Shown here piece by piece: positions 1-64,000 of a stretch of DNA of 64,000 bases (positions are counted from its first letter, which is position 1; every line of letters begins with the position of its first letter). Location: contig NZ_RYZH01000036.1 of the NCBI RefSeq assembly GCF_003977685.1, positions 1 through 64,000 on the forward strand. Reading direction: 5' to 3'. The stretch is from Tautonia sociabilis (GTDB lineage Bacteria > Planctomycetota > Planctomycetia > Isosphaerales > Isosphaeraceae). Below the pieces are notes generated by a model. It did no database searches. It was not told where the DNA came from and worked only from the letters and a program-made list of their open reading frames with translations. The position numbers and the translations under genes are program-made.

Positions 1-112
1 GCCACGGTGCGTCGTCGGATGCCTGACGCGGCATGGGTGCGGCTCCCGGGCGGGGCGATCGGACCCGCCGCGGGTATCGTCGCGTCGACTCAGCTCGCTT
101 TCCAGACGCGGT

Positions 113-793
113 TCATCGGACGGTTACCCCGGGCATGCTGCCGCCTGGGCGGACCGTCATCATCCCGTGCTTCAGATGGTTCGAGACCAGCCACCAGTTC
201 GCCGGGTACGCCACCACGGCCCCGACGAGGAGGGCCATCGACATCACGAACCAGAACGCCGGAGAGGAGGGATGGTGACTCCTGGGGATCGCCTTCATCG
301 CGATCACCATGACCGGAACCATCCCGGACATCAGCATGTTCATCGAAATCAATTCGGGCAGGAACGTGCTGGCCATCGCCTTGCGGTAGGTCCCGCCCGC
401 CATGTCCTTCATGAAGAGGGCCTGGAAGATCGCCCATCCGAATCCGAATCCGAGGACGTATTCCAGGGCGATCTCCCCGAGGCGGGGGAGGGCGAGCAGG
501 CTGCCGACCACCGCGCCGACGAGGATGCCCACGCCGTCCCCCGCGACGCAGTGCATCGTCGACCCCAGGGCCTGCCGCCATCGCGCCGAGACGTATTGCT
601 CGTGGGTGCCGGGCAGCGGCTCCCGGCAGCCGAGCACATACAAAAACGCGCCGATGGGCCCCGAGTACGCGGTCACGAGGACGAAGCCCCACTTCATCAC
701 CGGCGACTCAGGCGTGGAGCGGATGTCGATCGCCACGAAGGCAACCGAGGCCGCCGTCAGCAGGAACCAGAGCAGCATCACCCCGTCGAGCAT
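113..793 (-). CDS. DUF4396-type polytopic membrane protein
   Basis: This 226-residue protein is almost entirely hydrophobic segments: MLDGVMLLWF at the N-terminus, then several further membrane stretches including a Gly-rich GVGILVGAVVGSLLALPRLG segment. It resembles the DUF4396 family of small integral membrane proteins, whose biochemical role is not established. The start at 793 is chosen because a good AGGAGG ribosome site lies about seven bases upstream and the first membrane helix begins there; a longer in-frame extension to 892 is Arg-rich and unlike coding sequence. It is on the same strand as the DAB operon but 472 nt beyond it, so co-transcription is uncertain. A conserved AMASTFLPELISMNMLMSGM stretch with several Met residues could suit metal or helix packing; this is speculative. 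Confidence 0.7.
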   Translation of the reverse strand: MLDGVMLLWFLLTAASVAFVAIDIRSTPESPVMKWGFVLVTAYSGPIGAFLYVLGCREPLPGTHEQYVSARWRQALGSTMHCVAGDGVGILVGAVVGSLLALPRLGEIALEYVLGFGFGWAIFQALFMKDMAGGTYRKAMASTFLPELISMNMLMSGMVPVMVIAMKAIPRSHHPSSPAFWFVMSMALLVGAVVAYPANWWLVSNHLKHGMMTVRPGGSMPGVTVR

Positions 794-1265
794 CGGCACG
801 CCTCCTTCGGCAGGAAGATCGGCCATCCCGCCGGATCGGCTCAACCTTCGGGTCCTCCGTCGCCGGACAGCAACGGCAATCGATCGATCCAAGGCTCCCG
901 ATCACCCGCGCCAGCGCAATCCCTGCCGGCCGGCCAGCCAGAGCCGCAACGACAACCAGCTCAACCGGCTCGACCCGCGACATCATGCCGGAGCACGCAA
1001 GTCCTCGACTCGGCCGTCGGGGCGGGGAGAAGAAGGTCGACGACGGCTGCCTGACAAGGAGCCCGTCAACACCGACTCAACCGCCGCTGACCGCGTGTTC
1101 CGTCTGGGCGTCACTCGCCCCCCACGATGCTGCAACTGACCCATACAGCCGGGTTTGCTCCTGCTCGATCCGGTCCTCCCGGAAGGAAACGACAGCCGAA
1201 GGTGCGCCCGGCGGATTGAATGCGACATTTCACCGAGGAATGCCCAATTGACCACTGGTTCGAGC
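794..1265. other. Gap without recognised gene
   Basis: There is no open frame with plausible codon use or a recognisable domain between the start of the DUF4396 gene and the end of the second DAB antiporter-like gene. No clear hairpin or sigma70-like box pair was found. Confidence 0.5.
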
Positions 1266-2753
1266 TTATCGACGCTCATCGCGGCGGGCCTGTGGAAGGG
1301 ACGAGGGCGTCCCCGTCGTCGACGGATGGTGGGCCAACATCGGAGGCGGCCCGGGGGGGGAGGGGCTGTCGGCCGGCGTGTGCCGGCGCCGGGCCTCGAC
1401 CAGCTCCAGGGCGGCTCGATAGCGGCTCGACACTCCGGGCTGGGGGATCAGCCCGCCGCCGAGGATCAGGGCCATCAGCGTCAGGACGGCGATCCGCTCC
1501 GGGCGGCGGATGCGCAGGTCGATCGAGGTCGGGTTCGGCTTCCCGGTGAAGATCCGGAAGAAGGCCTGCATCACGGCCAGGCCGTTGAGCGCCGTGATGA
1601 TCACCACCGACGCCTCCAGAATCGACGAGGATCGGGACGCCCCCTCGACCAGCAGCTCCAGGCCGACGAAGCCGGCGGTCCCGGGGAAGCCGATGCTGGC
1701 CAGGCCGGTCAGCAGGAACAGCGCCGCCAGCATCGGAACGTGCGCGTCGAGGCCGTGGAAGTCCGCCAGGGAGACGCGGCCGATCCGAGACTCGACGGAC
1801 CGGATCGTCAGGCCGAAGCCGGTCAGGGCCAATGCGACCGACAGCCAGAGGCTCAGCGCCCCGGTCAGGCCGATCGGCGTCGCGGCCTCCATCCCGACGA
1901 GCACGAGCGAGGAGTGGCTCAGGAACAGGTAGCAGAAGAAGCGCCTCGCCTCCCGTTGCACCAGGGCCATCCCGGCGGCGTAGGCCGCCGTGATGATCGA
2001 GGCGATCGAAATCGCCTCGAGGATCCCCGGCGGAGCGACGGGCAGCACCAGCCTCGCCATGCCGTACACCCCGACCATCGGCGAGACGAACAGCAGGGCC
2101 GTCCCGAACGTGGCGTGCTCGAACAGGTCGGTCATCCAGCAGTGGACCGGGACGATCCCGACCCGGAGCAACAGGGCGGCGGTCAGCAGCGCCGCGCCGA
2201 GGGTGATCGCGCCCCCTCCTGCGACCAGCGCCCGGCCCGCGACGAGCAGGGCGACGAACAGGGTCATGTGCGCGACGAAGACGCGGGTCGGTCGCCGGCG
2301 GGCCCGAAGCTCGAGGAACGGGGGGACCGCCCCCGCCGCCAGCAACACGACCAGGCCCCAGGGCCGGACGCAGGCGAGGGTCGCCAGCAGGATGGCCTCG
2401 GCGGCGAGGGACCGGGCGAAGGAGAAGACCCGGAACTTGGCCCTCAGGGTCGCCAGGTTGGTCAGGAAGCAGATCAGGGCGGCCATTGGCAGCAGCGGGG
2501 CCGTCAGCTCATCGACGGCGAACAGGGGTTCGCCGAGCAGGGGCGCCAGGGGGTCCCAGCGGTCCTGGGAAGACGGCGAGGGGAGCCGGGCGAAGTCCTG
2601 CCAGGCGGCGAGCGCGCAGGCCAGGGCCAGCCCGGAGGCGATGAGGCTCAGCCTCCGGGCCGCTCCCGGCTCCCGGAGGGTCGCGACCCGGGCCGCCGCG
2701 GCTGCCGGGATCAGGATGCAGAGTTCCAGCCAGGGGACGTGCAGCCCGAACAT
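1266..2753 (-). CDS. Second proton-antiporter-M-like subunit of the DAB operon (NuoM/N-like)
   Basis: This 495-residue polytopic protein belongs to the proton-conducting membrane transporter superfamily (Proton_antipo_M, PF00361). About a dozen hydrophobic segments are visible. A VGIVPVHCWMTDLFEHATF stretch corresponds to the 'FPFHxWLPDAH' region of NuoM/NuoN-type subunits. The C-terminal 40 residues are Pro/Arg-rich and probably cytoplasmic. The start at 2753 overlaps the upstream dabB stop by one base (TGATG), which indicates translational coupling. Described DAB pairs consist of DabA plus one DabB; a second antiporter-like subunit here suggests a heteromeric membrane module, by analogy with Mrp and complex I (inference). 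It could instead be an ordinary NuoM paralogue recruited to the operon. Confidence 0.75.
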   Translation of the reverse strand: MFGLHVPWLELCILIPAAAAARVATLREPGAARRLSLIASGLALACALAAWQDFARLPSPSSQDRWDPLAPLLGEPLFAVDELTAPLLPMAALICFLTNLATLRAKFRVFSFARSLAAEAILLATLACVRPWGLVVLLAAGAVPPFLELRARRRPTRVFVAHMTLFVALLVAGRALVAGGGAITLGAALLTAALLLRVGIVPVHCWMTDLFEHATFGTALLFVSPMVGVYGMARLVLPVAPPGILEAISIASIITAAYAAGMALVQREARRFFCYLFLSHSSLVLVGMEAATPIGLTGALSLWLSVALALTGFGLTIRSVESRIGRVSLADFHGLDAHVPMLAALFLLTGLASIGFPGTAGFVGLELLVEGASRSSSILEASVVIITALNGLAVMQAFFRIFTGKPNPTSIDLRIRRPERIAVLTLMALILGGGLIPQPGVSSRYRAALELVEARRRHTPADSPSPPGPPPMLAHHPSTTGTPSSLPQARRDERR

Positions 2754-4141
2754 CACGACTCCTCCCCGATCGGGGACGAGGGCGGGACCCGATCCGACTC
2801 CCGGGAGCCGGAGCCGGTCAGCAGGTCGGTCCAGCGCCGCTCCATGCGGTCGCACCAGCGGAATGCCTTCAGGAAGGGGCCGACGACGAAGCGGTCGATC
2901 GCCGCGTCGAGGTGCCCGCGCTCGAAGCCGAACCGGCAGATCGCCCGCCGGGCCCGTTCCGGCAGCCAGCGATCCGCCAGGCCCTCACCTCTCGGCAGGT
3001 GGCCGCCGATGGCGTTCTCGAGCTGGTGGTAGTCGTGCAGCAGCGAGGGGGCCCGGAGCAGCTGGAGGGTCCGCAGGCAGGCGTGGCCGATCATGTGGAT
3101 CAGCGGGATGTACCGCAGCCCGAGGCCGATCTCGGCGGTGATGATGCCGACCTGCGTCAGCGAGGCGAAGGCCAGGGCCGACTTGGCGTCGGCCTGCACC
3201 CGGCCGGCGATCGCCGCGAAGACCGCCGAGGCCAGGCCGACCGCCACGACCGCGGCGCCGAGGGTCTCCGAGCGGTCGATGATCGGGCTGGCCCTCAGCA
3301 GCAAGAAGGTCCCCAGGTGCACCGAGAGCGCCCCGTAGAAGACGGCGCTCGAGGGGGTCGGCCCCTCCATCGCCCGGGGCAGCCACCCCGAGAACGGGAC
3401 CAGGCCCGACTTGCCCGACGCCGCGACGAGCAGGAGCAGCCCGACCCCCAGCGCCTGGCCCGGGGAAAGAGCCGCCTCCCCCTCCGGCCACGGGCTGGTC
3501 CCCGTGATCGTCGCGAAGTCTCCCTCCCCCGAAACGCGGTGCAGCGCCACCGCCGCCAGGAGGAAGGCCGCGTCGGAGATCCGGTAGACCGACCAGATCC
3601 GTTGGGCGTTGATCACCGGCGCGGCCCGCTCGTAGAAGAACGCCACCAGCAGCGCCGACGAGAGCCCGACCAGCTCCCAGCCGAGGAAGAGCGTCTCGAT
3701 CGTCCCCGCGAGCGAGGCCACGACCATCCCCAGCAGGAAGACGGCGAACGACCGGAAGAAACGGCCGTACCCCGGCTCCCGGTGCAGGTAGCGGTCGGCG
3801 AAGGCTCCGATCGTCCCGACCATGACGAGGGTCAGGATCAGGAACGGCGTCGAGAGCCGGTCGAAGATGAATTTCAGGCGGAAGTGGAAGTGCTCGCTGG
3901 GGATCGCCACCCAGTCGCCGAACTCGACGGGAACGTGGCGCTGGCCCGTCGCCAGCATCAGGGCGAGCACCCCGAGGGCCGAGAGGAGCCCGGCCACCAC
4001 ACACGAGGCGGTCCAGCGGGCGATCGCGGCCTCTCCCATGGGCCGGCCGACCGAGGGGGCCAGCCCCAGGACGGCCAGCAGCAGGGCCGGCGACGCCAGG
4101 ACCCCCAGCCCCAGGACCCCAGAGATTGAATCGATGGTCAT
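2753..4141 (-). CDS. dabB: DabB-type NuoL-like membrane subunit of inorganic carbon transporter
   Basis: This 462-residue protein is a NuoL/MrpA-like member of PF00361 with many membrane helices. The [20 protein letters not shown] stretch carries the Glu conserved in antiporter-like subunits. It is followed by a [20 protein letters not shown] region matching the NuoL 'WLPDAMEGPTPVSA' signature with its conserved Lys. A C-terminal [20 protein letters not shown] motif is of the kind seen in DabB proteins. It is expected to form, with DabA, a membrane complex that couples cation or proton flow to CO2/bicarbonate accumulation. The start at 4141 overlaps the dabA stop as ATGA, and the stop overlaps the next gene as TGATG, so three genes are translationally coupled. 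Confidence 0.85.
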
Positions 4142-7100
4142 CGACTCGAATCCTCGGCCCTCGCCGAAGGCAGCGGGCCCGCTCCGGCGCCGATGAGGGC
4201 GAACCCCAGGTGGTCTCGGGAGCCCCGATACCACGCCTCCGAGGTTGGTGCCCAGGGAAGAGCCGCCCCCCCCGGGGTGTATCGCTCGAACCGCCCCCCC
4301 CGGTAGACGTGGATGGCTGGCCCGTCCGGGTCGAGGGTCGCCAGCCGGACCCACTCGTTGCGCACCAGGCGGTCGATCGCCTCCTCTCGTTCGAGAATCG
4401 TCGCGAGAATCTCCGGCGTCGTTTCCACGACGACGAGCAAGCGCATCGGTTCGTGGATCTCGACCATCTGCCAGGACAGGCCGGGCCTCAGGTCGCTGGA
4501 CGCGCCGTCCATCACGCCGAGCAGAGCGGTGAGGTTATGCGGCAGTTTCGTCCCGCAGCCATATCCGACGGGGTCGACCGCCGAAAAGAAATACTCCAGA
4601 TTGATCCCGGCGCAGACCGGGATGACCGCTCGAAGCGAGCAGGCCAAGATCGACCCCGCGCCATCATCCGAGGTCGGGTCGTAGGACGCCAGGAATGCCC
4701 GGCGGTCGAGGAACAGGCCCCGAGTGCGCCGGCGACGGCCGACGATGCAGACCGCGTTGGTGGCGTGGCCGAGTTCGGGGCGGGTTTGCGAAAGGTCCTC
4801 GGCCCGGCGTTCGACGTGGCGAAGGGCCTCCTCGGGGGTGATCGTCAGCCTGGCCGACTCGAACCGCCGGCACCGCTCGTGCGCATTGCGCCGCCGGGCG
4901 GCCTCGACGGCGGATTGGACTTGGGCGAACGCTTCGAGATGGGAGCTCGGCAGGCGATCGAGGTCGAAGTAGGTCACCGAATCATCGCAGGTGTTGTGCT
5001 GGGCACCGAGGAAGTGAACCTCGTCGGGAAGGACCAAGCCGGTCGCGGCCAAGGCCCGGCGCACCCGAGGATCGTTGGCCATCTGGGCGAAGGCGCGGGC
5101 GTTCGGCCCTCCCGGGGCGCCGCCGCAGGCGCCGCAGTTGTAGGCGGCCTCCTGAGGGTTGTTCAGGCTCGACGAGCCGTGCCCCAGGACGAGCACGATC
5201 GGGGCGAACGCCTTCGTCCAGCCGATCGAAGTGAGCACGCCGCCGACGATGACCGCCATCTCGTCCACTCGGAAGCCGATCTGGCCGATGCCGGGGCCTG
5301 GCTCGGGCCGGGACCGTTCGAGCCGGAGCCGGGTCACGGGAGGCGTCACCAGTCGGCCGACCAGGCGTCGGACACGGGACGCTCGCCGGGGCAGCAGCAC
5401 GCTCATGAGCAGCGGGACCGAGGCGATCGACCCGAACAGCCCCGTCACGACCCCCCCAACGACGGTCCGGGTTCCGACGTGCAGCAGGTGCCCGAGCCGG
5501 CCGAACCGACGGCGGGCCGCCTCCTGGAGTCGGCTGGTCTGCTCCAGAGAGAGGACCGTCTCCTCCCGAACGAAGTGCCTTGGCCGGATGCTGACCGGGC
5601 AGAGCGGCCGGTCATGGGCCTCGGCGACCCCCCTGTAGTACATCGCGACCCCAAAGAATCCGGCGACCCCGAACGTCTCGCAGCCCGGAGCGACCTCCTC
5701 CAGATGGCGGCGGAACGATTCCTCCCGTTCGTCGAGGCAGCAGATGACCTGAAAGCCGGAGACCTCTGGCTCCTTCGACCGGTCCTCGCCGGGGTGGGCC
5801 GCCAGCGCGTCGAGCACCTGGTTCCGGAAGCGGCGCTCGAAGGCGAGGTGGTAGACCCGTCGCCGTTCGACCCCGCCGAACGACTCGATCTCCTCGACCA
5901 GCCGGGCCCACTCCGCCTTGGAGCGACGGTACAGCTCCTCGGGGGTCCAGCCCCTCACCTGGGCGAGCTGGAACACGAGGTACGCCCCCTGGTCGACGCT
6001 CACCCGCGGCGGGTGCGGCAGCCGGTGCCGAAGCTCCTCCCGCAGGTCGGGCAACGGCGGATCGGCCCCCAGGGCCTCTCGGACGACCCAGGCCAGCGCG
6101 AGCCGGTCGAGGATCAGGCGGATCGCCAGGTACTCTGTCAGGGTCCCGGGAGGGGCCGGGTGGGCCGCCCATTCCGCGTTCGTCTCCATTTGCCGGAGGA
6201 TCCCGGACCACCCGCGCAGCGCCAGCAGCGTCTCGGAGATGTAACGCTCCCGCTCCCCCTCGGGGACCCCCAGCAAGCGGAGCGACTCGTCAATTGATTC
6301 CGTCGGCGAGAGCCCCTCGCGATCGATCCGGCGCAGTTCCCCGGGCAGCCCCCGGAGCCACGAGGAGATCGGCGACGCGTCTCGGTAGAGATCCGAGAAA
6401 CACCGGAAGAACCCGGCGTCCCGGCCAGGGAGGGCCCAGCGGGCGAATCCCTGGTCGAGGAACGCGGCGCAGAAGCGGATGAGGAGGTCGTGGACCAGCA
6501 GGTCGGTGTCCCTCCCGGTCGCCAGCAGGAGCAGGTCGCGATGCCGGGACGGTTGCGGCGGCGCCTCGTCGGTCCGGCCCAGCCCGTGCACTCCCTGGTG
6601 GCAGACGCGCCACAGCAGGTGCAGGGTGAAGGACTCCCAGGTCCGCTCCGACCAGCGTTCGATTCCCTCGGCGCCGAACCGATCGAGCAGCGAGCGGATC
6701 GGCCCGCCGCCGGGCTCCCCCGAACCGGGCCCGGTCGCGAGGTAGTCCCTCAGGATCCAGCGCCGGGTCCGATCGACCAGGCGACGCCTCGCCTCCGGGG
6801 GGGCCTCGGACCGGAAGCGATCCAGGGCGTCGGTCTCGGCGACGAGCCAGCGCAGCTCCTGGTCGGTCCCCAGCCGAAGCGGGTGCTCGATCATCGCCAG
6901 CCGGAGGTGATAGCGCGTCCCCATGAAGCCGAGGAGCAGGTCGGCGTCCTCGCCGAGGTCCTCCAGCAGCGCCTCGGCCAGGTCGTCCGGGCCGATCCGC
7001 CCCCGGGCGACCTCCCGGCGATAGCAGGCCTCCGGAAGGTAGGGCTGGCAGCCGTAGGTGGCCGCGCCCCGCCGCACCGCCTCGTCGAACCGAAGCTCCT

Positions 7101-7248
7101 CGAAGGCGTGAAGGGTGTTGTGGTGGACGAAGACCGTGATCGGGCCCTGCGACGGCAGCAGGTGCGCCGCGTGGTCGATGAGCGCCTCGAGGACCTCCGT
7201 ATGTCGGTCCTCGCCCCGACCGAGCCCGCCAGAGGGCCCGGGAGTCAT
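4138..7248 (-). CDS. dabA: Inorganic carbon transporter subunit DabA (DUF2309/UPF0753)
   Basis: This 1036-residue protein is a DabA family member (formerly DUF2309/UPF0753). It has the beta-carbonic-anhydrase-like zinc site: CCLDER gives Cys504 and Asp506, and [20 protein letters not shown] gives His690 and Cys705. The C-x-D and H-x14-C spacing agrees with the four ligands described in the Halothiobacillus protein. DabA is thought to hydrate CO2 vectorially with energy from its membrane partner. The protein is longer than many DabA proteins (about 800 to 1000 residues). The start at 7248 is the first ATG in a good context after the preceding gene; no strong ribosome site is visible, so the exact start is uncertain. 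The 97 nt before it separate it from the HTH-EIIA regulator gene. Confidence 0.93.
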
Positions 7249-7345
7249 CGCGTCGTGCACGGCAGTGGATCCGATTGTCGGAACAAGAGCGCCGGGCGAC
7301 CAGAGAGACCAGGAGGACTGGACCGCTTGCCCCCCGACCGGGCGA

Positions 7346-8059
7346 TCAGTCAGAAGACCGGGCAGCGGGAGCAGGCTGACAATGGACGGCCAGCCGCCCC
7401 TCGGCCTCCCGCACCTGGGCAAGGATCACCTGCCGGGGTGCCTGGGTGCTGAGGCTGCGACGCACCTGGGCATCTCGGAGGACGAACGTCAGCGTTGAGA
7501 GCAGATGGAGGTGCGCCCTGGTCGTCGGGCTGATGATCGCGAACAGGATGGAAACCGGGTGGCCATCCAACGCCCCGTAGTCGATCGGACGCTCCAGGAA
7601 GCCCAGCGCGATGGTGGGCCGGTCGATGTGCAGGACAACCGGATTGCGCACATGAGGGATGGCGATCCCCTCCCCGACGGCCGTCGACGCCATCGCCTCC
7701 CGGGCCAGCAGAACCCGGAGCAGGAACTCGCGGTCAACCTCCCCAGGGAGCCTGAGAAGCTGAACCAGCTCCCTCAAGACCGACTCCTTGTCCGTCCCCG
7801 AGATTCGATAATGAACCCCGCCCGCCTCCAGCGCCTCGACCAGCGAGGGGACCGGCTGGCCCAGCGCCTCCGGCTCCGAGAGCAGCTCGCTGGAGACACT
7901 CAGCCGCCGAGAGGTGGCCCATTCGAGGATCTCAGCCCGGTTGAAGCGGTACTGTTCCTGGACCCGGTAGGCGGGGATCGACTGCTGCTTGATCCACCGG
8001 TAGATCGTCTTCTCCGAGACGCTCAGGAGCCGGGCGGTCTCACGAACCGAGAGATTCAC
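7346..8059 (-). CDS. HTH-EIIA (PtsN-like) fusion regulator
   Basis: This 237-residue protein has two domains. Residues 1-50 are an excisionase/MerR-like helix-turn-helix (HTH_17; SVSEKTIYRWIKQQSIPAYR is the recognition region). Residues 70-220 are a PTS EIIA domain of the mannitol/nitrogen (PtsN) type. His136 in GIAIPHVRNP is the expected phosphorylation site. The GTG start at 8059 is chosen because it gives the HTH immediately and has an AAGGA site about eight bases upstream; an in-frame extension to 8212 would overlap the upstream gene and is not protein-like. EIIANtr proteins normally lack a DNA-binding domain. The fusion suggests that phosphorylation state directly controls a DNA-binding protein, plausibly regulating the adjacent dab genes (inference from position). 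Confidence 0.85.
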   Translation of the reverse strand: MNLSVRETARLLSVSEKTIYRWIKQQSIPAYRVQEQYRFNRAEILEWATSRRLSVSSELLSEPEALGQPVPSLVEALEAGGVHYRISGTDKESVLRELVQLLRLPGEVDREFLLRVLLAREAMASTAVGEGIAIPHVRNPVVLHIDRPTIALGFLERPIDYGALDGHPVSILFAIISPTTRAHLHLLSTLTFVLRDAQVRRSLSTQAPRQVILAQVREAEGRLAVHCQPAPAARSSD

Positions 8060-8129
8060 CAGTGCGTCCTTCCCTCTGCCTCCCCCCGGAGTCGGGCGCG
8101 ACTCCAAGGCGTCGGGAACGCCGGGCCGA

Positions 8130-8315
8130 TCAGCGAGCCGACGGCTCTCCCGGCGGATCAGCCGTCCCGTCCCGCCCGGAGCACTCCTGCTCCCGCTGCA
8201 GGATGGAAACAATCAGCGCGTTCAGCGAGGTCTTCTCCGACCGCGCCCGGCTCGCGAGATGCTCGTGGAGCGAAGGCGGCATGCGGACCTGGAAATGGAC
8301 AACCGTCTCGGGCAT
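8130..8315 (-). CDS. Small ribbon-helix-helix DNA-binding protein
   Basis: This 61-residue protein starts METVVHFQVRMP-like (MPETVVHFQVRMPPSLHEHL), a beta strand followed by two helices (LHEHLASRARSEKTSLNALI). This is the pattern of Arc/CopG/HicB-type ribbon-helix-helix repressors, and the strand residues H-F-Q-V-R would contact DNA. The start at 8315 has a GGAG site eight bases upstream. It is the first gene of the dab transcription unit, 70 nt before the HTH-EIIA gene. Its own promoter carries 10-bp-spaced direct repeats, typical of RHH operators, so autoregulation is likely. No toxin partner is visible, so an antitoxin role is not supported. Confidence 0.75.
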   Translation of the reverse strand: MPETVVHFQVRMPPSLHEHLASRARSEKTSLNALIVSILQREQECSGRDGTADPPGEPSAR

Positions 8316-8375
8316 CTCGGATCTCCGACAGGGCCGCGCGGACACACCGGGAAAGGGCCAATCGTGGACGACCCA

Positions 8376-8423
8376 GGACATTGATGGACATTGTGGCGTC
8401 AGCGTCCCCTAATGTCAATGACA
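8376..8423 (-). promoter_or_regulatory. Promoter of the RHH-dab operon with direct and inverted repeats
   Basis: On the minus strand a perfect TTGACA (8418-8413) is followed after 17 nt by CACAAT (8395-8390), a good sigma70-like pair, placing the transcript start near 8383 and the RHH start codon about 68 nt downstream. GGACATTG occurs twice on the plus strand (8376-8383 and 8386-8393), exactly 10 bp apart across the -10 and start site. A perfect TGTCA-A-TGACA palindrome (8413-8423) covers the -35. Both are good candidate operators for the RHH protein. Confidence 0.55.
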
Positions 8424-8484
8424 CAACCAGAATGCCCAGAGCTCAGAACGCAGGGGGACCCGCCGGACGCACGATGAAACGCAA

Positions 8485-9414
8485 TCACGACGTGATGGGC
8501 TTCTTCGGAATGATCGGCGTCGGCGGTGGTGCGTTGCGCCGAGCGGCGTCGCGGTGAAGATGGGTTCGGAAGGCCTTCAGCAACCGGCTCTGGAAGCGGT
8601 AGGGGTTCCAGGCGACCGCGATTGTGCGTGTCGGCTTCGGGCGACAGAGCGATCGGTAGACGCGGCGGTCGCTCTGGTCGCGACACCGGGCCATCTCGGG
8701 GATCATGGAAACGCCGTGGGACAGGGAGACCAGCTCCTGGACCATCGTCAGTTGGCTGGTCCGCTCCACGGCAACGGGCTGGAACGAGCGCTGGCGGCAG
8801 AAGGACACGATGGTGTCGGAGAGGCAGTGTGCCTCGTCGAGCAGCACGAACGGGAAGGGCTCCACGTCGCAGAGGCGGATCTTCGGCTTGTCGGCCAGGG
8901 GGTGATCGAGCGGGAGGACGAGCAGCAGCTCTTCCTCGAAGAGTTCCTCGAGCTCCAGGTACTTCGCCTGGATCGGGAGGGCGACGATCGCCAGGTCGAT
9001 CTCCCCTTGGGTGCAGGCCTTCAGCAGCAGGTCGGTCGTGTTCTCCTGGACAATGATCGTGGCCCGGGGATGAGCGGCGGAGAACCGGCCGAGGACCTCG
9101 GGGAGGAAGTAGGGGGCGATGGTTGGGATCGCGCCGACCCGGACGCGGCCGCTCTCGCCGTCGTCGGTGATCTCGGCCTTCGTGTCCTCGAGGATGGAAA
9201 GCACCTGCTGCGCCCTCCCCTGCAGCAGCGTGCCGGCGTCGGTTAGGGAGACGGATCGCGTTTTTCGCTCGAAGACCGGCTGGCCGAGTTCCTCCTCCAG
9301 CCGCTGGATCGACCGGCTGAGCGCCGGCTGGGAGATGTTCAGGTCCTCGGCGGCCCTGGTGAAGTTGCCCCGCCGGGCGACCTGCAGGAAGTAGCGCAGC
9401 TGATCGAGTTCCAT
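8485..9414 (-). CDS. oxyR: OxyR-type LysR regulator (peroxide sensor)
   Basis: This 309-residue protein is a LysR-family regulator: winged HTH at residues 1-60 ([20 protein letters not shown]) and a periplasmic-binding-like effector domain from about 90 to 290. Cys197 and Cys206 lie in [13 protein letters not shown] with the same nine-residue offset as the redox Cys199/Cys208 pair of E. coli OxyR, which strongly supports peroxide sensing by disulfide formation. It is divergent from katG, the classical OxyR target, with a 264-nt shared region holding palindromes. The start at 9414 follows a weak ribosome site but matches the family N-terminus [10 protein letters not shown]. The C-terminal 20 residues are basic and Pro-rich and look non-conserved. 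Confidence 0.92.
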
Positions 9415-9454
9415 GAAGGGATTCCTCGCTCCTGGCGTGAGAACGATGCACGGA

Positions 9455-9508
9455 GGGTATGATACCCATCCGACGAATGCATTGGATCTCGGGGGGCGTC
9501 TCGCGAGA
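9455..9508. promoter_or_regulatory. Candidate OxyR operators between oxyR and katG
   Basis: GGGTATGATACCC (9455-9467) is a perfect palindrome with six-base arms. Read on the minus strand it contains TATCAT, a good -10 box for oxyR, about 45 nt from its start codon. A second palindrome, TCTCGCGAGA, lies at 9499-9508. Both are in the only non-coding space between oxyR and katG. Assignment to OxyR is inference; the full four-element OxyR consensus is not evident. Confidence 0.4.
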
Positions 9509-9561
9509 TACTCGACCCTTGGCCGGGCATCCCCTGGCCCGGGGCCGAACCATGCTTCTGA

Positions 9562-12090
<2,529 letters not shown>

Positions 12091-12131
12091 TTCGACTCGA
12101 GTTGTGTTGACTTGACTTGACTCGACTCGAC
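12091..12131. repeat. Degenerate TYGAC pentanucleotide repeat
   Basis: Immediately after the katG stop codon, pentamers of the form TTGAC/TCGAC recur about eight times with C/T variation at the second position. No coding potential is seen. A related pentamer tract lies at 13715-13761, on the other side of leuB. Confidence 0.7.
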
Positions 12132-12134
12132 CCC

Positions 12135-12200
12135 GCTCCGAGCCTCGGAGCGCTCGCGATCGCACGGCGGCCTCCCCCTCGGGGGGCCGCCGTGTGCGAT
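12135..12200. terminator. Two hairpins between convergent katG and leuB
   Basis: GCTCCGAG-C-CTCGGAGC (12135-12151) is a perfect palindrome. A larger stem follows, pairing 12159-12172 with 12185-12200 with a two-base bulge and a C/G-rich loop. No U tract follows either. Their place between convergent genes suggests bidirectional termination. Confidence 0.55.
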
Positions 12201-12285
12201 TGACGCCCGCGCCGCCCGGCTCCCCTCGTCCCGAGGGGGAGCCGGATCGACCGAGGCGGGGGAACGATCGAGCGGCCTGCCGCCG

Positions 12286-13401
12286 TCACTTCGCCGCGAT
12301 CGCCTCTCGGACCGCGCGGCCGACCTCGCTGGTGGTGGCGGTGCCGCCCAGGTCGGGGGTCTTCGGCGCTCCCGGATCGGCCAGCACCCGGGCGACGGCC
12401 GACCGGACGTCGGCGGCGGCGTCGGGGGAGCCGAGGTGGTCCAGCAGCAGGCCGATGGAGAGGATCGCGGCGATCGGGTTGGCCTTGCCGGTACCCGCGA
12501 TGTCGGGGGCCGAGCCATGCACGGGCTCGAACATGCTGGGATAGGTCCGCTCGGGGTTCAGGTTGCCCGAGGCGGCCACGCCCATACCGCCCTGGAGCAC
12601 GGCGCCGAGGTCGGTGATGATGTCGCCGAACATGTTGGTGGTGACGATCACGTCGTAGCGCTCGGGGCTGACGACCAGGCGCATGCAGCAGGCGTCGACG
12701 TGGTGGTAGTCGGTCTTGATCGCCGGGTAGTCGGCGGCGACCTCGCGGAAGGCGCGGTCCCAGAGGTCGTGGGCGAAGGTCAGCACGTTGGTCTTGGCCA
12801 CGAGGCTGACGAGCCCTCGCTTGCCGGCGGCCCGATCGGCGTCGGAGAGGCCGGGGAAGACCCGGGCCTGCGCGCGGCGTCCGGCCAGGTCGAAGGCGTA
12901 GCGGAGGCAGCGCTCGACGCCGGCTCGGGTGTTGATTGAGGTCTGGATGGCGACCTCCTCGGGGGTTCCCTTGCGGGTGAAGCCGCCGGCGCCGACGTAG
13001 AGGTCCTCGTTGTTCTCTCGGACGACGACCAGGTCGATCTGCTCGGGCCCCTTGCCCTTGATGGGCGTCTCGACGCCGGGGAAGAGCTGGACGGGGCGGA
13101 GGTTGATGTACTGCTGGAAGTCGAAGCGGAGCCTCAGCAGCAGCCCCTTCTCCAGCACGCCGGGAGGGACGCGGGGGTCGCCGATCGCCCCCAGCAGGAT
13201 GGCGTCGCAGCGGGAGAGCTCCTGCTGGACCGACTCGGGCAGCACCTCGCCGGTGCGGAGGTAGCGATCGCTGCCCAGGTCGACGGGGGCGAAGTCCAGC
13301 CCCAGGCCGCGGGCCGCCCCCAGATCCTCCAGGATGGCGACCGCCTCGCGGATCACCTCGGGACCGACACCATCGCCCGGGATCACTCCGATCGTGGCCA
13401 C
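12286..13401 (-). CDS. leuB: Isopropylmalate/isocitrate-type NAD(P)-dependent decarboxylating dehydrogenase
   Basis: This 371-residue enzyme belongs to the beta-decarboxylating dehydrogenase family. The N-terminus has IGVIPGDGVGPEV, an NLRPVQL substrate-loop motif and VVRENNEDLYVG. The catalytic Lys lies in VAKTNVL, and metal-binding Asp residues lie in TNMFGDIITDL. The dinucleotide loop is EPVHGSAPDIAGTGKANPIA. It probably catalyses the third step of leucine synthesis (3-isopropylmalate to 2-oxoisocaproate); a homoisocitrate, tartrate/malate or isocitrate specificity cannot be excluded. The GTG start at 13401 has a GAGGAG site six bases upstream and fits the family N-terminus. No leuA, leuC or leuD is nearby. 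The gene converges on katG and diverges from the kinase gene. Confidence 0.8.
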   Translation of the reverse strand: MATIGVIPGDGVGPEVIREAVAILEDLGAARGLGLDFAPVDLGSDRYLRTGEVLPESVQQELSRCDAILLGAIGDPRVPPGVLEKGLLLRLRFDFQQYINLRPVQLFPGVETPIKGKGPEQIDLVVVRENNEDLYVGAGGFTRKGTPEEVAIQTSINTRAGVERCLRYAFDLAGRRAQARVFPGLSDADRAAGKRGLVSLVAKTNVLTFAHDLWDRAFREVAADYPAIKTDYHHVDACCMRLVVSPERYDVIVTTNMFGDIITDLGAVLQGGMGVAASGNLNPERTYPSMFEPVHGSAPDIAGTGKANPIAAILSIGLLLDHLGSPDAAADVRSAVARVLADPGAPKTPDLGGTATTSEVGRAVREAIAAK

Positions 13402-13586
13402 TGCGTCTCCTCGCGCTTGCGCTCGAAATCGTGTCCGGAACCAGAAAGACCGGGTCACCCGGCTTGCCGGCGGGCCGTACAAGAGAGGGTGCACATCGAA
13501 ACCGACGCGCCTCGCCTCGCGGACGGCCCCCCCGGGATCGGCCGGAGGCGCCCGTCTCGTCCCGCCCCCCGGGCCCGGGACGACCG

Positions 13587-13617
13587 TTGACAATACGTAG
13601 GGGCCCCTTATCCTACG
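13587..13617 (+). promoter_or_regulatory. Sigma70-like promoter with embedded inverted repeat, upstream of Ser/Thr kinase
   Basis: A perfect TTGACA (13587-13592) is followed after 16 nt by TATCCT (13609-13614). The inverted repeat CGTAGG...CCTACG (13596-13601 and 13612-13617) sits across the spacer and -10, with GGGGCCCC at its centre, so it may be an operator. Transcription would begin near 13621 and read through the pentamer repeat before the kinase start at 13771. The rest of the 369-nt gap (13402-13770) holds nothing else recognisable. Confidence 0.45.
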
Positions 13618-13714
13618 AAATACGCCGGCTTCGTTCGACGCCCGGCCCCCCTCGCCGCCGTCCGGGCCGTCCGCGTCCGGCCATTCTCCCCCTCCGCACC
13701 GTATCGAGCACGTC

Positions 13715-13761
13715 CGAACCGAATCGAGCCGAGCCGAGCCGAGCCGAATCGAATCGAGTCG
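13715..13761. repeat. CGAAY/CGAGC pentanucleotide repeat in kinase leader
   Basis: About nine consecutive pentamers of the form CGAAC, CGAAT, CGAGC and CGAGT end ten bases before the first ATG of the kinase gene. Four CGAGC copies in the middle are identical. The tract lies in the likely 5' leader. Confidence 0.75.
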
Positions 13762-13770
13762 CCGACCGGG

Positions 13771-15303
13771 ATGATGCATATGGCCCCCCCCCCCGCCGAA
13801 GGTAAGAGCCCGAGCCCGACCGAGGCCGCCCCGACGACGCCGGCTCCGGCCACCCCCGCGCCGGCTCCCGATGCGGCCAAGGCGTCGGCCGCCCCCTCGG
13901 CCCCGTCGGCGGGGAACGCCCGGAAGCCGAGCCCGGCCAACGGCGGCGGGGGAGCCAAACCCCCGGCCGCGGCCGGCTCCTCCGGGGCCAAGCCGGGCGT
14001 CTCGCCGCGAGCCGCCGACGCCAGCCTCTCGGGGATGACCGAAAAGACCCTGGAGCAGACGATCATCCGCCGGGGGTTGGTCACTCCCGAGGAACTGGAG
14101 GCGTGCAAGGCCCACCGCGCCCGGCTGGCCTCCTCGGGCAAAGAGGCGCCCAAGGGCCTGCTCGAGATCATGGTCGCCGCCAAGGCCCTCACCCCCGGCC
14201 AGGCCCAGCGCCTGATCAAGGAGGTCGGCAAGGAGACCCAGCAGCGCAAGACCGAGATCCCCGGCTACCAGATCCTCGACCGCCTGGGCAAGGGCTCGAT
14301 GGGCATCGTCTACCGCGCCCGGCAGACGAGCGTCGACCGCATCGTCGCCGTGAAGGTCCTGCTCGACGTGCTCGCCCAGAACAAGGAGTTCGTCCGCCGC
14401 TTCCAGCGCGAGGCGACCATCGCCGCGAAGCTCAACCACCCGAACATCGTCAACGCGATCGACGCCGGCGAGGTCAACGGCCTGCAATACTTCGTCATGG
14501 AGTTCGTCGAGGGAAGGACGATCAAGGACGAACTGGAGACGGGGAAGATCTACGACGAGCCCGAGGCCCTGCGGATCGTCCTCGCCGTGGCCGAGGCGAT
14601 GAAGCACGCCCACGAGCGCGGGCTGATCCACCGCGACATCAAGCCCGAGAACATCATTCTTACCAAGGAGGGAAACGTCAAGCTCGCCGACCTCGGCCTC
14701 GCCCGCCTCACGGCCGACGAGAAGCAGGCCGTCGCCGAGGCCGGTATGGCCATCGGCACGCCGTACTACATCAGCCCGGAGCAGGTCCGGGGGGCCACCG
14801 ACGTCGACATCCGCAGCGACATCTACAGCCTCGGCGCCACCTTCTATCACATGGTCACCGGCCGTCCCCCCTTCCCCGGCGACGACCCGACCGAGGTGAT
14901 GAAGAAGCACGTCGACAAGTCCATCACCCTCACCCCGCCCGATCACCTCAACACCCGACTCTCCAGCGGCCTGGGCGAGGTCGTCGAGACGATGATGGCC
15001 CGCAACCGGGAGAACCGCTACCGCGACCCGGGCGACCTGATCATCGACCTGAAGGCGCTGATCGAAGGCAAGCGCCCCGTCATCGCCGAGCAGAAGGCCG
15101 ATACCCTCGCCAAGCTCGCCGAGGCCGACCCGGACGACGAGGACGAGTTCGATGACGACGGGCCCGGCGGCGTCGGCCTGTCTGAGGAGGAGCGGATCGA
15201 GCTGGCCGGGGTCGTCAACGCCCGGAACAACGTGATCGCCGTGCTGGCGATCCTGCTGGGGCTGGCCCTCGTCTCGAACGTCATCCTGCTGGTCGCCCGA
15301 TAA
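13771..15303 (+). CDS. Membrane-anchored Hanks-type Ser/Thr protein kinase
   Basis: This 510-residue kinase starts with a Pro/Ala-rich low-complexity region (1-90) and a helical segment (90-160, TLEQTIIRRGLVTPEELEAC). A full kinase domain follows at about 166-430: Gly loop GKGSMG (173-178), Lys195 in VAVKVL, HRDIKPEN with Asp289, and DLG with Asp307. The activation segment contains GTPYYISPEQVRG. An acidic linker (DPDDEDEFDDDG) leads to one C-terminal membrane helix (NVIAVLAILLGLALVSNVIL) that ends the protein, so the kinase domain faces the cytoplasm with no outside sensor. Three Met codons (13771, 13774, 13780) are possible starts. The 90-160 segment resembles a two-component-like leader found in planctomycete kinases; its function is unknown. 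Confidence 0.88.
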   Translation: MMHMAPPPAEGKSPSPTEAAPTTPAPATPAPAPDAAKASAAPSAPSAGNARKPSPANGGGGAKPPAAAGSSGAKPGVSPRAADASLSGMTEKTLEQTIIRRGLVTPEELEACKAHRARLASSGKEAPKGLLEIMVAAKALTPGQAQRLIKEVGKETQQRKTEIPGYQILDRLGKGSMGIVYRARQTSVDRIVAVKVLLDVLAQNKEFVRRFQREATIAAKLNHPNIVNAIDAGEVNGLQYFVMEFVEGRTIKDELETGKIYDEPEALRIVLAVAEAMKHAHERGLIHRDIKPENIILTKEGNVKLADLGLARLTADEKQAVAEAGMAIGTPYYISPEQVRGATDVDIRSDIYSLGATFYHMVTGRPPFPGDDPTEVMKKHVDKSITLTPPDHLNTRLSSGLGEVVETMMARNRENRYRDPGDLIIDLKALIEGKRPVIAEQKADTLAKLAEADPDDEDEFDDDGPGGVGLSEEERIELAGVVNARNNVIAVLAILLGLALVSNVILLVAR

Positions 15304-15410
15304 CGCCCGGGGCTCCTACCGCACGGACCGGCACGACAGCCAATCCGGCCGAGCCCTGGCCGTCAGAGATTCGGAAGCCGCCCGATCGGCCGCCAGGCAG
15401 TCCTCCCGGG

Positions 15411-15448
15411 GCGCCGGGGTCGGCTCTCTGGAGGAGAGCGCCCGGCGC
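15411..15448. terminator. Nested hairpin between convergent genes
   Basis: GCGCCGGG (15411-15418) pairs with CCCGGCGC (15441-15448). Inside, GCTCTC (15423-15428) pairs with GAGAGC (15434-15439). The long stem between the kinase gene and the oppositely directed small gene fits a bidirectional terminator; there is no U tract. Confidence 0.6.
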
Positions 15449-15483
15449 GGGGCCCGCCCATCACTCCGAATCGATCGACCGGG

Positions 15484-15798
15484 TCAGTTGTTGCTGAAGT
15501 CGCTCAGGTCGAACGATCGGATCAGGTCCTTCCCGAGCGGATCCTTCAAGAACTTCTGGTGGCACGACGGGCAGAGGTCGTAGCGGAACCCCCGGTAGCC
15601 CTCCTCCTGGGAGGAGCCCGTCCCCTGGTTCTGCTCGCTGCGAAGGACTTCGGCAACGGCCTCCATGTGGTCCTCGTCGAGGTCGTCTTCCGTGATCTGG
15701 TCGGGGTCGAAGCCCGGATAGGCCGCGATCTTGACGACGAAGCGCGGCTCTCCCGCGCCCAGATCCTTGCCGCACAGATCACACGTGAAGTGGACCAT
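15484..15798 (-). CDS. Small CxxC zinc-ribbon-like protein
   Basis: This 104-residue protein begins MVHFTCDLCGKDLG and ends near LCPSCHQKFLKDPLG. The two CxxC pairs (residues 6-9 and about 75-78) flank an acidic middle segment (DPDQITEDDLDEDHMEAVAE), as in a zinc ribbon. The start at 15798 places the first knuckle at the N-terminus; an in-frame extension to 15885 has no ribosome site. It lies 64 nt downstream of the YfhO-like gene on the same strand and may share its transcript. I do not recognise a named family or function. Confidence 0.65.
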   Translation of the reverse strand: MVHFTCDLCGKDLGAGEPRFVVKIAAYPGFDPDQITEDDLDEDHMEAVAEVLRSEQNQGTGSSQEEGYRGFRYDLCPSCHQKFLKDPLGKDLIRSFDLSDFSNN

Positions 15799-15862
15799 CA
15801 GCGTCTCGTCCTTCGGACTTGGGGGGCCGTGTCCCTGCCGAGCGGAGACACCCCCGGGGATC

Positions 15863-18232
15863 TTAGAAATCGATTTTAACCCCAAGCTCGGAACCGGTCC
15901 AAGTGGCTTCGCGCCCTTTTTCAGCGTCTTTCGGGCCGGTTGCGAGCACTCCGAGGATGGCCATCCCGATCAGTGAGACCCCCATCGCCATCCGGACCTC
16001 CAGGGGGTCATACGTCAATTCGATGCGCCCGCCCCCAGCCGGGACCCGGACCCACAGGAACGGCCCCGACCCCGCCGAAACCTCCAGCGGCCCGAGGTCG
16101 CACCGCGCCCGCCACCCGGGGACGAAGGCAATCGGAATCATGATACGATCGCTCTTCGATCCGACCGATGGAAGCTCTCCCCGGCGGATCTCCGCGACCA
16201 CCCGGCCGTCCCGGTCCTCGACGATCGTCGCCTGGGCCGGCGGAAGCTCCCAGTGGCCGACCCACACCGACCCGACCCGGACCACTCGGTCGAACAGCCC
16301 GACGGGAGGCGGCGACGCCCCGACGACCGCCGAGACCCGGCTCGCCTCCAGGCGATCCCGGGCGCGGGCGACCCCCTCCCAGGTGACCTCGCGCCGGCTC
16401 GACCGGGCGCCGCCCTCCTCGAACAGCGGGTCGAGCCATTCGGCCATGCCGATCAGTTCGATCGCGTCGTAATTCCTCACGTCGGCCAGACCGTAACGCA
16501 TGAGCATATTCGGTGGCAGCTCCGCCCCCACCGCGAGAATGCGAGCCGGCGGCGAGGCCTCCCGCCTGAGGTGCTCGATCACCGGGCCGGCCGGCCGGTA
16601 GTCGTCCCGGTCGATCATCGGAAAGGCCCCCCGGTGGGCGGAGGCCAGGTCCGCCAGCACCACCGAGAGCACCAGCGCCCGGAAGGCGGCCGACCGGCGT
16701 CCCCGAGGCCGGCCGATCGCCCAGGAAGCCAGCGCCGCCAGGCCCGCCAGGATGGTCGAGGTCCGCAGCAGCGCCCCGGGGTGCGATTCGACGAGGTTCC
16801 GCACCTGCCGATCGGCCAGGGCCGCCGCGTCGGCCGCCGAGAGGTCGTCCGATCGGGCCGAGGCGGCCTCGTAATGGGCCAGGGCCCGATCCCGGATCAT
16901 CTCCTCGAAGGTTGGCAGCGCCGCCGAGGCCGCCGCGAAGGCCGCCGCCCCGACGGCCCAGCACGCCACCCAGGCCCGCCACCGACGGCCCGGCTCCCAG
17001 CGGTGCAGGCGGTCCAGGCCGATCGCCCCCAGGCCGACCAGGCCGAAGGCGACCCAGAGCGCCATGCGGCGGTGGTCGGTCACGTCGAGCACCGGCAGCA
17101 GGCGGAGGATCGTGTCCGCCGGCGGGAGCTTCGCGCTGGCCAGCGCCCCGATCGCGGCGGCCGTCGCGAGGAACGAGACCGTTCGCCCCCGGCCGACCGC
17201 CAGGCCGACCGGGGCCAGCCAGATCAGGGTCGCCAGGCCGGCGAACCCGCCGGCGGACTCATTCACGTTGTCCACGCCGATCGCCTTCGCCAGGTTCGGC
17301 TGCCCGCGCCGCTGGCCGCCGAACAGGTCGGGCACCGCCGTGCAGGCCGCCTCCAGCAGCCGGGGCCTGGAGAGCTCCCAGGGCGGCCCCATCTCCTCTC
17401 CCCGGTCCCGCCAGACCGGGCTCCGGGAGAGATAGACACCCAGCGGGACAACCGCCACCGCGGCGGTCGCCACCCCGAGCGTCATCGCCGCGGCCCATCG
17501 GGCCAGCGCCCCCTTGCTCCCTCGGACAGAGGCGACCTGAAACGCGACGCCGACCGAGGCCAGCAGAAACCCGTGGGCGGCCGTCTGGACGTGCCCCCCC
17601 AGCAGCATCGCCGCCGCGAAGGCCGCCACCGCGGCCATCGCGCGGCGGCTCCCGCGCTCGACCAGCCGGGCCGAGGCCGCCAGCAGCCAGGGGAGCCACG
17701 CGGCGACGCTCGCCAGCGGATAGAGCAGCCAGAGGGTCATGAACCCGCAGCCCGGGTAGCAGAGCCCGGCGAACCACCTCCCCCACGGGCCGAGCCCCCA
17801 GGCCCGGGCCAGCACGAACATCCCGAGGCCGGCCACCCAGAGCCTCGCCGCGGCGACCCAGGCCAGGGCGCCCGGCATGGGGCCGAGGTAGGCGATCAGC
17901 AGGAACGGATCGAAGGGGGCACTCTGGCCGTTCGCCAGGTGCGGCGCCCCGCAGCCGACCTTGCCGTTCCACAGGGGCAACCGCCCCTGGCGGAACATCG
18001 CCCGGTTGAACTCGATCCAGGGCTCGAACTGGAGCATGGGGTCCGTCAGCAGCCGGTTGGCCGGCTCGAAGGCGTACCCCGACGGCTCGCCGGGCCGGTC
18101 GAAGCTGCGCTGAACGTACGCCAGATCCGATGGGCTCAGCACCCGATGGCCGATCAGCGCCGGCCCGAGCGGCACCGCGATCGCCACGGCCAGGGCCGCG
18201 CCGAAGATCGCCAGTTCGCGCCGCGGTGTCAT
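15863..18232 (-). CDS. YfhO-like polytopic membrane protein
   Basis: This 789-residue protein has about 12 membrane helices in its first two thirds and a soluble C-terminal region ending with a further helix (AMGVSLIGMAILGVLA). The pattern of LWNGKVGCGAPHLANGQ early, YPLASVAAWLPWLLAASA in the membrane part, and a late FVPGWRARCD segment matches the YfhO family, whose members are linked to glycosylation of cell-envelope polymers such as lipoteichoic acids in other phyla. The start at 18232 has a GGAGG site seven bases upstream. It diverges from the PVC heme protein gene with a 270-nt shared region. The substrate in this organism is unknown. Confidence 0.75.
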   Translation of the reverse strand: MTPRRELAIFGAALAVAIAVPLGPALIGHRVLSPSDLAYVQRSFDRPGEPSGYAFEPANRLLTDPMLQFEPWIEFNRAMFRQGRLPLWNGKVGCGAPHLANGQSAPFDPFLLIAYLGPMPGALAWVAAARLWVAGLGMFVLARAWGLGPWGRWFAGLCYPGCGFMTLWLLYPLASVAAWLPWLLAASARLVERGSRRAMAAVAAFAAAMLLGGHVQTAAHGFLLASVGVAFQVASVRGSKGALARWAAAMTLGVATAAVAVVPLGVYLSRSPVWRDRGEEMGPPWELSRPRLLEAACTAVPDLFGGQRRGQPNLAKAIGVDNVNESAGGFAGLATLIWLAPVGLAVGRGRTVSFLATAAAIGALASAKLPPADTILRLLPVLDVTDHRRMALWVAFGLVGLGAIGLDRLHRWEPGRRWRAWVACWAVGAAAFAAASAALPTFEEMIRDRALAHYEAASARSDDLSAADAAALADRQVRNLVESHPGALLRTSTILAGLAALASWAIGRPRGRRSAAFRALVLSVVLADLASAHRGAFPMIDRDDYRPAGPVIEHLRREASPPARILAVGAELPPNMLMRYGLADVRNYDAIELIGMAEWLDPLFEEGGARSSRREVTWEGVARARDRLEASRVSAVVGASPPPVGLFDRVVRVGSVWVGHWELPPAQATIVEDRDGRVVAEIRRGELPSVGSKSDRIMIPIAFVPGWRARCDLGPLEVSAGSGPFLWVRVPAGGGRIELTYDPLEVRMAMGVSLIGMAILGVLATGPKDAEKGREATWTGSELGVKIDF

Positions 18233-18502
18233 CGCCGAGCCTCCGTGCCCGGTGCGTTCGAGGTACCGATCCTCTGGCCTGGAAGACAGGACCAGCCTAG
18301 GGCGGTTGTCGCGATCGATCAAGGCGAGTTCGACCGGTGATCGGACCTCTTGCAGACCCGAAGCGGATTGGGAAGAGGAGGGAGATCGGGCCTCGGGCCC
18401 TCGGTCCCCGGGATTTGGATTCCGTTGTCGATCTCCCACCTCGCGGGTAAGATCCCGGCCCGTCCTCGCCTTCCGTCGACCAATGGCCCGGGGGCCCTGC
18501 GC

Positions 18503-21500
18503 ATGCGACGTCCCTCGCTCTCGATGCCCGCGATCGCCCTCCTCGCACTCTCCCCGATCGCCGGCGCCGCCGACGCCCCGCTGCCGGCCGTGCCCGAGGG
18601 GTGGAGGGTCGAACTCGTCGCCGAGGCGCCGGAGATCCTCTACCCGACGGCGATCGTCGCCGCTCCGGACGGGACCATCTACCTCGGGCAGGACCCGATG
18701 GACATGCCCGGCCCGCCGACCGAGCCGATCGACTCGGTCGTCTCCCTTCGGCCGGACGGGACGATCACCACCTTCGCCTCCGGCCTCTGGGCGGTCATGG
18801 GGCTGGAGTGGATCGAGGACACGTTGTATGTCGTCCACGCGCCGTTCCTCTCCGCCTTCCGGGACACCGACGGCGACGGCCGGGCGGACGAGCGACGGGA
18901 CCTCGTCACCGGCCTCGGCCCCGAGAAACCGGGCTTCAGCGGGCTGAACGACCACGTCCCCTCGGGCATGGAGCTGGGGATGGACGGTTTCCTCTACATC
19001 GCGGTGGGAGACAAGGGGATCCCCCGAGCCGTCGGCACCGACGGGGAGACGATCCAGCTCAAGGGAGGCGGCGTCATCCGGGTGCGCCCCGACGGCTCGG
19101 ACCTGCAGGTCGTCTCCACCGGAGAGCGCAACCCGCTCTCGGCCATGCTCACCGCCACCGACGAGATCTTCACCTATGGCAACGACGACGACAGCAAGAA
19201 GTGGCCCAACAGCCTGACCCACCACATCGTGGGAGGCCACTACGGCTACCCCTACGAGTTCCTCCTGCGCCCGGAGCGCTGCCTGCCGATCGTCTCGGGC
19301 CAGATCGGCGGGTCGGGGACGCAGGGAATGATCTCCAAGGGAGACGGCTTGCCCGGGCGATATCTCGGGAATCTGTTCCTCTGCGACTGGGGCCTCCAGA
19401 CCGTCTTCCGCGTCGAGGTTTCCCCGAACGGCGCCACCTTCCGCATGGCCCGCCGCGAGCCGTTCGTGACCGCCGGGGAAGTGCCCGACTTTCGGCCCTT
19501 CTCGATCGCGCCGTCGGCCGACGGCGCGTCGCTGTACCTCGTCGACTGGGGGATCGGCAACTGGCTGCTCTCGGGAGCCCAGACCGGGAGGCTCTACCGC
19601 TTGTGGTACGACGGCCCCGATGCGGTGGCCGCCGCGGCCGAGCCCGAGACGCTCGGCATCGCCGCCCTGGACCACCCGAACCACGAGGTCAGGCTCCGGG
19701 CCCAGCGAGCGCTGGCCGGCAGAGGGGCCAGTGCGGTCGGCCCGCTGGTCGATCTTCTGGGAGACGCCTCCCGAGGGACGCAAGGGCGCCTGCACGCGAT
19801 CTGGGCGCTCGATGCGATCGGCTCCCCCGAGGCGACCGCCGCGCTGCGGAAGGCGCTGGCCGACGCCGATCCGATCGTCCGCTCCCAGGCGGCGAAACGG
19901 GCCGGGCTCCGCAAGGATTCAGGGGCGAGGCCGACCCTGGAGCGGCTTCTCGACGATCCGGATCCCGTCGTCCGGCGTGAGGCGAGCATCGCCCTCGGCC
20001 TGCTCGGCGACCCGGCCTCGGCGCCGGCGCTGATGGCCTCGCTTGGCGACCCGGATCCGACCGTGGCCTGGTCGATCCGACAGGCCATCCGGACCCTCGA
20101 CGCCTGGGACGCCGACCTGCTCCTGGCCGCCCTGACCGATCCCGGCCGTCGGGCCGAGGCGCTGAAGCTCACCGACGAGGCGTGGGCCGTGCCCGTCGCC
20201 GACGCGCTGGCGAACGCGGTCTCGGCGCTCGATGACGCCGGGGCAAGGGCCGAGGTCGTCGGCAACCTGGCCGGGATCCTCCTGGCCTATCCCGAGTGGG
20301 ACGGCGAGTGGTTCGGCACCAACCCGCTGGCCGGGGCCATGCCGCGGAAGACCGAGCCCTGGGACCGGGAGGGGATGCGGCTGGCCCTCATTGGCTTGAT
20401 CAAGGCGCTCGACGATCCCGATGCGACCGTTCGCGGCCGGGCCATCGTCGGCCTCCGTCCGGCGGGGCCGACCGTTGGGCCGTACCTCCGCGCCCGGCTC
20501 GATCGCGAGGCCGATGGCGAGAACCTTCGGGCCCTCGCCCTGATCCTCGGCGACCAGGTCGATGTGGCCGCCGTCCCCTCCCTCGCCCGCCTCGCCACCG
20601 ACTCCCAGACGCCGATGGTCGCCCGTGCCGCCGCCGTCGACGCGCTGGGGAACATGCCCGGCCCCGACGCGCTGAAGGCCCTCTTCGGCCTCACGTTCGA
20701 CCCCGACGCCCCCCCGGAGCTGGTCGCCCGCGCCCTGCCGCCCCTGGCCTCGTCTCGAGCCCTGCCGCCGAACGACCTGGCGAGCTTCCTCGACCGCGAG
20801 GCGCCGGCCATCCGCATCGCCGCGCTCGGGGCCCTCGCCGCGGTCGAGGGCCTGCCGGAGCACCTCAAGGCCCGGGTCGCCTCTCGGCTGGATGACCCGG
20901 ATCCGACCGCCCGAGTGGCCGCCATCGCCGCCGTCGCGGCGCTGGGGCACCGACCGGCGGTGCCGAGCCTCGTCGCCATCGCCCGGTCGGCCGACGTCGA
21001 CCCAACGGTTCGCTCCGCGACCGTCCGAGCCCTGGCCGCGTTGCCGGATCCCGACGCCTTGCCGGTGTACCTGGAGGCCCTGGGCGACCGCGACGCCGGA
21101 CTGAGGCGATCGGCCGAGTCGGCCCTGCTGGCGATCCGAGACCGCGTCCGCCCCCAGTTGGAAGCTCGGGCGAGCGCGAGCGACCTGACCGCGCCGGAGG
21201 CGGCCTCGCTGGAGCGGCTCCTGACCCGATTCCGACCGATCGTCGACTGGCGAGTCATCGGCCCGTTCGCCCGGACGACGGCCCGAGTGTTCCTGGGAGA
21301 GCCGTCGATCGACTTCTCCCGGACCCATTCCGGCGTCGAGGGCCGGCCGATCTCCTGGCAGGAGCGTCGGGGAGACCCGCGAACCGGCCGCGTGGTGATC
21401 GACGACTTCAAGGGGGGCCGCGGCGACCTCGGCGGCTTCGGCTACGACGAGACGAGTTCTCCGGATCTGGCCGCCTTCGCGTTCGCCGAGATCCCGTCGC

Positions 21501-22237
21501 CGACCGACCGGGAGGCCCTGCTCCTGTTCGGCTCCAGCGGATCGCTGATCGCCGAGCTCAACGGCGAGCAGATCCACGCCTTCTCCGAGTACGCCGGCCG
21601 CCCGTATGCCCCGGACAGCGACCGCGTTCGAGTCCTCCTGAAGGCCGGCTCGAACCGCCTGGTGATGCGCGTCCGCCAGGGGATCGGCACCTGGTCCTTC
21701 AGCGTGCAAGTCTCCGAACCGGGCCAGAGGCTGCTGGCCTCGCCGCCGGCCGGGGAGGGGATCGAGGCGTTGCGGTCCTTCGCCCTCGCTCACGAGGGGG
21801 ATCCGGCTCGGGGCGAGGCCATCTTCTTCGCCGCCGACGGCGTCGGCTGCGCCAAGTGCCACGCCGCCGACGGCAAGGGAACGGCCGACATCGGCCCGGA
21901 CCTGACCGGCCTGGCGTCGAAGTACGATCGAGCCGAGCTGATCCGGTCGGTCCTCGAGCCCTCCCAGCGAATCGCCACCGGGTATCAGCCGGTGCTCGTC
22001 GCCACCGACGACGGCCGCGTGCTCACCGGCCTCGTCCGGGAGGAGACGGCCGACGAGCTCGTCCTCGCCGACGCCGAGGCGAACCTCATCCGGCTGCCCA
22101 AGGCCCGCATCGAGGAGCGCCGAGTCGGTCAGACCTCCATCATGCCCGGCGGCCTGGCCGAAGCGCTCTGCCCGGAGGAGTTCGCGGATCTGATCGCCTA
22201 TCTCGGCACGCTGACCGCTCCGGCGGGTGAACCCTGA
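18503..22237 (+). CDS. PVC-type heme-binding protein: beta-propeller, HEAT repeats and cytochrome c
   Basis: This 1244-residue exported protein has a signal peptide (MRRPSLSMPAIALLALSPIA) and four parts. Residues 30-375 form a sorbosone-dehydrogenase-like beta-propeller (ILYPTAIVAAPDGTIYLG, NPLSAMLTATDEIFTYGN). About 385-900 are HEAT repeats (LGDPASAPALMASLGDPDPT). About 910-1075 form a PA14/carbohydrate-binding-like beta-sandwich (VDWRVIGPFA, LLKAGSNRLVMRV). The C-terminus is a cytochrome c domain with CAKCH (Cys1116, Cys1119, His1120) and a likely Met1214 axial ligand in SIMPGG. This layout is typical of planctomycete and verrucomicrobial membrane-bound dehydrogenases thought to act on sugars, but substrate and electron acceptor are unknown. 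The start at 18503 is chosen for the signal peptide. Confidence 0.9.
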   Translation: MRRPSLSMPAIALLALSPIAGAADAPLPAVPEGWRVELVAEAPEILYPTAIVAAPDGTIYLGQDPMDMPGPPTEPIDSVVSLRPDGTITTFASGLWAVMGLEWIEDTLYVVHAPFLSAFRDTDGDGRADERRDLVTGLGPEKPGFSGLNDHVPSGMELGMDGFLYIAVGDKGIPRAVGTDGETIQLKGGGVIRVRPDGSDLQVVSTGERNPLSAMLTATDEIFTYGNDDDSKKWPNSLTHHIVGGHYGYPYEFLLRPERCLPIVSGQIGGSGTQGMISKGDGLPGRYLGNLFLCDWGLQTVFRVEVSPNGATFRMARREPFVTAGEVPDFRPFSIAPSADGASLYLVDWGIGNWLLSGAQTGRLYRLWYDGPDAVAAAAEPETLGIAALDHPNHEVRLRAQRALAGRGASAVGPLVDLLGDASRGTQGRLHAIWALDAIGSPEATAALRKALADADPIVRSQAAKRAGLRKDSGARPTLERLLDDPDPVVRREASIALGLLGDPASAPALMASLGDPDPTVAWSIRQAIRTLDAWDADLLLAALTDPGRRAEALKLTDEAWAVPVADALANAVSALDDAGARAEVVGNLAGILLAYPEWDGEWFGTNPLAGAMPRKTEPWDREGMRLALIGLIKALDDPDATVRGRAIVGLRPAGPTVGPYLRARLDREADGENLRALALILGDQVDVAAVPSLARLATDSQTPMVARAAAVDALGNMPGPDALKALFGLTFDPDAPPELVARALPPLASSRALPPNDLASFLDREAPAIRIAALGALAAVEGLPEHLKARVASRLDDPDPTARVAAIAAVAALGHRPAVPSLVAIARSADVDPTVRSATVRALAALPDPDALPVYLEALGDRDAGLRRSAESALLAIRDRVRPQLEARASASDLTAPEAASLERLLTRFRPIVDWRVIGPFARTTARVFLGEPSIDFSRTHSGVEGRPISWQERRGDPRTGRVVIDDFKGGRGDLGGFGYDETSSPDLAAFAFAEIPSPTDREALLLFGSSGSLIAELNGEQIHAFSEYAGRPYAPDSDRVRVLLKAGSNRLVMRVRQGIGTWSFSVQVSEPGQRLLASPPAGEGIEALRSFALAHEGDPARGEAIFFAADGVGCAKCHAADGKGTADIGPDLTGLASKYDRAELIRSVLEPSQRIATGYQPVLVATDDGRVLTGLVREETADELVLADAEANLIRLPKARIEERRVGQTSIMPGGLAEALCPEEFADLIAYLGTLTAPAGEP

Positions 22238-22247
22238 GCGGGCGATC

Positions 22248-22264
22248 GATCCCCCACGGGGATC
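22248..22264. terminator. Perfect hairpin at convergent gene ends
   Basis: GATCCCC (22248-22254), CAC loop, GGGGATC (22258-22264). It lies in the 25-nt space between the heme protein stop and the stop of the opposing membrane protein gene, so it could end both transcripts. Confidence 0.5.
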
Positions 22265-23753
22265 ATCGAGTCGGGTGGTCGACCACCTCGAAGACCGCCA
22301 CCGATCCGGAGACGCTCTGCCAGGCAAGCCGCACCCGATCGGGCCGCTCGGCCACGAATCGGGAGAGGGGGTCGCTCTCGGCTCGGGCGAACCGGCCCTC
22401 GGCGAGGACGAGGTAGGCGACACCAAGGCGGTCGATCTCCCGGGCGATGGCGTCTGGCCCCCCGGCGGGGGGAACGACTCCGGGGCGATCGGTGAACCAG
22501 AAGGCCTCGGCGGGGTAGGCAGTCATGATCGGCCCAGGGAGGTCGCCGGATCGGGCAATCCAGTCGAGCGCGGCGTCGACCGGCTGCTGCAGCCTGCGCT
22601 CGGCCCCGGCGCGGTCGGTGACGACGGCATAGACCGAGTACGGCATCGCCGCGGCCAGCAACAGGGCCGAGACCCAGGAGAGCGGACGCCTCCGGCCCAG
22701 GAGACGGGCCAGGTCTGCGCCCCCCTCGGCCGCGACGACCAGCAGCGCCGGCACCAGGGGCACCAGGAACCGGCCCGCCTCGGTGTACGGCCAGGAGAGC
22801 AGCAGCGCCAGGTTGCAGACGACAACCAGCCCCGCCGCCCTCCGGCGAGGAGCCCTGAGCGAGAGAAACAGACCCCGAGCCACGATCAGGCTCGCCGCCA
22901 CCGCGACGATCGCCGCCACCGGATAGGCCCGGGGCGAGAAGACCGTGCCGACCTCGACGAACGGGCCGGTCAGCGCGTCCGGCACCCTCAGGACGTAGAA
23001 CCAGGCGTTCCCGGCGATCACGGAGGGCAGGGAGCCCTCGGGGAAGTAGCTCAGGTGCGTCCTCCCCTGGCCGGTCGCCAGCCGCCAAGCCCAGGGGGAG
23101 AAGACGACCGAGGCGACCGCCACCGACGCCGCCAGCGCCCCCCACCGTCTCCGGATCATCAGCTCCAGGCCGACCGCCACGGCGACCGCGGCGCCGATCA
23201 ACCTCGTCAGCATCATCGCCCCGAGCCAAGCGCCGAGGCGAGCCCCCCGGCTCGCCCCCCCCTTGCCCGACGCCGCCAGGGCGGCCAGCAGGGCGAGCTG
23301 CTGGCAGAGCATGTAGAGCGGCTCCGACTGGATCTCCCCCCCCACCCGATGCCAGGTCCAGTTCATGGCCAGGGCCAGGCCGAGGAGCGTGGCCACCCGG
23401 GCCGGGAACAGCCCCCGGAACCACCGCCAGGCCGCCACCGCCGCCCCGGTCGTGCAGGCGATCGAGAGCGCATGCGCCGCCGCCGCCGACCTGCCCACCA
23501 CCGCCCAGGCCGCCGCCAGCACGGCCGGGTATCCGGGGGGAAAGTGAACGTGAGGGGGGGCGTCGGGCTGGTCGATGCTCCGGTATCCCCGGCCGTCGAG
23601 CAGCGACCGGGCGAGCATGGCGTAGCCGGCGCCGTCGAACCGGGGGGGCTCGTCGAACCCGGTGTTCCCGGCCGCCCCGACCGCCATCACCGCCGCGATG
23701 AGCAGCGGAGGTCCCATGCGCCGCCTCAACCGCCTCGATCCCGAATGGTCCAT
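22263..23753 (-). CDS. GT-C-like polytopic membrane protein (glycosyltransferase 39/ArnT-like)
   Basis: This 496-residue protein has about ten membrane helices. The first periplasmic loop has FDGAGYAMLARSLLDG and HFPPGYPAVLAAAWAVVG, resembling the GT39/ArnT-type 'DE...Y..mA..l..G' and 'ppLyp' motifs. FDGAGY would provide the catalytic Asp. Such enzymes move sugars from polyprenyl-phosphate carriers to proteins or lipids in the periplasm; the substrate here is unknown. The start at 23753 follows a GGGAGGG ribosome site. It is divergent from msrA and convergent with the PVC heme protein. It may be one of four large GT-C-like or YfhO-like membrane proteins in this window (15863, 22263, 40612, 53261). 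Confidence 0.7.
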   Translation of the reverse strand: MDHSGSRRLRRRMGPPLLIAAVMAVGAAGNTGFDEPPRFDGAGYAMLARSLLDGRGYRSIDQPDAPPHVHFPPGYPAVLAAAWAVVGRSAAAAHALSIACTTGAAVAAWRWFRGLFPARVATLLGLALAMNWTWHRVGGEIQSEPLYMLCQQLALLAALAASGKGGASRGARLGAWLGAMMLTRLIGAAVAVAVGLELMIRRRWGALAASVAVASVVFSPWAWRLATGQGRTHLSYFPEGSLPSVIAGNAWFYVLRVPDALTGPFVEVGTVFSPRAYPVAAIVAVAASLIVARGLFLSLRAPRRRAAGLVVVCNLALLLSWPYTEAGRFLVPLVPALLVVAAEGGADLARLLGRRRPLSWVSALLLAAAMPYSVYAVVTDRAGAERRLQQPVDAALDWIARSGDLPGPIMTAYPAEAFWFTDRPGVVPPAGGPDAIAREIDRLGVAYLVLAEGRFARAESDPLSRFVAERPDRVRLAWQSVSGSVAVFEVVDHPTR

Positions 23754-24019
23754 CCCCGGCCCTCCCTCGCGACGCTTGGACCGAGCGATTCTACCAGGGT
23801 TGGTGCCGGCTCGGGACGGCACCAGCAGCGTCCCTCCCCGGCCAGGCCGTCCTCTCGGACGGGGGGCCCAACGGGCGGCTTGCCGGCCGGGGAGGAGCCG
23901 TCGGAGGCGGGTTCGACCTCGTCCGCCGACCGGATCCGCCCGGCCCGGGGCCGATCCCGAGGCCACCGCCCGGCACGCCCCAGGGCGGATCATCGTCTGG
24001 GAATCGGGATTCGGACGCC

Positions 24020-24025
24020 TACAAT
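24020..24025 (+). promoter_or_regulatory. Possible -10 box for msrA
   Basis: TACAAT lies 85 nt before the msrA start in an otherwise very GC-rich 357-nt gap (23754-24110). No good -35 hexamer is seen 16-18 nt upstream, so this is a weak call. Nothing else is recognisable in the gap. Confidence 0.3.
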
Positions 24026-24110
24026 AAACCAGAGCCGCCGGGGGCCGTCCCCGACCCGGGCCGAGTCGCCCGGCCGTCGACCGGCCCCGGAACCCCGGGA
24101 GCCCGAGACG

Positions 24111-24830
24111 ATGACGATCGCATGTTCGACCGCCCTACTGCTGGCGATCGCGGGGGCGTCCCCCGCCCCGGCCCAGGAGCCCGCCCCCTCCCCTCCCCCT
24201 CAGGAACAGGGGGATCGCCCGGCCGACCGACCGACTGAGGAGCCCGCCGTGGAGCCCGAGCAGGAGCCGACCCCCGAACCGAAGCCCCCCGTCTCCCCCG
24301 AGCCCAGGCTCGCCACCTTCGGCGGCGGCTGCTTCTGGTGCACCGAGGCCGTCTTCGAGATGGTCAAGGGGGTCCACGACGTCGTCTCCGGCTACTCCGG
24401 AGGCCGAGTCCCCTTCCCCTCCTACGAACAGGTCTGCTCCGGCCTGACCGGCCACGCCGAAGTCGTCCAGATCACCTACGACCCCTCGATCATCAGCTAC
24501 ACCGAGCTGCTCGAGATCTTCTGGAAGACCCACGACCCGACCACCCTGAACCGACAGGGGCCCGACATCGGCACCCAGTACCGCTCCATTATCCTCGCCC
24601 ACGACGAGGAGCAGTTGCGGATCGCTCAGGAGCTGAAAACCAAGCTCAACGAGGCCAAGGTCTTCCGCAAGCCGGTCGTCACCCAGGTCGTTCCCTTCCA
24701 GGCCTTCTTCCCGGCCGAGCCCTACCACCAGGACTACTTCCGCAAGCATCCCGACGCCGCCTACTGCCAGTTCCAGATCATCCCCAAGCTCCAGAAGTTC
24801 AGCAACGTCTTCCGAGACAAGATGAAGTAA
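24111..24830 (+). CDS. msrA: Exported peptide-methionine (S)-S-oxide reductase
   Basis: This 239-residue protein repairs oxidised methionine in proteins. Residues 1-22 form a signal peptide (ALLLAIAGASPAPAQ), followed by a Pro/Glu-rich linker to about residue 65. The catalytic domain then starts RLATFGGGCFWCTEAVF, with Cys74 as nucleophile and Cys77 close by. Downstream motifs are SGYSGG, YDPSIISYTELLEIFWKTHD and GTQYRSII; a YHQDYF motif follows near residue 205. The length beyond the signal and linker is that of a full MsrA. The linker suggests a tethered periplasmic or outer-membrane-facing enzyme. It fits with the exported KatG in the same window as extracytoplasmic oxidant defence. Confidence 0.93.
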   Translation: MTIACSTALLLAIAGASPAPAQEPAPSPPPQEQGDRPADRPTEEPAVEPEQEPTPEPKPPVSPEPRLATFGGGCFWCTEAVFEMVKGVHDVVSGYSGGRVPFPSYEQVCSGLTGHAEVVQITYDPSIISYTELLEIFWKTHDPTTLNRQGPDIGTQYRSIILAHDEEQLRIAQELKTKLNEAKVFRKPVVTQVVPFQAFFPAEPYHQDYFRKHPDAAYCQFQIIPKLQKFSNVFRDKMK

Positions 24831-25121
24831 ATGCTTCGATGACGGACCCTTGGGCCGAGGTGGCGGGGGGCGTGTCGGCTCCGACATCGGGGGCCATTCC
24901 CCTTCCGGGCGATCCTCCGGTTCTGCCCCGAGCACGAGGGTGGCCGGCTCGTCTGGGTCGGGTGCTGCTGCTCGGGATCGACGACAGCCGGGTCGAGGAG
25001 GCCGCCGGCCTCCCGCCCGGACAGTATCTGGAACCCTCGGCCAGGAGTTCGAGGTCGGTCGTCGAGGGGGAGCGCGAGCCGTCGCCGAGGCCCCGGCGGA
25101 GAGAGCCGGGGCATCCCGGGA

Positions 25122-26819
25122 TCAGACGCGGCCGAAGCAGATGATGGTCATGTCATCGGCCTGGGACTCGCCGCTGGAGAACTCGCGGATCTCCTGGAGG
25201 ATGGCGCGGCCGACGGACTCGGGGTCGCCCGAGAGCTCGGCCAGACGTCGAGGAAGGCGAGGCTGCTCGGCGTTGTGGTAGAGCTCCCCCGAGGGGCTGG
25301 TGGCGTCGGTGATGCCGTCGGAGTAGACGACGACCACGTCTCCCGGCTCGAGCTGGACGGCGCGTTCCTGATACTCGAAGCCGGGGATGATGCCCAGGGG
25401 GAAGCCGGAGATGTCGGCCCCGACCTCCTCGACCTTGCCGCCGGCCCGCCGGATCAGCAGTGGCGGGTGCCCGGCCGAGGCGATGGTCAGCAGGCCGGAG
25501 GGGAGATCAAGCAGACCAAGGCTCAGGGTGATGAACCGCTCCTCCAGACCGGCCTCGCAGAGCTGGTCGTTGAGCACGCCGACCGCTCGGGCGGGAGAGG
25601 GCTCGGTGAGGATGCAATACCGCGTGTTGCCGGAGAACTTGGCCATCATCAGGGCCGCGGGGATCCCCTTGCCGGAGACGTCGGCCAGGGCGATGCCGAT
25701 GCGGTCGCCGGGCAGCGGGACGAAGTCGTAGTAGTCGCCGCCGACGTTGTAGGCGGCGTGGTAGTAGGCGAAGAACTTGTAGCCGGGGACCTTGGGGACC
25801 GACTCGGGCAGGAAGCTGCGCTGGACCTGCTCGGCCAGCCTCAGATCGCGGCGAACGCGCTCCTGGTGGAGCAGATCCTCATACATCCGGGCGTTCTGGA
25901 TGCTGATGGCCGACTGGCAGGCGATGGCGACCAGCAGGTCGAGGTCCTCCTGCTGGAACTGCCGGGCGGAGGTGGTGTCGAGCTGGATGATCCCCAGGGC
26001 CTGGCCGTCGGGGGTCATCAGCGGGGCGCACATGACGGATCGGATCTTCAGGTCGGCGATCGAGGCGGTCACGGGGAGGTTGGCGTCGTTGCCGGCGTCT
26101 TGGCTGAGCACGGCCTGCTTGCGCTCGAGCACGTGGTTGACGATCGACCGGCTGATGTTCATCGGCGGCTCGTCGTCTTTGGCGGCGGCGGCCAGCGCGC
26201 CCAGCGGCGGCCGGCTGCGAGACTGGCGATGCTTGAACGCCTTGCGGACGAGCCGGTCGGTCTGGGGGTCCTTCAGCACGAGGAAGGCACGCTCGGCCGA
26301 GGGGAAGATCTCGAAGAGGGTGTCGAGCACCTTGGGGGCGACGGCGTCGATCTGCACGGCGCTGGAGAGGTTGCGGGTAATGTCCAGCACCGCCGCGAGC
26401 TTCCGCTCCGGCGGCACGCCGGAGCCGAGGACCCGGGTGGTCGAGGCGTCCAGGGTGTGCAGCGTCGATTCCTCGACGTGGTCGGTGACGATCACATCCG
26501 AGGCGTCGGAGTCGGGAGCGGCCAGCCGGGTGAGGTAGACGAACTCGACGTCGCAGATGTTGATCCGGTCCCCCGGCTTCAGCGGCAGGCGCTGCCAGGG
26601 GGGAACGGTCTGGTTGTTGAGCTTCGTCGTGTTCCGGGAGCCGAGATCCTCGAGGTAGAACTGCCCCGCGTCGCGGCCGATCTGGGCGTGGCGGCGGCTG
26701 ACGCCCTGGGGGTCGAGCACCAGGCTGCAATCCGGGGCCCGGCCGATGAGGAAGGCGTCCCCCTTGAGCTCGATGCACTGGCCGCGCTGCTCGCCGTTCT
26801 CTCTCCGGAGGAAAGGCAT
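25122..26819 (-). CDS. FHA-GAF-PP2C (SpoIIE-type) Ser/Thr phosphatase
   Basis: This 565-residue cytoplasmic regulator has an FHA domain at about 20-95 (FLIGRAPDCSLVLDPQGVSR, with Arg27 and Ser41 in the phospho-Thr pocket). A GAF domain follows at about 140-310, then a coiled helix at 312-338. The PPM/SpoIIE phosphatase domain is at about 350-563, with metal-binding Asp362 (GGDYYD), Asp380 (ADVSGKG), Asp501 (YSDGITD) and Asp555/556 (ADDMTII). It lies 78 nt downstream of a Ser/Thr kinase gene on the same strand, which points to a kinase/phosphatase pair: the FHA domain may read the kinase's phosphothreonine and the phosphatase may reset it. Start 26819 gives MPFLRREN, common in this family. Confidence 0.92.
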   Translation of the reverse strand: MPFLRRENGEQRGQCIELKGDAFLIGRAPDCSLVLDPQGVSRRHAQIGRDAGQFYLEDLGSRNTTKLNNQTVPPWQRLPLKPGDRINICDVEFVYLTRLAAPDSDASDVIVTDHVEESTLHTLDASTTRVLGSGVPPERKLAAVLDITRNLSSAVQIDAVAPKVLDTLFEIFPSAERAFLVLKDPQTDRLVRKAFKHRQSRSRPPLGALAAAAKDDEPPMNISRSIVNHVLERKQAVLSQDAGNDANLPVTASIADLKIRSVMCAPLMTPDGQALGIIQLDTTSARQFQQEDLDLLVAIACQSAISIQNARMYEDLLHQERVRRDLRLAEQVQRSFLPESVPKVPGYKFFAYYHAAYNVGGDYYDFVPLPGDRIGIALADVSGKGIPAALMMAKFSGNTRYCILTEPSPARAVGVLNDQLCEAGLEERFITLSLGLLDLPSGLLTIASAGHPPLLIRRAGGKVEEVGADISGFPLGIIPGFEYQERAVQLEPGDVVVVYSDGITDATSPSGELYHNAEQPRLPRRLAELSGDPESVGRAILQEIREFSSGESQADDMTIICFGRV

Positions 26820-26897
26820 CGCGGGAAGACTCCGATAACCGTTGCGTTCGCGAAGCGTTGCGGTGCGAGTGGGGAGCGCCGTGGTCGGCCGGGCGGG

Positions 26898-28589
26898 TCA
26901 GGGCCGGGAGAGGGGGCCGAGGCGGCCAGCCTCGAGGCGATCAGCGGGATCGAGGGTGACCACCCGGAGCGCCTGGAAGAGATCCTCCCGGACCTTGAGC
27001 CAGCGCGAGTCCTGCCCTTCGGCGTCTGCGCCGCCGCGGGCCCACTCGACGATCTCCAGGGCCAGTTCGGCCTGGGCGGGTTCGAGATAGTCCGGAGGCC
27101 GGGCGGTCAGGTGCAGAAAGGCGTCCTCGGGGCGGTTCTCCAGGGCGGCGGCGGCGGCCCGGCAGAGGTCGACCAGGCGAGTGCGGGCGTCGGCGGCTCC
27201 GCCGGGGGAGGCCTCCAGCGAGTCGGCCAGGCCGGAGAGCCCGTCGGCGTCGAGGCGGTCAAAGAGCACGCGGGCCAGGTGCGTGTAGGCCAGGGACGCC
27301 GCGTCGGACTGCTCGCCGAAATACCCAGGCACCGCCAGCAGGGCCGCCGGCCGAGAGGCAGGGCGGGCGACGAGCTGGGCGTAACGGAGCTGGTCCCGGG
27401 CCGTCGATTGCCTCGGGATCTCCGACCATCCCGGCGCCATCCAGAGGGCCGCCGGCCCCGACGGGGGGCCTCCGCCCATGAGATTCCCCGGCCGGTCCGA
27501 CCATCCCAGGCCCGCCCCAGCCAGCAGCCCCAGGCCCGCGAGGGCCGCCAGGCTCCAGCCGTTCAGGGTCGCCCCCCCCAGCAGCGCCCCGGCCCGGGCG
27601 ACCACCGCCCGGCCGACCCGGCGGCGGAGGGCCGGCGCCGGCCCTTCGGGCGCGGGGGCCTCGGGAAACGACGGGACCGCCTGGGTCGCCGTAACGATCC
27701 CCTTCAGCCGGGCCAGCTCGCGGTCGACCTCCCGGGCCGACTGGTAGCGGTCCTCCGGCTTCTTGGCCATCAGCGTCATGACCAGCCGGCAGAGCTCCGG
27801 GGGCAGGTCGGGGCGGTGGACCGACAGGTCGATCGGGCTCTCCTGCAGGTGCTTCAGCGCCATCGCCACCGGAGAGTCGGCCTTGAAGGGGGGCACCCCG
27901 GCGAGCAACTGGTAGAAGGTGACCCCCATCGAGTAGAGGTCGCTGCGGTGATCCAACTCCTTGCCCCGGACCTGCTCGGGGCTCATGTACATCGGCGTGC
28001 CGAGGGTGATCCCCTCCTGGGTGAGATGCATCGTATCGGCCCCCTGCTCGCGGCAGAGGCCGAAATCCGCCACCTTGACCTGCCCCTTGCGTGTCAGCAG
28101 CAGGTTCTCGGGCTTGATGTCCCGGTGGATCAGCCCGATCTCCCCGGCGGCGATCATGGCCTGGCAGGTCTGCCTCATGATCGTCATCGCCAGGGGAAGG
28201 GGGAGGGTTCCCTTCCGCGTCAGGTAGTCGCGCAGGTTGGTCCCGTGCACGTACTCCATGGCGATGAACCGCAGGTCGCCATGGCGCCCCAGCGTGAAGA
28301 CCTGCACGATGTTCGGGTGGTTGAGCCGGGCGACGGCGGTCGCCTCGACCTCAAACCGGCTCAGGTAGGTGGGGTTGGCGGCCAGCTCGGGCTTGAGGAC
28401 CTTCAGCGCCACCGGGCGGTTGAGCGACTGCTGCCGAGCGAGGTAGACCTCTCCCATCCCTCCCCGGCCGAGCATCCGCTCGACGAGGAAGTCGCCGCCG
28501 ATGAGCTGACCAGTCAGGTCGCGCACGGCCCCGACGGCACCCGAGGAGGCGTCGCCCTGCCATCCGGCGGTCGTGTCCCCGCTGCTCAT
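26898..28589 (-). CDS. Hanks-type Ser/Thr protein kinase with membrane anchor and outside domain
   Basis: This 563-residue kinase has its catalytic domain at about 34-300: Gly loop GRGGMG, Lys63 in VALKVL, HRDIKPEN with Asp157 and DFG with Asp175. The activation segment contains GTPMYMSPEQVRG. A Pro/Ala linker (308-325) leads to one membrane helix at about 344-362 and then about 200 residues outside the cytoplasm. That outside part is helical (FGEQSDAASLAYTHLARVLF) and may be a sensor or TPR-like scaffold; no family is recognised. The start at 28589 has a GGAGGAG element, but about 13 bases upstream, so the start could be slightly different. It is followed by the FHA-GAF-PP2C phosphatase. Confidence 0.9.
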   Translation of the reverse strand: MSSGDTTAGWQGDASSGAVGAVRDLTGQLIGGDFLVERMLGRGGMGEVYLARQQSLNRPVALKVLKPELAANPTYLSRFEVEATAVARLNHPNIVQVFTLGRHGDLRFIAMEYVHGTNLRDYLTRKGTLPLPLAMTIMRQTCQAMIAAGEIGLIHRDIKPENLLLTRKGQVKVADFGLCREQGADTMHLTQEGITLGTPMYMSPEQVRGKELDHRSDLYSMGVTFYQLLAGVPPFKADSPVAMALKHLQESPIDLSVHRPDLPPELCRLVMTLMAKKPEDRYQSAREVDRELARLKGIVTATQAVPSFPEAPAPEGPAPALRRRVGRAVVARAGALLGGATLNGWSLAALAGLGLLAGAGLGWSDRPGNLMGGGPPSGPAALWMAPGWSEIPRQSTARDQLRYAQLVARPASRPAALLAVPGYFGEQSDAASLAYTHLARVLFDRLDADGLSGLADSLEASPGGAADARTRLVDLCRAAAAALENRPEDAFLHLTARPPDYLEPAQAELALEIVEWARGGADAEGQDSRWLKVREDLFQALRVVTLDPADRLEAGRLGPLSRP

Positions 28590-29194
28590 AATCCGTCGGG
28601 ACTCCTCCGAGACGGTCCGGGCCCCTCGCCCCGGCCGGCGCCGCGCCCCTGACCAGTGTAGTGCCGGTCCGGCCCGGCTGCAAACATCAAAGGCGCCACC
28701 GATCCCCGGCTCCCCGGCTCCCCGGCCCCCGGCCGGCGCCTGGAGGCGTCCGGTTGCATCCGGGTCCGGGATCCCGGCCGGCGACGGCCGGCCCCCCGAC
28801 CGCCTCGCCTCGACGGCAACCGTCTCGGCTTCAAGGCCCCCGCCACCGCCGCCGAACTCGATCGTCTGGGGAGAGGGGAACGCCCCCCCTGCCCCGCTCT
28901 CCCCCGGCGAGTCAAGCCCCGGCCTCCTCAAGAGGGCCGATCGAACCCGGCCACAGGGGCGCGAGGGGCCGATTGGCCCGGGACCGGCCGGAGGGGCAGA
29001 CGACTCCCCGGCCGTTCCCTTCCGAGATCGCCCCGACCCGCCGACGCATCATCGTCGATCCGGAGAGTGGATCGATCCCCGGTCCCCTGATAGAACGGCG
29101 AGACAGACGCGCAGCTGACCGACGCCCGCGCGACCCCGGCGGCGGGGACGGTCCCGGTCGCCTCCCTCGACCGCGAACCTCGGGAACGTTGATC
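28590..29194. other. Long divergent gap with a short tandem octamer
   Basis: These 605 nt separate the kinase from the secreted protein. Three tandem octamers of CCCCGGCT/C occur at 28704-28727. Open frames here are Arg/Pro-rich and look non-coding. No clear promoter pair was found. Confidence 0.5.
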
Positions 29195-31018
29195 ATGATC
29201 GATCGCCGATTCCGCGTGGCCGGGCTCGCCTCGGCCCTGCTCGTCGCCGCGCTGGCCGATCGAATGGCGGACGCCGCCGAACCGATCCGAGTCGAAACGC
29301 CGATGCCTCCCCCCGAGTGGGGCTTGCTGGAGCGGGCCCTGCTGCGAGCCAACGAGGACGCCGTCGAACAGTTCTTCGACCGCTACTTCGACGACCGCGG
29401 CTTCGCCCTCTGCGTGGAGCGCTGGGGGGGCGACGACGGCCCCGACGACGCGAGCGAGAGCTTCGGCGACTGGCCGCTCCTCCACGCCCTGGGGGCCTCG
29501 GATCGCGTGCTCGCGCTGGAGAAGCTCGCCTGGGAGGGGCACCTCCGCCAGTTCTCCCTGGCCCGAACCACCGAGGTCCCCCTCGGCCGAGACGGGATGT
29601 ACTACCGAGAGTTCCCCACCCAGTTCGACTGGCTGCACCACACCGAGGGGCTCCGCCCGTTCTTCCTCCAGGGGCTCTCCGACCCGAACGACCCCGACCT
29701 GATCCGCCGATCGCTCCGCTTCGCGGGCTTCTACACTGGCGAGGACCCCACCGCCCCGAACTACGACCCCGAGCACAAGGTCATCCGAAGCCTGCTCAAC
29801 GGCAGCCGAGGCCCCCTGCTCCGCCCGGCCACCGCGCTGGACTGGGCCGGCGACCCGATCGAGGTCGAGGGGCGCTTCGCCCTCCGGCACGGCGAGCGCA
29901 GCTACGAGGAGATGCTCGCGCACTTCAAGGACTATACCAACATCATCGGCGACCATCCCCAGAACCTCGCCAGCACCTCGCTCGGCCTGAACGCCTTCGC
30001 CCTCTCGGGGGAGCAACGGTACCGCGACTGGGTCCTCGAGTACGTCGACGCCTGGGTGGACCGCATGGCGGCCAACGGCGGCATCATCCCCTCGAACGTC
30101 GGCCTCGACGGCACGATCGGAGGAGGAGACGGCGGCCGGTGGTACGGCGGCGTCTACGGCTGGGCCTTCAGCGTCGAGGTCCCCCAGACCGGCGCGATCG
30201 CCCACCGCAATACCCACGCCCTCGGCCTGGTCGGCTTCGGCAACGCCCTGCTCCTGAGCGGCGACCGCCGCTACGTCGACGCCTGGCGCGGCATGATCGA
30301 GGCGATGGAGGCCCAGCGCCGCGTCATCGACGGGGTCGCGATGTATCCCACCATGCACGGCGACGACGGCTGGTACGCCTTCGTCCCGAACCCGTACCGC
30401 AGCGGAGCCCTGGAAGTCTACTACTGGTCGATGGACCCGGCCGACCGCGATCGGGTGCCCGGCTCCGGCTGGCTCGACTACCTCGACGGCCTCTCCCCCG
30501 ACTACCCCTGCTCCGCCCTGCGCGCCGACCTGGACGCGGTTCGCCGCGCCGTCCAGGAGATCGCCGACGACCCGACGACCCCCGACACCCGGCTCTCCGA
30601 CGACGTCCTCGCCCGCGACCCGGTCGCCATCGGCTCCCTCACCGAGTTGATGCTCGGCGGCCTCCCGACCGGCAACAACCGGCCCATCCTCCACGCCCGG
30701 CTGCGCTACTTCGACCCCGAGCGCCGCCGCGCCGGCCTGCCTCCCGACGTGGCCGCCCTGGTGGACGCCATGACGGCCGACTCCGTGTCCGTCACCCTGG
30801 TGAACCTCGACCCGACCCGGGACCACACCGTCTCGATCCAGGGCGGCGCGTTCGGCGAGCACCGCCTTCGCTCGATCCGGATCGGCGAGGAAACCACGCC
30901 GGTCGACGGCCGAACCGCCACCGTCCGGCTCTCTCCCGGCTGCGGCGCCCGGCTGGAGATCGCGATGGACCGCTACGCCGGGCCGCCGACCCTCCGGTTC
31001 CCCTGGGACCTCCCCTGA
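29195..31018 (+). CDS. Secreted protein with predicted helical-toroid fold, unknown function
   Basis: This 607-residue protein has a signal peptide (VAGLASALLVAALADRMADA). The body is rich in Trp, Tyr and Gly and has regularly spaced helical motifs such as HPQNLASTSLGLNAFALSGE and NTHALGLVGFGNALLLSGDR, with HRNTHAL near residue 335. That pattern, with repeated short helices followed by Gly/Asp loops, is seen in (alpha/alpha)6-barrel enzymes including glycoside hydrolases and polysaccharide lyases. A beta-rich C-terminal domain follows (about 510-607, TVSIQGGAFGEHRLRSIRIG). I do not recognise a named family. A role in breaking down polysaccharide would fit the neighbouring esterase and sulfatase, but this is inference. 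Confidence 0.6.
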   Translation: MIDRRFRVAGLASALLVAALADRMADAAEPIRVETPMPPPEWGLLERALLRANEDAVEQFFDRYFDDRGFALCVERWGGDDGPDDASESFGDWPLLHALGASDRVLALEKLAWEGHLRQFSLARTTEVPLGRDGMYYREFPTQFDWLHHTEGLRPFFLQGLSDPNDPDLIRRSLRFAGFYTGEDPTAPNYDPEHKVIRSLLNGSRGPLLRPATALDWAGDPIEVEGRFALRHGERSYEEMLAHFKDYTNIIGDHPQNLASTSLGLNAFALSGEQRYRDWVLEYVDAWVDRMAANGGIIPSNVGLDGTIGGGDGGRWYGGVYGWAFSVEVPQTGAIAHRNTHALGLVGFGNALLLSGDRRYVDAWRGMIEAMEAQRRVIDGVAMYPTMHGDDGWYAFVPNPYRSGALEVYYWSMDPADRDRVPGSGWLDYLDGLSPDYPCSALRADLDAVRRAVQEIADDPTTPDTRLSDDVLARDPVAIGSLTELMLGGLPTGNNRPILHARLRYFDPERRRAGLPPDVAALVDAMTADSVSVTLVNLDPTRDHTVSIQGGAFGEHRLRSIRIGEETTPVDGRTATVRLSPGCGARLEIAMDRYAGPPTLRFPWDLP

Positions 31019-31030
31019 CCCGGCTCTCGG

Positions 31031-32167
31031 TCAGCCCTTGAGCCAGCGGTCGAACCAGGAGAACGCCTCGGCCTGCATCGGGAGGTCGAACTTGTGCGGG
31101 CCGGGGTAGAAGGTCCCCCGATAGCGGTCCTCCGCCCCGGCCTTGGCGAAGACCTCGCCGAGCATGGAATCGGCCCGTCGCATCTCGGGAAGGGTGAAGA
31201 GGAAGTCCTCCTCATCGTACTGCACGAGCGTCGGCCGGGGCACGCGCAAGCCAAGGACCTCGGGATAGTCGAGGTCGTTCGGCAAACCGGGAACGTAGAT
31301 CATCCAGGTGTGAGTGAACGTTTTGTTCAACAGATAGTCACGCCAAGTGCTCATCATGCCCACGCAGCAGGCGCAGGAGATCCGGTCGTCGGTGCCGGCC
31401 AGGTAGCAGGTCCGCAGGCCGCCGCCGGAGAGCCCGCCGCAGCCGATCCGGTCGGGGTCGACGTCGGGCCGGGAACTCAGGTAGTCCAGCGCCTTTCGGT
31501 CCTCGGCCAGGAAGACCCCCGGCCAGGTGGTGCCGGCGCAGAAGAGGCTCTTGGAAACGATATGCTCATGACCCGAGGCGAATCGGTTGTAGGCCCGAAC
31601 CTCCTCGACCGATTCGGGCTCGACCTCCTCCAGGCCGTCCCGGATCCGGGCCGGCACGTCGGCCAGGCGGATCCGGCGGCTGGCGAAGGCGAAGGCGTCG
31701 TGCACCAGGACGAGATAGCCGCGGCGAGCCAGTTCGTTGGCCCAGCTCACGCCGCCGTAGTACTCGTCGCGGTGATCTCGCATGATCGGGTGCAGATCGT
31801 CGCTGATCTGGGCGACCTTCCGCCAGCCGAAAGACTTGTTCCCGCCGTGGTCGTGGAGCGCCAGCACGGCCGGCAGCCGGCCGCTCGCGCCGAGGGGCTT
31901 GAGCACGACCGCCTCGGTCGTCGGGCCGTAGGGGAGCTGCCAGCGGAGGTGCTCGACCTCCAGCCCGTCGTACTCGAACTGATGCTGGACCTCGGCGTGG
32001 GGGATCCCGCCGGCGTCGGGCTCGAGCATCAGGTCGGCCGTTCGCTGCCGGGCCTCTCGACGCCAGGCATCGAGTCCTTCCGGGGCGAACCTCGGGTTCC
32101 GGAATGAGAGTCGGGCCGGCCCCTCGCCGATCAGCGAGGCGGCCCAGGGGCCATAGGCCCCCAACAT
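31031..32167 (-). CDS. Alpha/beta hydrolase, dienelactone-hydrolase/acetyl-esterase-like
   Basis: This 378-residue cytoplasmic protein has an alpha/beta-hydrolase core. The oxyanion region is LALHDHGGNKSFGWRKVA, the nucleophile is Ser247 in CGGLSGGGLR, and His358 in YPGPHKFD is the likely catalytic base. The acid is probably one of the Asp/Glu residues in LVQYDEEDFL (317-322). The start at 32167 is chosen for a GGAG site; an in-frame extension to 32257 is Arg/Pro-rich. It is the type of esterase often found in planctomycete clusters near sulfatases, possibly removing ester groups from sugars; the substrate is unknown. It converges with the secreted toroid-like protein gene (12 nt apart) and diverges from the sulfatase. 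Confidence 0.8.
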   Translation of the reverse strand: MLGAYGPWAASLIGEGPARLSFRNPRFAPEGLDAWRREARQRTADLMLEPDAGGIPHAEVQHQFEYDGLEVEHLRWQLPYGPTTEAVVLKPLGASGRLPAVLALHDHGGNKSFGWRKVAQISDDLHPIMRDHRDEYYGGVSWANELARRGYLVLVHDAFAFASRRIRLADVPARIRDGLEEVEPESVEEVRAYNRFASGHEHIVSKSLFCAGTTWPGVFLAEDRKALDYLSSRPDVDPDRIGCGGLSGGGLRTCYLAGTDDRISCACCVGMMSTWRDYLLNKTFTHTWMIYVPGLPNDLDYPEVLGLRVPRPTLVQYDEEDFLFTLPEMRRADSMLGEVFAKAGAEDRYRGTFYPGPHKFDLPMQAEAFSWFDRWLKG

Positions 32168-32373
32168 GTTCGGCTCCACGGCGGGGCTCCTGGTGCGAGC
32201 GGTACGAGGGTGAGGCGACCCGGTCGAATACTCCCGGTCGGTTATACCCCGAGACAAGGCCGGAGGCGCTCCCCGACCGATCGAATCCCCACGGTCGGCG
32301 GTTGCCCGTCGTCCGGATCGTGGTTACGCTCGGCCTCGGGAAGGATCGGCGGGCCGCCCTCCGGAGAGACGTC

Positions 32374-33840
32374 ATGAGATCGATCCGATCGCTCGCGACG
32401 TTCTGGACCCTGCTTGGCCTCTCGGCGGCCCACCCCGCGAGTGCGGCCGAGCCCGGACGGCCCGCTTCCCGGGACCGGCCGCCGAACGTCGTCCTCATCC
32501 TCGCCGACGACCTGGGGTGGTCCGACCTGGCCTGCTTTGGCGCCGACCTGCACGAGACGCCCCGGATCGACGCGATGGCCCGGGAGGGCGTCCGGTTCAC
32601 CTCGGCCTACGCGGCCCCGGTCTGCTCGCCGACCCGGGCCGCGCTGCTCACCGGCACTCACCCGGCCCGCCTGCACATGACCGTCTGGTACGAGCAGGCC
32701 CGGCGATCGCAACGCGACCGGCCGCTGATCCCCCCGGCCACGGTCGCCGACCTTCCCCACTCGGAGCGGACCCTGGCCGAGGCCCTCCGGGACGCCGGCT
32801 ACCTGACCGCCCACGTCGGCAAGTGGCACCTCGGCGCCGCGAGCCACTACCCCGAGACGCAGGGCTTCGACGTCAACGTCGGCGGCACCTTCTGGGGGGC
32901 GCCTCCCACCTTCTTCTTCCCGTACCGAGGCCTGTGGTCGAACAGCGACGAATACCGATACGTCCCCGACCTGGAATGGGGGGCTCCCGGCGAGTACCTG
33001 ACCGACCGCCTCACCGACGAGGCTCTTCGGATCATCGCGCGGGCCGGCGACCGCCCCGTTTACCTCAACCTCTGGTATCACGCCGTCCACACTCCCATCG
33101 AGGCCAGGCCGGAGGTGGTCGACCGCTATCGCGCCCGGCTGTCAGCCGAGCACCGCCACCGCAACCCGACCTACGCCGCGATGGTGGACATCCTCGACCA
33201 CAACGTCGGCCGGCTCCTCGACGGCCTCGAGCGGCTGGGGACGCTCGACGAAACCATCCTCATTTTTCTGTCCGACAACGGCGGCTACATCAACGAATAC
33301 CGAGGCGAGGTCGTCACCTCGAACGCCCCGCTCCGATCGGGCAAGGGCTCGCTCTACGAGGGGGGGATCCGCGTCCCCTTGATCGTCCGCTCGCCCGAAG
33401 GCGCCGGGGCCGGGACTGTCGTCGAGGAGCCGGTCACGGTCATGGACCTGTTCCCGACGATCCTCGACCTGGCCGGGGTTCCCGACGATCCCGTCCGGGC
33501 CGATCGGGGAGACGGCCGCAGTCTCGCCCCGCTCCTCGACGGCCCGTCCGACACGGCCTGGGACGGCCACGACGCCCTCTTCTGGCACTTCCCGCACTAC
33601 TACCCGACGACGACCCCGGTGGGGGCGATCCGATCGGGGGACTGGAAGCTGCTGGAATACTTCGAGGACGGCCGCGTCGAGCTGTACGACCTCGCCTCCG
33701 ACCCCTCGGAGCGGCACGACCGGGCCGAGGACTGCCCGGATCTCGTGGCCTCGCTCCGCCGCCGTCTTCGAGACTGGCGACGGGAGGTCGACGCCCAGAT
33801 GCCCGAGCCGAACCCGGCGTTCGCCCGCTCACCGGAGTGA
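32374..33840 (+). CDS. Exported type I sulfatase
   Basis: This 488-residue protein has a signal peptide ending near PASAAEP. Residues 38-50 contain VVLILADDLGWSD, whose Asp residues bind Ca. The formylglycine motif CSPTRAALLTG has Cys84 as the residue to be oxidised and Arg88. HVGKWHLG and FLSDNGGY are further family motifs. It hydrolyses sulfate esters, probably of polysaccharides, in the periplasm. Maturation needs a formylglycine-generating enzyme, which is not in the window. The start at 32374 follows a GGAGAG site. It ends 19 nt before the convergent DUF1501 gene. Confidence 0.95.
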   Translation: MRSIRSLATFWTLLGLSAAHPASAAEPGRPASRDRPPNVVLILADDLGWSDLACFGADLHETPRIDAMAREGVRFTSAYAAPVCSPTRAALLTGTHPARLHMTVWYEQARRSQRDRPLIPPATVADLPHSERTLAEALRDAGYLTAHVGKWHLGAASHYPETQGFDVNVGGTFWGAPPTFFFPYRGLWSNSDEYRYVPDLEWGAPGEYLTDRLTDEALRIIARAGDRPVYLNLWYHAVHTPIEARPEVVDRYRARLSAEHRHRNPTYAAMVDILDHNVGRLLDGLERLGTLDETILIFLSDNGGYINEYRGEVVTSNAPLRSGKGSLYEGGIRVPLIVRSPEGAGAGTVVEEPVTVMDLFPTILDLAGVPDDPVRADRGDGRSLAPLLDGPSDTAWDGHDALFWHFPHYYPTTTPVGAIRSGDWKLLEYFEDGRVELYDLASDPSERHDRAEDCPDLVASLRRRLRDWRREVDAQMPEPNPAFARSPE

Positions 33841-33859
33841 ACGTCCGACGCCCCTGTCG

Positions 33860-35290
<1,431 letters not shown>

Positions 35291-35327
35291 GGCAGCCTCC
35301 CCGGGAGGCCGACGAACGATGTGTCCG

Positions 35328-38300
35328 TCAGTCGACATAGGAAAATTCCGTGGACATCAGCAGGACCTGGGCCAGTTGCTCCCACGGTCCGAGCCGTGGG
35401 GGCTCCTCGCCGACGAAGTCGGTCCGGGCATCCCAGGTCATCGCCCCGGCGGGGCCGACCTCTGAGATCACCGGGGCCCAGAGGAACTGGTCGCTGTTGA
35501 GCGTATCCCGGACGTCGACGACGAAGTCGATCGCGTCGCCCGCCCGAACGTCCAGCGCCTCGACGTCGAACCCGGCCCTGCCATCGTGCACCTCGGCCGA
35601 TTGGATCAGGCCAAGCCGATCCCCGGCCAGGAAGCCTCGGATACCGTCCCCCTGGGCCACCTCGTGGATCAGGGTCGATCGGATCTGGATCGTCGCGTCC
35701 CGAGGGGCGATCCAACGCCGGACGGCGGCATGGTCCCGATCGTTGCCTGGATGGCCGCCCTCGGCGGTCAGGCGGACCCACCCGAGGGCCGGGTCGGGCC
35801 AGGATGGGCCCCCTTGCCAACCCTCTCCGGAGAAGTACGGCAGCGGGCGGAACCCGGAGACGGTTCCGGTCTCCTCATCGAACTGGCCGAAACCGTACCG
35901 CCAGGCCCCGGCCGTCGGCGGGGGGCCGGCGATCGGCTCGGCCTCGGCGGCTCGGACGAACGCCAGCGCGGCGTCGAGCTGCGCCGGGGTCGGATCCCGG
36001 AGCAAGGTCCGGCGAGAGAGCCGCCGCACCGCCTCCTCCGGTGTTCCCGCCGTCGCGACCTCCTCCCGGCTCGCGAGCGCCTGAGCCCTCCCCAGCACGA
36101 ACGGGTGGTTCAGGAAGAACAGGGCCTGCTGCGGGACCGTGGTTTCGGCCCGCTCGGGGACGAGCAGGTCGGGGTTGGCGAAGTCGAAGACCCGGAGGAC
36201 GGTCGGCAGATCCTGGCGGTCGACCCGGCCGTAGAGCGAGCGCCGCGTTGGGAACGGCCGCTCGAACATCGGCTCGGCCGACCCTCCGATCCGCCGATCG
36301 AGCTCCCCCGAGGCCGCCAGCAGCGCGTCGCGCAGTTCCTCGAAGGTGAGCCGGTGGGCCGTTTTCCGCCAGAGCAGGCGGTTCTCCGGGTCGATGCGCC
36401 GCGCCAGGTCGAATGCGGCCGGATCGCTCGGGCCGCCCGACGACTGGCGATAGACCGACGACGAGACGATCTCCCGGATCAGCCACTTGAGGCTCCACCC
36501 CTCCTCGACGAACCGAGAGGCCAGCCAGTCGAGCAGTCCGGGATGGCTCGGCGGCTCGGCCCGGGTGCCGAAGTCGCCGGGGGTACGGACCAGCCCCTCG
36601 CCGAACAGGTGCATCCAGACGCGGTTGACCGCCACCCGGGCCGTCAGCGGGTTCTCCGGGGCGACGATCTTCCGAGCCAGTTCCAGCCGGCCGCTGCCGA
36701 TCTGGAACGGCTCGGCCTCGGGGCCGTCCAGCGCCTGGAGGAACCTCCTGGGGACGACCTCTCCCGGGTTGGCCGGGTTGCCGCGCCGGAAGACGCGGGG
36801 CTCGCTCATCGTCTCCCGATCGACCAGGACCCCCGCAAACGGCGGCGCCTCCGGCGATCGGATCAGCCAACGGTCGACCTCTCCCTGAAGCCGCCACAGC
36901 TCGACCGTCGTCGCCGTGGGGAAGAAAAACTCGATGTTCACCAGCGGCTCATCCGGCACCTCGCAGGGGGAGGAGGGGCCGAACAGCACGAGGCGGATCG
37001 CCTCGGCGTCGGGATCGGGCAAGGCCTCGGGGGCCGGCTTCCCCCCGGCTTCGGCCTCCTCGACGAGCCGTTCCCACTCCTGGGCGATCTGCCGGAAGAC
37101 CTCGCCGTAGCGATCGGCCACCTCGTCCCGATCCGAGGGCGGATCCGAGAACGCCTGGGCGACGATCGGATTGACCGCTCCCGGAGCGGCCGACGCCAGG
37201 GACCGGCTCACTTCCGCGGCCCGGTCGGCGAACTCGGCCGGTGGGATGCGGGAGAATTCGACCCAGGGCAGGAAGACCGGGTCGCCCCGCTCGCCGGCTC
37301 GCCAGAGGGCCTCCTTCCAGCGGTGGACCGAGGCGGGAATCAGGTCGTCGGCGGTCAGGATCTGGCTGAACGCCTCGTCGGGGTAGTCGGCGAGCGAGAA
37401 CTGGGCCCGCAGGTAGTCGGCCACCCGGTCTCTCGCCCGAGCCGCCGCCTCGGCGCGCTTCGCGGCGAGGGCCTCGGCGAGCTTGGCCTGCCGATCGCGG
37501 AGGCCGGTCTCGAACTCGGAGTCCTCCGGATCGCTCGCACCCTCTTCGGAGAACGCCGGCACAAGGCTCTCGGCGCTGTTGCGGAAGACGCCGTAGAGGG
37601 CGTAATAGTCGGCCGTCGGGATCGGGTCATATTTATGATCGTGGCACCGCGCGCAGGCGACCGTCAGGCCGAGCATCCCCCGCGTCACGACGTCGATCCG
37701 GTCGTCGATGATGTCGTGCGCCACTCCCAGGAACCGCCGCCCGATCGTGAGGAAGCCCATCGCGGCCAGGTCGCGGGGGTCCTCGGCGGCCCGGTCGGCG
37801 GCAACCTGGAGCAGGAGGAAGCGATCGTAGGGCAGGTCCTCGTTCAGCGCGCGGACGACCCAGTCCCGATAGGACTTCGCATGAACCCATGCCGACTCCT
37901 CCCGGCCGTAGACGTAGCCCTTGGTGTCGGAGTACCTGGCCACGTCGAGCCAGTGGCGCGCCCACTGTTCGCCGAAGTGCGGCGAGGCGATCAGGCGGTC
38001 GACCAGCCGCTCGTAGGCCTCCGGCGATTCGTCGTCAAGGAACGCCTCGACCTCCTCCGGGCTCGGCGGCAAGCCGGTCAGGTCCAGGCTCAGGCGGCGG
38101 ATCAACGTTCGCCGATCCGCCTCCGGCGCGAGGCCCAGGCCGTTCTCCTCCAGGAGGGCGATCACGAAGCGGTCGATCGGCGAGCGGCCTCGGCCCCAAT
38201 CCTCGACCTCCGGCGGGTTGACTCTTCGAACCGGCTGGAAGGCCCAGTGGTCGGCCGAGGTCCGACCGATCGACTCCTCGGCCCCCGGCGGAGCGGGGGT

Positions 38301-38690
38301 CCCGGAGGCCCCTTCGGACCCCGGCCAGGGGAGCCCCAGCTCGATCCACCGGCTCAGCGCGGCGATCTCCGCATCCGAGAGCCGGCCCTTCGGCGGCATC
38401 CTCGGCTCGGACTCATACCCGATGACCTCGACGAGAAAACTCTCGCCCGGCGATCCCGCCACGGCGGCCGGGCCGCTGTCCCCCCCGGAGAGGATCGCCT
38501 CGCGGGAGGTCAGGGCCAATCCGCCCTCGGGGTCGTCCCTCCCGTGGCACGACTGGCAGCGATCGACCAGCAGGGGCCGGATCGTCGTCTCGAAAAAGTC
38601 CTCGGCTGAACGCTCCTCCACTCCGTCCCCCCGAGCCAGTGGAGCCGGGAGGAGCAGGACGATCGCGATCCAGGCGGAAGAACGTCTCAT
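35328..38690 (-). CDS. Cytochrome c / DUF1549 / DUF1553 (planctomycete PSCyt1-PSD1) protein
   Basis: This 1120-residue exported protein has a signal peptide (WIAIVLLLPAPLARG), then a planctomycete cytochrome c domain with CQSCH (Cys45, Cys48, His49) and MPPKG (Met98 as possible haem ligand). DUF1549 follows at about 165-370 (RLSLDLTGLPPSPEEVEAFL, VARYSDTKGY). A long middle region leads to DUF1553 at about 700-955 (NPLTARVAVNRVWMHLFGEG, FAPNDLL-like NPDLLVPERAETTVPQQALF). The C-terminal 170 residues look like an extra beta-sandwich (IQIRSTLIHEVAQGDGIRGF) not in all family members; it may bind sugar. It precedes the DUF1501 gene on the same strand and probably is co-transcribed. Confidence 0.93.
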   Translation of the reverse strand: MRRSSAWIAIVLLLPAPLARGDGVEERSAEDFFETTIRPLLVDRCQSCHGRDDPEGGLALTSREAILSGGDSGPAAVAGSPGESFLVEVIGYESEPRMPPKGRLSDAEIAALSRWIELGLPWPGSEGASGTPAPPGAEESIGRTSADHWAFQPVRRVNPPEVEDWGRGRSPIDRFVIALLEENGLGLAPEADRRTLIRRLSLDLTGLPPSPEEVEAFLDDESPEAYERLVDRLIASPHFGEQWARHWLDVARYSDTKGYVYGREESAWVHAKSYRDWVVRALNEDLPYDRFLLLQVAADRAAEDPRDLAAMGFLTIGRRFLGVAHDIIDDRIDVVTRGMLGLTVACARCHDHKYDPIPTADYYALYGVFRNSAESLVPAFSEEGASDPEDSEFETGLRDRQAKLAEALAAKRAEAAARARDRVADYLRAQFSLADYPDEAFSQILTADDLIPASVHRWKEALWRAGERGDPVFLPWVEFSRIPPAEFADRAAEVSRSLASAAPGAVNPIVAQAFSDPPSDRDEVADRYGEVFRQIAQEWERLVEEAEAGGKPAPEALPDPDAEAIRLVLFGPSSPCEVPDEPLVNIEFFFPTATTVELWRLQGEVDRWLIRSPEAPPFAGVLVDRETMSEPRVFRRGNPANPGEVVPRRFLQALDGPEAEPFQIGSGRLELARKIVAPENPLTARVAVNRVWMHLFGEGLVRTPGDFGTRAEPPSHPGLLDWLASRFVEEGWSLKWLIREIVSSSVYRQSSGGPSDPAAFDLARRIDPENRLLWRKTAHRLTFEELRDALLAASGELDRRIGGSAEPMFERPFPTRRSLYGRVDRQDLPTVLRVFDFANPDLLVPERAETTVPQQALFFLNHPFVLGRAQALASREEVATAGTPEEAVRRLSRRTLLRDPTPAQLDAALAFVRAAEAEPIAGPPPTAGAWRYGFGQFDEETGTVSGFRPLPYFSGEGWQGGPSWPDPALGWVRLTAEGGHPGNDRDHAAVRRWIAPRDATIQIRSTLIHEVAQGDGIRGFLAGDRLGLIQSAEVHDGRAGFDVEALDVRAGDAIDFVVDVRDTLNSDQFLWAPVISEVGPAGAMTWDARTDFVGEEPPRLGPWEQLAQVLLMSTEFSYVD

Positions 38691-38820
38691 GGCGGGAGGC
38701 GACGCTCCGATCCATCGGGCCAGGTCCGAATCGAGCTCAGGACGACGGCGGGCGGTGAGCCTCGAAGAGAGGCCACCACCGCTTTGGATCCGAAGCCGGA
38801 TCGCTCCGATCGTGGAACAA

Positions 38821-39555
38821 TTACTCTCGCTGGAGCTTGGAGAGCAGCCGCAGGATGCTGATGTACAGCCAGACCAGCGTGACCAGCAGCCCGAAGGCGC
38901 CGTACCACTCCATCGCCTTCGGGGCGCCGGCCTGGGCGCCGCGTTCGATGAAGTCGAAATCGAGCATCAGGTTGAACGCCGCCACGCCCACGACGACCAG
39001 GCTGAAGACGATACCGATGGTCCCCGAGCCGTGGATCATCGGCACCGAGACGCCGAAGAAGGAGACGAGCCAGCTGATCAGGTAGGTCAGGAAGATCGCC
39101 CCGGTGGCGGCCACGATCCCCGTGCGGAGCTTGTCCGTCACCGGGATGATCCGCGAGGAGTACAGCGAGAGCATCACCAGCAGCACGGTCAGGGTCAGGG
39201 CCATCGCGTTGAAGGCGATGCCCGGATACATCTCATTGAAGTACCAGGAGATGCCGCCGAGAAATGCCCCCTCGGCCGCGGCGTAGAATGGGGCGGTCAC
39301 CGCGGCCCACTTCATGGCGAAGCAGGTGATCAGGGCGAGCACCAGGCCGCCGATCGCGCCGCCAATGATCCACGGGGTGACATTCGCGCCCGACTGCCCC
39401 AAGCCCCAGACGTAGGCGGCCACGCCCGTCAGAATCGCCAGGAGCAGGAAGCACTTCGAGGCGGTCCCCTGGACCGTCATCGCGTTGGCTCGGGACTGCT
39501 CGCGGGCCCAGTCGCCGAAGATCGTGTCCGAGAAGACGGGATTGGTCGTCTCCAC
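38821..39555 (-). CDS. Bax-inhibitor-1/YccA-like membrane protein
   Basis: This 244-residue protein has seven membrane helices and begins VETTNPVFSDTIFG, like YccA-type (DUF/BaxI_1) members whose N-termini contain a similar NPVF motif. Helices include FLLLAILTGVAAYVWGLG and GIVFSLVVVGVAAFNLMLDF, and the C-terminal helix LLVTLVWLYISILRLLSKL is usual. The family may act as calcium-leak channels or stress regulators. The GTG start at 39555 is inferred from a GGAGGG site nine bases upstream and the conserved N-terminus; the longer frame to 39723 overlaps the next gene. Confidence 0.88.
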   Translation of the reverse strand: METTNPVFSDTIFGDWAREQSRANAMTVQGTASKCFLLLAILTGVAAYVWGLGQSGANVTPWIIGGAIGGLVLALITCFAMKWAAVTAPFYAAAEGAFLGGISWYFNEMYPGIAFNAMALTLTVLLVMLSLYSSRIIPVTDKLRTGIVAATGAIFLTYLISWLVSFFGVSVPMIHGSGTIGIVFSLVVVGVAAFNLMLDFDFIERGAQAGAPKAMEWYGAFGLLVTLVWLYISILRLLSKLQRE

Positions 39556-39655
39556 CGTGATCAACCCTCCGAGTGCTCGCGTTGGGGCGGATGGCGCACG
39601 AGCACACATCGCCTGGTCGCGGGTTATTGTGATGGTTGGAAGCGGGATCAGCAAA

Positions 39656-40510
39656 TCATTTCGGTGCCGAGTCGTCGGTTTCCAGTTGCTCCAGCACCTT
39701 GAGAATGCTCGGCCCCGAGGCAAAGAGGCCGATGGCGGCCTCCTCCCCGCCGGCCTGCTTGATCTCGATCCGGCCGACGCAGAGGCCCAGCAGCTTGCCT
39801 TCGCTCGAGAAGAGCCCGCCGCCGGATCGGCCCTTGATCGGCGGATGCTCGGTGATCAGGAACAGGCGGGGAGTTCCGCCCTTCCCCCGAGGCCCCGGAT
39901 CGGGGCCATCCCCCTCCGGGGAGGCGGCGGTGCGGGAAAGCCAGGCAGTCCCTCGGACTCGCGATTCCCAGCTGTTCAGGTCGCTGGCATGGTCGATCCC
40001 CACCGACACCACCGCCGCTCCTTCCGTCGGCGGCCGGTCGATCCCTGTGTCGATGCTGGCGACGTAGGGCAGCTTCGCGAGCCCTTCCACCAGCAGCACG
40101 GCCACATCGGCCTCCGGGTCGGCCGCCACGGCGCGAGCCGGCACCACCTTCGGCCAGTTGCCGCCGAGTTTCCTCCCCTCGATCCCGAGGTTGTACCGGT
40201 GCAGCTCGATCTGGAGCTCCCCCGGGCCGTCGATCACGTGAGCCGCCGTCAGGATTAGCGATCGGCCCTTCGTCGACCCGATGATCGTGCCGCTCCCCCG
40301 GGCGGTCCCCTTGCGGACCATCACCGTCGGCCGGATCGTCAGGTCGTCGATCGGTCTCGGCAGGTCCGACGGTGTGGCCGACCGCGCCGAGAACCGCCGA
40401 GACGCCTCCTGCCCCGACGCCCCGGTCGGCCCCACTCCCATCCCCCAGGGCACCAGGACCACCAGGAGGGGAGCGATGACGGCCCGAATCGTTCGCGTTC
40501 TCGCTCCCAT
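39656..40510 (-). CDS. Exported trypsin-like serine protease
   Basis: This 284-residue protein has a signal peptide (IRAVIAPLLVVLVPWGMGVG). It then has a DegP/trypsin-like core: His91 in LTAAHVID, Asp135 in PEADVAVLL and Ser229 in IKGRSGGGLFS form the triad. No PDZ domain is present, so it is a bare protease domain. FLITEHPPIKGRSGGG is the Ser-loop and KLLGLCVGRIE the last strand pair. Two genes on the same strand, the polytopic protein upstream and the BI-1-like protein downstream, are within about 100 nt on either side; an operon is possible but weak. It could act in quality control of envelope proteins. Confidence 0.88.
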   Translation of the reverse strand: MGARTRTIRAVIAPLLVVLVPWGMGVGPTGASGQEASRRFSARSATPSDLPRPIDDLTIRPTVMVRKGTARGSGTIIGSTKGRSLILTAAHVIDGPGELQIELHRYNLGIEGRKLGGNWPKVVPARAVAADPEADVAVLLVEGLAKLPYVASIDTGIDRPPTEGAAVVSVGIDHASDLNSWESRVRGTAWLSRTAASPEGDGPDPGPRGKGGTPRLFLITEHPPIKGRSGGGLFSSEGKLLGLCVGRIEIKQAGGEEAAIGLFASGPSILKVLEQLETDDSAPK

Positions 40511-40611
40511 GCGGCTTCTCCCGGGGCCGTCGGGTCGAGCGTTGGCCGCTCCATTCTACGTCGCGAGTTCCCGATCGGCGAACCCCTCCGCCTCGGCGAG
40601 GGAAAACGGCA

Positions 40612-42303
40612 TCACCGCCTCCTCGGCGCCCCCCTCGTGATCCCGGCGACTGCCGATCGCCGATAGACCCGCACCTTCCCTGAGGAGAACACCGGCCCCG
40701 AGCCCGCCCAACCGGCGGTGATCGGCTCCAGCCCCGGGTCGAGCCCCCAGCAGAGAACGACGTCCATACCCCCGCCGTACCGGCCGATCAACCCCTCCCA
40801 GCGCCGTCGGCGATCCGAGGGATCGCCCGACAGGGCCACGTCCTCGAACTCCTGGGACGGCGGGGCGTCCAGGTCGGGGAGGAGCTGGACGGGGAAGTAG
40901 TAATGCCGGGGCTCGTAGTTGCTCCAGACGACGTTCCCCGACCCGACCCCCAGCAGGCAATCGGCGTGCAGCAGCGGGTTCGACCGATATCGGCCCCGGA
41001 TGTCGACCAGCAGCGTCCCGACCCGCTCCCCCCGGCCGACCGCCGGAGCCGACGCCAGCAGGGCTCCCGCCCGGCAATTCGACTCCAGGGCGAAGTCCCA
41101 CACAAAGGCCGATTGCAACGCCAGGGCCGCGCCGATCAGCCCCGCGGCCAGCCTCCCCGACACGGCTCCCTCCCCCCAATCCAGCGCCGGCACCAGCGCG
41201 GCCAGGCCGAGCAGGGCGACGCGCTGCGCCAGGTAGTAGCCGTGCGCCTCGCCGAAGCCGTCCGGCCCGGCCGCCGAGCCGACCAGCAAGAGGATCGCCA
41301 GAGCGGTCCAGGCCCGGCGGGAGGGGAACGCCCCCGATCGGGGCCGCCCCCACGTCTTCCCGATCGCCGCGAGCAGGCCGAGCCCCAGCCAGAGGCTCGG
41401 CGCCAGCGCAAGGCACCACGGGCCGTCCATCCCCGACCACACCGGGGCGATGTCGCGCCGGCCGAGCGCGATCGGGTCGATCCAGGAGACGCGACGGGCC
41501 CACAACACCGGAGAGAGCCACGACCCCGACTGCTCCCAGGTCGGCTCGAACGCGCCGCCCTCGGCGGTCAGGGCCTTGTACAGGACGGCCATCGGCACGA
41601 CCGGAGCGCAGGAGAGCAGCGTCCAGCCGAGCCTCCTCCGGAATCCCGACCGCCCCCCGGCGGCCGGGGCCGGGGCCGACACCGCCAGCACGACCAGCCC
41701 GGCGACCGCCAGGCCCAGGCTCACGAGGTGCCCGAGGTAGCCGAGCACCAGCAAGGCGCCAATCGCCCCCGCCCGACCCGGCCCGAGCCGGTCGCGGCCT
41801 CCCCACCAGACCCCCCAGGTGACGACCGCCAGCGACGCCCCCAGCAGGAAGTTCGAGAACCCCATCAGCCAGGGCATGTTGATCGCCAGCAACGCCGCCA
41901 GCACCGCCGACGCCTCGAGCCCCCGGGGACCCGCCACTCGCCACCGCAGCCAGAGGATCGCGAAGGCGAAGCCGGCCAGCGAGATCGTCGTCATCGCGCG
42001 GTCGGCCGCCCGGGGAGGAAGCACGGAGAGCATCCCCATCAGGGCGAGGTGCCCGCCCAGGTTGGGCAGCGGCCGCCAGTTCGGCTCGAAGACGCTGGCA
42101 AACGGCGAGTCGGGGCCCAGCCGCAGCGATTCGAGCAGGATGTGCGCGTTGTAGACGTGCGCCGGGCCGTCCTGGGTGACGAAGCACGGGACCGCCCAGA
42201 TGGCCGAGACCGCCGGTGCCAGGGCCAGGGCCAGCGTCACGACTCCCGAGCGGATCCCGAGTGCCGGGGAGGGGCGCTCGCCGGTCGAATCGCCGAGCCG
42301 CAT
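40612..42303 (-). CDS. Polytopic membrane protein, unknown (GT-C-like architecture)
   Basis: This 563-residue protein has about ten hydrophobic segments and a 150-residue soluble C-terminal part. The first loop after helix one has FVTQDGPAHVYNAHILLESL, and QDGPAH puts an Asp at the usual place of GT-C catalytic acids. LYKALTAEGGAF and GEAHGYYLAQR lie in later loops. The C-terminus contains LLVDIRGRYRSNPLLHADCL and CWGLDPGLEP. I do not recognise a named family. The start at 42303 is preceded by GGAAGGAG at a somewhat long distance (11 nt). The pattern suggests envelope sugar transfer from lipid carriers, but that is only architectural inference. Confidence 0.6.
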   Translation of the reverse strand: MRLGDSTGERPSPALGIRSGVVTLALALAPAVSAIWAVPCFVTQDGPAHVYNAHILLESLRLGPDSPFASVFEPNWRPLPNLGGHLALMGMLSVLPPRAADRAMTTISLAGFAFAILWLRWRVAGPRGLEASAVLAALLAINMPWLMGFSNFLLGASLAVVTWGVWWGGRDRLGPGRAGAIGALLVLGYLGHLVSLGLAVAGLVVLAVSAPAPAAGGRSGFRRRLGWTLLSCAPVVPMAVLYKALTAEGGAFEPTWEQSGSWLSPVLWARRVSWIDPIALGRRDIAPVWSGMDGPWCLALAPSLWLGLGLLAAIGKTWGRPRSGAFPSRRAWTALAILLLVGSAAGPDGFGEAHGYYLAQRVALLGLAALVPALDWGEGAVSGRLAAGLIGAALALQSAFVWDFALESNCRAGALLASAPAVGRGERVGTLLVDIRGRYRSNPLLHADCLLGVGSGNVVWSNYEPRHYYFPVQLLPDLDAPPSQEFEDVALSGDPSDRRRRWEGLIGRYGGGMDVVLCWGLDPGLEPITAGWAGSGPVFSSGKVRVYRRSAVAGITRGAPRRR

Positions 42304-42451
42304 CGTCGAGGGCGCTCCTTCCGTGGGGCCGATCCGGGCGTCCGAGTCACCCCCTCCGCTCCCGGAAGGGGGCCGCTCCGGCGATCAGCCAGGATAGCAG
42401 ATCCCCAGCGATCCGGGACCGGGGAACCGAACCGGGTGCTGCCGGCCCGCC

Positions 42452-43198
42452 TCAGCCGTCCGACGACGGCGGGGGATCGAAGTCGATCTCGGGCACCTCC
42501 TGCACGGCCTTGCGCAGGGCCTGCTCCCACTGGGTGTGGATGGCGAGCAGGTCGGGGTCCTTGGCGGCGAACCGGCGATAGCGGGAGACGCGCAGCTCGC
42601 CGTCGGCGTAGACGAGCAGGTCGATCGGCGGCCCGACGGTGACGTTCGACCGCATGGTCGAGTCGATCGAGATCAGGGCGTACCGCGCCGCGTCCTGCAG
42701 CGTGGTGCGGTCGTGGCGGATGCCGCGATCGAGGATCGGCCGGCCGTACTTGCACTCGCCGATCTGGAGGAAGGGGGAATCCTCGCTGGCGCGCAGGGGG
42801 TTGCCCTGGGGGTAGATCAGGTAGAGGTCGTGCGGCTGGCCCCGGATCTGGCCGCCGAGGATCAGGTGGACGTTGAAGCGGTAGTCGTCGCGTTCCAGGG
42901 CGGCCCGATCGAGGTCGGCGACGCGGCGGACCTGCTCGCCGACGGCTCGGGCGGCGTCGTAGAAGGTCTCGGCGGCGGCCAGGCCGCGGCCCTCCTGGAA
43001 GTCGCGCTCCAGCAGCGTGACGATCGACTGCGAGCAGGACAGGCTGCCGCTGGCCAGCAGGATGAACACCCGCTCCCCGGGGGCCTCGAACGTGTGCATC
43101 TTGCGGCAGACGTTCACCTGGTCGAAGCCGGCGTTGGTGCGGCTGTCCGAGGCCATGACCAGGCCGTCGTTCGTCTTGATCCCCAGGCAATACGTCAT
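42452..43198 (-). CDS. Anbu proteasome-like peptidase
   Basis: This 248-residue protein is the bacterial ancestral beta-subunit (Anbu, COG3484). Once the initiator Met is removed, Thr1 is exposed (TYCLGIKTNDGLVMASDSRT). Asp17 in ASDSRT and Lys32 in VCRKMH are where the proteasome fold needs its Asp17/Lys33 partners. FLLASGSLSCSQSIV-like residues (VFILLASGSLSCS) and DPDLLAIHTQWEQALRKAV follow. Anbu assembles into open helical rings, and proteolysis has been hard to demonstrate. The start at 43198 puts Thr right after Met. It sits next to transglutaminase, alpha-E and ATP-grasp genes, the neighbourhood long known for Anbu. It diverges from the first transglutaminase gene with a shared promoter region. 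Confidence 0.9.
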   Translation of the reverse strand: MTYCLGIKTNDGLVMASDSRTNAGFDQVNVCRKMHTFEAPGERVFILLASGSLSCSQSIVTLLERDFQEGRGLAAAETFYDAARAVGEQVRRVADLDRAALERDDYRFNVHLILGGQIRGQPHDLYLIYPQGNPLRASEDSPFLQIGECKYGRPILDRGIRHDRTTLQDAARYALISIDSTMRSNVTVGPPIDLLVYADGELRVSRYRRFAAKDPDLLAIHTQWEQALRKAVQEVPEIDFDPPPSSDG

Positions 43199-43248
43199 CG
43201 CCCCGCCCCCGCCCCGCATCGACCCCGCCGACCGCCGGCCCGCTCAGC

Positions 43249-43277
43249 TCTATAGCACACGGCGGAGCCTGGGACAA
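43249..43277 (-). promoter_or_regulatory. Sigma70-like promoter of Anbu gene
   Basis: On the minus strand TTGTCC (43277-43272), 17-nt spacer, TATAGA (43254-43249). The start codon of the Anbu gene is about 50 nt downstream. Confidence 0.5.
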
Positions 43278-43292
43278 GAGGGCGGATGGCCA

Positions 43293-43321
43293 TTGACAGA
43301 GCAAATGTTCAACGATAACGT
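43293..43321 (+). promoter_or_regulatory. Sigma70-like promoter of the first transglutaminase gene
   Basis: TTGACA (43293-43298), 17-nt spacer, TAACGT (43316-43321). The start codon is about 50 nt downstream. The two divergent promoters have their -35 elements 15 nt apart, so they may be co-regulated. Confidence 0.5.
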
Positions 43322-43370
43322 CTTTTCATGGTCCCGCTGCCAGGGGGACGACGCCTGGAGGCGAGCCGCC

Positions 43371-44222
43371 ATGCTGATTCGAGCCGGCTTCGAGCTGGTT
43401 TTCGACGTGCCCGAGCCGACGCCGATGCTCCTGGTCCTCGGCCTCCGTCCCGAACGTGAGCCGGCCGTCCGCCGGCCCGGCGGGCTTCGCGTCGAGCCCG
43501 AGATCCCCGTCGAGCGCTTCGCCGACGGCTTCGGGAACGGCTGCTCCCGGCTGGTCGCCCCGGCCGGCCGCCTGACGCTCTGGGACGATCTGGTCGTCGA
43601 GGACCCCGGCACCCCGGACGACCTCTCCCCGGACGCCAGGCAGGTCCCCGTCGGCGACCTGCCGCCGGAGGTCCTCCCCTTCCTGCTGGGCAGCCGCTAC
43701 TGCGAGGTGGACCGGCTCTCCGACGACGCCTGGCGCCTCTTCGGCGCCTCGCCGACCGGCTGGGGTCGGGTGCAGGCCGTCTGCGACTGGGTCCACCAGC
43801 ACGTCGAATTCGGCTACCACCACGCCCGGCCGACCAAGACCGCCTGGGACACCTTCCAGGAACGTGCCGGCGTCTGCCGAGACTTCGCCCACCTGGCCCT
43901 CACCTTCTGCCGATGCCTGAACATCCCGGCCCGCTACGCCACCGGCTACCTCGGCGACATCGGCGTGCCCCCCGCGCCGGACCCGATGGACTTCAGCGCC
44001 TGGTTCGAGGCCTACCTCGACGGCCGCTGGTACTGCTTCGACGCCCGCCACAACACCCCCCGGATCGGCCGCATCGTGATGGGCTACGGCCGGGACGCGG
44101 TCGATGTCGCCCTGACCACCTCCTTCGGCCCCGCCGTTCTGTCCGGGTTCACCGTCTGGACCGACGAGGTCGGCCCCGAGGCCCTCTGCCTGCCGATGGC
44201 GAGGCCGACGCCCCCAGGCTGA
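43371..44222 (+). CDS. Transglutaminase-like protein of the Anbu cluster, with altered catalytic His
   Basis: This 283-residue protein has the Bact_transglu_N domain in the first 100 residues (FVVFDVPEPTPMLLVL-like) and a transglutaminase-like core. Cys169 in ERAGVCRDFAHL is the nucleophile. The His normally found in 'HAWFEAYL' is Ser209 here (MDFSAWFEAYLDGRWYCFDA), leaving Asp224. Many members of this subfamily have that change, so loss of simple transamidase activity is possible but not certain. ARHNTPRIGR and DAVDVALTTSFGPA follow. The start at 43371 has GGAGG nine bases upstream. The gene diverges from Anbu and converges with the second transglutaminase gene. Confidence 0.85.
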   Translation: MLIRAGFELVFDVPEPTPMLLVLGLRPEREPAVRRPGGLRVEPEIPVERFADGFGNGCSRLVAPAGRLTLWDDLVVEDPGTPDDLSPDARQVPVGDLPPEVLPFLLGSRYCEVDRLSDDAWRLFGASPTGWGRVQAVCDWVHQHVEFGYHHARPTKTAWDTFQERAGVCRDFAHLALTFCRCLNIPARYATGYLGDIGVPPAPDPMDFSAWFEAYLDGRWYCFDARHNTPRIGRIVMGYGRDAVDVALTTSFGPAVLSGFTVWTDEVGPEALCLPMARPTPPG

Positions 44223-44346
44223 GTGAGGTTCCCGGCCCGAGGGCTCGCGCCGGGGATGGTTGATGCTTGATGGCTAATGACCGATGCGATGGGATCGGGA
44301 GCGTCTGGGGAGGGAGGTCCCGGCGCATGCCTGGCCATCCATCATC

Positions 44347-44374
44347 AGCCCGCCGACTTCCCCCTCGGCGGGCT
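44347..44374. terminator. Perfect hairpin between convergent transglutaminase genes
   Basis: AGCCCGCCGA (44347-44356), eight-base loop, TCGGCGGGCT (44365-44374). The right arm touches the stop codon of the second gene. A degenerate TTGATG repeat lies nearby at about 44255-44295. Confidence 0.6.
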
Positions 44375-45369
44375 CACTGCTGCTGGCTCTGCTGCTGGTG
44401 CAACTCCGCTCTTGGCCTCGGCTGGTTGGGATAGGCGGCCCGCCCCTGCCGTTGCGGCAAGACGCCCCGGGGGCCGAGCCGCTGGTACTGCGACTGGCCG
44501 TCGCCGGGAACGGGGGACGCCCACTCGTTCCACTCGAACGGCAGGCGGTCGACCGCGTCGACGGCCACGGAGACGGCGATCTGCTCCTCGGCCGCTCCCT
44601 TCCAGACGCCCCGATTGGGGGGCACGTCGGAGTAATCTCGGCCGATGGCGATGACCACGTAGTCGTCCCCCGAGAACTCGCCGGCGGTCGGGTCGACGTC
44701 GACCCAACCGATCCCCTCGCCGCACCAGGCCTGGCACCAGGCGTGGGTGGCGAGCTCGCCGGGGTGGTTGACATATCCGCTCACGTACCGGGCCGGGATC
44801 CCCAGCCCCCGGCAGGCGCCGAGGAACAGGTGGGCGAAATCCTGGCAGACTCCCTTGCCGCCGGCCAGCGCCTCACTCAGGACGGTGCGGGCGGTGGTCG
44901 CTCGCTTCTCGTACGTCAACCGGCCCCGCACCGAGGCCATCAGGGCGGCCAGGTCGTCGATCGCCCGCCCCGAGGGCGGGGGAAGCTGTGAGACGAAGGC
45001 GTCCAGGGCCGGGCTCGGGTCGACCAGCGGGCTGCGTAGCAGGTACTCCGAGGCGTCCACGTCGAACGGGCCGGCCGGCGGCCAGGGCACCCCGGCGAGC
45101 CGGTCGGTGACCGGTCGGCGGTGGGTCCTCACGAAACTCGTCGCCCGGATGACCAGCTCCCGGTACGGCTTGGCGATGTTGAACAGGTCCACCCGGTTGC
45201 CGAAGCCGTCGTGGAACGAGGTGACGGGCGCCTGAGGAGTGGTCAGCAGGCGGTAGCGGAGGGTTGTCTGGTCCTCGTCCGACTGCGGCGCCTTGCGGAC
45301 CTCGAAGACCGTCTCCGTCACTGGCGCCGAGTAGGAGAAGCGGGTCTCGTGCTGGATCCGCAGGAGCAT
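44374..45369 (-). CDS. Transglutaminase-like protein of the Anbu cluster
   Basis: This 331-residue protein begins MLLRIQHETRFSYSAPVTET, the usual start of bacterial transglutaminase-like proteins with the N-terminal Bact_transglu_N domain (1-85). The catalytic triad is complete: Cys175 in GKGVCQDFAHL, His209 in ELATHAWCQAW and Asp226 in GWVDVDPT. The last 60 residues are low-complexity, ending in a Gln/Ser-rich tail. It is the third gene of a minus-strand unit after the ATP-grasp and alpha-E genes, 34 nt after the latter. Together with those it may make or cut isopeptide or amide bonds; actual substrates are unknown. Confidence 0.92.
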   Translation of the reverse strand: MLLRIQHETRFSYSAPVTETVFEVRKAPQSDEDQTTLRYRLLTTPQAPVTSFHDGFGNRVDLFNIAKPYRELVIRATSFVRTHRRPVTDRLAGVPWPPAGPFDVDASEYLLRSPLVDPSPALDAFVSQLPPPSGRAIDDLAALMASVRGRLTYEKRATTARTVLSEALAGGKGVCQDFAHLFLGACRGLGIPARYVSGYVNHPGELATHAWCQAWCGEGIGWVDVDPTAGEFSGDDYVVIAIGRDYSDVPPNRGVWKGAAEEQIAVSVAVDAVDRLPFEWNEWASPVPGDGQSQYQRLGPRGVLPQRQGRAAYPNQPRPRAELHQQQSQQQ

Positions 45370-45403
45370 GGCGATCGGTCCCGGTTCGGGGGAGGGGTCG
45401 GGA

Positions 45404-46369
45404 TCAGGTGAAGAAGTACGCCTGATGGATCTCGTCGCCGATGGTGTTGCAGGCGTCCTGGACGCCGGAGAGGAAGCGGCCGAGGCCGCGCTCGAAGATC
45501 TCGGCCGGGTCGATGTAGTGCAGCTCGCTGTCCAGCCGGCCGAGGCAGCGCTCGGCCTCCGAGCCGAAGCCGTCGCCGGCGGCAATGGCACGCAGCGACT
45601 CCAGGCACCGGGAGACGCAAAATCGGATCGAGCGGGGGAACTCCGGGTCGAGGATCAGGTAGCGGACGACCCCCTCGGGATCGACCCGGTCGTGGTAGTC
45701 GCGCAGGTACGCCTCGTACGCGGCGCAGCTCCAGAGCAGACTCGACCAGTGGACGATCCGCAAGGGAGACTCGACCACCGGCCCTCCCTCCCTCAGGCCG
45801 TGCAGCTTGACGCTGAGGATCCGGCTGATCTGGTTGGCCCGCTCCAGGTGCCGGCCGAGCTGGAGGAAGTGGTAGATCTCAGTTCTCGGCAGGGTGCCGT
45901 CGACCAGGCCGTCGAAGAGGATGCAGGCACGTTTGATTCCCTGGAGGAACCGTGGCGGGCTGTCGGCGAACCGACGGCGGGCCTTCTTGCCCTGGAGGTA
46001 GAAGTGCAGGCGGTTGAGCTGGTGCCAGGCCTCGGCGCTGATCGTCTCCTGGGTGGCCCTGGCGTTCTCCCGGGCGCGTCCCAGCATGGCGACGATCGAC
46101 TGGTCGTTCCCCCGGTCGAAGGTCAGGAACCGCATGACCGCCTCGCGGTCCAGCCGGCCGGGCCCGTGGGCGCGTTCGAAGGCGTCTCGGCAGGCGAGGA
46201 TCGAGAGCACGCTGGCGATCGGCGCCGGGTCGGCCCCGGGGGCGTCGCCGTCCAGCCCGGAGGCGTCCAGCTCCAGGTGAAAGCCGACGTCGAGCAGGCG
46301 GGCCACGTTCTCGGCGCGCTCCACGTATCGGCTGATCCAGTACAGGTTCTCCGCCACCCGGCTGAGCAT
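45404..46369 (-). CDS. Alpha-E domain protein
   Basis: This 321-residue all-helical protein begins MLSRVAENLYWISRYVERAE, the hallmark of the alpha-E domain (COG2307). Further motifs include FEEHLD-free helices with LQLGRHLERANQISRILSVK and LYWISRYVERAENVARLLDV. Alpha-E proteins always occur with circularly permuted ATP-grasp and transglutaminase-like proteins and are thought to help in peptide modification or synthesis; their biochemistry is unknown. One nucleotide separates it from the preceding ATP-grasp gene stop. Confidence 0.92.
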   Translation of the reverse strand: MLSRVAENLYWISRYVERAENVARLLDVGFHLELDASGLDGDAPGADPAPIASVLSILACRDAFERAHGPGRLDREAVMRFLTFDRGNDQSIVAMLGRARENARATQETISAEAWHQLNRLHFYLQGKKARRRFADSPPRFLQGIKRACILFDGLVDGTLPRTEIYHFLQLGRHLERANQISRILSVKLHGLREGGPVVESPLRIVHWSSLLWSCAAYEAYLRDYHDRVDPEGVVRYLILDPEFPRSIRFCVSRCLESLRAIAAGDGFGSEAERCLGRLDSELHYIDPAEIFERGLGRFLSGVQDACNTIGDEIHQAYFFT

Positions 46370-46370
46370 C

Positions 46371-47852
46371 TCAGGGGGCCTCCGATCGCTTCGGAGGCCC
46401 GGCCCGGAGCACCCAGGTATCCTTGGTGCCGCCCCCCTGCGAGCTGTTGACCACCAGGCTCCCCCTCGGCAGGGCCACCCGAGTCAGGCCGCCGGCCAGG
46501 ACCTTGACCGTCTCGCCGCAGAGGACGAACGGCCGGAGGTCGACGTGCCGTCCTTCGAGGTGGTGGTCGACCAGCGTCGGGTGCTGGCTCAGGGTGATCG
46601 TCGGCTGGGCGATGTAGCCGCGCGGGTTGTCGGCGATCCGGCGGGCGAACTCCGCACGCTGCTCGGCCGTCGAGGCCGGGCCGATCAGCATTCCGTAGCC
46701 TCCCGAGGCGTCGACCGCCTTGACCACCAGTTGGTGCAGGTTCGCCAGGATGTGCTGCCGGTGGGCGGGGATCTGGGGCCGGAAGGTCTCGACATTGGGC
46801 AGGATCGGGTCTTCCTTCAAATAGTACCTGATAATCTCGGGAACGAAGGGGTACACCCCCTTGTCGTCGGCCACTCCGGTACCGATGGCGTTCGCCAGGC
46901 CGAGCCGGCCGGTCCGGTAGGCGGCCACCAGGCCGGGAACGCCAAGCTGGCTGTCGGGGCGGAAGGTCATCGGGTCGAGGAAGTCGTCATCGATCCTCCG
47001 GTAGAGCACGTCCACACGCTGGGGGCCGCGGATGGTCCTCATGAAGAGCTGGCCGCTGTCGAAGAACAGGTCGCGGCCCTCGACCAGCTCCACCCCCATT
47101 CGGCGGGCGAGGAAGCTGTGCTCGAAGTATGCCGAATTGTACACTCCCGGTGTCAGCACGGCCACCACCGGCTCATCCACCCCCGGCGGGCCGATGTGCC
47201 GGAGCACGGCGAGCAGGTTCGTCGTGTAGTCGTCGATCGGCCGGATGTTGTGTTCGGCGAACAGCAGCGGGAAGAGCTGCTTCATCACCTGTCGGTTCTT
47301 CAGCACGTAGCTGACCCCCGAGGGGGTCCGGCAGTTGTCCTCCAGCACCAGGAACGTGCCGTCGGCGTCCCGGATCAGGTCGATCCCCGAGACGTGCACG
47401 TAGATGTCCCTCGGCACCCTCAGGCCGACGCACTCTCGGCGATAACCCGAGGCCCCCAGGATCAGCTCCGACGGCACCACCCGGTCCCGGAGGATATGCC
47501 GTTCGTGGTAGACGTCATGGATGAACAGGTTCAGCGCCCGGACGCGCTGGATCAGGCCCTGCTCGATCCGATCCCACTCCGAGGGGGAGATCAGCCTTGG
47601 CACCGGGTCGAAGGGGATGATGCGCTCGACCCCCTGCTCCCGGCCGTAGACGGTGAAGGTGATCCCCTGGTTCCGCATCATCAGGTCGGCGGCCCGATGG
47701 CGGTGCTCCAGCTCCTCGGGGCCGAGCCGCACCAGGCGGTCGTGCAGCGCCCGGTAGTGCGGGCGGACCTGGCCCGGCCCGGCGAACATCTCGTCGTAGC
47801 CGGCCAGGGCATACCGGTCGAAGAGTCGCGTCTGCGGGGGCGTCGTCGCCAT
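46371..47852 (-). CDS. Circularly permuted ATP-grasp type 2 protein
   Basis: This 493-residue protein belongs to the circularly permuted ATP-grasp family (DUF404/407, COG2308). Motifs include GITFTVYGREQGVERIIPFD, IFDVYH-like ALNLFIHDVYHERHIL, LVLEDNCRTPSGVSYVLKNR and LVVKAVDASGGYGMLIGP, the last covering the ATP-binding Lys and Gly loop. NPRGYIAQPTITLSQHPTLV and FVLCGETVKVLAGGLTRVAL follow. ATP-grasp enzymes activate carboxyl groups, so it probably forms an amide or peptide bond, with the alpha-E and transglutaminase partners acting on the product. It is the first gene of the ATP-grasp/alpha-E/transglutaminase unit. The start at 47852 gives the normal length, but the ribosome site is weak. 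Confidence 0.92.
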   Translation of the reverse strand: MATTPPQTRLFDRYALAGYDEMFAGPGQVRPHYRALHDRLVRLGPEELEHRHRAADLMMRNQGITFTVYGREQGVERIIPFDPVPRLISPSEWDRIEQGLIQRVRALNLFIHDVYHERHILRDRVVPSELILGASGYRRECVGLRVPRDIYVHVSGIDLIRDADGTFLVLEDNCRTPSGVSYVLKNRQVMKQLFPLLFAEHNIRPIDDYTTNLLAVLRHIGPPGVDEPVVAVLTPGVYNSAYFEHSFLARRMGVELVEGRDLFFDSGQLFMRTIRGPQRVDVLYRRIDDDFLDPMTFRPDSQLGVPGLVAAYRTGRLGLANAIGTGVADDKGVYPFVPEIIRYYLKEDPILPNVETFRPQIPAHRQHILANLHQLVVKAVDASGGYGMLIGPASTAEQRAEFARRIADNPRGYIAQPTITLSQHPTLVDHHLEGRHVDLRPFVLCGETVKVLAGGLTRVALPRGSLVVNSSQGGGTKDTWVLRAGPPKRSEAP

Positions 47853-48193
47853 CGTGGCCCACCCGTCGGTCGCGAGTGTCGGGATCATCGCCGGGCTGGC
47901 CCGCCGACCGGGCCTCCCCAGTCCCCGAGGGCCTCGCCCCCTCGCCCGGCCCGGGAGCAGTCCCCGCCGGAGACGTCGCTGACGCGATGACGGACTTGCA
48001 ATCCGCGCACCAGCGGAACGAGAACACCACAAGCCAAACAAACAAAAGAACTTACACGAACAGACCCAGGCAATCCATCCTGATTCCTGCCCGGACCGCC
48101 GGCACCGTCTCCCCGCTCTGCCGCGCCATCGGGCAGGAGCGAAGCCCGGGCCCGACCGGCCGATCCCCGGGCCAGCCCCCCGGGGCGGGGGGC
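47853..48193. other. Gap with AT-rich island
   Basis: These 341 nt lie between the ATP-grasp operon start and the histidine kinase stop. 48010-48060 is clearly AT-richer than its surroundings and is the likely promoter area of the ATP-grasp operon, but no box pair is convincing. A short tRNA-Cys anticodon-arm-like stretch at about 47989-48006 is discussed under rejected items. Confidence 0.4.
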
Positions 48194-51100
48194 TTAGCCG
48201 GCCGATCCGTCGTCCCTCAGCAGGGCGATCACCGCGTCGACGTCGAGGGGTTTGACGACGAAGTGGTCGAACCCCGACCGGAGGGCACGCTCCCGATCCT
48301 CGGCCGAGTCCCGGCCGGTGACGGCGACGGCGATGAGGCCTTCCAGCCCGTCGAACGATCGGAGCCTCCCGATGAGTTCGATGCCGTCGAGGTCGGGAAG
48401 GCCGAGGTCGAGCAGCGCCACCTCGGGGCGGAACGTGGCGGCGACCTCGAGGGCCGTCCGGCCGTCGGCGGCCGTCCGGACCTCGTGGCCGGACCACGAC
48501 AGCAGGCGGGCCGTCACCCGGCGGATGTCCTCGGAGTCGTCGACGACGAGGATTCGGAAGCCTCCCGAGGCCGAGGCGGCAGGGGCGGACGAGGCAGCCG
48601 GAGCGGCGGGGACGGCGGGAAGGGGCTCCTCCCCCCGGCAGAGCCGGCCGACCGTGCCGACCAGCCGGCGGGGGTCGATCGGCTTGGGCAGGTACTCGTC
48701 GCAGCCGGCCTCCAGGCAGCGTTCACGATCGCCTCGCATGGCCGAGGCGGTGAGGGCGACGATCGGCCTCCCGAAGCCCTCCGACCGCAGCCGGGAGACG
48801 GTGCTGTAGCCGTCCAGCCGGGGCATCTGCATGTCCATCACAACCACGTCGAACGGCGAGCCGGCCCGGTCGGCCTCCCGGACGGCCTCGATGGCCGCCA
48901 GGCCATCGTCGGCCGTCTCAACCCGGGCGCCGGCCCCTTCCAGGAACATCCGAGCCAGTGACCGGATGTCGGCCCGGTCATCAACCACCAGCACGCGGCC
49001 CGAGATCCGGAACGGCGGCTCAGTTTCGCAGTGAGCGCGGTCGGCCGAGTGAACGACCACGTCTCGGTGGACCAGCCCGACTCCCTCCAGCGTCCCGGTG
49101 GCGATGGTAAGGGTGAACCGGCTGCCCCGTCCTGGCTCACTCTCGACCCCGATCGAGCCCCCCAGCAGCTCGACCAGACGCCGGCTGATCGCCAGGCCCA
49201 GTCCGGATCCGCCGTAGAGCCGGGTCATTGACGAATCGGCCTGCGAGAACGGCCGGAACAGCCGACCCAGGTGCTCCGAGGCGATCCCGATGCCGGTATC
49301 GATCACCTCGAACCGCAGCCGGGGATCGTGTGCATCCTGCTCCAGGCGACAGGTGACCAGGATCGAGCCGGACTCGGTGAACTTGATCGCATTGCCGATG
49401 AGGTTGACTAGGATCTGGCGCAACCGGGTCGGGTCGCTCTCGATCTGCTCTGGCATCGGCCCGAGGAACTGGGCCTCCAGCCGCAGCCCCTTCTCCCAGG
49501 CTCGAATGCTCATCAACGCAATCACCTCGTTCACGATCGCGTCCGGAGCGAACTTCCGCCGCTCGATCTCCAGCCCTCCGGCCTCGATCCGGGACAGATC
49601 CAAGATGTCGTTGATGATTTCCATCAGGTGTTGGCCGTTGCGCCGGATCGTCTCGATGCACTGCAAATCGTCCGGGTCGGTCACTTGGCGTGCCAACACG
49701 TCGGCGTAGCCGAGAATCGCGGTCATCGGCGTCCGGATCTCGTGGCTCATGTTCGCTAGGAATTCGCTCTTGGCTCGGCTGGCAGCCTCAGCCTGCCGCT
49801 TTGCCTCGGCCAACTCGGCCTCGGTCCGGCGTTGGTCGGTCACATCGGTGTTGGTGCCAAACCATCGGGTCACGCGGCCCGAGGAGTCACGGATCGGCAC
49901 CGCCCGGGAGAGGAACCAGCGATACCGGCCATCCTTGCCGCGGAGGGGAAAGGTGTCTTCCCAGACCTGCCCGGACTGAAAACACCGGCGAATCTTCTCA
50001 ACGACACGATTGACGTGGTCTGGGTGGTGGACCACTTGCCAGCCCCAGCCTCTCACTTGCTCGAGGGTGGTACCGGTGTAGTCGTACCAGCGGCGGTTGT
50101 ACCAGAAAATCGAGCCTGATGGGTCGGCCATCCAGGCCAGTTGCGGGATGTTCTCGGCCAGGGCTTCGAAGCGGGAGGCATGCTCGCGGAGCCCCTCCTC
50201 GGCCCGCTTCCGCTCGGAGATATCGATCACCGAACCGATGTAGCCGAGGAACGCGCCGTCGTTGTCAAATCGGGGACGCCCAGAGTCAAGCGCCCAGCGG
50301 TAGGAACCGTCACGCTGCCAGAGGCGGTAGTCGAGTGAGAACGGCTCGCCGCGCTCGCTGGCCCCTCGGAAGATCTCGATGGTTCGTTCGCGGTCGTCCG
50401 GGTGTACCATCTCCAGCCATCCGGTGCCCAGTCCTTGGCTCTCCGTCTGCCCGGTGAACTCGGTCCACGCCCGGGAAAGGAAGGTACAATCGCCGTCCGG
50501 CCCGGTCATCCAGAGCATGGCCGGAGCCGTATCGGCGACCATCCGGAACCGGCGCTCGCTCTCCCGCAAGGCCCGATCAGCCTCCTTCCGCTCGGTCAGG
50601 TCGTAGGAAACACCAACAAACCCCACACGCTTCCCCTCGCCGTCGAGCACCGGAGAGCCGGTCACAAAGGCGGGGAAGGTGCGGCCGTCCCGCCGACGGG
50701 CCTCGACTTCGCCGCTCCAGCCGCGGCCGGCGGCCGTCGCGTCCCGGATCCCGGCGACTGTCTCCCGGCCCTCGGGCAGCGGGGCCACCTCGAGGATCGG
50801 ACGGCCGATCACCTCGGCGGCGGGCCAGCCGTAAAGCGACTCGGCGAAGCGGTTCCAGTAGACGATCCGCCCTCCGGCGTCGGTGGCGACGACGGCCTGC
50901 TCCACGGCGTCGAGCAGCCGGGCCTGGAAGCGGATCAGCCGCTCGGCCTTCCGGCGCTCGGTCACCTCCTGGGCCACGATGTTGATGCCGGCCACCTCTC
51001 CGGCGGCGTCGCGCAGCGGCAGCCAGCTCTCCAACCAGGTCCGATGCTCCCCCGGCCGAGCGGCCGTCTGCCCCGAGAGCTCCAGGTCGATCACCGGCTC

Positions 51101-52924
51101 TCCCGTCTCCAGCACCCGGCGCAGGGCCGGCTCCACCTGATCGGCCAGCTCGGGCAGCATCTCCCGAACGGTGCGGCCGATGTGCTCGGCCGCCGGCCGG
51201 CCGTTGAGCTCGGCCAGGCGGTCGTTGATCCGCACGAAGCGCAGCTCACGGTCGAGCACGCAGAGCCCGACCGGGGCGCTGGCGTAGGTCGCCTCCAGTT
51301 CATCCAGCGCCAGCCGGGCGGCGGCCTCGCTTTGCCGCACCGCCGCCTCCCAGCGCATCCGATCGCTCAGGTCGTAAAAGTAGCAGACGATTCCGAACCG
51401 GTCGTCAGGGAGGATGATGCGATCGATCCGCCAGTCGTAAGCCCGCACTTCGTCGAGATCTCGGCGGCGTTCGATGATGCTCGGGGCCCGATACAGTTCC
51501 CCTGTCTCCAGAGTGTGGCGGAAGCGGCCGATCGCCTCGGAGGCGAACGGCTCCGGCCAAATGGCGCGGACCACCTCGGCGAAATCCCGACCGATCACCG
51601 GGTGGATGTCGCGAAAGACTTCCTGCGCTCCCTGACTCACCAGTCGGAGCCGGAAATCGGAATCGACCACGAAGACGCCAAACGGGTTGTTCTGGATCAG
51701 GTCGCGGAAGGTATCCTGGTTGCGCCGAAGCCGTTCCTCGACGCGCTTGCGTTCGGTGATATCCTCGGCCACATAGGAGAACCGCGTCCAGCCTGGCGTC
51801 TCCCCACCGACATGAGTGAACACACAAGAAAGCCAAGCTTTCCGGTTTTGGGTTTCGTGCTCATACTCGAAGCGAACCGGGCAGCCCAGGCGCTGGCTCT
51901 CGCGACAGCGGGCGATCCATTCGGCCACCAGCTCGCCCGGCACGCCGAGCTCGCGGGCCTCTCGCCCTTCAATCCCCCCCGGGGGCAGGCCAAGGAAGCG
52001 CTCGGCGGTTGGATTAGCATAGAGATAAACGATCGACGAATTATCGTCCGGAAGCTTCACAACCCCTTTTTGCAGCGGAGAGCTCTCATAGAAGCTCCGC
52101 AGTATCGACTCGCCACGCTTCAGCCGATTTTCGGCCTCCTTCCTGAGGGTCAGATCGATCGCCGAGCAAACCAGGTGCGTGATCCGCCCGACATCGTCCC
52201 GAACGGGAGCGATCCGGACGTCGATCCACTTCGGCTGCCCCTCGGCCGAGCGTACCGGCGCATCGAAGCGCACCACCTCGCCGAGCCGGGCTCGGCCGAT
52301 CGCCTCGCGCAGCCGGCCCCGCTCCTCGGCGGAGTCGGCCCACCAGTGGCAGTCCCAGAACTTTCGGCCCCGAAGCTCGTCGACGACGATGGCCTCGGCC
52401 CGGGGGGGCGTGTCGATGACCTCGACCAGCGTGCCGTCGAGGTCCAGCAGCCCCACGAATTCAAACACGTCGTCCACCGCTCGGCGGGCGAGGAGCTCCC
52501 GATACGGGAAGGCGAGCGCGCCCCCCATCCGGACGTCGAGATCCAAGGCCGAGCCGAACCAGCAGAGCGGCCGCTCGTCGTCGTCCCGAAGCAGTTCGGC
52601 CCTCGCAAGGAACCGGCGGTACGACCCGTCCCTGGCCCGCAGCCGGCATTCCATCTCGAACGAGCTCTCGGATCGAATCGCCTCATCCCAGCGCCCGGAG
52701 CAGGAACCACGGTCGTCGGGGTGGATCGAATCGAGCCATCCGAACCCGATCACTCGATCGATCGGTTCGCCGAGGTACTCCAGGAACCGGCGGTTGACGT
52801 AGTCGCAGGCCCCGTCGGCGCGGCCGATCCAGGCGAACAGCGGCAGCGACTCCGCGAGCATGCGGAACCACCGCGCCTCCCGGCCCCTCTCGCCCGACGG
52901 TGATGGACTGGATCGCCGCTGCAT
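48194..52924 (-). CDS. Giant hybrid histidine kinase with about eight PAS domains and two receivers
   Basis: This 1576-residue protein has no membrane helix. Residues about 20-1040 hold eight PAS/PAC-like modules (for example FAWIGRADGACDYVNRRFLE, FVVDSDFRLRLVSQGAQEVF and MADPSGSIFWYNRRWYDYTG). HisKA has His1061 in MSHEIRTPM, and the ATPase domain has LRQILVNLIGNAIKF plus GGSGLGLAISRRLVELLGG. Two receiver domains follow, with Asp1364 in VVMDMQMPR and Asp1506 in LLDLGLPDLDG. No Hpt or DNA-binding output is fused, so it must pass phosphate elsewhere. So many PAS domains suggest integration of several small-molecule, redox or light cues. No response-regulator gene lies beside it. The start at 52924 overlaps an upstream small frame (see below). 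It may be preceded by a promoter at 53198-53226. Confidence 0.92.
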   Translation of the reverse strand: MQRRSSPSPSGERGREARWFRMLAESLPLFAWIGRADGACDYVNRRFLEYLGEPIDRVIGFGWLDSIHPDDRGSCSGRWDEAIRSESSFEMECRLRARDGSYRRFLARAELLRDDDERPLCWFGSALDLDVRMGGALAFPYRELLARRAVDDVFEFVGLLDLDGTLVEVIDTPPRAEAIVVDELRGRKFWDCHWWADSAEERGRLREAIGRARLGEVVRFDAPVRSAEGQPKWIDVRIAPVRDDVGRITHLVCSAIDLTLRKEAENRLKRGESILRSFYESSPLQKGVVKLPDDNSSIVYLYANPTAERFLGLPPGGIEGREARELGVPGELVAEWIARCRESQRLGCPVRFEYEHETQNRKAWLSCVFTHVGGETPGWTRFSYVAEDITERKRVEERLRRNQDTFRDLIQNNPFGVFVVDSDFRLRLVSQGAQEVFRDIHPVIGRDFAEVVRAIWPEPFASEAIGRFRHTLETGELYRAPSIIERRRDLDEVRAYDWRIDRIILPDDRFGIVCYFYDLSDRMRWEAAVRQSEAAARLALDELEATYASAPVGLCVLDRELRFVRINDRLAELNGRPAAEHIGRTVREMLPELADQVEPALRRVLETGEPVIDLELSGQTAARPGEHRTWLESWLPLRDAAGEVAGINIVAQEVTERRKAERLIRFQARLLDAVEQAVVATDAGGRIVYWNRFAESLYGWPAAEVIGRPILEVAPLPEGRETVAGIRDATAAGRGWSGEVEARRRDGRTFPAFVTGSPVLDGEGKRVGFVGVSYDLTERKEADRALRESERRFRMVADTAPAMLWMTGPDGDCTFLSRAWTEFTGQTESQGLGTGWLEMVHPDDRERTIEIFRGASERGEPFSLDYRLWQRDGSYRWALDSGRPRFDNDGAFLGYIGSVIDISERKRAEEGLREHASRFEALAENIPQLAWMADPSGSIFWYNRRWYDYTGTTLEQVRGWGWQVVHHPDHVNRVVEKIRRCFQSGQVWEDTFPLRGKDGRYRWFLSRAVPIRDSSGRVTRWFGTNTDVTDQRRTEAELAEAKRQAEAASRAKSEFLANMSHEIRTPMTAILGYADVLARQVTDPDDLQCIETIRRNGQHLMEIINDILDLSRIEAGGLEIERRKFAPDAIVNEVIALMSIRAWEKGLRLEAQFLGPMPEQIESDPTRLRQILVNLIGNAIKFTESGSILVTCRLEQDAHDPRLRFEVIDTGIGIASEHLGRLFRPFSQADSSMTRLYGGSGLGLAISRRLVELLGGSIGVESEPGRGSRFTLTIATGTLEGVGLVHRDVVVHSADRAHCETEPPFRISGRVLVVDDRADIRSLARMFLEGAGARVETADDGLAAIEAVREADRAGSPFDVVVMDMQMPRLDGYSTVSRLRSEGFGRPIVALTASAMRGDRERCLEAGCDEYLPKPIDPRRLVGTVGRLCRGEEPLPAVPAAPAASSAPAASASGGFRILVVDDSEDIRRVTARLLSWSGHEVRTAADGRTALEVAATFRPEVALLDLGLPDLDGIELIGRLRSFDGLEGLIAVAVTGRDSAEDRERALRSGFDHFVVKPLDVDAVIALLRDDGSAG

Positions 52925-53196
52925 CAGAGCGGGCCTCTCATTGCCGGGCGGGGGGAGCGGGCGACGGCCGGGCTCCGGGGCACCGTCGGCCCGAACCAAA
53001 GCCGCATCCCCGGCGACCGGCGAAGGGCTCGGGCCAGCTCTCGGGGGATGGGTCCCCGATCCCGACGTCGATCGGGCCCCGGCATCACCCAGACAGATCG
53101 ACCGACGTGTTCAACGATACGGCCGGGGCGCGACCCGAGGGCGGAGGGGTCGAAGAGGGGCGAGGGGACCAACAGCCGATCACCATCCTCGCCCAT
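52924..53196 (-). CDS. Possible small protein coupled to the histidine kinase
   Basis: A 90-codon frame (MGEDGDRLLVPSPLFDPSAL start) ends TGATG so that its stop overlaps the histidine kinase start by one base, a form seen in translationally coupled genes. Third-position GC is about 78 percent, lower than in neighbouring genes, and no family is recognised. It may be a chance frame. Confidence 0.25.
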   Translation of the reverse strand: MGEDGDRLLVPSPLFDPSALGSRPGRIVEHVGRSVWVMPGPDRRRDRGPIPRELARALRRSPGMRLWFGPTVPRSPAVARSPRPAMRGPL

Positions 53197-53197
53197 C

Positions 53198-53226
53198 AGC
53201 CTATCTCCCAGCCCGGCAAACGTCAA
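53198..53226 (-). promoter_or_regulatory. Possible promoter for the histidine kinase
   Basis: On the minus strand TTGACG (53226-53221), 17-nt spacer, TAGGCT (53203-53198). The kinase start is about 270 nt downstream. The rest of this 336-nt gap shows no other signal. Confidence 0.35.
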
Positions 53227-53260
53227 CGCTGCCGGCACCGGCACGGCAGTCGGGCCGCCC

Positions 53261-55501
53261 TCACGGCGAGGGGCCGACACGGTAGACCCGGAACAGGGGG
53301 TCCTCGGGCGCCCCGCCGTAGGAGAGCCGGAAGATCCCGGGACGCTCGTCGGCCCACCGGCGCTCGACCGGCCAGGGCTCCCCCGGGTTGTGCCGGGCGA
53401 CGACGAGCAGCTCGATCCCCTCGGCGCGCAGGTTGGCCAGCCAGGCGTCCGGGTCCTGCTCCTCGCGGTCCCACCCGGGCATGTCGCCGGGCCAGTTGGG
53501 CTGGCCTCGGCGGACGGCCTGGCGGTGGTAGTCGTGCAGCAACCAGCCGGGATGCGCGTTGATGTTCACGTACCGGACCGTGTTTCTCATCCCCGGTCCC
53601 AGCAGGTAGTACGGCAAGTTCGTGCCCGAGTAGGCGATCCGGGCCCCCTCGGGACCGGCCAGGCGGTCGAGGGCGACCCATCCCCGGTAGTAGTCCGGGT
53701 AGGCCGGGAAGAAGCGCAGCGGCTCCGGGTAGCCCCACGGGTAGGCCACGAGCCCCGCCGCGACGAGCACGCCGGCGATCCCCCCGCCGGCCGCCAGCCT
53801 CGGCCCCGCCGCGCCGGAACAGCGAATCGCCCTCCCCATGGCCCAGGCGGCGAGCATCGCCGCCGCCCCCACCGCCGGCGGGCCGGCCACGGCGAGGACC
53901 AGGCCGGCCAGCTCGGCCGTCCTCCCCGCGTCCAGCGCCGCCGACGCCGACGCCCGCCAGGCCCCCCCGGGAGCGACCAGGGGCAGCGTCCCCGCCATGG
54001 TGTTCGGGATCAGCGGCGAGAGGTCCCAGGGCACCGCCTCCTCCTCCCCGGCGCCGGCCCAGGGCCAGGCCTGGGGAGTCAGCAGGTGCACCGCCAGCAG
54101 CGCCACCCCGAGGATCCGCAGCCCCCTCGCCCGGTCCAGCAGCAGGGCCAGGGGCACCGCCATCAGCCCGACCGCCGGGAAGAGGAACCGCTGCTGCGTC
54201 CGGTACGGGATGACCCCCCAGTAGATCGCCGCGTCCAGCACCGCCAGCGCCGCCGCTGCCCACGCCCACCGTCCCCGGCCGCCGTCCCGCCCCCGACCGA
54301 GGGCCCAGAGCCCCGCCAGCGCGCCGAACCACAGCGGCGTCATCCTCGGGTCGAGCACCTGGAGCAGGATGTCGACCCCGGCTCGCCAGTTGGCGGGGTC
54401 AATGTAATAGCGGCTCCCCTTCATCACCTCGGGGGCGTACCAGCCGGTCAGGACCGTCCGGCCGAACAGCTCGACCTGGACCGGGTACAGCGGATTGCCG
54501 CTCAGCCACAGGTTGCGGACGTACCAGAAGCCGGCCGTCAGCATGGGCAAGGCCGCCAGCATCGCCAGGTGCCCCAGCTTCGCCCTCGGGCCGATCGGCC
54601 GCAGCAGCACCGCCAGGCCGACCGCCGCGAGGATCGGGGGCACCAGCACCAGCCCCGTCGGCTTGCATCCCCAGCAGCACCCGGCCGCCAGCGCCCCCAG
54701 CGCGATCGCCTCCCCGCCTCCGTCTCGCATCGCGTAGCGCAGGAAGAAAAAGGCGGCGGCGAGGTAGCCGGCCTGGAGAATCGTGTCGACGTTCGCCTCG
54801 AAGCCGAAGACCAGGAACGGCGAGGCCGTCACCATCCACCCGCTCGCGATCACCGCCGCCGACCTTCCCGCCCCCACCTGCCGGGCCATCGCATACGACG
54901 CCAGCCAGGTCATCGCGTGGAAGGGCGCCTGGCCGGCCTTGGCGAGCAAGTCCCCCCCCCAGCCGATCATCAGCCAGGAGAGCCACAGGTCGCCGTTGGC
55001 CGGGAAGTAGGTCACCACGTTGTCGCCGAAGGGCGCCGCCACCAGCTCCAGCGCCCCGGCCTTCCACCACCGGGCCGCGAACCAGAGGTGGTAGATCGGC
55101 CCGTCGCTGACCACCTTCACCGGCAGCAGCAACGACCGCATCCCCATCAGCGCCGACACCCAGAGCGTCAGCCCCAGGCCGACCGTCGCCTCGGCCTGCC
55201 AGCGGGGGTCGCCGCTCGGGAACGCCTCGCCCGACGGCTCCCGGCGGATCCGCCCGGTCGCCCACCCGAGCCCGGCCCCGAGCAGCGACCAGCCCAGCAA
55301 CGGCCCCCGAGTCATCAGGCCGACCGCCCCGAGCGTCTGCATGCCGAGCGTCACCCACGCCCAGGAGATCACCGCCGCCGCCAGCCACCGGGCCGCCCCC
55401 CGGGGCTGGCCGAACCCGTCCCGGGCCGCCCAGTACCCGCCGAGCAGCAGCGGCCCGTTCAGCAGGATCGTCCAAAGCACGCCCACGCCGGCCTCCGTCA
55501 T
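53261..55501 (-). CDS. Large polytopic membrane protein coupled to GT2-methyltransferase, unknown
   Basis: This 746-residue protein has about 14 hydrophobic segments and a 150-residue soluble C-terminus. Motifs include KVVSDGPIYHLWFAARWWKAG (a possible GT-C Asp), TAGFWYVRNLWLSGNPLYPV, and YWGVIPYRTQQRFLFPAVG. WYVRNLWLSGNPLYP is of the sort found in phospholipid-carrier-dependent GT-C enzymes. Its ATG overlaps the stop of the upstream fusion gene as ATGA, so the two are translationally coupled and likely work on the same envelope glycan or lipid. I do not assign a substrate. Confidence 0.65.
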   Translation of the reverse strand: MTEAGVGVLWTILLNGPLLLGGYWAARDGFGQPRGAARWLAAAVISWAWVTLGMQTLGAVGLMTRGPLLGWSLLGAGLGWATGRIRREPSGEAFPSGDPRWQAEATVGLGLTLWVSALMGMRSLLLPVKVVSDGPIYHLWFAARWWKAGALELVAAPFGDNVVTYFPANGDLWLSWLMIGWGGDLLAKAGQAPFHAMTWLASYAMARQVGAGRSAAVIASGWMVTASPFLVFGFEANVDTILQAGYLAAAFFFLRYAMRDGGGEAIALGALAAGCCWGCKPTGLVLVPPILAAVGLAVLLRPIGPRAKLGHLAMLAALPMLTAGFWYVRNLWLSGNPLYPVQVELFGRTVLTGWYAPEVMKGSRYYIDPANWRAGVDILLQVLDPRMTPLWFGALAGLWALGRGRDGGRGRWAWAAAALAVLDAAIYWGVIPYRTQQRFLFPAVGLMAVPLALLLDRARGLRILGVALLAVHLLTPQAWPWAGAGEEEAVPWDLSPLIPNTMAGTLPLVAPGGAWRASASAALDAGRTAELAGLVLAVAGPPAVGAAAMLAAWAMGRAIRCSGAAGPRLAAGGGIAGVLVAAGLVAYPWGYPEPLRFFPAYPDYYRGWVALDRLAGPEGARIAYSGTNLPYYLLGPGMRNTVRYVNINAHPGWLLHDYHRQAVRRGQPNWPGDMPGWDREEQDPDAWLANLRAEGIELLVVARHNPGEPWPVERRWADERPGIFRLSYGGAPEDPLFRVYRVGPSP

Positions 55502-56955
55502 CCCGAGCCCGATCCCCCCTCCGGCTTTCTCCCCACGGCGATCGTCGACAGCGCCGGCCAGCCAGGGAGACGCTCGACCAGCTTCGCCACCGGCAGGAGC
55601 AGGTCGAACAGCCGCATCTGCCCGGGAGACAGCCGGTCCTTCCCGAAGATCTTGCCGCTGACGTACCAGCCGACCGTGCCCAGCCGGTTGAACCCCTGCT
55701 GATGCACCACCTCGAAGCCGGCCTCCTCCAGCTTCCGCCGCAACTCATCGGCCGAGTAGCGCCGCTCGTGCCCCAGCGCCCGGTCGGTCGGCGAGTAGAG
55801 CCACGGGTGCTGCGGCACCAGGATGATCGCGTGCCCCCCCGGCTCCAGCGAGCGGAAGAACAGGCGGAGCACCTCCTCGTCCGGCGCGATGTGCTCCAGC
55901 ACGTTCAGGCAGACGATCGTATCCAGCCGCTCCCCGGAGAGCCGATCGTAGTCGGACTCCCGGGCCAGGTCCATCTCGACCGTCTCGACGTTCTCCAGGT
56001 GCCCGAACCGCCGGGAGATCATCTCGACGTAGAACGCCTCGTTGTCGGTGGCGACCAGCCGCTGCCGCTCCAGCAGCAGCTCCGTCAGGTTCCCGATCCC
56101 GCAGCCGGCCTCCAGCACCCGATTTCCCACCCACGGCTCGATCTGCCGGAACAGCCAGCGGTTGAGCCCCCTCGCCTTCCTCATGGCGACGAGCACCGCG
56201 TACCCGTCATGCGTCGTGAATCTCCGGTCGAGGAACCGGCAGCGCAGCAAGACGCCGATCGCCCGCAGGCCGTCGGCCCAGCGGACCTTCTTCCCCTCCA
56301 GATACGTCCTCCCGGCGTAGCTGATCGGCACCTCGTACAGCCGGATGCCCCACTGCGACAGCCGCACCGTCAGCTCCGGCTCGACGCCGAACTTGCGGCT
56401 GCGCAGGGGAGTCTGCCGCAGCAGGTCGGCTCGGACGGCCTTGTAGCCGGTTTCCATGTCGGTGAGGTTCAGGTCGCAGAGCACGTTGGTCAGCCCGGTG
56501 AGCAGGGCGTTCCCCAGGCTGTGCCAGAAGTAGAGCACCCGGCGATACTCGCCGCTCAGGAACCGGCTCCCGAAGACGGCGTCGGCCCGGCCGTCGAGGA
56601 TCGGCCGGACCAGCCGGGGCAGGTCGTCGGGGTCGTATTCGAGGTCGGCGTCCTGGATCACGGCGATCTCGCCGCGCAGGTGGGGCAGCGCCGTCCGGAT
56701 CGCCGCCCCCTTGCCCCGGTTGCGATCGTGCCGGAAGACTCGAATGCGCGGATCCGCCTCGGCCAGCTCGCGAAGCACCTCCCCCGAGCCGTCGGTCGAG
56801 CCGTCGTCGATGGCGATCAGCTCGAAGGGGGCCGGCAGCGGCGCCTCCAGGACGCGCCGGATGATCGTCCGCAGCGTGCGACGCTCGTTGTAGACCGGGG
56901 TGATCAGGCTCAACAGCGGCCGGCTCGTCGCCGCGTCGGGGCTGGGCTCGGACAT
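55498..56955 (-). CDS. GT2 glycosyltransferase fused to class I methyltransferase
   Basis: This 485-residue protein joins a GtrB/DPM1-like GT2 domain to a SAM methyltransferase. The GT2 part (10-250) has LITPVYNERRTL, Asp50 and Asp51 in AIDDGSTDGSG, QDADLEYDP with the DxD-like Asp102/Asp104, and METGYKAVRA. The methyltransferase part (about 255-470) has VLEAGCGIGN (motif I) and CLNVLEHIAPDEEVL. Members of this GT2 group use NDP-sugars and polyprenyl phosphate. The linked methyltransferase may methylate the sugar or carrier, or be an independent partner. The start at 56955 has no good ribosome site. It is divergent from the S9 peptidase. Confidence 0.88.
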   Translation of the reverse strand: MSEPSPDAATSRPLLSLITPVYNERRTLRTIIRRVLEAPLPAPFELIAIDDGSTDGSGEVLRELAEADPRIRVFRHDRNRGKGAAIRTALPHLRGEIAVIQDADLEYDPDDLPRLVRPILDGRADAVFGSRFLSGEYRRVLYFWHSLGNALLTGLTNVLCDLNLTDMETGYKAVRADLLRQTPLRSRKFGVEPELTVRLSQWGIRLYEVPISYAGRTYLEGKKVRWADGLRAIGVLLRCRFLDRRFTTHDGYAVLVAMRKARGLNRWLFRQIEPWVGNRVLEAGCGIGNLTELLLERQRLVATDNEAFYVEMISRRFGHLENVETVEMDLARESDYDRLSGERLDTIVCLNVLEHIAPDEEVLRLFFRSLEPGGHAIILVPQHPWLYSPTDRALGHERRYSADELRRKLEEAGFEVVHQQGFNRLGTVGWYVSGKIFGKDRLSPGQMRLFDLLLPVAKLVERLPGWPALSTIAVGRKPEGGSGSG

Positions 56956-57123
56956 GCGTTCGCTTCGCGTCTCGCCGCGTCGTGGGGAAGGACGCCCCCG
57001 ACACGATACCGGATCGCGGCCCGAAGGCTCCAGGGCGCTCCGCCCCGGGCGAGCCCTCCCAAGAGGCCGAGCCCTCGAAGTCTCGACGAGAAGCGGCCAG
57101 AATCGCGACGGTGGCTCGAATCC

Positions 57124-57158
57124 GAACCCCGAACCCCGAACCCCGAACCCCGAACCCC
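57124..57158. repeat. GAACCCC heptanucleotide tandem repeat
   Basis: Five perfect tandem copies end about 11 nt before the peptidase start codon, between the divergent fusion gene and peptidase gene. Confidence 0.9.
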
Positions 57159-57169
57159 GAGCAGGAGCG

Positions 57170-59741
57170 ATGACGTTGAGGCCCCGTCCGACCCTCCTGA
57201 TCCTCGCCACGGCGATCGCGCTCTCGATCCCGACCGGCCGATCCCCCGCCCAGGGGACCCCGGCCGACTACCGCCGGGCCGACACCCTCCGCGAGCGGAC
57301 CCGAGGCACCGTCTTCCGGGACCGAGTCCGAGCCGACTGGTCGCCCGACGGCTCCCGGTTCTGGTATCGCAACGACCTCCCTGGCGGGACCCTCGAGTTC
57401 GTCCTCGTCTCGGCCAAGGACGGGGATCGCCGACCGGCCTTCGACCACGCCCGGCTGGCCGGGTCGCTCGCTGAGGAGACGGGTATCGACATCGACCCCG
57501 CCCGCCTGCCCATCGACCGCCTCGACTGGGACGATGACGGCACCTCTTTCCGCTTCCGAGCCCTCGACCGATCGTGGCGGCTCGACCCCGAGACGGGGGA
57601 GCTCCTCGCCGACGACCGCCCCCTTCCCCCGGCCTCCCGCCGACGTTCCTTCGTCCCCCGGGCCAGCCGGAGAACAGGGGAGGAGACGGAGATCGTCGTC
57701 GTGAACCGGACCGACGGCCCCGTCTCGCTGATCTGGTACGACCCCGGGGGCCGCCCCCGGCCCTACGGCACCATCCCCCCCGGCCAGGAGCGCCGCCAGC
57801 ACACCTTCGGCGGCCACGTCTGGTCGGTCGAGGACCGGGACGGCCGGGAGCTCGACCGCTTCGAGGCCGAGGACCGCCCCTCCCGCTTCGAGATCTCCGC
57901 CGATCAGCCCCCCCCTCCCTTCGAGCGGCCCGACCGAGTCCGGCCGGGCCCGGATCGCGGCGAGCCCTCGCCGGACGGCCGCTGGGAGGCGGTCGTCCGC
58001 GACCACAATGTCTCCCTGGTCGACCGCCAGACCGGGGAGCAATTTCTCCTCTCCGACGACGGCACCGAGGCCGACGGCTACCAGCCCCGCGTCTCCTGGT
58101 CGCCCGATTCGAGGAAGTTCGTCGTCCTTCGCCGGGCCAGGGGAGACGACCGCAAGGTCTACCTCATCGAGTCCTCCCCCCGCGACCAGCTTCAGCCGAA
58201 GCTCCACTCGTACGACTACCTCAAGCCCGGCGACCGGGTCGACGTCTCCCGGCCCCATCTCTTCCATGTCGGTCGCCTCGAGCGCATCCCCGTCGACGAG
58301 CGCCTCTCCCCAAACCCCTGGCGGATCAGCGACCTGCACTGGGCCCCCGACTCGTCCCGGTTCCTGTACCTCGACAACGAGCGCGGCCACCAGGTCCTTC
58401 GCGTCATCGCCGTCGACGCCGAGACCGGCGCCGCCGTTCCGGTGATCGAGGAGCGGAGCGACACCTTCATCGACTACAGCCAGAAGACCGTCTTCCGCTA
58501 CTTCGAGGACACCGAGGAGATCCTCTGGGCCTCCGAGCGAGACGGCTGGAACCACCTGTACCTCTTCGACGCCCGCTCCGGCGCCCTGAAGCACCGGGTG
58601 ACCTCGGGCGAGTGGGTCGTCCGGGCCGTCGACCGCGTGGACGAGGAGGCCCGCCAGATCTGGTTCCGGGCCATGGGCATCCATCCCGGCCAGGACCCGT
58701 ACCACATCCACCACGCCCGAGTGAACTTCGACGGCACCGGCCTGGTGCTCCTGACCGAGGGGGACGGCACGCACTCCGTCGAGTTCTCCCCGGACAGGAC
58801 GTATCTCATCGACTCCTATTCCCGCGTCGACCTGCCCCCGATCACCGAGCTGCGATCCGCCGAGGACGGCCGCCTGATCCTCGAACTGGAGCGCGCCGAC
58901 TGGTCGGCCCTGCTCGAAACCGGCTGGCAGATCCCCGAGCGGTTCGTCGCCAAGGGCCGAGACGGCCAGACGGACATCCACGGCGTGATCTTCCGCCCAT
59001 CGAACTTCGACCCCTCGCGTTCCTATCCCGTCATCGAGCAGATCTATGCCGGCCCGCAAGGGGCGTTCGTGCCCAAGGCGTTCTCCCCCCTGCACCGGCC
59101 CCAGGTGCTCGCCGAGCTGGGGTTCGTGCTCGTGCAGATCGACGGCATGGGGACCAACTGGCGATCGAAGGCGTTCCATGACGTCTGCTGGCGGAACCTC
59201 GGCGACGCCGGCTTCCCCGACCGCATCGCCTGGCTCAAGGCCGCGGCGGCCGACCGCCCGTACATGGACCTGACCCGGGTCGGTATCTACGGCGGCTCGG
59301 CCGGCGGCCAGAACGCGCTCGGGGCGCTGCTGTTCCACCCCGACTTCTACAAGGTCGCCGTCGCCGACTGCGGCTGCCACGACAACCGCATGGACAAGCT
59401 CTGGTGGAACGAGCAATGGATGGGATGGCCCGTCGGCCCGCACTACGAGGCCTCGTCGAACGTGGCCAACGCCCACCGGCTCCGCGGCAAGCTGCTGCTG
59501 ACGGTCGGCGAACTGGACCGCAACGTCGATCCCTCCTCGACGATGCAGGTCGTCGACGCCCTGATCCGGGCCGGCAAGGACTTCGACCTCGTCGTCTTCC
59601 CCGGCGTCGGCCACGGCGCCGGGGACAGCCCCTACGGCGATCGCCGCCGCCGCGACTTCTTCGTCCGCCACCTGCTCGGTGTCGAGCCCCCCGACCGCAA
59701 CGCCGAGCCCCCCCCCGGACGGCGACGACTCGGGCGACTGA
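57170..59741 (+). CDS. Exported S9 (dipeptidyl-peptidase IV-like) peptidase, frame unclear at 3' end
   Basis: The protein has a signal peptide (LLILATAIALSIPTGRSPAQ), an N-terminal beta-propeller to about residue 600, and an alpha/beta hydrolase domain. The catalytic set is Ser710 in IYGGSAGGQNAL, probable Asp783 in GELDRNVDPSS and His815 in GVGHGAGDSPY. It removes dipeptides or short peptides from extracellular protein. The frame stays open through a C9 tract (59708-59716) and runs far into the next gene; with one base fewer it would end at TGA 59739-59741 after EPPPDGDDSGD. The coordinates given use that end, implying an indel or slippage. The start ATG has AGGAG only a few bases upstream. 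The GAACCCC repeat lies just before. Confidence 0.85.
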
Positions 59742-59921
59742 CCCCCCATCGCCCGGATCTCCGCCCTCCTCGGTCCCGGTCCCGGTCCCGGAATCCGCGA
59801 TTTTTGGGCGTTCCTCGACGGATCCCGACGGCCCGAGGCACAGATAACATAGAGAGGGCCGTCCTGGCCGACCTCAACCCCGGCCGGACCCGGCCCCGCA
59901 ACTCCGAGCGAGCACCCAACG

Positions 59922-61928
59922 ATGCGCCTCACGCTCCGCACACTTCTCGCCTGGCTCGACGACACCCTCCCGCCGGAGGAGGTCCGCGAGATCGGCACCC
60001 AGGTTGCCGCCACTCCCTACGCGCAGCAACTGGTCGAGCGGATCCGGACGGTCAGCCGTCGGCGTCGGCTGACCGTCCCGCCGTCGAGCGGGCCCGAGGC
60101 GGTCGACCCGAACACGGTGGCCGCCTACCTCGACAACGAGCTCGAGGCGGAGAAGGTCGCCGAGTACGAGAAGCTCTGCCTGAGCTCCGACGTCCACCTG
60201 GCCGAAGTCGCCAGTTGCCACCAGATTCTCAGCCTCATCAAGAACAAGGCCAAGGTCCCCCCCGAGGCCCGGTACCGCATGTACCGGTTGTTCAAGGGGC
60301 CGGAAACCGTCCGGACCAAGGATCGATCCTCCCCGAGCCTCGGACAGCTCACCTCCGAGGGGGCCGTGCCCGGCGCCCTGCCGGGCACGGCGGCCGAGCC
60401 CCCCTGGGCCTCCCGTCCAACCGTCCGGCCCTCGCTGGTCGAGCGCTTCGGCCCCCCGGCCCTGGCCGTCCTCCTGATCGCCGTGCTGACGCTGGTCGGC
60501 CTGCTGAACCTGAAGTACGCGAAGGTCGACGTTCTCTCGGATGACACGGCGGTCGCCGCGATCGACGCCGACGCCGACGCCGAGCTGGTTCCGGAAGGTG
60601 AGACGCCTCCCGGCCTCCTTCACAGATCCGCTCCCCCGATCTTCGAGCCCGAGGAGGAGCAGCCCGACACCGAGGCCCCGGTCGACTCCGACCCGGCCCT
60701 CGACCGCGACCGCGACGGGCCTCCACCCCCCGTCCCGGCCCCCGAGGGCGAGCCCCTGCCCCCTGGGGCCGCGGCCCAGGTCGAGCAGATCGTCGGCATC
60801 GCGCTGCGGGCGAGCAGAGACGGCGAGAACTGGCAGTGGGAGCGGCTGGAGGCGCAATCGACGCTCCAGCCCGGTCTGATCGTCGTCAACCTCCCCCCCT
60901 CCCGGACGATCCTGGACCTGGGGTCGGTCGGCGTGACCCTGGTCGGCCGGGCCGACCTGCGGGTCGACCTGCCCGGCCCCGACCGGGAGGCCCGGTTCGA
61001 CCTGATCGACGGCGACCTGCTGCTGCGGCCCTCCGCCGAGGGCGGCGCGGTCGAGGTCGGCGTCTCGGGCCGGACCCTCACCCTCGATCCCCCTCCGGGC
61101 CAGCCGATCGGCCTGTCCGCCGCCGGGGTCCGGGCCCCGGGAGAGCCCGCCGGCCGACCGGGGCTGACCATCGCTCTCTCCGAGGGCTCCTTGACCGCCT
61201 CCGTCGACGGCGGCGCCTCCGAAACCTTCGAGGGCCCTGCCCTCATCGCCTTCGACCCCGAAGCCGGCTCCTTCGCCACCTCCGCCGGGGCCGAGGCCCT
61301 GCCGGCTTGGATCGACGACCCCGAGCCGACCGAGGCCGAACTCGCCGACATCGAGGCGTTCTCCGGCTTCTTCTCCGACTCCTCCGGGCCGCTTCCGTTC
61401 GTCCTGCTCGAAGGGACGATGGACGAGGAACCGGCCATCCGCCGTCTCTCGGTCGCCGCGCTCGGGGCGATGGGCAGCATCGACCCCGGCCATCTCGAGC
61501 TCGTCGCCGAGCTGCTCAACACCCCCGACGCCCCCGAGCTGCGGGCCGAGGCCATGACGATCCTCCTCCGGCAGATGGCCCGGGGGCCCGAGGAGGCGGC
61601 GATGGTGCACCGCTTGCTCGATCGCGTCGCCCCTGCCGAGGCCGTCGCTCCGATGGACCGCCTGCTCACCGGCTATCCCGAAGACCGCCAGCAATCTCCC
61701 GAGGTCCTCGCCGAGCTGGTCGGCGCCCTCTCCTCCCCCAACCCCGGCGTCCGGCAACTCGCCCTCCAGACCCTCATGACGATCACCGGACGAGACGCCC
61801 AGGGCTACGACCCCGACTCCCCCGACGAGGACGCCCTCGAATCCTGGCGCTCCCTCCTCTCCTCCGGCGACCCTTCCCCCCGAGGCCGATCCTCCCCGAC
61901 CCCCAAGGCCGGGGATCGACGCCGCTGA
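59922..61928 (+). CDS. Anti-sigma/FecR-like membrane protein with HEAT-like C-terminus
   Basis: This 668-residue protein starts with two similar helical modules (6-42 and 62-108; LLAWLDDTLPPEEV and VAAYLDNELEAEKV are alike) resembling tandem anti-sigma zf-HC2-like domains without the zinc Cys-His set. A single membrane helix is at about 178-197 (ALAVLLIAVLTLVGLLNL). Beyond it is an acidic Pro-rich linker, a FecR-like beta-rich domain (about 290-400, ILDLGSVGVTLVGRADLRVD) and HEAT-like helices (about 480-640, PNPGVRQLALQTLMTITGRD). It probably holds a sigma factor or other regulator at the membrane in response to an outside signal, but no sigma gene is next to it. Confidence 0.65.
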   Translation: MRLTLRTLLAWLDDTLPPEEVREIGTQVAATPYAQQLVERIRTVSRRRRLTVPPSSGPEAVDPNTVAAYLDNELEAEKVAEYEKLCLSSDVHLAEVASCHQILSLIKNKAKVPPEARYRMYRLFKGPETVRTKDRSSPSLGQLTSEGAVPGALPGTAAEPPWASRPTVRPSLVERFGPPALAVLLIAVLTLVGLLNLKYAKVDVLSDDTAVAAIDADADAELVPEGETPPGLLHRSAPPIFEPEEEQPDTEAPVDSDPALDRDRDGPPPPVPAPEGEPLPPGAAAQVEQIVGIALRASRDGENWQWERLEAQSTLQPGLIVVNLPPSRTILDLGSVGVTLVGRADLRVDLPGPDREARFDLIDGDLLLRPSAEGGAVEVGVSGRTLTLDPPPGQPIGLSAAGVRAPGEPAGRPGLTIALSEGSLTASVDGGASETFEGPALIAFDPEAGSFATSAGAEALPAWIDDPEPTEAELADIEAFSGFFSDSSGPLPFVLLEGTMDEEPAIRRLSVAALGAMGSIDPGHLELVAELLNTPDAPELRAEAMTILLRQMARGPEEAAMVHRLLDRVAPAEAVAPMDRLLTGYPEDRQQSPEVLAELVGALSSPNPGVRQLALQTLMTITGRDAQGYDPDSPDEDALESWRSLLSSGDPSPRGRSSPTPKAGDRRR

Positions 61929-61949
61929 GCCCTCGCCGTTACCATCAGG

Positions 61950-61977
61950 CCCCCCCTCCCCCCGCCCCGGAGGGGGG
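61950..61977 (+). terminator. C/G-rich hairpin after anti-sigma-like gene
   Basis: 61950-61959 (CCCCCCCTCC) pairs with 61969-61977 (GGAGGGGGG) around a nine-base loop, 22 nt after the stop codon. No U tract. Confidence 0.45.
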
Positions 61978-62150
61978 AGCCGGCGATCCGTCGCGGCAGG
62001 CAGGATCGGACGGGAACGATGCGAGACGGCGGCTTCGAGGCTCCCGCCCCTCCGCTCTCCCGCTCGCCGCCCCCCGGTCTTGCCTGTTCTCTGCCGGCAC
62101 CATGATCCGCCATCTCCCCCGCTCCGATCACCCCTCCCCCGGAGGTCCCC

Positions 62151-62948
62151 TTGCCCGACGACTATTCCCGATACCGGAAGGCCGCCGAGGAGATCGCCCG
62201 GGAGGCCGGCGAGATCCTCCGGGAGCATTACGGACGCGTCTCGGCCCGGGAGAAGGGGCCGAGCGACCTGGTCACCGAGGCGGACCTTGCCAGTCAGCGC
62301 CGGATCGCCGAGCGACTGGCCTCGGCCTTCCCCGATCACACCCTGCTCGCCGAGGAAGAGGGGGTCCGGCCCGACCCGGATCGGGCCTTCCGCTGGATCG
62401 TCGACCCGCTCGACGGCACGGTGAACTTCGCCCACGGCTTCCCGATCTGGACCGTCTCCATCGGCCTGGAGCACCTCGGCACGCTCGTCGCCGGAGCGAT
62501 CTACGCCCCGCTGACCGACACCATGTGGTCGGCCCACCTCGGCGGCGGGACCACGGTCGATGGCCGCCCGGCTCGCGTCAGCGCCGCCAGCCGACTGGCC
62601 GACTGCCTCATCGGCGCCGCCTTCCCCACCCGGTTCGGCGACGACGCCCCCCGCCAGCTCGCCCTCTTCGAACGCTTCTCCACCGGCACCCACTCCGTCC
62701 GACGCTCCGGATCGACGGCCTGGAACCTCGCGATGATCGCCTCCGGCGGCTGCGACGCCTGCTTCGGCACCCACGTCCACCCCTGGGACGTGGCCGCCGG
62801 CGTGCTCCTGGTCCGGGAGGCCGGGGGCCTCGTGACGGCCCTCGACGGGGGCGCCTACGACCTCTACAGCCACGAGATCCTCGCCACCAACGGCGCCGTC
62901 CACGACGAGGCCGCCCGGGCCTCCCGGCAGACGATGGGCCGGGGATGA
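62151..62948 (+). CDS. Inositol-monophosphatase-family phosphatase
   Basis: This 265-residue Mg-dependent phosphatase has LLAEEEG (Glu69 region), WIVDPLDGTVNFAHG with Asp85, Asp88, Gly89 and Thr90, and PWDVAAG with Asp213. It dephosphorylates inositol phosphate or related sugar and nucleotide phosphates (including 3'-phosphoadenosine bisphosphate in CysQ-like members). The start is TTG at 62151 with GGAGG five bases upstream; no ATG fits. It stands alone between the anti-sigma-like gene and the partial last gene. Confidence 0.92.
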   Translation: MPDDYSRYRKAAEEIAREAGEILREHYGRVSAREKGPSDLVTEADLASQRRIAERLASAFPDHTLLAEEEGVRPDPDRAFRWIVDPLDGTVNFAHGFPIWTVSIGLEHLGTLVAGAIYAPLTDTMWSAHLGGGTTVDGRPARVSAASRLADCLIGAAFPTRFGDDAPRQLALFERFSTGTHSVRRSGSTAWNLAMIASGGCDACFGTHVHPWDVAAGVLLVREAGGLVTALDGGAYDLYSHEILATNGAVHDEAARASRQTMGRG

Positions 62949-63162
62949 GCGCCCTCCTCGTCGCCGGGGCTCGGGGGCCCCTCCGGCGGATCCGCCCCGG
63001 GCGGGACCGTGACGAAAAGGCGGCAGGGGTGGTAGAATGCCCCGGATGACTCGTCTCGCTCCCGATCGAGGGCCGGCATCCCCCGCCGGCCCGCCTCGGC
63101 CCGCCTCGTCCCCATCGTCGCGAGGCCGGCCGACCGTCCCGGTCCCATCGAGGGCGCCTCGC

Positions 63163-64000
63163 GTGGCCCGATCTTCTGAATTGGTCAAGATTTGCGCCGC
63201 AATCACGCCGCTGCTCCTGCTGCCGGCCGCCGCGGCAACGGCCCAGGATGAGAGGGGCTCCCCCTCCGCGCCGACGGGCGTGACGGAGATCGTCGTCCGG
63301 AGCGGGGAGACGCCGGAGGAGGCGGTCCGGTCGGCATTGGCGGGAGTGACCTCGGTCGAGCTCTCGGGGGAAGTTCCCGAGGGGGGCGGCCTGGCCCGGC
63401 TGTCGATGACCCTGGGCCTGTACGCCCGGGGGCCGGGCCCCCACCGGGTCCCGATCGGCCTGGACGGGCTCTATCCCCGAGAGGCGGTCGCCGACGGCCG
63501 CCCGCTCGGCTGGGAGGCGGTCCCCCCGGAGGGCTGGTTCGTCATCCTCCCTGGCGGCTCCCCGGGGGAAGAGGAGCAGCGCACCGTTCGGGTCGACGTG
63601 GTCGCGCCGATCCGTTCGGTCGACGACCGCCGCGTCCTGTCCCTCTCCATCCCCCGGCACCCGAATACCCGACTGCGGCTCGACCTGCCCGGCCCGATCG
63701 CCGAGGCGACGCTCGGGGATGGCTCGCTGCTCTCGGTCGAGCCGATCGACGACGGCCGCCGCTCCCGGATCGAGGCCCAGCTTGGCGCCCGAGACGAGCT
63801 GGACGTCCGCTGGCTCCCCCTCCGGGCCGAAGGCACCCCCTTGCCCCCGCTGCTGACTGGCGGCGGCCACATCGCGCTGGACGTCGACGACGGCAAGCTC
63901 TCGGCCCAATCGACCTGGGAGATCCAGGTCCGCCGCGGCGAGGCCCCGGCGGTCGAGCTGGTGGTCGACCCGGCCGACGAGTTGCTGGAGGTGGAGGTCG
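63163..64000 (+). CDS. Secreted protein, unknown, cut off by window end
   Basis: The frame is open to the last base, so only about 279 residues are visible. A signal peptide is clear (VKICAAITPLLLLPAAAATA) after a GTG start at 63163 with GAGGG seven bases upstream; an in-frame ATG at 63046 would add 39 Pro/Arg-rich residues. The rest is beta-rich, with short strands separated by Asp/Gly/Pro turns (VTSVELSGEVPEGGGLARL, RLRLDLPGPIAEATLGDGSL), consistent with stacked immunoglobulin-like or adhesin-like domains. I do not recognise a family. Upstream GGTAGAAT (about 63031) could be a promoter -10. Confidence 0.6.
   Translation, partial: MARSSELVKICAAITPLLLLPAAAATAQDERGSPSAPTGVTEIVVRSGETPEEAVRSALAGVTSVELSGEVPEGGGLARLSMTLGLYARGPGPHRVPIGLDGLYPREAVADGRPLGWEAVPPEGWFVILPGGSPGEEEQRTVRVDVVAPIRSVDDRRVLSLSIPRHPNTRLRLDLPGPIAEATLGDGSLLSVEPIDDGRRSRIEAQLGARDELDVRWLPLRAEGTPLPPLLTGGGHIALDVDDGKLSAQSTWEIQVRRGEAPAVELVVDPADELLEVEV

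Follow-up and report, generated by a model that had tools for sequence, protein, structure and literature searches.

An extra C in a nine-C tract probably carries the reading frame of a Tautonia sociabilis S9 peptidase past its ordinary end

C-terminal phase variation has been described in Helicobacter canadensis, for which tract lengths are reported to vary in the reads (PMC2823697), and in Neisseria gonorrhoeae, for which tract lengths are reported to differ between strains in some genes (PMC5320596). The locus described here resembles both of these systems in that the length of a homopolymer close to the gene's 3' end sets the C-terminus. The other systems that come close are the dipeptidyl peptidase IV-like (DPP4-like) S9 peptidases of planctomycetes and their relatives, whose two domains, Peptidase_S9 (PF00326) and DPPIV_N (PF00930), are both common to the peptidase of this study, and the S9-DUF885 fusions, which have the same S9 core and, like the frame studied here, a long C-terminal part past its conserved end. 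The window, i.e., the whole stretch of DNA that was analysed, comprised 64,000 nucleotides of the contig NZ_RYZH01000036.1 of Tautonia sociabilis, and the source assembly is a draft of 6,760,005 bases in 133 contigs.

The coding part of the S9 (dipeptidyl peptidase IV-like) peptidase that precedes the C tract is located at 57170..59707 on the forward strand, and it was assigned from Pfam, PDB and orthologue matches. The putative start is the ATG at 57170, and the open frame extends back to 56900. About five head-to-tail copies of the seven-base unit CGAACCC were seen by eye at 57123-57157, just upstream of this putative start. The Pfam matches were Peptidase_S9 at 3.9e-49 (167.5 bits, cut-off 22.6) and DPPIV_N at 1.8e-42 (145.8 bits, cut-off 22), which place the protein among the S9/DPP4-like peptidases, and solved DPP4-type chains in the PDB matched the peptidase as well, down to 1.7e-47. 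The S9 domain match covers residues 642-835 of the 846 encoded before the tract and profile positions 5-210 of 213, and the S9 catalytic domain is thus predicted to be complete ahead of the C tract. Two same-genus orthologues showed 87-88% identity over the last 269 aa of the peptidase. Within the N-terminal part of the peptidase, residues 167-224 (57668-57841) also matched the VHL beta-domain (Pfam PF01847, 1.8e-8).

The conserved end of the peptidase, FFVRHLLGVEPPDRN, is followed by GCCGAG and then by a tract of exactly nine C at 59708-59716 of the forward strand, which was read directly and has a G on both sides. This tract is the only homopolymer of at least four bases between the conserved PDRN codons and the TGA at 59739. 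With nine C, as the assembly is written, the frame is open over 56900-60544 and reads VEPPDRNAE and then PPPGRRRLGRL and onward; counted from the first C of the tract, 278 codons precede the stop at 60542-60544. The Arg/Pro-rich run-on after the tract (59717..60544, forward strand) has a net charge of +36, with 22% Arg and 18% Pro, and is judged from its codon scores and the lack of a family match to be no real protein segment. When one C is skipped, NAE is followed by PPPDGDDSGD and by the TGA at 59739-59741, and this eight-C tail has a net charge of -5; the short acidic tail and its stop (59717..59741, forward strand) are family-like when set against the ends of the relatives. The third frame past the tract would give a tail of 46 residues. 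The sequence-only reading had claimed that nine C carry the frame to 60544, inside the next gene, and that eight C give an acidic tail with a stop at TGA 59739-59741, and both claims were confirmed by translation.

Our preferred reading, to which we give a probability of about 0.86, is that this is an ordinary S9 peptidase ending at TGA 59739-59741, and that the tract has one C too many, through either an assembly miscount or a real insertion. The natural product would end at this TGA, 16 residues past the conserved VEP motif. The one surplus C relative to that frame would then stem from a miscounted homopolymer in the draft assembly or from a one-base insertion in the isolate, and an insertion, if real, would leave the catalytic domain intact and merely give the protein a basic run-on. 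The extra base itself is presumably non-functional, and the long frame most likely results from this one base and has no function either.

The ends of related peptidases were compared in two sets. A match was present in 55 other genomes, and the first set consisted of the best 29 of these, without the own locus. In 26 of the 29 relatives the stop falls within a span that reaches from 2 codons ahead of where the alignment ends to 26 codons beyond it, and G001, G011 and G019 run on. None of the relatives read in this set of the best 29 of 55 carries a comparable C tract at the end of the gene. The second set consisted of 80 loci from genome contigs, some of the genomes being common to the first set, and one locus not reaching the end was dropped. 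Tail length was counted so that the P of VEP has number 1. Of the 79 loci, 77 then end at position 20 or earlier, one ends at 22 and one stays open to the end of the locus or contig; the peptidase of the window would end at 17 with eight C and at 285 with nine. Within the same genus, the two closest orthologues have short acidic ends, GLPPEEADLAEGED and TVPSADSDLAEGGE, with net charges of -6 and -4, respectively. Judged by sequence comparison with these relatives, the eight-C end is the family-like one.

The next gene (59922..61928, forward strand) encodes 668 aa with C-terminal HEAT-repeat matches (Pfam HEAT_2, 8.1e-10), and it is overlapped out of frame by the run-on. It was matched in 34 of the 36 genomes searched, own genome included, and the alignments mostly begin at its first or second residue. 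A codon score was trained on 363 long frames from the genome of the window, and in 59717-59867 and 59742-59921 it was negative for all six frames. The nine-C frame scored -15 in 59717-59867 and -124 in 59922-60544, and in the latter stretch the sole positive frame was that of the next gene (+83.6). A search of 59600-60000 for promoter-like and terminator-like sites yielded none. The search of the run-on tail against Pfam and NCBIfam gave no match, so that the earlier statement that the Arg/Pro-rich tail has no family resemblance holds. The run-on searched against the same 36 genomes (E at most 1e-3) returned, besides its own copy, 17 matches in relatives, and all 17 overlap the orthologue of the next gene, with coordinates shifted against that gene's frame; conservation of the run-on in relatives was therefore rejected. 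Stops occur inside 15 of these 17 matches (four in G002 and six in G003), and none in those of G001 and G014. In three genomes of the same genus, the peptidase gene and the orthologue of the next gene are separated by about 155 kb (G002 and G003) or about 2 Mb (G001), and this distance indicates that the overlapping arrangement was not passed down as one piece.

Frame keeping was surveyed at other C/G homopolymers. Among 57 C/G runs of at least nine bases, 20 have clear frames on both sides, of which 19 keep the frame and one, in a transposase-like gene, shifts; the frame is unclear at 36 further runs, and the last run lies at an edge. The runs of eight number 208, and 75 of them have a clear frame on one strand: 71 keep it and four shift, the four shifts being read by eye as gene boundaries. 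Of the other runs of eight, one changes strand, 129 are unclear and three are at an edge. Shifts at shorter runs numbered 31 of 781 clear cases for six bases and 7 of 245 for seven, counts that are uninspected and will include gene boundaries. The comparison genome G001 is 9.4 Mb in 6 contigs (the largest of 8,668,938 bases), and in 400 kb of it all 39 clear runs of at least eight keep the frame. The assembly is mostly right at such C/G tracts. That the frame is kept at most tracts argues somewhat against an assembly error, and it does not lower the prior for a real insertion. Of the claim that the assembly has one extra C, the part that stands is the short acidic end as the real one, which is borne out by the family comparison and the coding signal; the extra C itself may lie either in the assembly or in the DNA of the isolate. 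A side observation concerns a G9 run (L241:13738-13746, i.e., G000:C100:133738-133746), at which the reading frame changes within a gene that we take, from its sequence, to be transposase-like; this shift is possibly the programmed frameshift of an insertion sequence.

The numbers of C/G runs expected by chance were derived from a first-order model, and the counts were made in a 1.89 Mb sample of the genome (70% GC). C/G runs of at least nine bases are depleted in this sample, with 57 observed against 159 expected. The window itself has four such runs against about six expected under the first-order model, and 79 of 100 shuffles of the window have at least the six overlapping C9 matches that were seen. 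When 849 long frames were shifted at a point ten codons ahead of their stops, run-ons of at least 270 codons followed at 143 and 148 of the 849 ends for the two shifts (17%). At random in-gene sites, a frame switch in the eight-C direction ran into a stop within 20 codons 36% of the time; the nearby TGA alone is weak evidence because of this chance rate, and it was rejected as strong evidence by itself. The tract, the length of the run-on and the TGA are each unremarkable alone, and it is the family comparison and the coding signal that decide.

The alternative that survives best, although we consider it unlikely, is a contingency locus in which slipped-strand mispairing between eight and nine C would give the peptidase a short acidic tail at one length and a long basic tail at the other. 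A run of nine C is long enough to slip in principle, and C-terminal phase variation is described in the two species named above. Against this stand the depletion of C/G runs of at least nine bases in the genome sample, a run-on that has neither coding signal nor a homologue in its own right, and the absence of the tract with its flanks from the other 44 family genomes. A pattern allowing any tract length, searched in the genus and in 45 family genomes, matched the window's own copy alone, and the same pattern found nothing in the set of genome contigs, from which the own genome may be absent. By a criterion of our own, both C-termini of such a locus would be protein-like; the long tail has a negative codon score and no family match. 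The sequence-only reading had offered a variable tract that switches the C-terminus as its second alternative, and this alternative is without support, as long C/G runs are rarer than expected, the tail carries no coding signal and the tract is missing from the gene ends of the 29 relatives. A more elaborate form of the idea, in which a slippage-prone C9 would let the short acidic and the long basic DPP4-like C-termini alternate and the out-of-frame long form would couple the expression of the next gene, appears more doubtful still. Were variation of the tract to be demonstrated, the peptidase gene would be a case of C-terminal phase variation in a planctomycete.

It is very improbable that the long C-terminus is genuine, i.e., a new lineage-specific tail that was gained by a frameshift and is now used. 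The frame is indeed open for 278 codons, but run-ons of this order (at least 270 codons) arise from composition alone at 17% of long-frame ends, and the codon score is strongly negative where the tail overlaps the next gene. The least credible of the alternatives is that the genome truly has nine C and that slippage of RNA polymerase or the ribosome lets part of the product end at TGA 59741, for which there speaks the family-like end one frame off, directly after the homopolymer, and against which there speaks the lack of the tract at the end of the gene in the 29 relatives, where a programmed site would be expected. The frame is also kept at 18 of the 19 further runs of nine that lie inside genes and can be read clearly.

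Long frames do exist in related genomes, and the sequence-only reading had named a conserved long frame in related strains as a ground against its claim; those found are DUF885 fusions, which are unrelated to the tail of the window. Seven S9 extensions of 595 to 693 aa were read (G001, G007, G011, G019, G029, G032 and G040), and each of them coincides with a DUF885 match from the genome search; an eighth (G017) comes from coordinates. A Pfam scan of the G040 extension also gives DUF885. The fused loci were L033, L034, L035, L041, L042, L043 and L044, and the unfused ones were L036, L037, L038 and L040. DUF885 matches are present in 50 of the 59 genomes searched, and the genome of the window has zero. 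The distribution of the fusion is patchy, as G011 is fused and its genus mate G028 is not, and G001 is fused and G002 and G003 are not. When three of the seven fused extensions were searched by tblastn against the end of the window and the rest of the contig, only weak matches were obtained (best E 0.73). The run-on as a remnant of DUF885 was rejected, as there is no Pfam match in the tail and no DUF885 match in the genome.

For annotation, the preferred reading of an ordinary peptidase with one C too many means that the nine-C frame yields a protein with about 270 surplus residues, which overlaps the next gene. In a genome of 70% GC, a single homopolymer miscount or insertion can yield a long and convincing-looking open frame. 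As compared with the known systems, Helicobacter canadensis and Neisseria gonorrhoeae show variation in tract length, whereas the tract of the window is known at one length, that of the assembly. The S9-DUF885 fusions carry DUF885 in their extension, whereas the tail of the window is without any Pfam match; with zero Pfam families in the tail and zero DUF885 matches in the genome, the locus falls outside that group. Among the DPP4-like S9 peptidases, most of the relatives read end directly behind the FFVRHLLGVEP motif, and unlike these relatives, the frame of the window as written passes that end into the next gene, whereas the eight-C reading ends as they do.
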